Positions 1 through 44,978 of a stretch of DNA of 44,978 nt are shown in pieces. A program made the position numbers and the translations under genes. The stretch lies in the NCBI GenBank assembly GCA_021821635.1, contig JAKACH010000006.1, forward strand, positions 1 through 44,978, in the 5' to 3' direction. The stretch comes from Thermoplasmata archaeon (GTDB lineage Archaea; Thermoplasmatota; Thermoplasmata; Thermoplasmatales; Thermoplasmataceae). Within the stretch, counting starts at the first letter, position 1, and every line of letters begins with the position of its first letter. The notes beneath the pieces were generated by a model. It saw only the letters and a list, made by a program, of their open reading frames with translations, was not told where the DNA came from and did not search any database.

Positions 1-219
1 GGTGTTTCCAGTATTTAAGTTATTGCATCCGGTTGGCTTCGCACCTAAAATCAATTTTTTGTCTATTAGATGCAAGTTGCACCTAAATTTCATCAAGAAT
101 GACGTTTTAAGTGCAAGACCCTTCACTGTTATTCCTGATTTAGACCGATGAAAGATTGCTTTGACATTGAACAGATCCATTGATTTATTCTTCATCTTGA
201 GGGTTATGTTCCCGGATTC
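1..219 (-). CDS. Partial ORF open to the left window edge (first ATG at 195), function unknown
   Basis: Minus strand reads ...MKNKSMDLFNVKAIFHRSKSGITVKGLALKTSFLMKFRCNLHLIDKKLILGAKPTGCNNLNTGNT with no stop down to base 1; in-frame stop at 220-222. Not in the supplied ORF track, probably because it is truncated by the window edge. Confidence 0.3.
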
Positions 220-328
220 TCACTGATAAAACCCTCCTTATAATTTTATGTTAGAAAGATACAATCTTGATTTGTTTCCTGCATGGATGGTCTTTCGATT
301 TGAAATGCCTATTTTTTTATTTCTATTA

Positions 329-1184
329 ATAGGGCGTCTCACAATTTAGCAACTGACGATTTTCATAATCTCCCTTGGCTTTTCTCCTGCTTCAATGTTT
401 GATATTACCATGAGATTGTATGCAATGGCCTTGAGGCCCATTGCAGTATCATAAGACCTGTTCCTGTTGTACCAGATGTTCTCAGCCCTCATGATCTCCT
501 CAAGTATGGAGAATGTCCGCTCAATTTCCCACCTGAGGGAATATAGTGAAGCGTATTCCTTCCTGAGATCGATTCCGATCTTTCGGTTCACTGACAACCT
601 CTCAGGAACAATACCTCTTCTCTTATTTGTGTCAATCACAGGAAGGGCATGTGTGTTCTCAAACACATAATCATAAGTGTCTGAGGTGTCATACGCTGAG
701 TCTGCAAGAATATGGGAGAAATTCCTCACCGAATCGATCATGTCCCTGGATACACGGGAATCATGGATGTTTCCTTTGGTGGTTAACCAGTCCATGACAA
801 GGAGGGAATCAACTGCTGCAATGGATTCCATTGAATGGAGAAAGGTGATTTTCCTGTTTATTGCATGGAGATCGATCATCCTCGCTCTCCTTGATAATGT
901 CTGAAATGATGGTATTTCCTTAAGGCCAATAGTTCTAAGATATTCCTCATGGTTGGTGAGGAATATCCTGGATGATCTGTATGAGATACTGAAGATCTGC
1001 AGTAACACAAGTATCTTCAGTATCTGTTTATCTGAGTACTTTCTCCTTCGATCATCGGGCGAAACTATATTGTCTATCACTTCCATAATCCGTGGGATAT
1101 GCTGTTCGGGCATATCCCAATATTCTCATTTTGCTAATAATGTTCGACATATGTCTGACATTCAATAAAAGATGAGACACCCTA
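329..1184 (-). mobile_element. Insertion sequence copy 1 (IS4/IS5-like DDE), internally deleted
   Basis: Imperfect terminal inverted repeats (AGGGCGTCTCAC... / ...GATGAGACACCCT) flank the transposase ORF; closely related to the element at 4803-5803. Confidence 0.8.
346..1113 (-). CDS. DDE transposase (255 aa) with a 48-codon in-frame deletion relative to copy 2
   Basis: Colinear with the 308-aa ORF at 4820-5746 except for the missing segment between the two 'DS' motifs; retains the ADSAYD and LRWEIE motifs. Confidence 0.85.
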   Translation of the reverse strand: MPEQHIPRIMEVIDNIVSPDDRRRKYSDKQILKILVLLQIFSISYRSSRIFLTNHEEYLRTIGLKEIPSFQTLSRRARMIDLHAINRKITFLHSMESIAAVDSLLVMDWLTTKGNIHDSRVSRDMIDSVRNFSHILADSAYDTSDTYDYVFENTHALPVIDTNKRRGIVPERLSVNRKIGIDLRKEYASLYSLRWEIERTFSILEEIMRAENIWYNRNRSYDTAMGLKAIAYNLMVISNIEAGEKPREIMKIVSC

Positions 1185-1185
1185 C

Positions 1186-1375
1186 CTATATAGGCAAACA
1201 AAAAAATCAGGGCTATTTCGCCCCCTCCAAATATGCCTATGAATAACCGCTGCAGCAATATTGAATCCTGAAAGAAATGTTGGCTTTCCAGATAAACTGA
1301 GAAAAGAGCCATGGATACGGAAAATGCCAGCATTATGTAGGAAATGTTTTTCAGAATTGCTCTGGAAGCTTTCAT
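1186..1375 (-). pseudogene. 5' part of a small two-TM membrane protein gene interrupted by IS copy 1
   Basis: MKASRAILKNISYIMLAFSVSMALFSVYLESQHFFQDSILLQRLFIGIFGGGEIALIFLFAYIG runs straight into the IS terminal repeat; joining across the IS continues in frame as INRNKKIGISNRKTIHAGNKSRLYLSNIKL-stop. Confidence 0.5.
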
Positions 1376-1462
1376 CTACAACTTCTCATCATCCCTTACC
1401 CAGTTATTTACAAAACTATGGGATTTTAGTTTTTCTATTCCTGCGAATATCTGTTAGGCAGT

Positions 1463-2029
1463 TCAAATGCGTATCCTCATTATCGGCCTCTTAGGGGACC
1501 TGCGAGTCACTTCGCTAAATCCCGCCTCCTTGAAGGCACTGAGAATTCCTGTATAGGCGTAAGGGTCAGGATACCCGCCATTAGCCGTGTCGATTGGGTA
1601 TGCTTCAACCACTCTGGCACCCTGCGATTTTGCAAACTCAACCGAAGCATAAATCAGACCTGACATTACGCCTTGCCTTCTATGCCGTTTATTCACATAG
1701 AAACACACTATTGACCAGACTTCTTTGTCATCAACCGGTTTCAGAATCCTTGACCTTTCCAGAAGAATGAACTCACTTCTGGGAGCTATGGAACACCATC
1801 CAACTGGCTTTTCTGCAATATATGCAAGAATTCCAGGTGTTCCTCCATCAGACAGGATCTTATTCATCATCGATTTTCTTTCCATATTGCTGAGAGAGGA
1901 AAATCCAGTTCTGGTCAACCTGAAATATGTACACCAGCACCCACCGTATGCCCCTTTTTCCCCAAAAAGCTCCTGGAGATCATTCCAGTTGTCATGGGTC
2001 GCGGCCCTGAATGTAAGTTTCTCTTCGAT
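1463..2029 (-). CDS. GNAT acetyltransferase (true 5' end upstream of the tracked ORF start at 1918)
   Basis: Frame is open from 2047 to 1463; upstream translation EEKLTFRAATHDNWNDLQELFGEKGAYGGCWCTYFRLTRTGF... carries the typical N-terminus and GGCWC motif of one GNAT subfamily. No ATG/GTG/TTG before 1918. Confidence 0.65.
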   Translation of the reverse strand: MEEKLTFRAATHDNWNDLQELFGEKGAYGGCWCTYFRLTRTGFSSLSNMERKSMMNKILSDGGTPGILAYIAEKPVGWCSIAPRSEFILLERSRILKPVDDKEVWSIVCFYVNKRHRRQGVMSGLIYASVEFAKSQGARVVEAYPIDTANGGYPDPYAYTGILSAFKEAGFSEVTRRSPKRPIMRIRI

Positions 2030-2466
2030 GTTCCACCTGTATGCTGATTAACAACCAGGATATAATAACTATTCATTGTACCGGAATTATTCAACAACAT
2101 CCTTGTTGTGATCCACTTTAAGCAGCCTTTGGAGCTATCCAGCAAAACAAACCTGTTATTCCAGGGATCCTGTACCACTGAGCATTTCCCAATTGGGATT
2201 TCAAATGGTTCCACCAGGACTTTCCCACCTGCTTCCTTGAATCCTTCAACAGCAGTGAGTACGTCCTCCACCTTGAAATCCACTTCAGGACAGTCCAGGT
2301 CTTCCTTAACCAGTACTATTTCTGTGTCAGATTCTTTCAGCCTGAGGCCCGCTTCAGTTTCATTTCGCTTCCAGACAATATCCAGTCCAAGTTTTTCATT
2401 ATAGAAGGATATGGCAGAATTCAAGTCCCTCACCTGCAGCCTGAGGCAGTCTACCTTTGTGAACAC
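1915..2466 (-). CDS. VOC (glyoxalase/bleomycin-resistance) superfamily protein; C-terminal ~65 codons overlap the GNAT gene
   Basis: KVDCLRLQVRDLNSAISFYNEKLGLDIVWKR...GGKVLVEPFEIPIGKCSVVQDPWNNRFVLLD is a typical VOC domain. Confidence 0.75.
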   Translation of the reverse strand: MFTKVDCLRLQVRDLNSAISFYNEKLGLDIVWKRNETEAGLRLKESDTEIVLVKEDLDCPEVDFKVEDVLTAVEGFKEAGGKVLVEPFEIPIGKCSVVQDPWNNRFVLLDSSKGCLKWITTRMLLNNSGTMNSYYILVVNQHTGGTSKRNLHSGPRPMTTGMISRSFLGKKGHTVGAGVHISG

Positions 2467-2625
2467 CCTGTTTCATGATTCTGCCTTATAAAATACTTGA
2501 TTCAGCCAGGATTGAAAGTGGCTTATCGGCCCCGTTGGATAGAATACGCCAATTGAACAAAATCTCAGGTTCACCCTGTAAGCCCCTTTCAGTAAGGCCA
2601 TTCCTCCGAAGACTATGTGGCAGGA

Positions 2626-3264
2626 TTAATTTATTTTCAAGTCCCTGACATAGGAGGGGAGATCCATTCTCCCCCTGTCTGTTTTTGAAACCTGAGGAGG
2701 ATCATTCCTGAGTGAAAGAGGTATCACCCCTGACCAGTAGGGCAAACCCAAATCTTCTGGATCTTCCACTGGATCGCCCTCCCTTTTCTTGCAGGAGAAT
2801 TCATTTATGTTCAACCTGAGGAATCCTGTGGATTTCAGTTCATTTTCTTTTGGTAATCTGCAATCAGCCCATCTCCCTTTAACCATTTTTTCCGTTATAA
2901 CTCTTGCAGCAGACATTTTTTCCTCTCTTCCTTCAACCGGTTCAGCCTTCCCAAAAATTACAGCAGATCTGTAATTCATGGAGGAGTGGAATGCACTCTT
3001 TGCTACCACAATACCGTCAAGCAGGGTTACAGCAATACAAACATCGCTTCCGTTGGAGAGCGTTTCATAAATTCTGCCCTTCACTGAAGCGTGCAGCAAT
3101 ACGGCGTCCCCATCCCTCGCAAAAAGCATTGGAATGTTGAAGAGCTGCCCGTCCTGTACCAAAGCGACATGGCAAATCAGGCTTTCATCAAGTATTTCGT
3201 GCAGCGTGTCCCTGTCGTAACTTCCCCTTTCGCTGTGTGCCCGTAATCTGGCGTGGTATTTCAT
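2626..3264 (-). CDS. Pyridoxamine 5'-phosphate oxidase family / flavin-nucleotide-binding protein
   Basis: RGSYDRDTLHEILDESLICHVALVQDGQLFNIPMLFARDGDAVLLHASVKGR...SMNYRSAVIFGKA pattern of the NimA/COG3467-like split-barrel family. Confidence 0.8.
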   Translation of the reverse strand: MKYHARLRAHSERGSYDRDTLHEILDESLICHVALVQDGQLFNIPMLFARDGDAVLLHASVKGRIYETLSNGSDVCIAVTLLDGIVVAKSAFHSSMNYRSAVIFGKAEPVEGREEKMSAARVITEKMVKGRWADCRLPKENELKSTGFLRLNINEFSCKKREGDPVEDPEDLGLPYWSGVIPLSLRNDPPQVSKTDRGRMDLPSYVRDLKIN

Positions 3265-3394
3265 ATGAACAGACTGAGAAGATCAATATAGGAAAATACA
3301 TTTCGTTTTTACCCTTCTTTTTTTCCGGACCTGTTCTAGCTCATTTGCTCTTTTTCCTGGTCGACCATTGATCTAATATACCAGTCAAACCATT

Positions 3395-3982
3395 GTGGAG
3401 TTGATTATGTCGGTACACACTCCTTTTAAAAAATTCCCTGAATTTACAACAGAAAGGCTCTTCTTGAGGATGGTAAAGGAAACTGACACACCTTATCTTT
3501 TTGAAATCAAGGCTGATGAGGAAATAACTGCGAAATATGGCCGTGAACCCCATGCCAGTATTGAACAGACCTCTCGATGGGTTGACGAGATTTTGAAGGA
3601 CTATGTGGAAAAAAAGACACTCTCTTGGTCTATCACGCTGAGAGGAGAAGACAATCCCATTGGTTTTTTCACCCTCTGGAACCTGGATCTTGACTCTTAC
3701 ATGGCAGAGCTTGGTTACGAATTAAACAGAAAATACTGGAGAAAGGGCATTATGGTGGAAGCACTGAATGCCTTGATTGACTGGGCTTTCCTCGAAATGG
3801 GCCTTAACAGGATTGAAGCATGCCCGATGAAGATAAATACGCCATCAATTGGAATACTGGAAAAACTCGGTTTCAGGTATGAGGGAAACCTCAGGGAAAG
3901 AATATATTTTAAAGGAAAATTTGAGGACCAGCTCTATTACTCAATCCTTAAGTCTGACTGGGAAACAAGAAATAAAATGTAA
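3395..3982 (+). CDS. GNAT N-acetyltransferase, RimJ/RimL-like
   Basis: TERLFLRMVKETDTPYLFEIK...GYELNRKYWRKGIMVEALNALIDWAFLEMGLNRIEACPMKINTPSIGILEKLGFRYEG. Confidence 0.9.
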   Translation: MELIMSVHTPFKKFPEFTTERLFLRMVKETDTPYLFEIKADEEITAKYGREPHASIEQTSRWVDEILKDYVEKKTLSWSITLRGEDNPIGFFTLWNLDLDSYMAELGYELNRKYWRKGIMVEALNALIDWAFLEMGLNRIEACPMKINTPSIGILEKLGFRYEGNLRERIYFKGKFEDQLYYSILKSDWETRNKM

Positions 3983-3995
3983 CTGAAGTTACATT
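3976..3995. terminator. Inverted repeat AATGTAACT-GA-AGTTACATT spanning both convergent stop codons
   Basis: Perfect 9-bp arms; contains the GNAT stop (3980-3982) and the stop of the minus-strand gene (3989-3991). Confidence 0.4.
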
Positions 3996-4603
3996 GTTAT
4001 GTCAAAATAGAAGTCCACATACTCTCCAAACGAGTTGTAATTGGTATTCCCTGGAGGATAGGTCGGTATTGTGTATGTCAAACCGATGTAATACGAAACT
4101 TCATTTGACGGATATAACTGGAATGGGCCATTGTCAGTATTGTTATACAGCCTAACTCCGGGATTTGAAGTGGACTGCCATGTGTGGCTCATATACACGT
4201 GGACACTCTGCGTATATGTGTCGTTAAGGTAAGTCGTGCTTCCCATCTTGGCGTACTGGACTATCTTAACAGTGAAGTTTCCCGTTATATTTCCTGGATT
4301 TAGCATTTCAAGGATATTCCAGAATTCGGTATTTGTGGTCACATTGAAGTTAACATGAACCCTAAGCGTTCCTGTTAAGGTATTGTTAACCATTGTATAG
4401 TTCCAGGCAAATGTGGAACCTTTGTAAGTAACGTTTGATGGTGGAACAATAACGGGTGGGGGAACTACAGACTGTTCCAGTTTTATTAACCCCTGCCCAA
4501 GGATGTCACCTGATGCCTGTGGAGACATGATAAATATTGAAAGCGTTACTGCAATAATTGCAACGGCTATGCCTTTCAAACTGCTCCTCTTCCCGGGCGA
4601 CAT
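3989..4603 (-). CDS. Secreted sequon-rich hypothetical protein
   Basis: N-terminal hydrophobic signal (GIAVAIIAVTLSIFIMSP) followed by many N-X-S/T sites. Confidence 0.7.
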   Translation of the reverse strand: MSPGKRSSLKGIAVAIIAVTLSIFIMSPQASGDILGQGLIKLEQSVVPPPVIVPPSNVTYKGSTFAWNYTMVNNTLTGTLRVHVNFNVTTNTEFWNILEMLNPGNITGNFTVKIVQYAKMGSTTYLNDTYTQSVHVYMSHTWQSTSNPGVRLYNNTDNGPFQLYPSNEVSYYIGLTYTIPTYPPGNTNYNSFGEYVDFYFDITM

Positions 4604-4802
4604 GTCAAATCACTGTAATGGCGCCGGGGATAACTGATGCTAATGCATCAATTTCCCCTGTGCACAATAGATAATGAGATAAACGGTTATGACAGGATAA
4701 GAATAAATTATCCATAGCAATAGTATTTCCCAGTTCCTGGGCTGTTTGGCCGCCAATGCCAAAGAATGCAGAATGTCGACTCGTAAACAAAAAATAAAAG
4801 AA

Positions 4803-5803
4803 ATAGGGTGTCTCATGTTTCAACAACTGACGATTTTCATTATCTCCCTTGGCTTATTTCCTGTTTTGATGTTTGATACAATCATGAGATTGTATGCAAT
4901 TGCCTTTAGGCCCATTGCAGTGTCATAATCCCTATTCCTGACATACCAGATATTCTCTGTTTTCATTATCTCTTCAAGGATGGACAACATTCTCTCTATT
5001 TCCCATCTGAGGGAATGCATGGAAGCATATTCCCTCCTGAGGTCTATGCCGATCTTTCGGTTCACTGACAATCTCTCAGGTACAATACCTCTCCTCTTAT
5101 TCGTGTCAATAACAGGAATGGAATGTGTGTTCTCGAAGATGTAATCATATATGTCAGAGGTATCATATGCTGAGTCCCCTAAGATATAGGAGAAATTCCT
5201 CACAGAATCCACCAAGTCATGTGAGACCTTTGAATCATGTATGTTTCCTCGGGTGACAATCCAATCCATGATAAGAAGGGAATCCACATCCATGGACATG
5301 TGGCACTTCCTGCCATATGACCACCCTTTTGTTGTTTTAGACCATCCTGATTCAGGATCTCTGTACTTGCCCCAGTTTTTTCTTCTAATTGCAGTGGAAT
5401 ACTTGCATGTATGTATCATGAAGGAATCCAGAGCTGCACATTCCTTTATTGAATAGAGGAATACAATCTCCCTGTTAATTGCATGTAGATCAAATAACCT
5501 TGCCCTTCTTGATAATGTCTGGAATGATGGTATCTCACGTATTCCTGTCATGACGAGATATTCCTTGTGGTTACTCAGGAATATTTCTGAGGATCTGTAT
5601 GAGATATTGAATATCTGCAAAAGGATGAGAATCTTCAGTATCTGGCGATCTGTATACTTTCTTATCCTAGTATCGGGCGAAACAATATTGTCTATGATAT
5701 CCATAATCAATGGGATATGCTTCTCCGGCATATCCCAAAATTTCATTCAGGTAGATAATGTTCGACAATTGTCGGACATCTCATGAAAGATGAGACACCC
5801 TAT
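4803..5803 (-). mobile_element. Insertion sequence copy 2 (IS4/IS5-like), apparently intact
   Basis: Terminal inverted repeats ATAGGGTGTCTCAT / ATGAGACACCCTAT flank a 308-aa DDE transposase. Confidence 0.9.
4820..5746 (-). CDS. DDE transposase, IS4/IS5-like
   Basis: CAALDSFMIHTC, ILGDSAYDTSD and LRWEIERMLSILEE fit D-D-E motifs; YSYGRK-type KGWSYGRKCHMSMD segment. Confidence 0.9.
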   Translation of the reverse strand: MKFWDMPEKHIPLIMDIIDNIVSPDTRIRKYTDRQILKILILLQIFNISYRSSEIFLSNHKEYLVMTGIREIPSFQTLSRRARLFDLHAINREIVFLYSIKECAALDSFMIHTCKYSTAIRRKNWGKYRDPESGWSKTTKGWSYGRKCHMSMDVDSLLIMDWIVTRGNIHDSKVSHDLVDSVRNFSYILGDSAYDTSDIYDYIFENTHSIPVIDTNKRRGIVPERLSVNRKIGIDLRREYASMHSLRWEIERMLSILEEIMKTENIWYVRNRDYDTAMGLKAIAYNLMIVSNIKTGNKPREIMKIVSC

Positions 5804-5873
5804 CTATTAAATAAGTTTGATATAGCTATCATATATACGCCGGGTAGCTTGGAGCGAGCGGATAAATCATATT

Positions 5874-7127
5874 ATGCGACACACCATTGGTAATGGTTCC
5901 AGCAAAAGTTTTGATGCGCAGAACACGCTCCTGTTGGTTAATTATACGGTCTTCCTGTTCGTGTCTGCTGGTATAGGAATATTTGTCAATCTCTATCTCT
6001 GGATAAATTCCCTTAACATAACAGCCATAATTATCTACCAGCTGTTTGGAGCGCTCATGGTAATGCCAGGGTTCATGATAATGCTCAGGTATTCTTCCAT
6101 ATTGAAAAACGTGCAGGTTTATCGCTTTGGCATTCTAACATACATTGTTTTCATCATGACGATTATAGTATTGCAACAAAGATCAGGTGAATATGCATGG
6201 TTGCTCGGCGTGGAGTCTGGTACTGCCATAGGTTTCTTCTATGCAGGATATAATTCTCTCACTTACCAGAAAGTTTCCCATAATACCAGGATTCTATTCA
6301 ACTCATGGAGGAGTTTTCTTTCTAATTTATCAGGCATTCTTGCACCGCTTCTTTTAGGCTCGATCATCGTGGTGTTCAAGGAGCATATCGGTTACCTCCT
6401 TGACTATCTTATTCTCCTGGCAGTACTGGTTTATGAGCTATATCAATCAAGGAAGATATTGGGAACAAACCACCTTGGCAGGCTTAAGTTGAGGCTCTCC
6501 TTCAGTATTCCCTTCAGGAATGTCAGATATCCTCCTATCGCATTTGCCGATTTCTTCTGGAGCATGTCCGGGGTTTTAAGATCGATTGTGCTGACTGTAT
6601 TTGTCTATGTTGTTTCAGGCTCAACGCTCATAGTAAGTGTATTCTGGGTCATAGTTGCAGTTTCACAGACATTTGGTTCATTCTATGCAAGAAAGCACCT
6701 TCATGCCCGCCTGGTCTCGTTGTCGGGATTCTCTAATCTTCTCAATCTACTCGGCTCGATTGGCATAGTCCTTTATTATAATGATGTGTTCCTGATCCTG
6801 TTCGGCTTAATATATGGGGTTTCTAATTCTATATTGGGAGTAACTTACTCAACAGCCGCGATGGACGTCATAGACACTGATCCTATGCCCGGTGAGAATC
6901 AATACCATTACATAATACTTAGAGAATACATACTTCTTTTTGCGCGGCTCTCGGGTATATTTGTCACCCTGTTTGTCATTAACAGCGTGAGGCTTCAGTT
7001 GGCAATCCATTCTTTGATAATTGTAGCTTCTTTGTTTGCCATTATTGCATGGTTTGCCGTTTCAGCATTCTATAAACCAGATTTAGTCGGTAATAACGAA
7101 ATTATATCGATGACCCGCGGATCATGA
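5874..7127 (+). CDS. MFS-like multi-spanning membrane transporter
   Basis: 417 aa with about 12 hydrophobic segments; MFS-like layout, no strong substrate motif. Confidence 0.65.
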   Translation: MRHTIGNGSSKSFDAQNTLLLVNYTVFLFVSAGIGIFVNLYLWINSLNITAIIIYQLFGALMVMPGFMIMLRYSSILKNVQVYRFGILTYIVFIMTIIVLQQRSGEYAWLLGVESGTAIGFFYAGYNSLTYQKVSHNTRILFNSWRSFLSNLSGILAPLLLGSIIVVFKEHIGYLLDYLILLAVLVYELYQSRKILGTNHLGRLKLRLSFSIPFRNVRYPPIAFADFFWSMSGVLRSIVLTVFVYVVSGSTLIVSVFWVIVAVSQTFGSFYARKHLHARLVSLSGFSNLLNLLGSIGIVLYYNDVFLILFGLIYGVSNSILGVTYSTAAMDVIDTDPMPGENQYHYIILREYILLFARLSGIFVTLFVINSVRLQLAIHSLIIVASLFAIIAWFAVSAFYKPDLVGNNEIISMTRGS

Positions 7128-7266
7128 CGTACGCTAAAGACAATATTCAGTTAAATGCATTGACTAGAAGGCATATTATTATGAGATAGTTTCAGTTCCA
7201 CAAGAATATGATTCTCTAAAGGCCGCCTGTTGTATATACAAGAACTCTTCAGGCATCTAGATAGGT

Positions 7267-7306
7267 TTCTATCATGAATTGGTGAAGCCATTCATGGATG
7301 ATAGAA
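7267..7306. terminator. Imperfect stem-loop overlapping the 3' end of the 7292-7783 gene
   Basis: TTCTATCAT...ATGATAGAA arms with nested CATGAAT/ATTCATG; the right arm contains the stop codon (7292-7294). Confidence 0.4.
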
Positions 7307-7783
7307 TGGGAGAGTGAACGCCAGTATTGCGATCACTATCATCAGGCCGAGCGTTATGAATGATGCGAGGTGTGTTATCTTCCGGATGCGTCTTACTTCA
7401 TCAAGTTTGCCCGCATTTACCAGCCTGATTATCTTCTTACCATGGTAAAGATTGTTTGCATACATCAGGACGAGCATGATAACTACAGCTATTCCTTTAG
7501 CAAGCAAAATTTTTCCTCCCTCTGTGGATGTGAGGTCTGAGAGGGTCGGGAGATATTCATAACCCAGATACAGACCAGTCAATATAAGAATAGTAACAGA
7601 GATATCGGTCGCAGTTCCAAAGATTCGCCCAACGTGTCCAAGTATCTTTGCTCTTTCTCTCTCATCAGTGGATATCCTCAAAGTGGCAGGCCACACGACT
7701 AACCATATAAAAAAGGAACCCCCGATAAAGAAAACGGCAACTAAAGCGTGGATCCACAGGATTACCAGAAAGACCCAGTTCAT
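7292..7783 (-). CDS. CopD-like / DUF4149-like four-TM membrane protein
   Basis: WIHALVAVFFIGGSFFIWLVVWPATLR...ILTGLYLGYEY...RRIRKITHLASFITLGLMIVIAILAF. Confidence 0.6.
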   Translation of the reverse strand: MNWVFLVILWIHALVAVFFIGGSFFIWLVVWPATLRISTDERERAKILGHVGRIFGTATDISVTILILTGLYLGYEYLPTLSDLTSTEGGKILLAKGIAVVIMLVLMYANNLYHGKKIIRLVNAGKLDEVRRIRKITHLASFITLGLMIVIAILAFTLPFYHP

Positions 7784-8198
7784 AATGAGAGATCAGAGCT
7801 ACGCTCTAAATTGTTGTGGTCTCTTGCAACTCAGGAAGTATTGCTAAATTCTTTATCAGGAGAATGCAACTCCCGAATTCGGCTTGAGTCAGTTGTTCTG
7901 CCCTAGTGTGTTTCCTAATTACCTGATATCATAATGCCCAGATATTGATATATTGACTGGTGAGTCTTGGGTGCAGCGCAGCAGCGTATATGTCATGTAA
8001 TAATAGGTTTGAAGATATTTTATCGGCAGAAGTCGTCGTTGGGTTATGTAAACCAGAACCTTGTATATCGCACTTTTGATCTATCGAATCCTCAATCCAT
8101 TAAGAAACAGTAGATTCTTCTTGATGAGATCAAAAATCGAAATTGGGGAAGTTGAGGGCGCATTCTGTATTCCATTCAGATCCAAGAAATACATTTCA

Positions 8199-8243
8199 AG
8201 AATAATACAGGCGATTGCAGGAATACCTGCATTGTATTATTCT
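8199..8243. repeat. Strong inverted repeat downstream of the 8257-8754 minus-strand gene
   Basis: Perfect 11-bp arms AGAATAATACA / TGTATTATTCT with nested TGCAGG / CCTGCA. Confidence 0.6.
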
Positions 8244-8256
8244 GTTACAAACATGC

Positions 8257-8754
8257 TTATGTTATCGTGTCAGAAGCGATCTCGCCATTGGTTGAGGTCT
8301 CTACTATTACCACTTGAGAAATGGGGTTCCCCGACACCAGTATGTGTGTACCGAGAGAAAGACTATTGGGATGTGTCGAGGAAGCAATTATCTCTGTCTT
8401 GTATATAGTGGCATTATTGTAATAGTGACCGGTTTCGCCTACGTTGAACCCCACTATATTATAGGTACCGGAGTTGCCTGTAAGCCTTAGTGAGATGTCA
8501 TCAATCGGGACTGTTGAGGTAAGACTCAGAAATGATATATTGTAGACTGCAGTTGAGCCATTCCCTGATATCGATACTGCTATTATTCCAGAAGGGGTCT
8601 TTGCATTGTCAACGTCATAAAGAGTGGCAACTGTCAGGACTATAACGAGAATTATGATTGCTGATGTCCACTTGACGAATTTCCTGTTACTCGCTATGAA
8701 TCCTCTGATCCGGGATGATGCGGACTTTTTATTACTTTTGACTTTGCTTCTCAT
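8257..8754 (-). CDS. Membrane-anchored secreted hypothetical protein
   Basis: Basic N-terminus, single TM (WTSAIIILVIVLTVATLY), then an extracellular domain with N-X-S/T sites. Confidence 0.6.
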   Translation of the reverse strand: MRSKVKSNKKSASSRIRGFIASNRKFVKWTSAIIILVIVLTVATLYDVDNAKTPSGIIAVSISGNGSTAVYNISFLSLTSTVPIDDISLRLTGNSGTYNIVGFNVGETGHYYNNATIYKTEIIASSTHPNSLSLGTHILVSGNPISQVVIVETSTNGEIASDTIT

Positions 8755-11700
8755 TTTTCCTGATCATTATCCTGACTTTTGTGCCGTCTATGTCCCAGTC
8801 CTGTCCATTGTCTGCAGGTCCAAGCTCTATACTGTCTGCAAGTGTTTCGGATGAAATTGCCTCAACAGATTGTCTTATTTCTCCAGATGTGGTGGAATCT
8901 GCGGCTATCACAACGGATATCCTGTCATCATACTCAAGCGAAAGGTCCTTCCTCATCACCTGTATCCTGCGTATTATTTCCCTCGTAAGACCTTCCCTTG
9001 CAAGATCCGCATCTATGGAAGTATTAAGGAAAAGTTCAAAGCCGGTCCTTTCATCCCTGTCATAGACGTAACCTGCTTTAGGCACTGTCTCAACCAGTAT
9101 GTGCTCTGGTGAAAGCGTGAATCCTTCTATATCGACGCTTCCTTTCTGGTGGAGTTCTTCTGTGATGTGCCCCGGATCAGATGAGACGAGCGCCATCTCG
9201 ACCCGCTTCATGTTTCCCTTCAGAATAGGAGCGGCTGTCGAATAATTTAGCTTTATGCTTGGAGTGACAGGAAGGTCTCTCTCATCGGCAAAGCCTATGT
9301 TCTTGCAGTTTATTTCAGGCTTTATAATTTCCAGGAGGGGCTCGTCTATCCTCGACGATCCGGAAAGAAGGAGTTCCGTTAAGGGTTGTCTTCCTTTTAT
9401 CCCCGCCTTCTGGCGCATCCTTCGGACAGTCTCTATAATGGACAGGATGTCGGCAAACTTCTTCTCCAGTTCCGGCTGTATTCTGTCTTCAGACGCCACA
9501 GGGTAGTGTTCCAGGTGTACGCTCTCTCTTTGAGTGAGGGATCGGAAGAGATATTCGGTGGTAAATGGGGCAATCGGGGCCAGCATCATTGCTATTTTTT
9601 CCAGCAGAGTGTACAGGATGGAATAAGCACTTTCCTTGGTCTCGGTCATCTCCTCTGACCAGAATTTCCTTCTTGAAAGCCTCAGGTAAGTGTTTGAAAC
9701 CTGTTCTATTAGATCCATCAGGCTCCTTAAAGCCTCATGAGGCATATATTCCTCCATGTATTTATTGCATGCAAGGATTGTAGAATTCAGGCGGGAGAGG
9801 ACCCACTGATCGAGTGGATCGCTGGAGATCCTCAGGCCCTTGAATTCATACCTGTCCAGGTTTGCGTTTGAGGCAAAGAAGCTGTATACATTCAGGAGAG
9901 TGGAAAGCGTCTTTCTTGAAATTTCGGTGATTAGCCTTATATCGTAATTTCTGGTCTTCCACGGGACCCCGAACATAAAGAATAGGCGAAGTGGATCTGG
10001 GCCGTTCTGCTGGAGCGCATCTATTGCAAGGACAGAATTCCCCTCGCTTTTGCTCATCTTTCTGCCTTTCGCATCCAAAACAAACTCTATTGTAAGGACG
10101 TTTTTGTATGCGTTAGAATTGAAAAGCAGGGTTGAAATAACATGCAATGTGTAATACCAGCCTCTTGTCTGGTCTATCGCTTCTGTGATGAAATCCACAG
10201 GGATGTGCGTCTGACGGCTGTATCTGGGATAACCTATCGAAGCGTATGTGGCGCTCCCGGAGTCGAACCATGTATCGATAACATAAGGTTCCCGAACAGA
10301 GTCTTCCCCGCACTTTGCGCATTTGAGCTTCAAGACATCTACGAATGGGCGATGGAGATCATCTAATTGATGGCCTGAACGCTGTGCCAGCTCCTTCAGG
10401 TCGCCGATTGCCTCGTAGTGCCCGTTCTTGCATTTCCATACAGGTAAGGGTGTTCCCCAGTACCTGTTCCTGGACAGGGACCAGTCCTTCGCCTCTTCGA
10501 GAAAGTTGCCAAACCTTCCCTGTTTGAGGTGCGAAGGGTACCAGGAGATTCGTGAATTGGTTTCGATTATTTTTTCCCTGTTTTCTGATACCTTTATGAA
10601 CCACGCATCTAGCGGGTAATAGATAAGCGGTGACTTGCACCTGTAGCAGAACGGGTAAGTGTGCTTTATCTTCTCAATCTTGAAAAGCACGCCTGTTTCC
10701 CTGAGATAATCTATTATCTTCGGGTTTGCATCCATCACGGATAAGCCGTTCCAGGGAAGTGATGGATCGTTATATTTGCCTTCTGGGCTAACGGGATTGA
10801 GTAGTCTGGTCTTCATCCTCTTTCCTGTCTCGAAGTCGTCGGCACCGAATGCCGGGGAAGTGTGTACTATCCCTGTGCCTTCCTCCACTGTTACGTAGGA
10901 AGCACCAACAACCTGCAGGTTGCCGTCGAATGGCTTAAGGAACTTAAGCAGCTGTTCGTACTTCTTCCCTACGAGCTCGCTTCCCTTTATTGCATCCTGG
11001 ACGTGCTTTCCGCCCGGGAACAGCCTGTCTGCCATTGCTGCCGCGATATAGTACCTGGAACCCTTGTAATCAACAAGAGAATAGTCGATTTTCGGATTGA
11101 CAACCAGGAACTGGTTGGATGGGAGTGTCCATGGTGTAGTTGTCCAAGCCAGCATATAAGTATCTTTCTCTCCGACCAACTTGAAACGAACGTAGACCGA
11201 AACGTCTGTTACCTCCTCATATCCCTGCGAGACCTCATGTGAGCTTAGTGAAGTGCCGCATCTCGGGCAGTAAGGCAGTATCTTGAAATCCTTGAAGAGC
11301 AACTGCTTCTCGAACATTGTCTTGAGCGCCCACCACTCACTTTCCATGTAGTCCCTGTTCAACGTGATATAGTCCTTGTTATGATCCACCCAGAATCCGA
11401 TAAGCGAGTCTACTTCCTTGAATTCGTCTATGTACCTGAAGACACTTTCCCTGCAGTACGCATTGAATGCTTCTATGCCGAAATCCTCGATCTCCTTCTT
11501 TGAGTTGAAGCCGAAGTGTTTCTCCGCCTCTATCTCAACCGGCAGACCATGGCAGTCCCAGCCTCCTGCCCGTCCATATATTTTATGCCCCGTCATGTAT
11601 TTGTAACGAAGCACTATGTCTTTGACAACGCGTGTCATCGCATGCCCCATGTGAGGTCTTCCATTTGCAGTGGGCGGGCCCTCGAGGAACCTGAATGGTT

Positions 11701-11815
11701 TGTTTCCAAGACTTGAATTAAGTGATTTTTCCTGAATGCCCGACTCTTTCCAGTAAGACCTGACTTCGTCGGCTATCTCATTGAAAGAGCGGTTTGTATC
11801 AATGGTTTTAAACAT
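8732..11815 (-). CDS. ileS: Isoleucyl-tRNA synthetase
   Basis: FLEGPPTANGRPHMGHAMTR (HIGH-type), AGGWDCHGLPVE, KGRKMSKSEGN; 1027 aa. Confidence 0.98.
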   Translation of the reverse strand: MFKTIDTNRSFNEIADEVRSYWKESGIQEKSLNSSLGNKPFRFLEGPPTANGRPHMGHAMTRVVKDIVLRYKYMTGHKIYGRAGGWDCHGLPVEIEAEKHFGFNSKKEIEDFGIEAFNAYCRESVFRYIDEFKEVDSLIGFWVDHNKDYITLNRDYMESEWWALKTMFEKQLLFKDFKILPYCPRCGTSLSSHEVSQGYEEVTDVSVYVRFKLVGEKDTYMLAWTTTPWTLPSNQFLVVNPKIDYSLVDYKGSRYYIAAAMADRLFPGGKHVQDAIKGSELVGKKYEQLLKFLKPFDGNLQVVGASYVTVEEGTGIVHTSPAFGADDFETGKRMKTRLLNPVSPEGKYNDPSLPWNGLSVMDANPKIIDYLRETGVLFKIEKIKHTYPFCYRCKSPLIYYPLDAWFIKVSENREKIIETNSRISWYPSHLKQGRFGNFLEEAKDWSLSRNRYWGTPLPVWKCKNGHYEAIGDLKELAQRSGHQLDDLHRPFVDVLKLKCAKCGEDSVREPYVIDTWFDSGSATYASIGYPRYSRQTHIPVDFITEAIDQTRGWYYTLHVISTLLFNSNAYKNVLTIEFVLDAKGRKMSKSEGNSVLAIDALQQNGPDPLRLFFMFGVPWKTRNYDIRLITEISRKTLSTLLNVYSFFASNANLDRYEFKGLRISSDPLDQWVLSRLNSTILACNKYMEEYMPHEALRSLMDLIEQVSNTYLRLSRRKFWSEEMTETKESAYSILYTLLEKIAMMLAPIAPFTTEYLFRSLTQRESVHLEHYPVASEDRIQPELEKKFADILSIIETVRRMRQKAGIKGRQPLTELLLSGSSRIDEPLLEIIKPEINCKNIGFADERDLPVTPSIKLNYSTAAPILKGNMKRVEMALVSSDPGHITEELHQKGSVDIEGFTLSPEHILVETVPKAGYVYDRDERTGFELFLNTSIDADLAREGLTREIIRRIQVMRKDLSLEYDDRISVVIAADSTTSGEIRQSVEAISSETLADSIELGPADNGQDWDIDGTKVRIMIRKNEKQSQK

Positions 11816-12030
11816 TTTCTAGTACCTTCTGGGGTAAAAGCTATCAGACTCATTAATTTAACACTTTATGATTATGAAAGGATCCAGGCGTGTGGATTAA
11901 ATGCAATCTTGATCCGGTAATTTATCCTTTGATCTTAAGTTCAACAGGATTCCGATAACAGGCCAGGAGCAAAAATAGGACTGACTTTTAACCAGAGATT
12001 ATTTTAAATATCCCCTGGGAATGACAATTA

Positions 12031-12627
12031 GTGAGCGAAAACGCGGTAGTAACTGGGGAAGCAGCAGCGCGAATCGGGTCTTCGAATTCAGTTTTCATTA
12101 GGAGAGGTATTCCCATGCTGCTTGTTCCTCTCGTATTGCTTTTAGTTGTCCTTTATTCAGGCGATTTTTACTATCTGGAGTATTTTCATGTGATCACGGG
12201 CTCCGCCTGGACAGGCATGGATCTCGTGATGGGTTTATTTTTCGCTTTTGTGATGCGCGGTCTCTCAAACCCGGAAAGGGTTGAGGTTTCCAAGCGTCTT
12301 ATTCCGACGATGCTGTTCTTCATGCCATCTATCGCCTCAGTTACGGTGACAGCGGGCCTCTACACTGCAATGCATCTGCAGATTGCATTTTCGTCCTCTT
12401 ATTTCATTGCAACCGGCATAATTGTGCTTATACTAATAGTGCAGGGTTTTGCCCTTTTCCTGCCAAACGAATTGAGGATATACCTTGAAATTCTTCGCGG
12501 AGGGAAAGATGTGGGTAAGATCGTTCGGCTTACGATGCTCAACCTGAAGCTTTCCCTCAGCCAGCTGGTGTTCCAAATAGCTGTCATAGTTCTTATGGCG
12601 CATTTTGCCACGGGTTACGCATTATGA
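12031..12627 (+). CDS. Multi-TM membrane protein, paralogue of the next gene (GTG start)
   Basis: YFHVITGSAWTGMDLVMGLFF...RLIPTMLFFMPSIASVTVTAGLY; TATA-like TTTTAAATAT about 25 nt upstream of GTG. Confidence 0.7.
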   Translation: MSENAVVTGEAAARIGSSNSVFIRRGIPMLLVPLVLLLVVLYSGDFYYLEYFHVITGSAWTGMDLVMGLFFAFVMRGLSNPERVEVSKRLIPTMLFFMPSIASVTVTAGLYTAMHLQIAFSSSYFIATGIIVLILIVQGFALFLPNELRIYLEILRGGKDVGKIVRLTMLNLKLSLSQLVFQIAVIVLMAHFATGYAL

Positions 12628-13178
12628 TTCCGGAAAGGCTTAAATCGATATACAGAGCGGGGGCCATTGCGGCCGTTCTTCCTGTAATTGTAGTTCTGGC
12701 AGCATATCTCTCAGGAAACTTTCTTTTCATCGATTATGTGCATGTTCTTCTTGGAGCTATCTGGACTGGTGTTGATGTCTTCTACGGTCTGATATTCTAT
12801 TTCGTAATTTCAAGCCTTGATGCCAGAACCCGGGCAGACATAGCAGAAAGGCTTATCCCAATGTCTCTTTTCTTCATACCTTCTGTTTCCATTCTCACGC
12901 CACTGGCCGGTTATATCCTGGCGGTGAAGCAAGGAATATGGAACCCTTACAATCCGGTATTTTCTGCCGCCATAATCACAGGCAGCATACTTGTTGCGGT
13001 AGGGTTCATGACAATCGTCCCGGCATCCGCGCTTGTGCTGAAAGAGATAAGAAATGCAAGCAGCAATTATGAAAGGAGTTCACGCTTGCTTATGCTTGGA
13101 TCTCACGGAGCACTCCTCCAGCTAGCACTCCAGATTGCAATGATATCAGTGATGGCATATATCGTAGTCTATATGTGA
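12624..13178 (+). CDS. Multi-TM membrane protein, tandem paralogue (ATGA overlap with previous gene)
   Basis: YVHVLLGAIWTGVDVFYGLIFYFV...RLIPMSLFFIPSVSILTPLAGYI aligns with 12031-12627; start overlaps the previous stop as ATGA. Confidence 0.75.
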   Translation: MIPERLKSIYRAGAIAAVLPVIVVLAAYLSGNFLFIDYVHVLLGAIWTGVDVFYGLIFYFVISSLDARTRADIAERLIPMSLFFIPSVSILTPLAGYILAVKQGIWNPYNPVFSAAIITGSILVAVGFMTIVPASALVLKEIRNASSNYERSSRLLMLGSHGALLQLALQIAMISVMAYIVVYM

Positions 13179-13286
13179 AATTTCTGCGGATAAGGAGAAT
13201 TGCAGGTATGTCAGACAAAAGTCGGCTAATATAATTTTTAATTATTAAAATAAAAATATTTAATAAGTACCATAGGTTATATTCAT

Positions 13287-13412
13287 GTGGCAGGCAAATT
13301 TTATAAGAATGTCGTTGAAGCCATAAGGGATGAAACCAACCGAATCAAGGGAATAATCAGGGAACAAAGATCATCCCAGAAAGACTCCGGCAGCATAAAG
13401 AAAAGGACTTAG
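13287..13412 (+). CDS. Possible small protein (41 aa, GTG start), function unknown
   Basis: MAGKFYKNVVEAIRDETNRIKGIIREQRSSQKDSGSIKKRT; AT-rich TATA-like AATATTTAATAAG about 25-30 nt upstream, consistent with a leaderless gene. Confidence 0.4.
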   Translation: MAGKFYKNVVEAIRDETNRIKGIIREQRSSQKDSGSIKKRT

Positions 13413-14386
13413 GAAATGCTTCCTATTTTAGGTGCCGGGGCGAAGTGTTGATAACCGCCACCCACTATTTGACTCCAGCTTCTTCCATCAAATATAATAT
13501 TATCTCCCTTCCATGTATCGCCTATGTAAGAAACATGAATCTTCTCGGATTCCATAGCAGACTTAAAATCTGCATAGTTTTCGTTCTCAATCGTGAAAAG
13601 TATCTCATAATCACCGCCGAATGAAAGCGTCATATCGTTTAACGTACCTCCGGATAACTGTATTGCTTTTTTCACGTTTTCGTTAACCGGAATCTCGTCC
13701 TGAACCAGCCGGAAGCCGACTCCAAAATCTCTCTTTGCCCTGTAGATTGATTCAAAAATGCCGTCAGAAAGGTCCGTCATGAACTTTCCTCCATTCTCGC
13801 TTATTATTTTCGCTTCACGGACTCTCGGGACAATATTCATGAGAAGATCAATGCCAAGTTTCTTTCTATATCCCAGCCTGTAGAATGTGTAGCCTGCTGC
13901 AGCTTTTCCAAGATCTCCAGTTACGCACAGCACCTGATCAGGCCTTATGTCGCTCCTGCGCCGTATCAGCCTTTCAGCCTGCTCTCCGATAATAGTGCCT
14001 GAAAGTATCATTACGCTTGATTCCTTGGTGTCCCCTCCAAGATATTCGGCGTCAAAAAGCTTCAGTTCGTTGTCTATAGATTCAACGAGTTTCAGGACAA
14101 ATTCCGAATCAGTCTTTCCAGGAAGATTGAATGAAGATAGCATTCCGATAGGATTTCCTGCCATGGCCGCAATGTCGCTCAGGTTGATGGCGGCCAGGAA
14201 CCTGCCTATCTGATCGGCACTCGCTCCTGCAGGTATATTAGTATCGTATGAAACGGAATCAGTGGATACAAGTAACTTCTTCTTGCCAAGAGGTATCTCA
14301 ATGCAGTCGTTATCGCCGCCATGGACATGACCTGTCCTGAACATTGATGCGACAAGCTCCCTCTCTCCTATGCTTGATATTTTCAC
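13409..14386 (-). CDS. thiL: Thiamine-monophosphate kinase
   Basis: STDSVSYDTNIPAGASADQIGRFLAAINLSDIAAMAGNPIG...VTGDLGKAAAGY...DLSDGI...GGDYEILFT. Confidence 0.95.
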   Translation of the reverse strand: MKISSIGERELVASMFRTGHVHGGDNDCIEIPLGKKKLLVSTDSVSYDTNIPAGASADQIGRFLAAINLSDIAAMAGNPIGMLSSFNLPGKTDSEFVLKLVESIDNELKLFDAEYLGGDTKESSVMILSGTIIGEQAERLIRRRSDIRPDQVLCVTGDLGKAAAGYTFYRLGYRKKLGIDLLMNIVPRVREAKIISENGGKFMTDLSDGIFESIYRAKRDFGVGFRLVQDEIPVNENVKKAIQLSGGTLNDMTLSFGGDYEILFTIENENYADFKSAMESEKIHVSYIGDTWKGDNIIFDGRSWSQIVGGGYQHFAPAPKIGSIS

Positions 14387-14460
14387 GTTTACCTTATGGC
14401 GCCCACATAAATCATTTTAATGCTTCCGAAAATCGAAGATAGTTTCCCTGCTCGCTAAAA

Positions 14461-15570
14461 TCAGATTGTAATAGAATATCCGACTGATCTTCTTGAAAGT
14501 GTTTCGATATCCATGTCCGAGACAAGGCGTGCCTCAAGTTCAATTTCCTGTTCGTATGACCTGAGATCCGATGATTTATAATATGATTCCAGCTGGCTGA
14601 AATCCTGGGAAAGCGATGAGCTCACGATCAGGTCAAGAAGCTCCCTGTCGGGTTTTGCATTATGGACGCCTCTCTCCTTGTTGCCGCCGGTGGGGTACGA
14701 TATTACCGTTCTTCCGGGTTTCCTTGTATCTAGCAGGATGCGTGCCAGCGACCACAGTCTGGGCGGCCTGTAAAGATGCCTTTTCCAGAGATATTCAACA
14801 AAAGTATTCCTCTGTATATTCATGGGATTGACGCTGATGTCATCCGTGAAATCATCGATATCAGAAATAGACTGGATCATATCATCTATGGCAGTCTTCT
14901 CCGTCATGAATGGAGGCTTGAACAGCAGGTAAGTGCGCACGGTATAACCAAGCTTCCTTGCGGTCATGGCAGATGCCTTGTACTTTGCGAATGTTGATCC
15001 CTTGTTGATGGAGTCTGTAATGATCCTGTCGTTCGAGCTTTCCAGGCCGATTGCTATCCTTACTGCCGGGACGTATTTCCCCAGATCACGGATGTTTTCT
15101 TCTCTTATATATTCGGTCCTGCTTTCCACCAGGAGTGTGTCAATTTTTGGTCCTATTGTGTGCATGAAATATTCTCTCACATCAATGGGAATTTCCATAG
15201 GATCAAGGAAGCTTCCGGATGTAAAGATCTTCAGGACCTTGATGCCGTTCAGGGACTGTGCAACATGATCGATTTGCTTGTACAGGTTCTCCCTTGTTAT
15301 CGAGAGATCTATGTCGTTGAAGTAGCCGCACATGGAGCATGATGAATAATTGTACCATGAGCAGCCGCGGGTCCTGAATATAGCAACTACGGTATCCTCC
15401 TTTTGCCCTTCTATCCTGTCGAGTTCCTTCCAGACCGAAACAGGCATGTCAGGGTTCCCGGATCTCAGCTCTGAAGGCATTAAATCCTTGATGAACGAAG
15501 CAAATGCACGGTTTGTTCTCATTTTCCCTACTCTTCGTTGCCAGATTACTGCAACATATTTTAAACACAC
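14461..15570 (-). CDS. Radical SAM protein, RaSEA-type archaeosine biosynthesis enzyme
   Basis: VAIFRTRGCSWYNYSSCSMCGYFNDID with Cys cluster; IFTSGSFLDPMEIP...LLVESRTEYI...IAIGLESSND typical of the COG1244-like archaeosine family. Confidence 0.85.
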   Translation of the reverse strand: MCLKYVAVIWQRRVGKMRTNRAFASFIKDLMPSELRSGNPDMPVSVWKELDRIEGQKEDTVVAIFRTRGCSWYNYSSCSMCGYFNDIDLSITRENLYKQIDHVAQSLNGIKVLKIFTSGSFLDPMEIPIDVREYFMHTIGPKIDTLLVESRTEYIREENIRDLGKYVPAVRIAIGLESSNDRIITDSINKGSTFAKYKASAMTARKLGYTVRTYLLFKPPFMTEKTAIDDMIQSISDIDDFTDDISVNPMNIQRNTFVEYLWKRHLYRPPRLWSLARILLDTRKPGRTVISYPTGGNKERGVHNAKPDRELLDLIVSSSLSQDFSQLESYYKSSDLRSYEQEIELEARLVSDMDIETLSRRSVGYSITI

Positions 15571-15587
15571 TAAGATTAACCTAGTGA

Positions 15588-16742
15588 ATGATCAGCTCAA
15601 GATTGTCAAGAATCGAGGAATCTGCGACGCTCAAGCTAACCAAGGTAGCCGAAGATCTAAAGGCCAAGGGAGTGAAGGTATTTAATTTTGGGATTGGCGA
15701 GCCGGATTTCACAACACCTGAAACGATCATAGAAAGCGCATTTGAGTGGGCCAGAAGAGGCAAAACGCACTACACGCCTTCAAACGGTATCAGGGAACTC
15801 AGGGAGGCCATTGCAGATAAGCTGCTCAAGAAGAACCAGATTCATACGTCAGCGGATAATGTGCTAGTAAGCCCCACAAAGTTTGCCATTTACCTATCAC
15901 TTTATGTTATACTGGAGGAGGGGGATGGTGTCATTCTTCCCGATCCTTACTATTCTTCCTATAAGGACATCATAAAACTTGCCGGGGGAAAGGTTTTGGA
16001 TGCACCACTTAACCTGGACTATTCATTAAATTTCGAGCTTATGCAGAAAATGGTCTCACCCAGGACGAAGGCAATAATATTCAACAATCCATCCAATCCG
16101 ACTGGAAGGGTCTACACACAGAGGGAGGTCAAGGAACTTGTTGACTTTGCCATCAAAAACAAGCTGGTAATCATATCAGATGAAATATATGAGGACCTGA
16201 TCTACGAAGGCTCGATGTACTCGCCCGGATCTATAGAGGAAGCAGCCGATCATGTGATAACAATAAATGGTTTCTCCAAGAGCTACGCAATGACAGGCTG
16301 GAGGATTGGTTACCTCAACGCTGCTCCCGAGATCGCAAAGGCTGCGGCCAAGGTGCTGGGGCAGACTATTACATGCGTATCCTCAATATCACAATATGGT
16401 GCTTTGCAGGCTCTCCGGGACGAGAAGGATCCAGTTACATTCAGGGAGAAGTTCAGGAAGCGCAGGGATCTTGTCATGAAACTGTTTTCAGAGATCGACG
16501 GTTATTCCACTGTAAAGCCCGAAGGCGCATTCTATGCATTCCCGCAATATTCTGGCAAGTTGGATTCTGTCCAGTACTCCTCAGGCCTCCTGGAAAAATA
16601 CCAGGTCATAGTGACGCCGGGGACCGCGTTCGGTGAAATGGGCGAATTGCATTACAGGTTCTCATATGCGGCCTCCGAGGATGAGATCAAGGAAGGGATA
16701 TCCCGGATAGCCAAGTATGACCGCGAAATCCAGAAAAGGTAA
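15588..16742 (+). CDS. Pyridoxal-phosphate aminotransferase, class I/II (AspC-like)
   Basis: VFNFGIGEPDFTTP, NNPSNPTGRVY, SDEIYEDLIYEG, FSKSYAMTGWRIGY. Confidence 0.95.
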   Translation: MISSRLSRIEESATLKLTKVAEDLKAKGVKVFNFGIGEPDFTTPETIIESAFEWARRGKTHYTPSNGIRELREAIADKLLKKNQIHTSADNVLVSPTKFAIYLSLYVILEEGDGVILPDPYYSSYKDIIKLAGGKVLDAPLNLDYSLNFELMQKMVSPRTKAIIFNNPSNPTGRVYTQREVKELVDFAIKNKLVIISDEIYEDLIYEGSMYSPGSIEEAADHVITINGFSKSYAMTGWRIGYLNAAPEIAKAAAKVLGQTITCVSSISQYGALQALRDEKDPVTFREKFRKRRDLVMKLFSEIDGYSTVKPEGAFYAFPQYSGKLDSVQYSSGLLEKYQVIVTPGTAFGEMGELHYRFSYAASEDEIKEGISRIAKYDREIQKR

Positions 16743-16748
16743 AAGGCA

Positions 16749-17480
16749 ATGATGGAAATTCAGGTGGAGAAGGATGTCTTCATCTCAGATCTGTACTGCT
16801 CATACCTGCGGGATCTGAATGCGGTCGTAATATCCGATCTCCATCTCGGGTTCGAGGAGGAGATGAACCTGCATGGCCTCTTTCTTCCAAAGCTTCAGCG
16901 AAGTCATGTGGAAGGCCTGCTTGACAGTATACTTGAAAGATATGATCCTGAAACGGTCTTCATCAACGGCGATTTCAAGCATGAATTTTCAAGGAACCTC
17001 CCGCAGGAATGGGATGATATCCTGCATTTTATCGACAGGTACAGGGAGAAGGTGAACCTCCATTTCATACGCGGAAACCATGACAACTACCTGCTGACCA
17101 TACTTGCAAGATCAGGACTTGAACTTCACGACAAGTATGAAGATGAACGCTACCTGATCTACCACGGGGATAGGGATCTGGGCATCAGCAAGATCACAAT
17201 TCTGGGACATGAGCATCCTTCCATCTCACTCCGGGATGATGTCGGCGGTGTGTTCAAGATCCACTCCTTCATTTACAATACAGAGAGCCATGTCCTAGTT
17301 ACCCCGGCAATGAGTTTCTTCTCCTCGGGAAGTGACGTGGCGACATCGCTTGTCAACGATGAGCATTTCACCCCGTCATTGAAGCACGTTAATGCATCCA
17401 AGTTCCGGATTTTCGGCATCACTGAGGAATTTGGGCTGGTGGATCTTGGGATGCTTGGTGAACTGAAGAGGACCGCCTAG
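16749..17480 (+). CDS. Metallophosphoesterase (COG1407-like)
   Basis: AVVISDLHLGFEEEM...VFINGDFKHEF...FIRGNHDNYL...LIYHGDRD...ILGHEHPS. Confidence 0.9.
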   Translation: MMEIQVEKDVFISDLYCSYLRDLNAVVISDLHLGFEEEMNLHGLFLPKLQRSHVEGLLDSILERYDPETVFINGDFKHEFSRNLPQEWDDILHFIDRYREKVNLHFIRGNHDNYLLTILARSGLELHDKYEDERYLIYHGDRDLGISKITILGHEHPSISLRDDVGGVFKIHSFIYNTESHVLVTPAMSFFSSGSDVATSLVNDEHFTPSLKHVNASKFRIFGITEEFGLVDLGMLGELKRTA

Positions 17481-18657
17481 AAGATTTTTCCTGAGATCCC
17501 TTGAGCAGCTTGTAAAATTCCTGCAAAACCTCGATAGTCTGCCTGTTCTTGTTCACCTTGACCATCTTCTTTATTGCAAGTGTCTGCGGGGCAAGAACCT
17601 TGCTTACAAGGGAGTCGGCCATCTGGGCTATCACCTTCTCTATGTCCATGCCCTTCCTGATCATGTCCAATGCAACCTCTACCTCGTTTTTCTCCAGGCT
17701 CTTCGAATGCTCGAAAACAGCTCTTATTAGATCATCTGCCTCGAGCTGGCCAAGCTTTCTTGTGAATTGATCGAGCTCCTCGTTCAGGATCTCCTCGACC
17801 CTTGGGATAAGCGCCTTCTTCTTTGCTGAATTGGATCGCATAATTGGTTCAATGTCGGATAGGGAGATCAGCCTGCAGCCAATCAAGTTCCTGGAAGCAT
17901 TGGGAGGCATTCCAAGATCAATGAGAATCTTTCCTTTTCCCTTTATTTCTCCGCCGAAAATAGGCTTCTTTGAACTTGTGGCAGCTATGATTATTTCATT
18001 TTCGCTCATGATCTCGGCGGGGTCAATTTTGCTGTGTGCCTCTATTGAATAAGAACGGGCAATCCTGTCAAGCGAATCCTCGCTCCTGGCATAAACCCTC
18101 AAGAACGCAGGTTTTGCCATCAGGGCATATTTTACCATGTCTGTTGCAAGCTTTCCGCTCCCGACTATTGCAATACTCTTGCCGCTGGCATTCAGCTCAG
18201 TTGAGAGCATCTGACCAACATGAGCGGGAACCGATGTCTTTCCCTTGGATATTGGCACCTTTTCCCTGACAAGTTTCCCCACGCTTATTGCCTTCTGGAA
18301 TATGAGGGAAAGAGTCTTTGAGCACCTGTCATTTGCAAGAGCGTCTTCGAACGCTACCTTGACCTGGCGCAGTATTTCCTGCTCGCCGACAGATACAGAC
18401 TCGATACCGGCTGATACCCTGAAAAGGTGCATGAGGGCTTCATCGCCGGAAAATGAATGATAAGGGCTCAAGTCCTTGAATTCTGGGATGGGATCAGAAG
18501 AATAGATTTCTACCCTGTGGCATGTCGAAAGCAAAACCCAGTCTGTAATTTTTCCCCGCAGCCTGTGATCAAAAAAGGCTGCGTCCTTCGCGCTGACTGT
18601 TTCAAGGAGGTGGGGTTCGTTGTTGACATCCCAACCAATCATGTGAAGAGAATTCAT
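17419..18657 (-). CDS. hemA: Glutamyl-tRNA reductase
   Basis: LLSTCHRVEIY, SVGEQEILRQVK, AISVGKLVREK, IAIVGSGKLATDMV; 3' end overlaps the convergent metallophosphoesterase by 62 bp. Confidence 0.95.
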   Translation of the reverse strand: MNSLHMIGWDVNNEPHLLETVSAKDAAFFDHRLRGKITDWVLLSTCHRVEIYSSDPIPEFKDLSPYHSFSGDEALMHLFRVSAGIESVSVGEQEILRQVKVAFEDALANDRCSKTLSLIFQKAISVGKLVREKVPISKGKTSVPAHVGQMLSTELNASGKSIAIVGSGKLATDMVKYALMAKPAFLRVYARSEDSLDRIARSYSIEAHSKIDPAEIMSENEIIIAATSSKKPIFGGEIKGKGKILIDLGMPPNASRNLIGCRLISLSDIEPIMRSNSAKKKALIPRVEEILNEELDQFTRKLGQLEADDLIRAVFEHSKSLEKNEVEVALDMIRKGMDIEKVIAQMADSLVSKVLAPQTLAIKKMVKVNKNRQTIEVLQEFYKLLKGSQEKSSRRSSSVHQASQDPPAQIPQ

Positions 18658-18844
18658 GAACTTGCAAGCCTCACGTATCTTTCAGGTCATTTCAAATGAA
18701 TATTTAACGATAGCCCAGTTTTTCCGGCAAAATTCCAAGGTGCATCGTCTATCATCTTCATGCGACCAGATCCTTTAATCGGGAAATGTATAACCAGGTG
18801 CTACATACACTTCAGAATAGAAAGATAATGAAGGGAAACGCTAA

Positions 18845-19327
18845 ATGCAATTGCGCCTGAACATAAAGCCGGTCGAACTCAAGGAAATTGGTCAGTCTGC
18901 CGCTGTTATGATCATCACGGATCGGCAATCTGTAGCGCTTATCAGGAGGCAGAAGAGGAGTGATGATCCGTGGTCGGGCCAGATAGCGTTGCCTGGAGGC
19001 CTGAGGAAGCCTGGAGAAACACTTCAGCAGACTGCAGTAAGGGAAACCGCTGAGGAAGTTGGTATTCACGTCACTCCAGCGGGATATGTGGGCAGCTACA
19101 GGACCCACGTAAGAGATCTCATTGTAGCAGCTTTTTTCAGCTTCGTGGATGAAGAGCCAAAGTTCTCTGTTGGAGAAGAGGTCGAAGAAGTTAACTGGGT
19201 AAAGGTTGATTGTCTGTCACCAACGACCACAGAGACAGGATATCCTGCATACAAGTACAATCGGGGCGTTATCTGGGGGCTGACATACCGGATACTGGGC
19301 GATTGCCTTGAAGAGTTTAATAAATAG
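18845..19327 (+). CDS. NUDIX hydrolase (CoA pyrophosphatase-like)
   Basis: DPWSGQIALPGGLRKPGETLQQTAVRETAEEVGI Nudix box. Confidence 0.9.
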   Translation: MQLRLNIKPVELKEIGQSAAVMIITDRQSVALIRRQKRSDDPWSGQIALPGGLRKPGETLQQTAVRETAEEVGIHVTPAGYVGSYRTHVRDLIVAAFFSFVDEEPKFSVGEEVEEVNWVKVDCLSPTTTETGYPAYKYNRGVIWGLTYRILGDCLEEFNK

Positions 19328-19338
19328 CTTAATCATAT

Positions 19339-19761
19339 GTGTTCATGATTTCCAGGGAAGAGGGAGACCTTGTATTTGTAAAGCTCCAGAGAGATGACAG
19401 CGTTGTGCAGTCCTTAGAGAAGTTATGCGAATTGCATTCGATAAAGAACGGGCTTGTGGTTTGGGGCATCGGAATGTTCAGTACCGCCGATTTTGGGTAT
19501 TTCAACGGCAAGGAGTACATGCATAAGATCATTGAAAATCCGGGTGAGGTTGTATCGTTCCATGGAAGCATAGCGTCAAGTGATCCAAGGTTCCACCTGC
19601 ATGCTTCGATCGCCTTGAAGGACCATGGAGTTGTTGGAGGTCACCTGTTCAATGCTGTCGTGTCACCGCTCATGGAAATCCAGGTTACAAGACTGCGTGG
19701 CATTAATCTGTCAAGGAAGCTGAATGAGAAGAGCGGCCTCAAGGAAATTGAGATTTCTTAG
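19339..19761 (+). CDS. PPC/DUF296-domain protein
   Basis: FHLHASIALKDHGVVGGHLFNAVVSPLMEIQV, a His-rich PPC signature. Confidence 0.85.
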   Translation: MFMISREEGDLVFVKLQRDDSVVQSLEKLCELHSIKNGLVVWGIGMFSTADFGYFNGKEYMHKIIENPGEVVSFHGSIASSDPRFHLHASIALKDHGVVGGHLFNAVVSPLMEIQVTRLRGINLSRKLNEKSGLKEIEIS

Positions 19762-19762
19762 A

Positions 19763-20908
19763 TCAACCGATCCATGATTTCATATATGTCTTATCTTCGA
19801 TGCCCATTGCAGTCCTCGTAAGGAAGAGCGGATCGTATGCCTCGATCATAACGGCTACCTCGTCTGTGGATTTTGCGCCGATTGCAGCCTCAATCGCACC
19901 GGGCTGCGGCCCGTGGATTATTCCTCTCACATGCAGTGTGATTGAACCTTCCTCTATTCCCTTCCGGCTCATGAAACTGCCTGATGAATAGAAAAGAAAC
20001 TCGTCCGTATCTATATTATTGTGGTAGTAAGAGATTGGTATGGATCGGGGATGGAAATCAAACAGTCTCGGAAGGAACGTGCCCACCATGAAACTTTTAC
20101 CGGAGAATGTCTCGTGCACAGGGGGTGGCTGGTGAAGCTTTCCCACTATTGGCGCCATGTCCGAGATATTGATTGCATAGGGAAACAGGTAGCCATCCCA
20201 TCCTTCGAGGTCATAGATTTCCCTGTCACGGTTCTCGATCAGGTAGGTATCGTCATAATCAACCATTACCTCCAGCTTGCCAGGCAGGAACGGCTTTGCA
20301 TCCAGCTCGGGGTACCTGATGTCGCGTGTGTAGAAAGGAGTTCCTTCCCTTAGCTGCCCGTATCCGTTCCTGTACCGCACCGGGATATCTATCCTGTCCC
20401 TGCTTTCCATGAACAGCAGCTCCAGATCCCCGGTGCCGCTCATTGTCCATGTTGTGCCTTTCGGAATGTAGAGATAATCCCCTGTTTCAAGCTGCATAGT
20501 CCCAAAGACGGAGGAAAACGTTGCTTTACCCCTGTGCAGGAAGAAAAGCTGTTCAAAGAGTGCGTGCCTGAAATACCTCTTCATTTTTACTGACGGCTTG
20601 ACAAGCCCTATGCGGATCCTGTCGTTATAGAAAAGATACCTCCTTCCTGATACAGGGTCACCTTCCCTGGCAAGCTTGGATGTTTTGAGATGCCTGTGGA
20701 TCATCCTTTTCTCGCCGGATGGATCGAATTCCCTCTTCGTCTCCTCCCTGATGTCCAGTACCCTGGTTGGCTCGTTCCTGTGGTAGAGGAGAGAATAAAG
20801 GCCCTCAAAGCTTTCCTCCCCGAAGAGTTCTTCCCTCAACAGGTTCTTCCTGTCGTCATAAGTGTGCCTGTACCTTGGTACCTTTCCCTGTTTTACATAA
20901 TAAACCAT
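19763..20908 (-). CDS. hmgA: Homogentisate 1,2-dioxygenase
   Basis: GDYLYIPKGTTW, PPPVHETF, HNNIDTDEFLFY, SITLHVRGIIHGPQPGAIEAAIG; adjacent to FAH and HPPD genes. Confidence 0.93.
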   Translation of the reverse strand: MVYYVKQGKVPRYRHTYDDRKNLLREELFGEESFEGLYSLLYHRNEPTRVLDIREETKREFDPSGEKRMIHRHLKTSKLAREGDPVSGRRYLFYNDRIRIGLVKPSVKMKRYFRHALFEQLFFLHRGKATFSSVFGTMQLETGDYLYIPKGTTWTMSGTGDLELLFMESRDRIDIPVRYRNGYGQLREGTPFYTRDIRYPELDAKPFLPGKLEVMVDYDDTYLIENRDREIYDLEGWDGYLFPYAINISDMAPIVGKLHQPPPVHETFSGKSFMVGTFLPRLFDFHPRSIPISYYHNNIDTDEFLFYSSGSFMSRKGIEEGSITLHVRGIIHGPQPGAIEAAIGAKSTDEVAVMIEAYDPLFLTRTAMGIEDKTYMKSWIG

Positions 20909-20909
20909 T

Positions 20910-21812
20910 TCATACCACCTTGTTCGTAAGCTTTCCTATCCTGCTGCTTTCAATAGTTACCTCGTCACCACGGTTAAGCCATGATACCCCACGGCTGCGC
21001 ATCTCCAGTATGCAACCGTTGCCGAATGTTCCCGTCATGATTATGTCGCCGGGTCTTAGCGTTACCTCATCTGACGCCCTTTCTATAATCTGACCAAGGT
21101 CAAAATATATATCCTTCATGTTGCTGGATCCATAGGTCTTGCCATTCACTTTTCCAGAAAGATCAATATCGTACTTTCCCCTGGAAACCTTGAGGCTGGA
21201 AAGATCTCCTGCCGTGAGCATGAATGGGCCAAGCGACGTTGCAAAGTCCTTTCCCTTAGCTGGGCCAAGACCGATCCTTGTCTCAGCGCGCTGAACATCC
21301 CTGGCGCTCCAGTCGTTGGCAATTGTAACGCCTGCAATATAGTCCTCATAGGAATCGGCGGCTATGTTCCTCCCTTCTTTCCCGATTATGAATGCAAGCT
21401 CCATCTCATAATCCAGATCCGTTGTGTAGTGCGGATAGTGCATCTCCTGCCCGCTGCCTATAACGCTGTTGTGATTCGAGAAATAGAATACGGGAAAGTT
21501 ATACCACTCCGGTGGGACGCTCTCGCCCCTGGTCTTCCTGGCATTCCTGACATGCTCCTCGAATGCGAAAAAGTCTCTTAATGACCTGACCTCTGGGACC
21601 GGTGGAAGATACCTATCCACAGGAGTCTGGATTAAAGCGTCTTCACCAGGATCTCTAAGATCTTCTTCTTGATGCCTCAGGATTGAGTAGAAGTTTTTTT
21701 CCAGGTTGGATTCCTTTAAACCAAGTATCCTGGATGCTGAATACGTGGAACCATTCTGATATACGATACACTCCCTGCCCTTATGAGCAGGAATAAAACC
21801 AACCAGCGGCAA
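20910..21812 (-). CDS. Fumarylacetoacetate hydrolase family protein
   Basis: DLDYEMELAFIIGKEGRNI...YIAGVTIANDWSARDVQ...GKDFATSLGPFML...LRPGDIIMTGTFGNG. Confidence 0.93.
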   Translation of the reverse strand: MPLVGFIPAHKGRECIVYQNGSTYSASRILGLKESNLEKNFYSILRHQEEDLRDPGEDALIQTPVDRYLPPVPEVRSLRDFFAFEEHVRNARKTRGESVPPEWYNFPVFYFSNHNSVIGSGQEMHYPHYTTDLDYEMELAFIIGKEGRNIAADSYEDYIAGVTIANDWSARDVQRAETRIGLGPAKGKDFATSLGPFMLTAGDLSSLKVSRGKYDIDLSGKVNGKTYGSSNMKDIYFDLGQIIERASDEVTLRPGDIIMTGTFGNGCILEMRSRGVSWLNRGDEVTIESSRIGKLTNKVV

Positions 21813-21824
21813 ACATTCGCCTCT

Positions 21825-22940
21825 TCAGAGGTTCCCTCTCTTTGCCTGCTCCCTTTCGATCGACTCAAACAGGGACTTGAAGTTTCCTTTCCCGAATGAA
21901 ATTGCGCCCCTGCGCTGGATGATCTCATAAAACACTGTAGGCCGGTCGCCTATAGGCTTGCTGAATATCTGCAGCAGATAGCCGTATTCATCCCTGTCAA
22001 CCAGTATATCCAGTTCCCTGAGCTTGTCAACATCCTCATGTATCTTCCCTACTCTCTCTTCGAGATCCTCATAATAAGCTGCAGGCGTTTTAAGGAATTC
22101 CACTCCTGATTTCTTGAGCCTGTTGACCGTATCTATAATGTTATCAGTCAGGAAAGCAATGTGCTGTACTCCCGGAGACTTGTAATAATCCAGATATTCC
22201 TGAATCTGGGATTTTTTTAATCCCCACGCGGGCTCGTTGATTGGAAACACTATCTTGCGATTGTTGTATTCGACTACCTTTGACTGCAGCGCGGAGTATT
22301 CGGTGCTGATATCCTTGTCGTCAAAGCTCATTAGCTGCTTGAAGCCAAGTCCCTTTATATAGTAGTTGACCCAGTCGTCCATCCTTTTCTCCTCGACGTT
22401 TCCCACTATATGGTCGATGAGCTTTATGCCCTTGGATTTTGTGTCGTCCTCGATTCCGACGAACCCGGGTGGAAGGTCGCTATCGTATTCCCCCAGGTCA
22501 ACGAGCGAATGAACGGTTTCTCCAAACGTGGGTATCGAGCTCATCAGTATGGTTCCATTATCAGACTTTATTTTCTGCACTTTTGCAGGTTTTATCAATT
22601 TTCTCTCCTCAATGCTCCTGACCGTCTCATCCATGTCAGGCACAATGAAGGATATGTCCTTGACCCCATCTCCGTGAAGGTGAACATGCTTTCCGACAAA
22701 GTCGTCGGGTTCAAGAAAACTTGTGAATATGAATCTGGCACTGCCCTGCCCCAAAAGATAAGAAACCCTGTCACGGACCCCCGTCTCCGGCCCGGCGTAA
22801 CCAAGCATACGGAAGCCGAGTGCCTTCTGGTGCATGAAAGCCCACTGTTTGGCTGAACCCACATAGAACTCAACTGTACCAACTTTCTCGAGAACAGGTC
22901 TTTCGGACATAGTTTTAAATGACTTTAATTTAGATAACAC
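21825..22940 (-). CDS. hppD: 4-Hydroxyphenylpyruvate dioxygenase (start probably the ATG near 22910)
   Basis: Duplicated VOC domains, SPGVQHIAFLTDNI, GYLLQIFSKPIGDRPTVFYEIIQRRGAISFGKGNFKSLFESIEREQ. Confidence 0.95.
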   Translation of the reverse strand: MLSKLKSFKTMSERPVLEKVGTVEFYVGSAKQWAFMHQKALGFRMLGYAGPETGVRDRVSYLLGQGSARFIFTSFLEPDDFVGKHVHLHGDGVKDISFIVPDMDETVRSIEERKLIKPAKVQKIKSDNGTILMSSIPTFGETVHSLVDLGEYDSDLPPGFVGIEDDTKSKGIKLIDHIVGNVEEKRMDDWVNYYIKGLGFKQLMSFDDKDISTEYSALQSKVVEYNNRKIVFPINEPAWGLKKSQIQEYLDYYKSPGVQHIAFLTDNIIDTVNRLKKSGVEFLKTPAAYYEDLEERVGKIHEDVDKLRELDILVDRDEYGYLLQIFSKPIGDRPTVFYEIIQRRGAISFGKGNFKSLFESIEREQAKRGNL

Positions 22941-22965
22941 TTTCCATGCCTGATCTTTATCTTAT

Positions 22966-23703
22966 TTGACCATTCTGTATGCATTGATGGATAGATTAAA
23001 AAATAGCAAGCAATGTCCAAGAATGGCAAAGGATCCGGATCCGATATACATGCAAATACTGTCGTTCAGGTTCAAGCACAGTGCACATATGCTCTCCAGG
23101 GAGAACAGGGCTGATCTTGTTATGCAGATCAATTCCACTCTGTCGGCTTTCAGGAAGAATTCTGTCTCTCTCAAGGTATATCGATCCATAAGATACGACG
23201 CCGACTACATGTTATGGTTCAGCACCCACTATCCTGACAACATAGCGGATCTTCTGTCGACTCTAAGGGAGAAAAGCAAGGGCTTCATCTCCTATGTGAC
23301 AGGATTCCTTTCCATTTACAGCGAGTCACCTTACCTCAAGAAAGGTACCTCCCTGGAAGATACGCTCAACGAGAAGCCGGGAAAATACCTGGTCGCATAT
23401 CCGATGTCAAAAACTAACGACTGGTACCAGATACCTTATGAGGAGAGGAAGAGCATCATGGCTGAACATATAGGCACCGCACTTTCCCATCCGGACAATA
23501 AGGGGATCAGATCATACACCACATACAGTTTCGGAATATCGGACTCGGAATTTGTCGTCATCTATGAGGTGGAGGATCTTGCAGGATGGTCAAGGGTCAC
23601 CAACAGGCTAAGGGAGGTAAAGGCAAGGAAATGGATTGCTTCGGAAACACCAATTCTCGTCGGAACTTACAGCGAGAGAGTGGAACTAGGCAGCCCATCC
23701 TGA
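22966..23703 (+). CDS. Chlorite dismutase-like / HemQ (coproheme decarboxylase-like) family protein
   Basis: RYDADYMLWFSTHYPDNIADLL...YPMSKTNDWYQIPYEERKSIMAEHIG...FGISDSEFVVIYEVEDLAGWSRVTNRLREV. Confidence 0.85.
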   Translation: MTILYALMDRLKNSKQCPRMAKDPDPIYMQILSFRFKHSAHMLSRENRADLVMQINSTLSAFRKNSVSLKVYRSIRYDADYMLWFSTHYPDNIADLLSTLREKSKGFISYVTGFLSIYSESPYLKKGTSLEDTLNEKPGKYLVAYPMSKTNDWYQIPYEERKSIMAEHIGTALSHPDNKGIRSYTTYSFGISDSEFVVIYEVEDLAGWSRVTNRLREVKARKWIASETPILVGTYSERVELGSPS

Positions 23704-23704
23704 G

Positions 23705-25174
23705 GTGAACATGCCCATCTTTATAGTCAGGTATTCTGAAATAGGGCTTAAAGGGCCAAGGAAGAGATCGGAGATGGAGCGTAGGCTCATGAAGAACATT
23801 ACTGCCGCACTCTCTGATTCTCCTGATATTAGAATATGGAGAGAGAGGGGCAGGATATTCCTGGAGGTGCCGGATACCATAAAACATTTTGTTTTCGAGG
23901 CTCTTGGAACAGTTTTCGGCATAAAGTCCTTCTCGGAATGCACAGTTGTCTCTTTCAGTACTGCAGACGATCTTATCAATGTGGCAAGAGGACATTTTGC
24001 CACTTTTACGGAATCCAGAAGGTTCGCCGTTCGTGCGACCAGGACCGGACATCATGATTTTACATCGATCGATATTGAACGCCGGCTGGGGGAAGCCCTC
24101 CTTCCCGGATCACTGGGCGTAGACCTGGAGAAACCGGATTTCACTGCGAGGCTTGACATCAGGGAAAGAAAGGCATATCTTTATGATTCAATTTTTAAGG
24201 GCGCAGGCGGATTCCCTCTTGGCACCCAGGGAAGGATGGTTTCGCTGGTCTCAGGCGGCATAGACTCGCCTGTGGCTGCATGGATGATGATGAAACGAGG
24301 TTGCATTCAGGACATAGTCTTTTGCTCGCTTGCACCTCCGATCGATACATTCGAGTTCCTGAACAGCGTTGAGCCGCTGATAAGCAGGTGGTCCCATGGA
24401 TCTGATCTGACAATACACATATTCGATGGGAGCCCCATGATCGAAGCGATGGCGCATGGCAATGGATTCGTTCATGCAAATGTAGGTTTTAAGAAATTCC
24501 TTTATGAACTTGCAGGCATCGTGAACACAAGGATAGGCGGTTATGGGATCGTCACTGGTGAATCTGTGGGCCAGGTTTCGTCCCAGACAGCAGAAAATCT
24601 TTCAGCTCTCTCCATGGCAGTAAGAATCCCAATCTACAGGCCGCTGATAGGATTTGACAAGGAAGAAATTGTTGATCTCTCGAGGCGGATAGGGACATTC
24701 CCTGAAACGAGCCTTGGTGAATTCTGCTCCATTTTTTCGGGAAATCCATCGATCTCTATTAAGCCCGAGGATCTCCAGCAGGATGAAGTTCCTGAAAACC
24801 TAATGCATGAAATAGTTCAATCCGAAATAACTGTCAGGAAGGCAGATTTTGGAGCCTATCTGGAAAACATAAGGAAAAGCCTGATCCACGATGAATCCTC
24901 AATGGACGGTGCACTTATCGTCGATCTGAGGTCGGAGGAAAAGTACAGATCCTGGCATCCTGATGGATCAATCCATGTTCCTCTCGCCGAGGTTACGTCG
25001 CTACCGGATAAATACGGGAAAGACAGGACGTACCTTTTCTACTGCAGCAAAGGCCTTATGAGCGCCTATGCAGCATCAAGGCTGAGGTCAATGGGTATAA
25101 ATACAGTATATACGGACGAGGGAAAATTGAAGAAAATGATTGCAGAGAAAAAAACGTCGATAATGAATAAATGA
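23705..25174 (+). CDS. thiI: tRNA 4-thiouridine synthase ThiI with C-terminal rhodanese domain
   Basis: RYSEIGLKGPRKR (ferredoxin-like/THUMP start), MVSLVSGGIDSPVAAWMMMKRG PP-loop, LIVDLRSEEKY...FYCSKGLMSAYAASRL rhodanese. Confidence 0.95.
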   Translation: MNMPIFIVRYSEIGLKGPRKRSEMERRLMKNITAALSDSPDIRIWRERGRIFLEVPDTIKHFVFEALGTVFGIKSFSECTVVSFSTADDLINVARGHFATFTESRRFAVRATRTGHHDFTSIDIERRLGEALLPGSLGVDLEKPDFTARLDIRERKAYLYDSIFKGAGGFPLGTQGRMVSLVSGGIDSPVAAWMMMKRGCIQDIVFCSLAPPIDTFEFLNSVEPLISRWSHGSDLTIHIFDGSPMIEAMAHGNGFVHANVGFKKFLYELAGIVNTRIGGYGIVTGESVGQVSSQTAENLSALSMAVRIPIYRPLIGFDKEEIVDLSRRIGTFPETSLGEFCSIFSGNPSISIKPEDLQQDEVPENLMHEIVQSEITVRKADFGAYLENIRKSLIHDESSMDGALIVDLRSEEKYRSWHPDGSIHVPLAEVTSLPDKYGKDRTYLFYCSKGLMSAYAASRLRSMGINTVYTDEGKLKKMIAEKKTSIMNK

Positions 25175-25215
25175 TTAAATTGTAAAATTTTAAAAAATTA
25201 TAAAAATAAATAAAA

Positions 25216-26988
25216 TTACTGTTTTGTCTTTCTCATCCTGACTGCTACTGCCGAGAGTATTGCAATTACTGCAATTACAGCGCCAAGGACCACAAGATCC
25301 ATGTTCTGTGAGAGGACACCGAGCGGGCTGGTTGTTGCACTGCCGGAATATATCTCAACAGTGTGATTGGAGAAGTGTGGCACATGCAGTATTATCAGCG
25401 ATCCACCGGAAACCTTCATAATTGCAAAAGATGCGTCAATGGTGCTGGTTGCATTTAAGACGCCGTTTACAGTTGTCAGTGACACTACCTGTCCATCGAA
25501 CGAAAGGTGTATTGAGGATCCATTCGATATGACGGTATTTGAGACGTATATGAGGACGTTCGTGCCTTCATGGTGCCCTGCAGCAGCTGAAACATTCAGT
25601 ACAACCTTTCCGTTTGACACTGATGTCACGACCGTCTTTACAGTTGTATTGAATGTTATCGAGACGTTGACGCTTGCAGAGGAGCTACCTGATATCGATA
25701 TTTCTGCAGCAATCCTGCCGTTGTCGATTGCCTTCTGGATCAAAGAGTCTAGTGTGAAGTTCTTTCCCTGCAGTCCTGGAGGTGCGACGAACGAAGCCTG
25801 TGCCAGTCCTGTTGAGTTTATAGTTATTGTACTGTTTGAGACATTGACCGTTGCGTTATGTATGAGCAGATATGCCCTTATTCCATTTCCATGGATAAGT
25901 ATTGCATGAACTCCTGCCTCAACATTGCCGTTAAGATCAAGTGCCTCGTTATCTGTCGCGGTAACATTAGCTGCAACATCTGCATTCATGCTCATGTCAG
26001 TTCCTAGCGTCGTTACTTTAGTTGCATTCAGCCCCGGTGCTAGTGTTAAGTGAAGAGTACCATTGTCAAGCATGAAGTTGCTCTCTATAGCAGGATTGTC
26101 ATGCACCGCAAGTACTGTTGTGTTGTTTCCATATACAAAGAGGCTGCCCAGGAATATTGGCGTGCTTTTTGGCATTGACGGGAACTGGGACTGTGCAAAC
26201 AGTGTGCCGTTTCCAGTCACATAGACAGTGTTGAAGATTGTCTGGTTAATGCTGTTCTCCTTGAATGATGATATGACCCCGGTGGATGCGTTGAGGTTGA
26301 AGCTTGCATACTTTCCAGAGACGTTTCCAGTTGTGCTGTTATAAGTGAAGCTGTTTTCCTTCACATACTTGTAATGTTCCACACTGCTAACAAGTCCACC
26401 GAATGAGATAATTCCTGTGAGCAGGTATCCTGAGGGGGAGTGGAATGATATTGTGGAACTGGTATTCACCGATTGGCCGTTTGAGAACAAGTAGAACTCT
26501 GTTTCGTTGTAGATGAATGAATAAACAGTGCTGTTTAAGCCTGTTGCATATCCTAGATTCATGCCCATGTTTTCCATTGTGTCCTGCATCTGCGTGTTAA
26601 GATCCAGCTTTACCATCGATAGAGTTCCTTTAGGATTCATGGTATAATTCTGGTATGAACCCATATTGTCCGAGAGCATCAGGAAGACATTTTCCTGGCC
26701 GTTCTTCAGAATTGTCGCATTATCTAGCTTTATAGCATACTGTCCAAAGGCGAAGCCAATTGGTGTATTGCTTCCAGCTGATGCAGTTACATGCGAAGCC
26801 AATAGCAGAGGCCCATTTTCGCTTTGATATGAAAGGTCTGTCAGGGTGCTCGTAGTGGCATTAGCCGAGAACACGTAGTTTCCCGAGCTCATCGTAGATG
26901 CCCCTACAGTATCCCCGAAAACCGTCCCGCCAGCCGCGATGAGCAGGAGGGGAATTATAGCCATAGATAGTATGACTTTATAATTCAT
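25216..26988 (-). CDS. Large secreted, C-terminally anchored sequon-rich surface protein
   Basis: Signal peptide MNYKVILSMAIIPLLLIAAGGTVFG, C-terminal TM LVVLGAVIAVIAILSAVAVRMRKTKQ, two dozen or so N-X-S/T sites by eye. Confidence 0.8.
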   Translation of the reverse strand: MNYKVILSMAIIPLLLIAAGGTVFGDTVGASTMSSGNYVFSANATTSTLTDLSYQSENGPLLLASHVTASAGSNTPIGFAFGQYAIKLDNATILKNGQENVFLMLSDNMGSYQNYTMNPKGTLSMVKLDLNTQMQDTMENMGMNLGYATGLNSTVYSFIYNETEFYLFSNGQSVNTSSTISFHSPSGYLLTGIISFGGLVSSVEHYKYVKENSFTYNSTTGNVSGKYASFNLNASTGVISSFKENSINQTIFNTVYVTGNGTLFAQSQFPSMPKSTPIFLGSLFVYGNNTTVLAVHDNPAIESNFMLDNGTLHLTLAPGLNATKVTTLGTDMSMNADVAANVTATDNEALDLNGNVEAGVHAILIHGNGIRAYLLIHNATVNVSNSTITINSTGLAQASFVAPPGLQGKNFTLDSLIQKAIDNGRIAAEISISGSSSASVNVSITFNTTVKTVVTSVSNGKVVLNVSAAAGHHEGTNVLIYVSNTVISNGSSIHLSFDGQVVSLTTVNGVLNATSTIDASFAIMKVSGGSLIILHVPHFSNHTVEIYSGSATTSPLGVLSQNMDLVVLGAVIAVIAILSAVAVRMRKTKQ

Positions 26989-27020
26989 GCTTGGCTCATT
27001 TCAAAGTATATATATCGATG

Positions 27021-27044
27021 TATTGGTGCAATATTGTACCAATA
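27021..27044. promoter_or_regulatory. 24-bp near-perfect palindrome adjacent to a TATA-like box of the surface-protein gene
   Basis: TATTGGTGCAATATTGTACCAATA; the minus-strand TATA-like TATATATA lies just downstream (about 27007-27014), gene start at 26988. Confidence 0.55.
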
Positions 27045-27045
27045 A

Positions 27046-27555
27046 TCAGCCTTCAAAGTTTGTCTCGCTAACAAAGTTTTTCCTGAATTCTGCTGCATAT
27101 TTCTTCGCTTTCGCAACCGCTTCTTCAGGTTCGGCGCATCTGATGAAGTGGCCATTCTGGTGACCGACGTTCTCATAGACCACATCTCCAAGTGCAAGAA
27201 CCGTCCTGCCTGATGAAAGCGCAAAATAGAGTTCACTCATCGTTCCGCTGGCTCCATCTATCGCAATCACGACCTCTCCACCGCGGATCACGAGAAAATT
27301 CCTGGCGAATCCAATTCCTGTGGGTATCTTGATCGTTAGGAAATCGTTTCCCTGCTTCACTGTCTCACCGGGAAGCAAGCCTACCGATATGCCGCCCTCT
27401 TCACCCGCTCCCTTGGCTACTGCCTCCATTACTCCTGTCAGGCCACCGCATATCACAATTGCCTTTTCCCTTGCAAGCAGTTTTCCTGTCTCATATGCCA
27501 TTTCATAATGCTTCCGGTCGGGATGGCTCCCGCCGATAACAGAAACGTTGAACAC
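27046..27555 (-). CDS. LOG / TIGR00725-type nucleotide-binding protein
   Basis: SVIGGSHPD...VICGGLTGVMEAVAKGAGEEGGISVGLLPG...VIAIDGASGTMSELYFAL. Confidence 0.9.
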   Translation of the reverse strand: MFNVSVIGGSHPDRKHYEMAYETGKLLAREKAIVICGGLTGVMEAVAKGAGEEGGISVGLLPGETVKQGNDFLTIKIPTGIGFARNFLVIRGGEVVIAIDGASGTMSELYFALSSGRTVLALGDVVYENVGHQNGHFIRCAEPEEAVAKAKKYAAEFRKNFVSETNFEG

Positions 27556-27638
27556 TTCTCCCTCATGTCAGCAGGCAATATAGATTCTTACCGCTTTTTT
27601 GTCGCAAATTTGGCTGATTAAAGAATTATTAACGAATA

Positions 27639-28028
27639 ATGCTTACACCAGAAGCAAAAACCATGATTCAGAGCAAGGTCGACCAGTTGAAGCCATCCGA
27701 GGTCCAGATGATGATAGATGAAAGCCCTGACTCGGTAGCCATCATCGACGTCAGGGAGCCTTGGGAGTATGCAAGCGATACCGGGCATGTAATAGGCTCA
27801 CGACTGATACCGATGAACGAAATCCCGGAGAATCTTGAAGAGCTGAAAGAACTCAGTGCAAGCAGGAAACTTGGCATAATATGCAACAGCGGCCAGAGAA
27901 GTTACTATACTGCAGCATTCCTCAAGCAGAACGGAATCACCAATGTCTTCAATATCGATGGCGGCATCATAAAGTGGATTCTTTCGGGTCTTGAGGTTGA
28001 ATATGGATCAGGAACGGATGGAAAATAA
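27639..28028 (+). CDS. Rhodanese-domain protein
   Basis: VAIIDVREPWEYASDTGHVIGSRLIPMNEI...GIICNSGQRSYYTAAFLKQNGITNVFNIDGGIIKW. Confidence 0.95.
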   Translation: MLTPEAKTMIQSKVDQLKPSEVQMMIDESPDSVAIIDVREPWEYASDTGHVIGSRLIPMNEIPENLEELKELSASRKLGIICNSGQRSYYTAAFLKQNGITNVFNIDGGIIKWILSGLEVEYGSGTDGK

Positions 28029-29322
28029 ATTTATAATCAATTTTAGCCAGATAGCAACTAACAACCGCCGAAAGGCTGCGCTTGGTTATCTTTCACGCGC
28101 AATGCATGATCTCGATCCAGTGGTTGTTATAAAGCGCCACCGAAGCCAGATTCTGTCCTCTCTTGGTAGTGACGGGAAAGCCACCGTTCTTGGCTTTGGC
28201 AAAGCCGCAGTCAAGATGTGCTCCGGAATTCAAAGCATTCTTGGGGATCGGATTTCAGCAGGCGCAGTAATCATACCTGAAGATGATGTCGCCACTGCCG
28301 ATCTGGCTAACGTTGAGATTCTCCACGGCACTCACCCTTATGCCACTGCCTTGAGCGAGGTTTCTTCGAGGCGCCTGGTCGATATAGCAGAACATTCTCC
28401 CGATGAACATATCATATTCCTCATATCAGGAGGCGGTTCCGCAATATTTGAGATACCTGCGGAACCTTTCAAGATAGAGCAGATCAGTGCAGTGGGAAAA
28501 TGCATGATGAACAATGGAGCGGACATAAATGAGCTGAATTGCGTCAGGTTTGCGATGTCTGATGTCAAAGGCGGAAAACTTGCCACCAGGCTGAAAGGCC
28601 GGAAGATTCTAGCCCTGTACGTATCTGATGTGCCTTATGATGATCTTTCTTACATAGCCTCTGGACCCCTGATCAGTGGTCCTGGAAGCTGTGATCCAAT
28701 GTCGGTTATTAGTAAGACAGGATGCTCTGAGATTCTGGGAGACGCCGTAAAGCTATCCTACAAACCGCCAGCACCCGCGGCAGATCTGAGTAACCTGCTT
28801 ATCCTGAGGAACTATGACTTCGTATCCTTGATCGCAGGAATGCTGAGATCGGAACGCGAAGAGGTGGTTGATCTTGGATCTAATATGAGCGGAGACGTGG
28901 TGGATTTTGTGCAGCAGCTCGTGGGAATGGTGAGAAGCATGGGGGCTATCAGGAACCGCGGTTTCTGGTTTGTCGGAGGTGGAGAAACTACTGTCAGGGT
29001 CCATGGAAAGGGAAAGGGCGGCAGGAGCCAGGCGGCAGCTTTGCACTTTCTCCTGAATATGAAAGACGAAGAGGATTTTCTGTTCATCGCAGCAGGAACA
29101 GATGGGATTGACGGCCAGAGCCCCGCCATGGGAGCAATAGTGGACAGTGAGACAAAATCGATTGTCAGCAGTGAAAGTATCATGGAGTATCTGAAAAATG
29201 ATGATAGTTACACGCTTCTTTCAACGATCGGATCGGCGATCTTGACCGGTAGGACTGGAAATAACGTATCCGACATATTTTTTGGCTATTATTCGCGGAA
29301 AAGGAAAAAAGAGGTGGATTGA
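27991..29322 (+). CDS. Glycerate 2-kinase (MOFRL/DUF4147 type); true start possibly ATG 28018
   Basis: VLGFGKAAVKM, ISGGGSAIFEIP, VSDVPYDDLSYIASGP, FVGGGETTVRVHGKGKGGRSQ, AAGTDGIDGQSPAMGA. Confidence 0.93.
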   Translation: MRLNMDQERMENKFIINFSQIATNNRRKAALGYLSRAMHDLDPVVVIKRHRSQILSSLGSDGKATVLGFGKAAVKMCSGIQSILGDRISAGAVIIPEDDVATADLANVEILHGTHPYATALSEVSSRRLVDIAEHSPDEHIIFLISGGGSAIFEIPAEPFKIEQISAVGKCMMNNGADINELNCVRFAMSDVKGGKLATRLKGRKILALYVSDVPYDDLSYIASGPLISGPGSCDPMSVISKTGCSEILGDAVKLSYKPPAPAADLSNLLILRNYDFVSLIAGMLRSEREEVVDLGSNMSGDVVDFVQQLVGMVRSMGAIRNRGFWFVGGGETTVRVHGKGKGGRSQAAALHFLLNMKDEEDFLFIAAGTDGIDGQSPAMGAIVDSETKSIVSSESIMEYLKNDDSYTLLSTIGSAILTGRTGNNVSDIFFGYYSRKRKKEVD

Positions 29323-29323
29323 A

Positions 29324-30085
29324 GTGAGAATAGTTCTCTTCAGGGATGCAATTGGCATTCTTGACAATGCCTCCATGGTCCTTACGCTCAAAGGCGAAAG
29401 CTACAGGCTGAGCGCCAATGCATCGGTAAGCTATGGAGATACAATAAGGATCAATGGAAAAGAGGGGATAGTAACCGAGTTCAATCCTTCCCTGTATTCG
29501 CCTGCGGTAAGCAAGACCACGCAGACAATCAAACCGGCCGACTACTCCTACATGATTGCCATGTCAGGCATAAGATCCGGAAGCACAGTCCTTGAATCAG
29601 GCGTAGGCAGCGGACAGCTGAGCATTGCCATCCTCTGGATTATCGGCAGGGAAGGCAGGCTTGTGAGCGTGGATACGAGTGAGAAGAATATCGATGCAAG
29701 CAGGAACAATATAAAGAAGTTTCTCGGCACTGAGAACTGGTCCCCGGTTGTAGGTGACATAAGATCTTATTCTACGGATGAGACTTTTGACTCTGTTTTT
29801 CTCGATATACCGGACCCGTGGAACTGCGCCCAGTCGCTGAAAGGAATCATGAAGCCCAGATCCTCCATGGTGACATATTCGCCTAACTTCAACCAGACCG
29901 AGAAGACCGTTCTGGCAATGGAGAGCAACGGGTTCTATCATGTTGAGACATGCGAGATCCTGAAGCGTGATCTTCTTGTGAGGGAGGGGCGGACAAGGCC
30001 CTCCAGCGAGATGCTTTCACACACGGCATTCCTCAGTATTTTCTATAAGAGATCCGGTTTTTCATTTACAGCCGGGAAAGTTTAG
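29324..30085 (+). CDS. tRNA (adenine-N1) methyltransferase TrmI-like (GTG start)
   Basis: TTQTIKPADYSYMIAMSGIRSGSTVLESGVGSGQLSIAIL...FDSVFLDIPDPWNCAQSLKGIMKPRSSMVTYSPNFNQ. Confidence 0.92.
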   Translation: MRIVLFRDAIGILDNASMVLTLKGESYRLSANASVSYGDTIRINGKEGIVTEFNPSLYSPAVSKTTQTIKPADYSYMIAMSGIRSGSTVLESGVGSGQLSIAILWIIGREGRLVSVDTSEKNIDASRNNIKKFLGTENWSPVVGDIRSYSTDETFDSVFLDIPDPWNCAQSLKGIMKPRSSMVTYSPNFNQTEKTVLAMESNGFYHVETCEILKRDLLVREGRTRPSSEMLSHTAFLSIFYKRSGFSFTAGKV

Positions 30086-31262
30086 TCTCCACCGGAGAAG
30101 AGCCGCTTCCAGATCTTCTCCTGGCCGGCGGAATGAACACAAGAAACATGAATGCGAGTGAGACGATTCCTATTACATTCCACGCTGCAAAAAATCCTGC
30201 GGAACTGCTTACGATGCTGAAAATTGAGGGCCAGATAGAGCCTGGTATCTCCTGGGCTGCGTTTACCACCGATAGGGACGAGGTTGTCTGTGCCTTCTCC
30301 TTCATTGATCTTGTTATTATTATATAGATGGCGGAGAATCCTTGCACTGTGACAGCTCCCAGAATGCTGACGATTGCATATATCGCATAGATGTTGGTGA
30401 AGAACGCAAGCGCGATCATCAGGATTGATGTTAGCGTGGTTGTGAGGATGAAGAAGACCTTCACGTTCCTGAATTTTCCTATCATCAGGCCGCCGATAAT
30501 ACCGCCTACGAATCCAAAAACCAGGAAGAGTGTGCCGGATATTGAAGCCAGGCCACTTGATATGCCAAGCGCCCTCTCCATGTAGTATACGACAATCTGC
30601 GCAGCCACGTTCTCTGAGATTACGCTTGCGGTTCCTGCAATTGCATATATCCACAATCCTCGATTCAGAAGAACGCTGATCAGGTTTCTTGTTGGCGTGA
30701 GCTGTATCTTTTCCTCGTCCACTTCCCTGAGGGCAATAAAATAAACTATGGCCGCTGCAATCGTTATTAATCCTGCCACGAGGAAGCCAGTCCTGAAGTT
30801 GTAGAGCCTGTCGATTACCTCCCATCCAGCAATACCGACGCCTGCACCAAGATTGAATGAGCCGTTGAAGAAGTTAACATGAAAATTGTATGTGCTGTCG
30901 GAGGTTGCTGATCTCAGGGTACCTATCGCAGGCGAAAAGAACATCGCAGAGAAAATTCCTGCAAAAAAACGTGTACCGGCAAGGACGGAATATGTCGGCG
31001 ATGCCGCCGATACCAGCGATGCAATTCCCAGGCCAAGTATCCCAATGGTTGCGGTGTTCCTGTTTCCAATCTTTGTTGATATGTACCCTGCAGGAATCTG
31101 GAATATTCCCACGCCGATGTAGAAGACTGTCAGGAGAAGCCCCAGCTGAACCTGCGTAAGCGAAAACGCTTTCTGCACGTAGATGAGCCCCGGAGAGATG
31201 TCGTACCAGTTCATCGCGTAAATGGCACGGGTGGTATGTATAACCGAGGGCTTTACATTCAT
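30066..31262 (-). CDS. MFS transporter
   Basis: About 12 TM segments; GIFQIPAGYISTKIGNRNTATIGILGLGIASLV typical MFS loop 2-3. Confidence 0.9.
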   Translation of the reverse strand: MNVKPSVIHTTRAIYAMNWYDISPGLIYVQKAFSLTQVQLGLLLTVFYIGVGIFQIPAGYISTKIGNRNTATIGILGLGIASLVSAASPTYSVLAGTRFFAGIFSAMFFSPAIGTLRSATSDSTYNFHVNFFNGSFNLGAGVGIAGWEVIDRLYNFRTGFLVAGLITIAAAIVYFIALREVDEEKIQLTPTRNLISVLLNRGLWIYAIAGTASVISENVAAQIVVYYMERALGISSGLASISGTLFLVFGFVGGIIGGLMIGKFRNVKVFFILTTTLTSILMIALAFFTNIYAIYAIVSILGAVTVQGFSAIYIIITRSMKEKAQTTSSLSVVNAAQEIPGSIWPSIFSIVSSSAGFFAAWNVIGIVSLAFMFLVFIPPARRRSGSGSSPVETKLSRL

Positions 31263-31268
31263 CTGGAG

Positions 31269-31284
31269 CGTGATTTAAATCACG
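31269..31284. promoter_or_regulatory. 16-bp perfect palindrome CGTGATTTAAATCACG upstream of the MFS gene
   Basis: Exact palindrome 7 bp from the tracked start; TTTAAAT core could also be a TATA element. Confidence 0.5.
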
Positions 31285-31399
31285 ATAAAAAGACTATCTC
31301 GTCTGATCCCGTCGTGCAAATGGCAGGAGACCGGCTATGTTTGGCTCGTGCCTCCAGCGATCCGTCGTTCTGTTTTACTCTTCATTATCCGACAGGAGA

Positions 31400-31906
31400 T
31401 TACTTCCTGATCTCAGATATCCTGATCAACGGTACCAGTGAGATATTATTCTGTGCAAGGGCTTCCATGGCTCCTTCCTCCCGATCGACAACGCATATTA
31501 CCCTTTCTGGTTTCAGGCCGGCATCTGCAAGCATTTTTGCAGCCCTAAGCACAGAGCCGCCTGTCGTAACAACATCCTCGATGATGTCAACTGTGCTCCC
31601 CGGGGGTGTCTTGCCTATGAGAAGGGATTTAGTTCCATGCTCCCTCTCTTTTCTTATGATAATGTATGGCTTGTGCACCAGCATTGATACAGCAACAAGG
31701 AGAGGTACCGCACCTAGCTCGACTCCCGCGACAATATCAGATTGGACCTTCTCGGCAAGGAGCTCAGCAGTTTCCCTCAGGAGATCCGGTGCTGTCATGC
31801 ACTCCTTTATGTCCACGTAGAAATTTGACTGCTTTCCTGATGTCAGCGTAAATGTTCCGTACTTGATTGCTCCTTTTTCAACAAGCTCGTCTCGAAGCAT
31901 AGTCAT
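31400..31906 (-). CDS. pyrE: Orotate phosphoribosyltransferase (start near 31906 rather than 31951)
   Basis: YGTFTLTSGKQSNFYVDIKE...GVELGAVPLLVAVS...IIRKEREHGTKSLLIG...VDIIEDVVTTGGSVLRAAKML. Confidence 0.95.
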   Translation of the reverse strand: MTMLRDELVEKGAIKYGTFTLTSGKQSNFYVDIKECMTAPDLLRETAELLAEKVQSDIVAGVELGAVPLLVAVSMLVHKPYIIIRKEREHGTKSLLIGKTPPGSTVDIIEDVVTTGGSVLRAAKMLADAGLKPERVICVVDREEGAMEALAQNNISLVPLIRISEIRK

Positions 31907-32010
31907 TGATAGAATATTCAGCTTTAATCCTTGCCTTGATATGTCCGACAATATTTGAGCGCTTTAGATGCTCAACAATAGGGAAATGCGTCCTATTTGC
32001 CAGAACAAAG

Positions 32011-32032
32011 TATATATATTACCTTAGTAATA
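32011..32032. promoter_or_regulatory. ftsZ promoter: TATATATA box and overlapping TATTAC-CTTA-GTAATA inverted repeat
   Basis: TATA-like box about 26-30 nt upstream of ATG 32044 (leaderless geometry). Confidence 0.6.
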
Positions 32033-32043
32033 GTGTCAGACGT

Positions 32044-33183
32044 ATGGATGACACAATAAATGTAGAATTGAGTGAACCGGTCAAGAATTATGATCTTGCC
32101 GGGTTTGAGGACGATGATGGTTACGAAGCGCCCGAAGATGAGCAGATAAGGCGTGCTGCCCATCTGAAAAAGGTTAGGATAAGGATAGTCGGCTGTGGTG
32201 GCGGCGGATCCAATACCGTCACCAGGCTCGTGCAGTCCGGCCTGAAGGGAGCAGATCTTCTTGCCATAAATACGGATGCAAATCACCTCAGGATAACGAA
32301 ATCCCAGGCCAAGCTCCTCATAGGAAAGGTCAGGACGAAGGGAAAAGGATCTGGCGGCCTGCCGCAGATTGGCGAGGAGGCAGCTGTCGAAAGCGTTGCA
32401 GATCTGAGGAACCTGCTCAAGGGGAGCGACATAGTTTTTGTCACATGCGGCCTTGGTGGCGGGACCGGCACCGGTTCGGCGCCTGTAGTTGCTAAGCTGG
32501 CAAAGGAGGCAAATGCGATGGTTATCTCCATAGTGACGCTCCCATTCAACGGTGAGGGAAAGGTCAGGATGGCAAATGCTATGGTTGGGCTTAGCAAGCT
32601 TCTGCCGCACTCCGACACGCTCATAACCATACCGAATGACAAGCTGATAGCAGAGACACCAAACAGGTTCCTTGAAGGGTCCTTCAACTACGCAGATTCT
32701 GTGCTTACAGAAACGATGAAGGGATTGACGGAAATGATAAGGAAAACCGGCCTGATAAACATCGATTACGCCGATATCAAGACGACAATGAAATCTGGCG
32801 GTGTCGCAATAGTGGGCATAGGCGATTCGGTAAAGGATGGGGATAAGGTTGAGAGTGCCGTCTCAAACGCATTACGGTTCCCCCTAATTGAAGCAGACAT
32901 CAGCCAGGTGAGAGGATGCGTCATGCGTGTTATCGGTGGATCTGACATGACGTTGAAGGAAGTACAGGCTGCGATGAAGGAAGTGCAGAAGAGAATCAAC
33001 CCAGATGCCACAATATTCTGGGGAACAAGTATCGACAGGACCATGAACGGAAAGATGAGGATACTTGTACTGCTTACTGGCGTCAAATCACCGTACACAA
33101 TTGCTGACAGATCAGATCTGATATCCCTTGGGAAGCGCCTCGGAATGGCTGAGGAGGATATTGGAATAGAAGCTATTTCCTGA
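32044..33183 (+). CDS. ftsZ: Cell division protein FtsZ
   Basis: IVGCGGGGSNTVTR, AINTDANHL, FVTCGLGGGTGTGSAPVVA, NYADSVLTETMKG. Confidence 0.97.
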   Translation: MDDTINVELSEPVKNYDLAGFEDDDGYEAPEDEQIRRAAHLKKVRIRIVGCGGGGSNTVTRLVQSGLKGADLLAINTDANHLRITKSQAKLLIGKVRTKGKGSGGLPQIGEEAAVESVADLRNLLKGSDIVFVTCGLGGGTGTGSAPVVAKLAKEANAMVISIVTLPFNGEGKVRMANAMVGLSKLLPHSDTLITIPNDKLIAETPNRFLEGSFNYADSVLTETMKGLTEMIRKTGLINIDYADIKTTMKSGGVAIVGIGDSVKDGDKVESAVSNALRFPLIEADISQVRGCVMRVIGGSDMTLKEVQAAMKEVQKRINPDATIFWGTSIDRTMNGKMRILVLLTGVKSPYTIADRSDLISLGKRLGMAEEDIGIEAIS

Positions 33184-33224
33184 ACAAACACATTATTAAA
33201 CACTTTTATTTTCCCCATGATCTG

Positions 33225-33863
33225 ATGAGTGGGAGCAGGATAATTTTAGCCCTTGACGTTCCAGAAAGGGAAAGGGCGCTTGAAATTGCAAAGGCCGTTT
33301 CCCCCTATATTTCTTATATCAAGATCAACTGGCCACTGGTTCTTGGTGCAGGTGCCGATATAATAAGGGATCTTGGAAAGATCAGGCCGGTTATCTGCGA
33401 CCTCAAGCTCGCAGATATTCCAAACACCTTGAGGCTTATTGCGGATGAGATATCAAAAAGATCGCCGTTTGGGGTGATAGCCCATGCATTCGTCGGTTCA
33501 GATTGCCTCAAGGAGCTTGTTGCCCATTCTTCTAAAATGAAGGTTTTTGCCGTTGTGGCTATGTCTCATCCCGGATCCAGCGAGATAATGGACTCGCAGA
33601 TGGACAGACTTATCGACATTGCAAGGCTATCGGGGGTGTATGGGGTTGTCGCACCTGCTAACAAGCCTGGTCTCCTTTCCCATGTAAGGAAAATGCTGCC
33701 AAAAACTGTTATAATATCGCCAGGTTCTGGAGCACAGGGCGGCGATCCTCTTGAGGGTATCAGGGCAGGAGCAGATTTTGTTATAGTCGGCCGATCCCTG
33801 TACGGTGCCGCGGATCCAAGAGAGGCGGCACGGCAGCTTCTGTCAGTGACAGGTTCAATATAG
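33225..33863 (+). CDS. pyrF: Orotidine 5'-phosphate decarboxylase
   Basis: LALDVPERERAL, VICDLKLADIPNTLRL, ISPGSGAQGGDPLEGIRAGADFVIVGRSLYGAADP. Confidence 0.95.
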   Translation: MSGSRIILALDVPERERALEIAKAVSPYISYIKINWPLVLGAGADIIRDLGKIRPVICDLKLADIPNTLRLIADEISKRSPFGVIAHAFVGSDCLKELVAHSSKMKVFAVVAMSHPGSSEIMDSQMDRLIDIARLSGVYGVVAPANKPGLLSHVRKMLPKTVIISPGSGAQGGDPLEGIRAGADFVIVGRSLYGAADPREAARQLLSVTGSI

Positions 33864-33894
33864 CAGGAAAGCCAAGTTCCTGACACTTTTTTTT
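33864..33894 (+). terminator. Stem-loop plus T-run after pyrF
   Basis: CAGGAA-agccaag-TTCCTG followed by ACAC and T8. Confidence 0.5.
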
Positions 33895-33964
33895 GGATCA
33901 GCGAGACATAGACTTCCCGGAGTAGCGTGGAAATAGTGCGAAAGATATTTATTTAGTTCTTCAA

Positions 33965-34882
33965 TTGAGGGTGGCTTTTAAACGAAGTGTGATCATGACC
34001 GAGCTTTTAGATGAGTTTGAAGAGAAGCGCGAGGCTCTGCGAAATATTGTGGAAGAACACCTGAAGAACAGGGATAAGTTATCAGAGGAGTCTCAGAAAT
34101 ACGCTTCCGAAAGAGATGTGCTTAATTCAAAGGTCAGGGAACTTCGTGACAGGGCAAAAGAAAAGATAGCGGAAAAGAGCCAGCTCATTGAACAGGTCCA
34201 GAAACTCAGGGCGGAAAAGGAAGAGTATTTTGCAAGGTACCAGGACCTGAGAAAGGAATACAGGAAACTCAGGGGGGAAGTTCCTGTCAAGGATATTGAC
34301 ATTAGGGACATCAAGGCACGTGAGAGAGAGCTTCAGAGACTGGAAACAAAGCAGCAGACAACCCAGCTGACCAAGACTGAAGAACAGAAAGTGGTTTCGG
34401 ACATCAGGAAATTGACCAACGAGATCAAGAAGATGAAGAAGTCCTTTGAGGAAACCATCGGCCAGAATGACAGCATCAAGGACATCACAGAGAAGATGAA
34501 GAAGGAAAAAGACGAGGGTGAGGCCATGAAGAAGCAGGTTGAAGAGGTCTCACAGCAGATTTCGGCACTCAGCGAGGAGATAAACACACTGCTTCAGGAA
34601 CTTGATGAGACGAGGAGAAAAGCCGACGAGATGCATGAATCATTCATCAAATACAACCAGGAAGCCGAGAAGGAGCATATTGAGTTCATCAAGGCAAAGA
34701 ACGATCTAAGGGATATGGAGAAAGCCATATTTTCCATAAGAACGAAGAACAGGACAACAAAGAAGAAGGAAAAGGAAACGGAACTGCAGAAGATGGCGGA
34801 GGAGCTATTCGAGAAATTCAAGAACGGCGAGCAGCTCACGACCGAGGATCTTCTGATATTGCAGAAAGCCGGCCTGCTTTAA
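33965..34882 (+). CDS. COG1340-like archaeal coiled-coil protein (start probably ATG 33995)
   Basis: Almost entirely heptad-rich: MTELLDEFEEKREALRNIVEEHLKNRDKLSEESQKYASERDVLNSKVRELRDRAKEKIAEKSQLIEQVQKLRAEK. Confidence 0.85.
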   Translation: MRVAFKRSVIMTELLDEFEEKREALRNIVEEHLKNRDKLSEESQKYASERDVLNSKVRELRDRAKEKIAEKSQLIEQVQKLRAEKEEYFARYQDLRKEYRKLRGEVPVKDIDIRDIKARERELQRLETKQQTTQLTKTEEQKVVSDIRKLTNEIKKMKKSFEETIGQNDSIKDITEKMKKEKDEGEAMKKQVEEVSQQISALSEEINTLLQELDETRRKADEMHESFIKYNQEAEKEHIEFIKAKNDLRDMEKAIFSIRTKNRTTKKKEKETELQKMAEELFEKFKNGEQLTTEDLLILQKAGLL

Positions 34883-34888
34883 TTATTA

Positions 34889-35980
34889 TTAGATTTCAAG
34901 ATCCGCTGTCTCTGAGTGCAGCGCAACGTTGAATATTTTAGATCCCTTGTGTATAGTGAGCCTCTGCGACAGCACGCTGTCTTCTATTTCACAATCCTCT
35001 GAGATCGTATCGTTGTTCATTATGACGGATCTCTCTATTCTTGATCCATCTTCTATCCTTGTTGCATCCATGATAACTGAGTCGACAATGCGCACATTGT
35101 CCCCTATCTTGACATCGTTGTATATCGCTGATCCGGATATGGAAGATCCTTTGCCTATTGATACGGATTCTCCGATATATGAGGGACCACTTATCCTGAC
35201 ATCTTTCCCAATTTTTGGAGTCTCCCTGCATATCAGTTTACCTGTCGAATTTTGTACTTTGTTCAGGGATCCATAATGCTCTATCATCATCTTGTTTGCC
35301 TCGATCAGGTCTCTGGGGCGTCCAGTGTCAAGCCATGATCCGCTGCCGACCACGGCGTTTATCTTCTCTCCCTTCCTAATCAGGGCCGGAAAGAGCTGTT
35401 TTGCAAAGTCGTATGGCTCTCCTGCCGGGATCTCGGCCAGTATTTCAGGCTCAATAATGTATAGCCCCGTGTTTATGAGGTTGCTGAACGCCTTTCCGGG
35501 CTGCGGCTTCTCCAGGAACCTCACAATCGCGCCATCCTTGACTTCGGCAATGCCGAATTGTGAAGGATCGTCGACCTCTGTCAGGACTATGGTTATCTTT
35601 GCACGCGACTTCCTGTGCGACTCCAGGATCCCAGCTATATCAAAGTCCTGAAGTATATCGCCGCTTCCCACGATGAACGTCCCGTCAATGAAGTTCTCCG
35701 TCAGCTTGACTCCACCAGCTGTCCCCGCAGGTTCCCTTTCAACCGAGAAAAGAACATTCTGGTCCGGGTGTTTTGATTCCAGCACTCCACTTATCAGCGA
35801 ATGGAACTTGTATCCTGTCGTTATGATCAGATCCTTCACGCCTGAACGGTAGAATGAGTCCATAAGGTAATTTATGCATGGCCTCCCTGCAATGGGGATT
35901 AACGGTTTCGGGATTGAATATGTAATCGGCCTGAGCCTTGTTCCCATTCCGCCTGCCATTATTATTCCTTTGAGCGTCAT
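34889..35980 (-). CDS. Sugar nucleotidyltransferase (G1P thymidylyl/M1P guanylyltransferase-like) with left-handed beta-helix C-terminus
   Basis: GIIMAGGMGTRLRPITYSIPKPLIPIAGRP...VGSGDILQDFD; hexapeptide-like C-terminal repeats. Confidence 0.93.
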   Translation of the reverse strand: MTLKGIIMAGGMGTRLRPITYSIPKPLIPIAGRPCINYLMDSFYRSGVKDLIITTGYKFHSLISGVLESKHPDQNVLFSVEREPAGTAGGVKLTENFIDGTFIVGSGDILQDFDIAGILESHRKSRAKITIVLTEVDDPSQFGIAEVKDGAIVRFLEKPQPGKAFSNLINTGLYIIEPEILAEIPAGEPYDFAKQLFPALIRKGEKINAVVGSGSWLDTGRPRDLIEANKMMIEHYGSLNKVQNSTGKLICRETPKIGKDVRISGPSYIGESVSIGKGSSISGSAIYNDVKIGDNVRIVDSVIMDATRIEDGSRIERSVIMNNDTISEDCEIEDSVLSQRLTIHKGSKIFNVALHSETADLEI

Positions 35981-36085
35981 GCTGCATCACTTATCCGGGC
36001 ATCGGGTGAGTGCGTTGTCTCGTTTGTGCTGGACATATGCGATTGAATTGTTTTTGCTCTAATTAAAGTTCTTGCGCTTATCATG

Positions 36086-36250
36086 CCCTCCCCTTTCCTG
36101 TATCAGGTTTCCGGGGATACCCTTATAACGTTTAATCAAACTCCGCTGATCAAGCAGGCCCGGTGCACAATATTTAATATCAGCCTGTTGTAGAAGCAGT
36201 GTCCAGAGCCATTTACTCATTTTTAAAATGAAGAAAAAATGATTTTTTCC
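36086..36250. promoter_or_regulatory. Palindrome-rich AT-rich intergenic region upstream of the polB2 cassette
   Basis: TCATTTTTAAAATGA (36217-36231) and GAAAAAATGATTTTTTC (36233-36249) in tandem; CCCCGGAAACCTGATACAGGAAAGGGG on the minus strand at 36091-36117. Confidence 0.4.
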
Positions 36251-36269
36251 ATGCATCGTTTAAGCACCT

Positions 36270-36692
36270 GTGCACGGAAATATAAGGTATTCCAGGCTGG
36301 AGAAGTTCGATCCTGCTGAGGTACATGAATTCATGAACTGGGCTTCCGGCAGATATGCAAGAGCCCACCTCCTTATCTCTGACGGGATAATATTCAACGT
36401 CCGGTCACTCTCGGGCTTCGATCTTGAGATAGCCATACAGAGGGTATTGAATCCCCACCAGCTCCAGAATATCCTGATATCCGGGGACAGTGATCCATAT
36501 TTCATAACTGTGATGTCGGATGTCGCATCTTCCTGGTCTCTGGAAATAGCCGAGAGCATCTATGAGGTCATGAGGATGAAGGCTTACAGCCTGGGCTGCT
36601 ACATATTTTTCTTTGTTTTCGGGAAGCCATGGATCTATGAGTACATGTTCACCGGATACCCGCGCACTCCGGTATCAGATTTTGAGGGATAA
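36270..36692 (+). CDS. Conserved-looking hypothetical protein, first gene of polB2 cassette (GTG start)
   Basis: 140-aa ORF with a 2-nt gap to the next gene, same strand as polB2; no family recognised. Confidence 0.65.
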   Translation: MHGNIRYSRLEKFDPAEVHEFMNWASGRYARAHLLISDGIIFNVRSLSGFDLEIAIQRVLNPHQLQNILISGDSDPYFITVMSDVASSWSLEIAESIYEVMRMKAYSLGCYIFFFVFGKPWIYEYMFTGYPRTPVSDFEG

Positions 36693-36694
36693 GA

Positions 36695-36931
36695 ATGGGG
36701 AGAACAACGCCAACAGCCAGGCAGTCCATAGATAGGATTGCAGAATCGATAGAGAAGATGTGCAGCCTGATGAATTCCACGGATGCCAGGATAACACGCG
36801 ATCTTCTTGCAAAGGGCAGGAAGCGCTCCGCTGAGATATCTTTTTCAGCCATTGATCCCGAAACAGGATTCATTCTTGCACTTCTGCTTGAGATTGAGAA
36901 GGAGATATTGTCAATCAGGGAAAGGACATGA
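36695..36931 (+). CDS. Small protein (78 aa), second gene of polB2 cassette
   Basis: MGRTTPTARQSIDRIAESIEKM...SFSAIDPETGFILALLLEIEKEIL; 4-nt gap to polB2. The MGRT(N/T)PT start resembles small haloarchaeal proteins as I recall them (unverified). Confidence 0.65.
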   Translation: MGRTTPTARQSIDRIAESIEKMCSLMNSTDARITRDLLAKGRKRSAEISFSAIDPETGFILALLLEIEKEILSIRERT

Positions 36932-36935
36932 TCCG

Positions 36936-38939
36936 ATGGAGCCTGTACTGATCAATGGCACTGGAACCGACAATGTGGCGCTGTGGTATTATTCCAACGG
37001 AAGGATCGGGAAAAAGGTGTACAGGAACCCGTCATGGATATTCGTTGAAGGTGACGGCTATGATCTGGATCGCCTTGAACGGGATCTCGAAGAGACAAAG
37101 TTCCACTTTGACAGGAGTACGGGTAAAACAATATTCGGAGAAATAGAAGGCATCAGGATCTACTCCCGGCCTTCGGCTATAGGGTTCCTCCGCCAGGCTG
37201 TGGAGTCTGTCGGCTTGAACAGGAAATTCAAGATATATAATGCAGATCTCAACCCGGTCCTGAGGTATATATCACAGCGTGGCCTCCAATTTTTCAGGCT
37301 TGATCAGTATACGGACAGGGACGTTGAGATACCATCGGTTAAGATAATCCCGAAAGTCGCAGCGGGCAGACCCGTATCTGTATTGCTGGATGACGTGCCC
37401 TATTCCATGCTTGATAGGTCTTTCTACATGGATGCTGCCCAGGCAATAAAAGAGAGCACTATAATTGTATATGACAACACAATGAATTCTTTCACCGGCA
37501 TAGTGGAAAAGATCATAGATCTCGGATACGATCTCTCTGTCCACGTGAACCCTGGAAGCACGTTCCAGTCATACGGGAGGATACACCACAAGAACACTTC
37601 CGTCCAGATCTACGGTAAAATGTGCATAAACGCAGATTCTTTCATATACTCCGAGGCTGGGCTTGACGGGCTTTTCCAGGTATCCAGGATATCTTCACTG
37701 CCGCTGGAAACTGCGTCTTCGGTCACTCCTGGAACTGCGGTATCAGCGCTGGAAATGTCAAGGGCTGTGAGATACGGGTATCTGGTGACAGCATACAAGG
37801 ACGACCACGAGGGAGAAAAGAGCCCTGAGGAACTTATCTCCACGGATAGAGGTGGGCTGGTCCTGGATCCTGAGCCGGGATTATATGACGATGTGTATGA
37901 GATAGACTTTTCATCCATGTATCCGAGCATTATTGTCAGGTACAATCTATCACCCGAGACGGTCATGCGATCCGGAACGATAGCAGTGCCTGAAACGCCA
38001 TACTTCATCTCTACCGGGAAAAGGGGCTTTCTGTCCGCAGCACTTGAGGAGCTTCTTGAGACAAGGCTCAGGTACAAGGCAATCAAGACCATGGATCCAC
38101 TCTATGCCAACAGAGATATAGCACTTAAATGGCTTCTGCTGACATCGTTCGGATACACAGGATACAAGAACGCAAAGTTCGGTAAGATAGAGGTGCATGA
38201 AGCAATAACGGCACTTGGCAGATGGATTCTCTCAACAGCCATCAGGCTTGCAAGGGAGATGGGCTTTACCGTCATACATGGAATAGTCGATTCTTTATGG
38301 ATAAGGGGCAATGGCGATATCTCAGCGCTTATAGAGAGGATAAAGCAGGTTACGAGAATAGACATAGTTGTGGATGGGCATTACAGGTGGATCGCATTTC
38401 TTCCTTCAAGGAAGGGCATCGGATCTCCGAATAGTTACATAGGGCTCAGGATGGACGGCACCTACAAGCTGCGTGGAATAAGCGCGAGGAGATCAGATGT
38501 GCCCACGGTTGTGAAAAAGATGCAGGTGGAGTGTCTTGAGATCCTCAAGAATTGTATTTCATCGAAGGATATTGTGGCATGTTCCAGGGATCTTTATGCA
38601 ATCAAGGCGAGATACATGGCTGAAATACAATCTTATCCAAGGGAAGACCTCCTTGTGAAATACAGGATAACAAGGCACCCAGAGGAATATGTTTCCGGCA
38701 CCATGCAAAAGGGGATCGCCATGTCGCTGCACAGGAGAGGAATGGAAGTTAACCCTGGCGAGAGTGTTGAAGTCCTGGTCACAGGAGCTGAGTTCCATGT
38801 CGCCGACATAGATGGGGGAGGGCTGGCAGATCGCAGGTTCTACGGGAAGCTGGTTGGAAGGGCATTTGAGTGCTTTGAATACATGCTGTCGGAATCGGCT
38901 AAAATATCAAGGAAAGGTGAAGAACTGCAATTGTTCTAG
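36936..38939 (+). CDS. B-family DNA polymerase, archaeal PolB2-type with altered motif B/C
   Basis: Motif A DFSSMYPSIIVRYNLSPE, motif B region ALKWLLLTSFGYTGYKNAKFGKIEVHEAIT, motif C HGIVDSLWI in place of YGDTDS; no clear ExoI DxE. Confidence 0.88.
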   Translation: MEPVLINGTGTDNVALWYYSNGRIGKKVYRNPSWIFVEGDGYDLDRLERDLEETKFHFDRSTGKTIFGEIEGIRIYSRPSAIGFLRQAVESVGLNRKFKIYNADLNPVLRYISQRGLQFFRLDQYTDRDVEIPSVKIIPKVAAGRPVSVLLDDVPYSMLDRSFYMDAAQAIKESTIIVYDNTMNSFTGIVEKIIDLGYDLSVHVNPGSTFQSYGRIHHKNTSVQIYGKMCINADSFIYSEAGLDGLFQVSRISSLPLETASSVTPGTAVSALEMSRAVRYGYLVTAYKDDHEGEKSPEELISTDRGGLVLDPEPGLYDDVYEIDFSSMYPSIIVRYNLSPETVMRSGTIAVPETPYFISTGKRGFLSAALEELLETRLRYKAIKTMDPLYANRDIALKWLLLTSFGYTGYKNAKFGKIEVHEAITALGRWILSTAIRLAREMGFTVIHGIVDSLWIRGNGDISALIERIKQVTRIDIVVDGHYRWIAFLPSRKGIGSPNSYIGLRMDGTYKLRGISARRSDVPTVVKKMQVECLEILKNCISSKDIVACSRDLYAIKARYMAEIQSYPREDLLVKYRITRHPEEYVSGTMQKGIAMSLHRRGMEVNPGESVEVLVTGAEFHVADIDGGGLADRRFYGKLVGRAFECFEYMLSESAKISRKGEELQLF

Positions 38940-38988
38940 TGCGTGGGTTCAAGAACAAATATCTGGAACCTGGCCAAAGGAATGATGC

Positions 38989-40107
38989 TTAAGGAAGCCG
39001 GGCAAGAATGCTTTCAATCTTTTCAGAAAGTGCATCTAGCGGAACATCGTTGATCATCAGGACCTTCTCGACGCCTTTCCTGTCCCCCCTTCCCTCAAGC
39101 CTGCTTTCGAGAAGCCCGTATGTTTCAAGCCTGCTGGCCACCCTGTAGAATTTCTGCCTGTCCATGGGCTGCATGCCGTAGCTCTCGGCCAGAACAGCAT
39201 ATCTCGCCATGACGTTAGACAGGGTTGCATAGAGGCCATCCTTGAGACAGAACGCTGTAGAGAGGAGAAGGACAAGATCCTCCTGCTCCAGTCCATTGAG
39301 CTTGCTTTCCGTAAAATATGGGTTTATCATTGCCCTTGCAGCGCGTATGTCGTCGGGCGATATCGACTCCGACTGGTCATGCTTCGCTATATATGCCGCC
39401 TTCTGGAGCAACTCAATGGCGACTCTTGCGCTTCCGAGCTGGGCAGCAATGTCCGCTATCATTGTGATAATCTGATCATCATAGGTAGCAGGGTAAAGGC
39501 CGCTTCCAGCCCTGTCCTCAATTATCATGTAAAGTTCATCCTTTGTGTACCGACTGAACTTTATCGGAACATACGAGGAGACGGATCTTGTCCTCTTTTT
39601 CCTGAAAATGATGTATGGATCGTCCAGCGAAATCAGGATAGACGACAGTCGGAGAGAGTAGATCTCTGAAGCCCTCATTATGCTGTAAAGCCCTGCCTGA
39701 TCCTCCCTCATCAGGTTCGTGGACTCGTCTATTATCAGCAGGATCCCTTTCCCGCGTCTTTCCTGTATCTTCGAGATTGAGCGCAGCAGGTCAGATATCG
39801 TATAGGTGGAGAACTGATCCAGCCTAGTGAATGTTGATACGACCTCTCTCAGGAGAGCAGTGAGTGAGGGAAACGAGAGCGCATTCATGTAGACGCAATC
39901 CAGATCCGCAGTGGTCCTGGATATGTGCTTTGCGGTGGTCGTCTTTCCCGTCCCGGGTTCGCCATAAAGAATAACTGTCCCTGAAATGCCTCCCAGCAAG
40001 GGTTCTATAAGTGCAGTTCTGATCTTTGAGATCTCGTTTTCCCTGAATAGAAGCTTATCAGGAACAAATGAGAGATTGAGATATTTCTCGTCCTTTATGA
40101 TTGGCAT
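38989..40107 (-). CDS. Orc1/Cdc6 AAA+ replication initiator / regulator
   Basis: VILYGEPGTGKTTTAKHIS Walker A, GILLIIDESTNL Walker B, C-terminal winged-helix-like region with VASRLETYGLLESR. Confidence 0.93.
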   Translation of the reverse strand: MPIIKDEKYLNLSFVPDKLLFRENEISKIRTALIEPLLGGISGTVILYGEPGTGKTTTAKHISRTTADLDCVYMNALSFPSLTALLREVVSTFTRLDQFSTYTISDLLRSISKIQERRGKGILLIIDESTNLMREDQAGLYSIMRASEIYSLRLSSILISLDDPYIIFRKKRTRSVSSYVPIKFSRYTKDELYMIIEDRAGSGLYPATYDDQIITMIADIAAQLGSARVAIELLQKAAYIAKHDQSESISPDDIRAARAMINPYFTESKLNGLEQEDLVLLLSTAFCLKDGLYATLSNVMARYAVLAESYGMQPMDRQKFYRVASRLETYGLLESRLEGRGDRKGVEKVLMINDVPLDALSEKIESILARLP

Positions 40108-40115
40108 TTGATGGT

Positions 40116-41795
40116 TTAGGCCTTATATGCTCCCGCCAGATTGGTTATTTCCTTTCTTCCGTCCACGGAATATCTCTTTACCTTCTCGATGTCAACACCG
40201 GCCTTCAACGCGACGCGCTCTATCCATTTCATCATAAGGAGGCCGCCACCGGAAATAAGAGATCCAGTACCTGCCCGTGCGAAGAAGTTCCCGTTCGTGT
40301 TCCTGAAGCCATCCCTGGCAGCCATCTTAGCAAGGTGCCTGTAGGATGCATAATAAACAGCAAGCTGGTCAACGGTAAGCACATTCCTGTTAAGGCTGTG
40401 TGACTTGATCCTTCCAAGGGGAACGTTAAGCAGAGGAGTAATCGTGAACTCGAAGGGCCTGCCCTCAGAGTATGAGTTGCTCAGAACGTTTATCATGGAT
40501 ATTGTCTCCCATAGGTCCTCGACGGTTTCTCCCTCCTGGCCCACCTGTATTGTGAAGGCGGGACGCCAGTAGTATTTTGTTTCATTGTATACACCCTGCC
40601 ACACTATTTCCGCAAAAGAGCCGTCAGGGCCTATCTTGAGAGGAAGTGTCTTGTTTGGCATGTGCATCTTTGCAAGTTTATCGCTTCCGGTTTCAACGCC
40701 GGTCTGGACACCGATCCAGTTCGACGGGCCGGCTTTCAGTATGGTTGAAAGTTTCTTGATCAAGTCAGGGTAACCGGCGGGGATGGAAATCCTGCCATGA
40801 GTAGGGTTTGCTGTCTTGAGACCCTTCACAGACATTACAGCTTCCATTAGTTCAGTAAGCGCTTCTTCATTCGGTTCATAAAGATTGCCATGCTTGTAGG
40901 CAAAAATCTCGTCGGAATGAAGCCATGCATTGTCCTGTCCGGCGGCGGTATTGATCGCAATCTCCTTGGCTACAGATTGAGGAGAATAGTACCTGAGAGG
41001 CCTTAATGTGACTTCGCAGAAATCACACCCTATACCGCAACCGCGCATGACCTCAGTCATGCCCTTCATTGATGGTGCGTTTATTAGTGGAATGTCTTCC
41101 AGTCGTGGATATGCAGAGATTGTCAGTCCTCTAGCCAGATAGTGCTCATCCTTCTTTATGACCTTCCTGAATTTTTCGTCGTATGACATGTAGCCGCGGT
41201 AAAAAATCTGTTCATCTATGTTATTATCTGTAATTTCACGGAAAAGCTCAGGAGCGACGTCGTCCATTTCACCCTGCACAACGTAGTCTATACCCATTTT
41301 CTGGAGTTCCTCAGGCAGCACGGTGAACTCCCACACGCCCGGTCCACCGACAACGAGCTTTGCCTTCTTGCCCCTTCTGAGAGCATTCACCTTATTTATC
41401 AGGACATCCCACTCTTCGCGGACCCATGGCCTCATGTCCCCGCCGAACAGGACGTAGTAGGACATTGTCGTCGGGCCTATTCCCAATGGGTCCATTGTCG
41501 AAATACCTATAATCTCTGTATCATCCTTGATGAATTGATCCAAGTGGTCTTCATGAGCAACTGCGATATCCTTCGCCTCATATTTCCTTAGCAGGCTGGC
41601 CTGCAGCTTTCTTATGGCATATGGGGCGAACTTGGCCTGGCCATCCGGAAGTGCCGGCAGTCCGGGTCCCTTCAGGAACCTGTAGACAGACCCGGGGATA
41701 GCCCGTGATGGTGCGCAGGGAAGAAAGTCAAGTAAAGGAAAGTCACGGTAATTTGAACTTAGGGTCAAATCCGATATAAGTACAAATTTAGTCAT
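40116..41795 (-). CDS. B12-binding-domain-type radical SAM protein
   Basis: MRGCGIGCDFCEVTLRPLRYYSP (CxxxCxxC); N-terminal B12-like Rossmann region (IIGISTMDP, KLVVGGPGVWEF, YVVQGEMDD). Confidence 0.88.
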   Translation of the reverse strand: MTKFVLISDLTLSSNYRDFPLLDFLPCAPSRAIPGSVYRFLKGPGLPALPDGQAKFAPYAIRKLQASLLRKYEAKDIAVAHEDHLDQFIKDDTEIIGISTMDPLGIGPTTMSYYVLFGGDMRPWVREEWDVLINKVNALRRGKKAKLVVGGPGVWEFTVLPEELQKMGIDYVVQGEMDDVAPELFREITDNNIDEQIFYRGYMSYDEKFRKVIKKDEHYLARGLTISAYPRLEDIPLINAPSMKGMTEVMRGCGIGCDFCEVTLRPLRYYSPQSVAKEIAINTAAGQDNAWLHSDEIFAYKHGNLYEPNEEALTELMEAVMSVKGLKTANPTHGRISIPAGYPDLIKKLSTILKAGPSNWIGVQTGVETGSDKLAKMHMPNKTLPLKIGPDGSFAEIVWQGVYNETKYYWRPAFTIQVGQEGETVEDLWETISMINVLSNSYSEGRPFEFTITPLLNVPLGRIKSHSLNRNVLTVDQLAVYYASYRHLAKMAARDGFRNTNGNFFARAGTGSLISGGGLLMMKWIERVALKAGVDIEKVKRYSVDGRKEITNLAGAYKA

Positions 41796-41887
41796 TTGAG
41801 ATTCCCTTTACAATATGAGAGTGATTTATAAGTTTTTTCCCGTTTTCAAGGAAAATACGATACTCGAAGGAGGATATTTAATATACT

Positions 41888-42262
41888 TCAAAGCAAAAGT
41901 ATTATCCACGCGATGATAAGCGCAACCCCTGCTCCAAGAACAAAGTGCCCAAGAAATACCAACCCAAGAATTATCGATATTATACCAAAGACGAGTGAGT
42001 AGTCCCTTGCAGCAGACTTTATTCCCTTCAGCCTGCTGAAAATCATTGTATATGTCCCTGCGAGTAAAATAAAGGTCAGGATGATGGCAAGAATAGTGAC
42101 GAGTTCGCCGACCACAAACGAACCAAAACCGCTCAGGGAGCTGAATGCTCCGCTTCCAGGGGAAAAGAGTTCTATTATCTCGAGAATTAGCGCAATGACA
42201 AACAGAATAAGGGCGATAGCAACGAACACCTTTGTAATAAGAACCTTGTCTCCCCTTGACAT
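41888..42262 (-). CDS. Small four-TM membrane protein
   Basis: 124 aa; VFVAIALILFVIALILEIIELF ... LVTILAIILTFILLAGTYTMIF ... GIISIILGLVFLGHFVLGAGVALIIAWIILLL. Confidence 0.65.
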   Translation of the reverse strand: MSRGDKVLITKVFVAIALILFVIALILEIIELFSPGSGAFSSLSGFGSFVVGELVTILAIILTFILLAGTYTMIFSRLKGIKSAARDYSLVFGIISIILGLVFLGHFVLGAGVALIIAWIILLL

Positions 42263-42284
42263 ACTCTAATATGCGCTTTGAGAT

Positions 42285-42315
42285 AATAATCCTTCCCATG
42301 TTGGGAGGAATTATT
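42285..42315. promoter_or_regulatory. Inverted repeat in the divergent promoter region between the membrane protein and the nei-like gene
   Basis: AATAATCCTTCCC-ATGTT-GGGAGGAATTATT, 11 of 13 positions complementary. Confidence 0.45.
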
Positions 42316-42350
42316 GATTAGGTCATTTGCCATGCATGTTCCGTATAACG

Positions 42351-43058
42351 ATGGAGGGACCGTCGCTTCTGGCACTTTACCACAGGATAAAGAAAATCAA
42401 TGGGAAAACATGCACCATCGAAGGCGTGGGAATTAAACTGAATGGGCAGGTTGATCTAGTACCGTATGGAAAGCGCCTGATAATAAGGGAAGGATCCAGA
42501 TACATAAGAGTGTTCTTTGGTATGTCTGGCACTGCCGTTTCAAGGAAACTGCGGAATCTTGAGCCTTCTCTTACAGTAAATGCTGAAGATGGCATGAGGC
42601 TGTTTTTCTATAAATGCAGCCTTAGGGTCCTTAGTGCAGAGGAATTCCAGTTATATTACAGACCAGAAACTGACATTATGGACAGTCACTGGAACCCGTC
42701 ATCTGCAAAAGAGAGGGTTTTGGCACTTCCGTCAGAATGCATAGCCGATATTCTGCTCAACCAGGACGTTTTCTGTGGATCGGGCAACATAATCAAAAAC
42801 GAGGTACTATGGAGAACCATGGTCCATCCACTCAGGAGGATAGAAGATATATCAGTCGAAAAGATCGATGAGATAATAGGAGAAACAGTCAACTTCTCAT
42901 ATCTCTTCTATAAGGCACGAGTGAATGGATCCGGGATCCGCAGCATACTCGGTGTGTATAGAAGAAAGAAATGTCCTACGTGTGGATCGGACATAAGAAA
43001 GGAAAACCTGGGTTCCGGAAACAGGGTAACTTACTGGTGTCCAAGTTGCCAGAAGTAG
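42351..43058 (+). CDS. Fpg/Nei-family DNA glycosylase/AP lyase lacking Pro2
   Basis: MEGPSLLALYHRI, LNQDVFCGSGNIIKNEVLWR, SILGVYRRKKCPTCGSDIRKENLGSGNRVTYWCPSCQ zinc finger. Confidence 0.9.
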   Translation: MEGPSLLALYHRIKKINGKTCTIEGVGIKLNGQVDLVPYGKRLIIREGSRYIRVFFGMSGTAVSRKLRNLEPSLTVNAEDGMRLFFYKCSLRVLSAEEFQLYYRPETDIMDSHWNPSSAKERVLALPSECIADILLNQDVFCGSGNIIKNEVLWRTMVHPLRRIEDISVEKIDEIIGETVNFSYLFYKARVNGSGIRSILGVYRRKKCPTCGSDIRKENLGSGNRVTYWCPSCQK

Positions 43059-43131
43059 CTGTTATTCTGAGGCAGCGCTGAAAAAATGATAAGATCGGAA
43101 AAATATTGATTCAGATAGGCATAAGAGATAG

Positions 43132-43638
43132 ATGCGGAAAGGTGCTCTTCTTATCATGACCCTGGCTGTTGTCATGATAGTAATCGGTGCTGTTTTCGTC
43201 TATAAAAGCTATTCAAGCAATACAGGAGTGGTGAATTTCAAGGCCGCAGATGGCCCATTGGCCAATATAAGCGCGGCATATCTGACGTTTGAGACAATAT
43301 CCGTCTATTCCGGAAATTCAAAGTGGACCAACTATTCTACAGGCAACGTGACATTGAACATTCTTGGAAAGACTGCATCCAATCCCTCTCCAATTGTCTC
43401 TCTTATCCTGGGAGCACAGGCTTACACAATGTTCAGAGTATCCATCAAGAATGTAACGATTGTGTATTCAGGCAAAGCAATTGGCATGAAGGTGACAAGT
43501 TCTTTTGCATCGGTTGAATATTCATTGAACGTAACCTCAGGATCTACCTCAAGCTTGATTTTGGAGTTTAACCTGCAAACAGACATAGATATAACGACAC
43601 AGCAGTTCACGCCGACCATTTATGGTGTGACCTCGTAG
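43132..43638 (+). CDS. Secreted DUF4382-like protein
   Basis: N-terminal TM then VNFKAADGPLANISAAYLTFETISVYSGNSKWTNYSTGNVTLNIL. Confidence 0.65.
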   Translation: MRKGALLIMTLAVVMIVIGAVFVYKSYSSNTGVVNFKAADGPLANISAAYLTFETISVYSGNSKWTNYSTGNVTLNILGKTASNPSPIVSLILGAQAYTMFRVSIKNVTIVYSGKAIGMKVTSSFASVEYSLNVTSGSTSSLILEFNLQTDIDITTQQFTPTIYGVTS

Positions 43639-43652
43639 ATTAAAAGAGAACA

Positions 43653-43943
43653 TCAACGATACAAAGCGAAAAAGAGTGATACAAATGCAGCCATGCCTAT
43701 TGCATTCGTGAATAGAAGCATTATTGCGAGTTCGGAAGGATAGACAAATGCCATGGAAAAATATTCATATATGCTACTAGCAGATTGGGCCAGGAAGAAA
43801 ACAGAAAACAATATAATTGCAGAAATTGCGCTGAAACCGGATGAAAGTCTTGTCTTTATATAACTACCAATTAAGATCAACAGCAAAAGTGCTTCGGCAG
43901 ACAGTAAAGCTATATTTGCAATCCAGTAAATCCCAAGAGTCAA
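43653..43943 (-). CDS. Three-TM membrane protein paired with an HTH regulator
   Basis: 96 aa, three hydrophobic segments; ATGA-type 4-bp overlap with 43940-44242. Confidence 0.6.
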   Translation of the reverse strand: MTLGIYWIANIALLSAEALLLLILIGSYIKTRLSSGFSAISAIILFSVFFLAQSASSIYEYFSMAFVYPSELAIMLLFTNAIGMAAFVSLFFALYR

Positions 43944-44242
43944 TTTAAACCAGCCCCGGTAAGCATTTCATTAAGTTTTTCGTAATTGGAGATCAGTAAA
44001 GAAGATATAAAATAAACACGGCCGTATCTGTCACCTTCAGATACAATAAGGTCATTTTTTTCCATAAACCTTATATGATGCTCGACAGTGCGATAATTAA
44101 GATTTAATGATTGGCTTATGCTGTTTATGTTCGCCGGGTTGTCCATTAACTTTTTCACTATTTTCAACCTTGTGAGACCTCCTTTCGTTCCTACGAATAC
44201 CCACCACAACGAGCGCGATAGAGAATCCGAATTGCGGAACAT
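43940..44242 (-). CDS. ArsR-like winged-helix transcriptional regulator
   Basis: GTKGGLTRLKIVKKLMDNPANINSISQSLNLNYRTVEHHIRFMEKNDLIVSEGDRYGRVYFIS. Confidence 0.88.
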   Translation of the reverse strand: MFRNSDSLSRSLWWVFVGTKGGLTRLKIVKKLMDNPANINSISQSLNLNYRTVEHHIRFMEKNDLIVSEGDRYGRVYFISSLLISNYEKLNEMLTGAGLN

Positions 44243-44271
44243 TTAACCAATCTCGTATCCTGATTCGTATG

Positions 44272-44287
44272 AAATCTAATAAGATTT
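44272..44287. promoter_or_regulatory. Inverted repeat AAATCT-AATA-AGATTT upstream of the HTH gene
   Basis: Perfect 6-bp arms about 30 bp upstream of the ATG, at the expected TATA/BRE position. Confidence 0.4.
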
Positions 44288-44348
44288 ATTATGTAAATTA
44301 TAAATGAATGAAAAAAAATGTCATCCATAAAAAGGATCCATTTTAATT

Positions 44349-44978
44349 TTAAACCTTCGAAAGGGGTCCAAGAGCGGTGTTGTCAAATATTTCGTTGACT
44401 ATTTCAAAGTTTGTAGATCCGGTAGTTGGACTGAATCCAAGGTCAAGGTACTGGATAGTATAGGTCACATTTATGTAATTAAACTGTGAGAGATTTGAGG
44501 AACTCTGCACCACAAACTGTATGGTAGCCATGACAGTTGCACTTGAGCCGTTTATCAGGATGACCGGCGGGCTTTCGCTATAAAACCAGATTGCGTTCCA
44601 CAGGTTAAAGAAACGCGTCCAGGTGCCGTTTATTTGAGATATGCCTGTGTAATTACCTTTCAGAGCTCCATTTACCCAGTGCAAAGTTGAATTAGAAGCG
44701 TATTGCTGCATTACTAGAGAGGTGTTTTCAATAGCTATATTGTTCCAGTGGCTGAACGCCAGATTACTTACCTGATCATATTCATACGATTCCTGGGCAA
44801 ATGATATAAGACCACTGCCGGTGATGTGCCATACCTCGTTACCAATCATGAAGGTATTGTTCTGGAAGACGAAATCGAGAGTATAAGAAACGTTGATGTA
44901 CTGAACCTGGAAAGGATCATGAACTGGCGTCACTATGAACTGGTTGCTGGAGATTACAGTAGCGGAGTTTCCGGAGAC
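44349..44978 (-). CDS. Extracellular protein with NTF2/SnoaL-like repeats, truncated by the right window edge
   Basis: Frame open to the window end (...SGNSATVISSNQFIVTPVHDPF); repeated SATV..QF.V....YINV(S/T)YT segments around LHWVNGALKGNYTGISQINGTWTRFF. Confidence 0.65.
   Translation of the reverse strand, partial: VSGNSATVISSNQFIVTPVHDPFQVQYINVSYTLDFVFQNNTFMIGNEVWHITGSGLISFAQESYEYDQVSNLAFSHWNNIAIENTSLVMQQYASNSTLHWVNGALKGNYTGISQINGTWTRFFNLWNAIWFYSESPPVILINGSSATVMATIQFVVQSSSNLSQFNYINVTYTIQYLDLGFSPTTGSTNFEIVNEIFDNTALGPLSKV

Follow-up and report, generated by a model that had tools for sequence, protein, structure and literature searches.

The window, a 44,978-nucleotide stretch of DNA from a Thermoplasmata archaeon, carries a three-gene translesion polymerase operon that faces an orc1/cdc6 gene and is preceded by a short tandem direct repeat, termed here the box. 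In related genomes the same box lies at a fixed position before genes of a family of small proteins (family X). The likeliest reading, by analogy with Sulfolobus Orc1-2, is a small SOS-like regulon that would be driven by an activator derived from Orc1/Cdc6. To our knowledge and in the literature searched, no damage regulon of Thermoplasmata has yet been assigned an operator; a rare, position-fixed box and a co-inherited neighbouring candidate regulator make such a regulon directly testable. The box, its position before family X and its co-pattern with the Orc are new as far as the searched literature goes. iRadA-PPB2-PolB2 is a published operon with a modelled complex, and the enrichment of archaeal polB2 neighbourhoods in orc1/cdc6, with arORC2 in euryarchaea, is also published (PMC4104785, PMC11791011); the cassette itself is therefore not new.

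Table 1. Features of the polymerase locus, with their positions in the window
Feature	Position	Strand	Description
Tandem direct-repeat box GCCATTTACTCATTTT, predicted operator	36208-36223	+	ends 46 bp 5′ of iRadA start codon
A/T-rich stretch at TATA position	36234-36248	+	weak in window; inferred from relatives
iRadA	36270-36692	+	140 aa, GTG start; ORF list
PPB2 (arCOG07300)	36695-36931	+	78 aa, N-terminal MGRTTPTARQ
PolB2 DNA polymerase, translesion extender type	36936-38939	+	667 aa; NCBIfam and motifs
Orc1/Cdc6 paralogue, arORC2-type	38989-40107	-	372 aa; Pfam domains

The cassette and convergent orc gene reported in the earlier note are reproduced in coordinates and lengths, with gaps of 2 nt between iRadA and PPB2, 4 nt between PPB2 and PolB2, and 49 bp between the stop codons of PolB2 and orc. 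The three-gene arrangement is far above chance. The two small genes, which the earlier note took for possible polymerase accessory factors, are kept beside PolB2 in relatives, contrary to the refuting condition set in that note: a neighbourhood survey of lineages f1 and f3 found a gene in the iRadA position at every locus, in the same order with PolB2 in 36 of 36, and PPB2 in 35 of the 36. The cassette is almost certainly a member of the known PolB2 mutasome operon (arCOG07763/04294/08101, arCOG07300, PolB2). It has the same three genes in the same order and the MGRT motif of PPB2, and it shares the polymerase motif C without the first Asp, the invariant His, the D(K/R) loop and the orc1/cdc6 neighbour. 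It differs in that the iRadA of the window stands at the eroded extreme, with no direct RadA match, and in that the Orc of the family is convergent with PolB2 and always accompanies it.

PolB2 matches the NCBIfam model NF004416 (PRK05761.1-2) at 603 bits, against a curated cut-off of 516. Motif A is EIDFSSMYPS, motif B LLLTSFGYTGYK and motif C HGIVDSLW; motif C lacks the first Asp and keeps the His, the motif A Asp is kept, and the D(K/R)GG loop reads TDRGG. Across 41 loci there is almost no variation in HGIVDS, TSFGYTGYKNAKFG, DFSSMYPS or the DRGG loop, and the unusual motifs are thus features of the family and not signs of decay in this genome. Pfam finds no exonuclease domain in the PolB2 of the window, DNA_pol_B being the sole match; judged at the level of Pfam domains, the proofreading exonuclease is lost. 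The atypical motifs to which the earlier note drew attention are thereby borne out. The invariant His and the D(K/R) loop have been described for PolB2-type polymerases, and Sulfolobus Dpo2, the one member of the type with established biochemistry, is an active mismatch extender with such motifs (PMC8764526). In Sulfolobales, PolB2/Dpo2 is both damage-induced and a mismatch extender (PMC7390963, PMC8764526, PMC10470591), and the genes SiRe_0614-0616 rise 21-26-fold after NQO (PMC10470591).

PPB2 (arCOG07300) has an N-terminal MGRT arm, a motif defined in the same study that predicted a trimer (PMC11791011). Members were recognised here by a length of ∼80-90 aa, the N-terminal MGRT arm and a position adjoining PolB2. 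The 78-aa protein has these features and by its sequence is PPB2; the MGRT N-terminus is conserved among the loci of relatives. At one locus (L058), iRadA and PPB2 form a single reading frame, a type of fusion reported previously.

The most plausible reading of the 140-aa protein is that of a heavily eroded RadA relative (iRadA) that would lack ATPase function, because the f1 iRadA profile reaches the iRadAs of f3 (1e-15 to 1e-18) and the gene in the same operon position of a class-level relative (L073) matches Pfam Rad51 at 4.7e-9. A RadA model also matches the outgroup proteins L073 (2.3e-8) and L074 (7e-4). The f1 profile is tied to the outgroups by weak scores (0.0026-0.41) and by synteny. 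The iRadA of the window gives no direct RadA/Rad51 match with Pfam or the RadA model, no link emerged when the profiles of f1 iRadA and Thermoplasma-type RadA were compared directly, and the Walker A pattern GxxxxGK[TS] is absent from the window sequence. An AlphaFold model of iRadA built from three sequences has a pLDDT of 48, too low for a search by fold. Most f1 and f3 iRadAs measure about 116-160 aa, and severe erosion of iRadA has been reported for arCOG07763 (PMC4104785).

The box was found by comparison of the 5′ regions of iRadA operons, where it ends 45-53 bp 5′ of the iRadA start codon. Its family consensus, CTCATTTNCTCATTTT, is a tandem direct repeat with an 8-bp period. Scores of at least 12/15 occur at 28 of 32 family loci against 3.5% of shuffles, and scores of at least 14/15 at 18 of 32 against 0.016%. 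Twenty-nine aligned promoters are enriched in A/T at -24 to -30 from the start codon, a TATA-like stretch that places the box just upstream of the core promoter. The window copy has two mismatches to the consensus. It contains ATTTAC/ATTTTT, and the strict ANTTTC is not present in it; ATTTTC lies within 14 of the 32 family boxes. Matches to the two-mismatch pattern within the window are at or below chance, so that the window by itself would not expose the box. The conserved repeat at 36208-36223 was not noticed in the first reading of the sequence. In the genome of the window only the form GCCANTTNCTCATTTT stands out, at two sites, and site lists at two to three mismatches, mostly noise, were set aside. 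The second site precedes a 32-aa open reading frame of doubtful reality, which aligns with genome G004 no further than its start.

Across 77 genomes the exact 16-mer occurs at 45 sites, against none for a reversed control pattern, with 0-8 sites per genome. The sites lie nearly all 5′ of genes, one (in G018) being within a coding frame, and about 16 of the 45 precede iRadA; this gene assignment covers all the sites but two, those on C76 of G048 and C32 of G063. Other exact sites precede family X, radA in genus g16, an AbrB-like 55-aa gene, genes for 61-69-aa proteins and IS605 TnpB copies; a radical-SAM gene is also preceded by the box in a single lineage. IS605/TnpB elements with the box are found in G020 and in f3. 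The box before radA is present at 4 of 30 loci, all in genus g16, and radA was rejected as a general member of the regulon on this count.

Family X comprises proteins of 60-75 aa with no Pfam or PHROG family. A protein profile built from five box-linked proteins gave 32 matches in 21 of the 77 genomes. The promoter count starts from 30 matches with loci, less two false matches and one without upstream sequence. Of these ∼27 assessable genes, 23 have the box (two mismatches at most) at 45-52 bp before the start, all in the sense orientation, and three further genes have the repeat with shifted spacing; with the five profile seeds left out, the box precedes 18 of 22. Since sites with up to two mismatches number ∼10-36 per genome, fewer than 0.1 would be expected before X genes by our estimate. 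The sequences that flank the box vary among genes and genera, and distance and orientation are fixed. The operon and family X very probably share a regulon through the box.

The neighbouring Orc has the Pfam domains Cdc6_lid, AAA_22 and Cdc6_C, with Walker A (GEPGTGKT) and Walker B (IIDE) intact and a winged helix present. When 53 Orc proteins are placed in a tree, the non-adjacent Orc of f3 groups with the neighbour Orc (100/97), apart from the clade of the second Orc type of the family genomes. Of 72 Thermoplasmataceae-like genomes, 59 have both PolB2 and the neighbour type of Orc and 13 have neither, none having one without the other; four of the 13 (G023, G042, G060 and G064) are ∼99% complete. 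In all family loci examined the Orc is convergent with PolB2 and adjoins it, at distances of -28 to about 525 bp, so that joint losses may be single deletions and co-loss alone is no proof of a functional link. Genus g4 carries the box 44 bp upstream of its orc gene; general autoregulation of orc was rejected, as no other genus has the box there.

Comparison of lineages bears more directly on the Orc. The sister family f4 retains iRadA-PPB2-PolB2, and no Orc of the neighbour type is found in it, the best matches being at 1e-17 to 1e-20. The box is absent upstream of its operons at loci L071, L072 and L347, the sequence upstream of the fourth locus, L346, being too short for the count. In f3, the Orc of the same clade is not adjacent to PolB2, and a two- to threefold TTCATTT repeat precedes iRadA and the gene for an X-like protein, which matches a family X member of G034 by BLAST at 5e-10. 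The strongest case for the Orc as reader of the box is this contrast between f4, with neither Orc nor box, and f3, with both, drawn from few independent lineages. A clear PolB2, a neighbour-type Orc and promoter boxes are all absent from f5, and matches to the box pattern in f4 and f5 lie mostly inside long reading frames. The more distant genomes of f2, f12 and f14 show no recognisable box alongside their PolB2 and Orc2-like genes.

The suggestion in the earlier note that the Orc is a regulator thus gains indirect support from co-loss, a separate paralogue clade, an operator-like repeat and the absence of that repeat where the Orc is missing; on these comparisons the Orc is somewhat favoured as the factor that reads the box. 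Its other suggestion, of a compact damage-tolerance module, stands as regards the accessory factors, given the published operon, the modelled complex and the induction of Dpo2, and is not a new idea. By extension from Sulfolobus, the operon is probably damage-inducible. Taken whole, the explanation of a damage-induced PolB2 mutasome operon with an Orc paralogue as activator at the tandem repeat appears reasonably likely.

The operon would be silent or low before DNA damage. Upon damage, the Orc paralogue would serve to activate transcription rather than to initiate replication, binding the tandem CTCATTT repeat upstream of the core promoter and then recruiting the basal machinery. Lacking proofreading, PolB2 would extend primers whose ends are mispaired or stopped at a lesion; iRadA, with a RadA fold but no ATPase, might dock on PolB2, and the MGRT arm of PPB2 might join the two. 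The same box would drive family X in several relatives, and radA, the radical-SAM gene and IS605 TnpB in single lineages. We infer damage inducibility, Orc binding and the direction of regulation; complex formation is modelled in the literature. A wider form of this scheme, an SOS-like regulon in which an Orc-derived activator reads CTCATTT boxes and switches on the mutasome and family X, and in which TnpB elements that acquired the box became damage-responsive, is put forward tentatively, at a little short of even chances. If the scheme is true, the Orc turned transcription factor extends beyond Sulfolobales and the small proteins of family X gain a pathway.

With the mutasome unchanged, a different regulator, either an HTH factor or an alternative TFB, might instead read the box, with the Orc restraining replication at origins upon fork stalling. 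Most genera have no box before orc, Cdc6-2 has been proposed as an initiation repressor in Sulfolobus (PMC6934391), and replication roles were suggested by Makarova et al. (PMC4104785). This is nevertheless unlikely, as f4 has PolB2 but neither Orc nor box, f3 has box and Orc without adjacency, and Orc1-2 of Sulfolobus is an activator of Dpo2 that binds elements in promoters (PMC9738581).

Less probable still is that the box has nothing to do with damage and works as a constitutive activator or strong-promoter element, shared by a few genes through descent or through IS605/TnpB transposition. TnpB elements in G020 and f3 do carry it, and the box-linked genes are mostly small uncharacterised proteins; however, the flanks differ by gene and genus while distance and orientation stay fixed, the commonest target is a damage-tolerance operon, and the targets in one genus include radA. 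An inactive or decaying PolB2 operon, its conservation reflecting slow loss, would fit the missing first Asp of motif C, the eroded exonuclease and the lost ATPase of iRadA, but is highly improbable given the near-invariance of HGIVDS, TSFGYTGYKNAKFG and DFSSMYPS in 41 loci and the activity of Dpo2 with such motifs (PMC8764526).

The preferred reading, with the Orc as activator, has its closest parallel in Sulfolobus, where Orc1-2, a non-initiator, binds ANTTTC and activates Dpo2 and TFB3 (PMC9738581), and where UV cannot induce upsX without the ATTTTC that lies 5′ of BRE at -44 to -39 (PMC5817253). In both, the Orc1/Cdc6 paralogue keeps its AAA+ and winged helix intact, and a PolB2 operon is the target, here a predicted one. 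The box resembles the Sulfolobus element in T-richness, orientation and position upstream of BRE/TATA, but is a longer tandem CTCATTT repeat with an 8-bp period. Sulfolobus orc1-2 carries its own element, as the orc gene of the single genus g4 carries the box. In contrast to the 214 genes in S. acidocaldarius (PMC9738581, PMC5817253), the box is rare, with 0-8 exact 16-mers per genome. The box-linked genes here also include the small proteins of family X. A search of the literature found no UV or NQO transcriptome of Thermoplasma.

Like the bacterial SOS response (LexA, with Pol V or ImuABC mutasomes), the proposed regulon places an operator that is rare in the genome ahead of small proteins and a mutasome for translesion synthesis. 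It differs in having a predicted Orc-derived activator in place of a self-cleaving LexA repressor, and the operators are unrelated. Bacterial PolB2 operons adjoin lexA (PMC11791011).

The box, a tandem repeat predicted to act as operator of the operon headed by iRadA, the eroded RadA relative, is also found at other genes. It is linked to a family of small proteins, termed family X, of 60-75 aa with multiple copies per genome (L183-L201, L204-L212, L307-L309, L321). These display a motif resembling GYxKGWxDRKxxDxxII...SxxxxEFxxxLRE, and comparison with Pfam and PHROG assigned no family.

In four species of genus g16 an exact box lies ∼290 bp 5′ of the radA start (L145, L222, L232, L235), the interval forming a long leader that contains a short open reading frame; the radA box is absent from other genera. 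Three g16 genomes carry a box followed by an AbrB/MazE-like protein of 55-65 aa (L143, L233, L234), with a weak Pfam match under cut-off, which is possibly a secondary regulator or antitoxin. In G021, a box with one mismatch is situated 74 bp upstream of a radical-SAM gene, whose closest NCBIfam models (PA0069/Rv2578c-type) score under cut-off.

The tandem box also adjoins the start of IS605-type TnpB genes in two families, one being f3 (L086 and L094-L097 in G020; L223 in G048; L311 and L312 in f3). L095 matches NCBIfam guided_TnpB (5.5e-31). The host's box may have been picked up by these mobile elements.

The window's own genome (G000) has a sole further genus-type box, with promoter flanks resembling those in G002 and G004 (L270, L271), where the downstream reading frame is not conserved.

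Coordinates of box-associated features outside the window
Feature	Locus	Genome, contig	Position	Strand	Remark
Further genus-type box	L176	G000, C25	997-1012	-	precedes 32-aa ORF
Radical-SAM gene	L128	G021	2102-3115		

At L058, a single 219-aa frame joins iRadA and its neighbor PPB2, the small PolB2-partner protein, with a VGRTVPT start internal to the frame.
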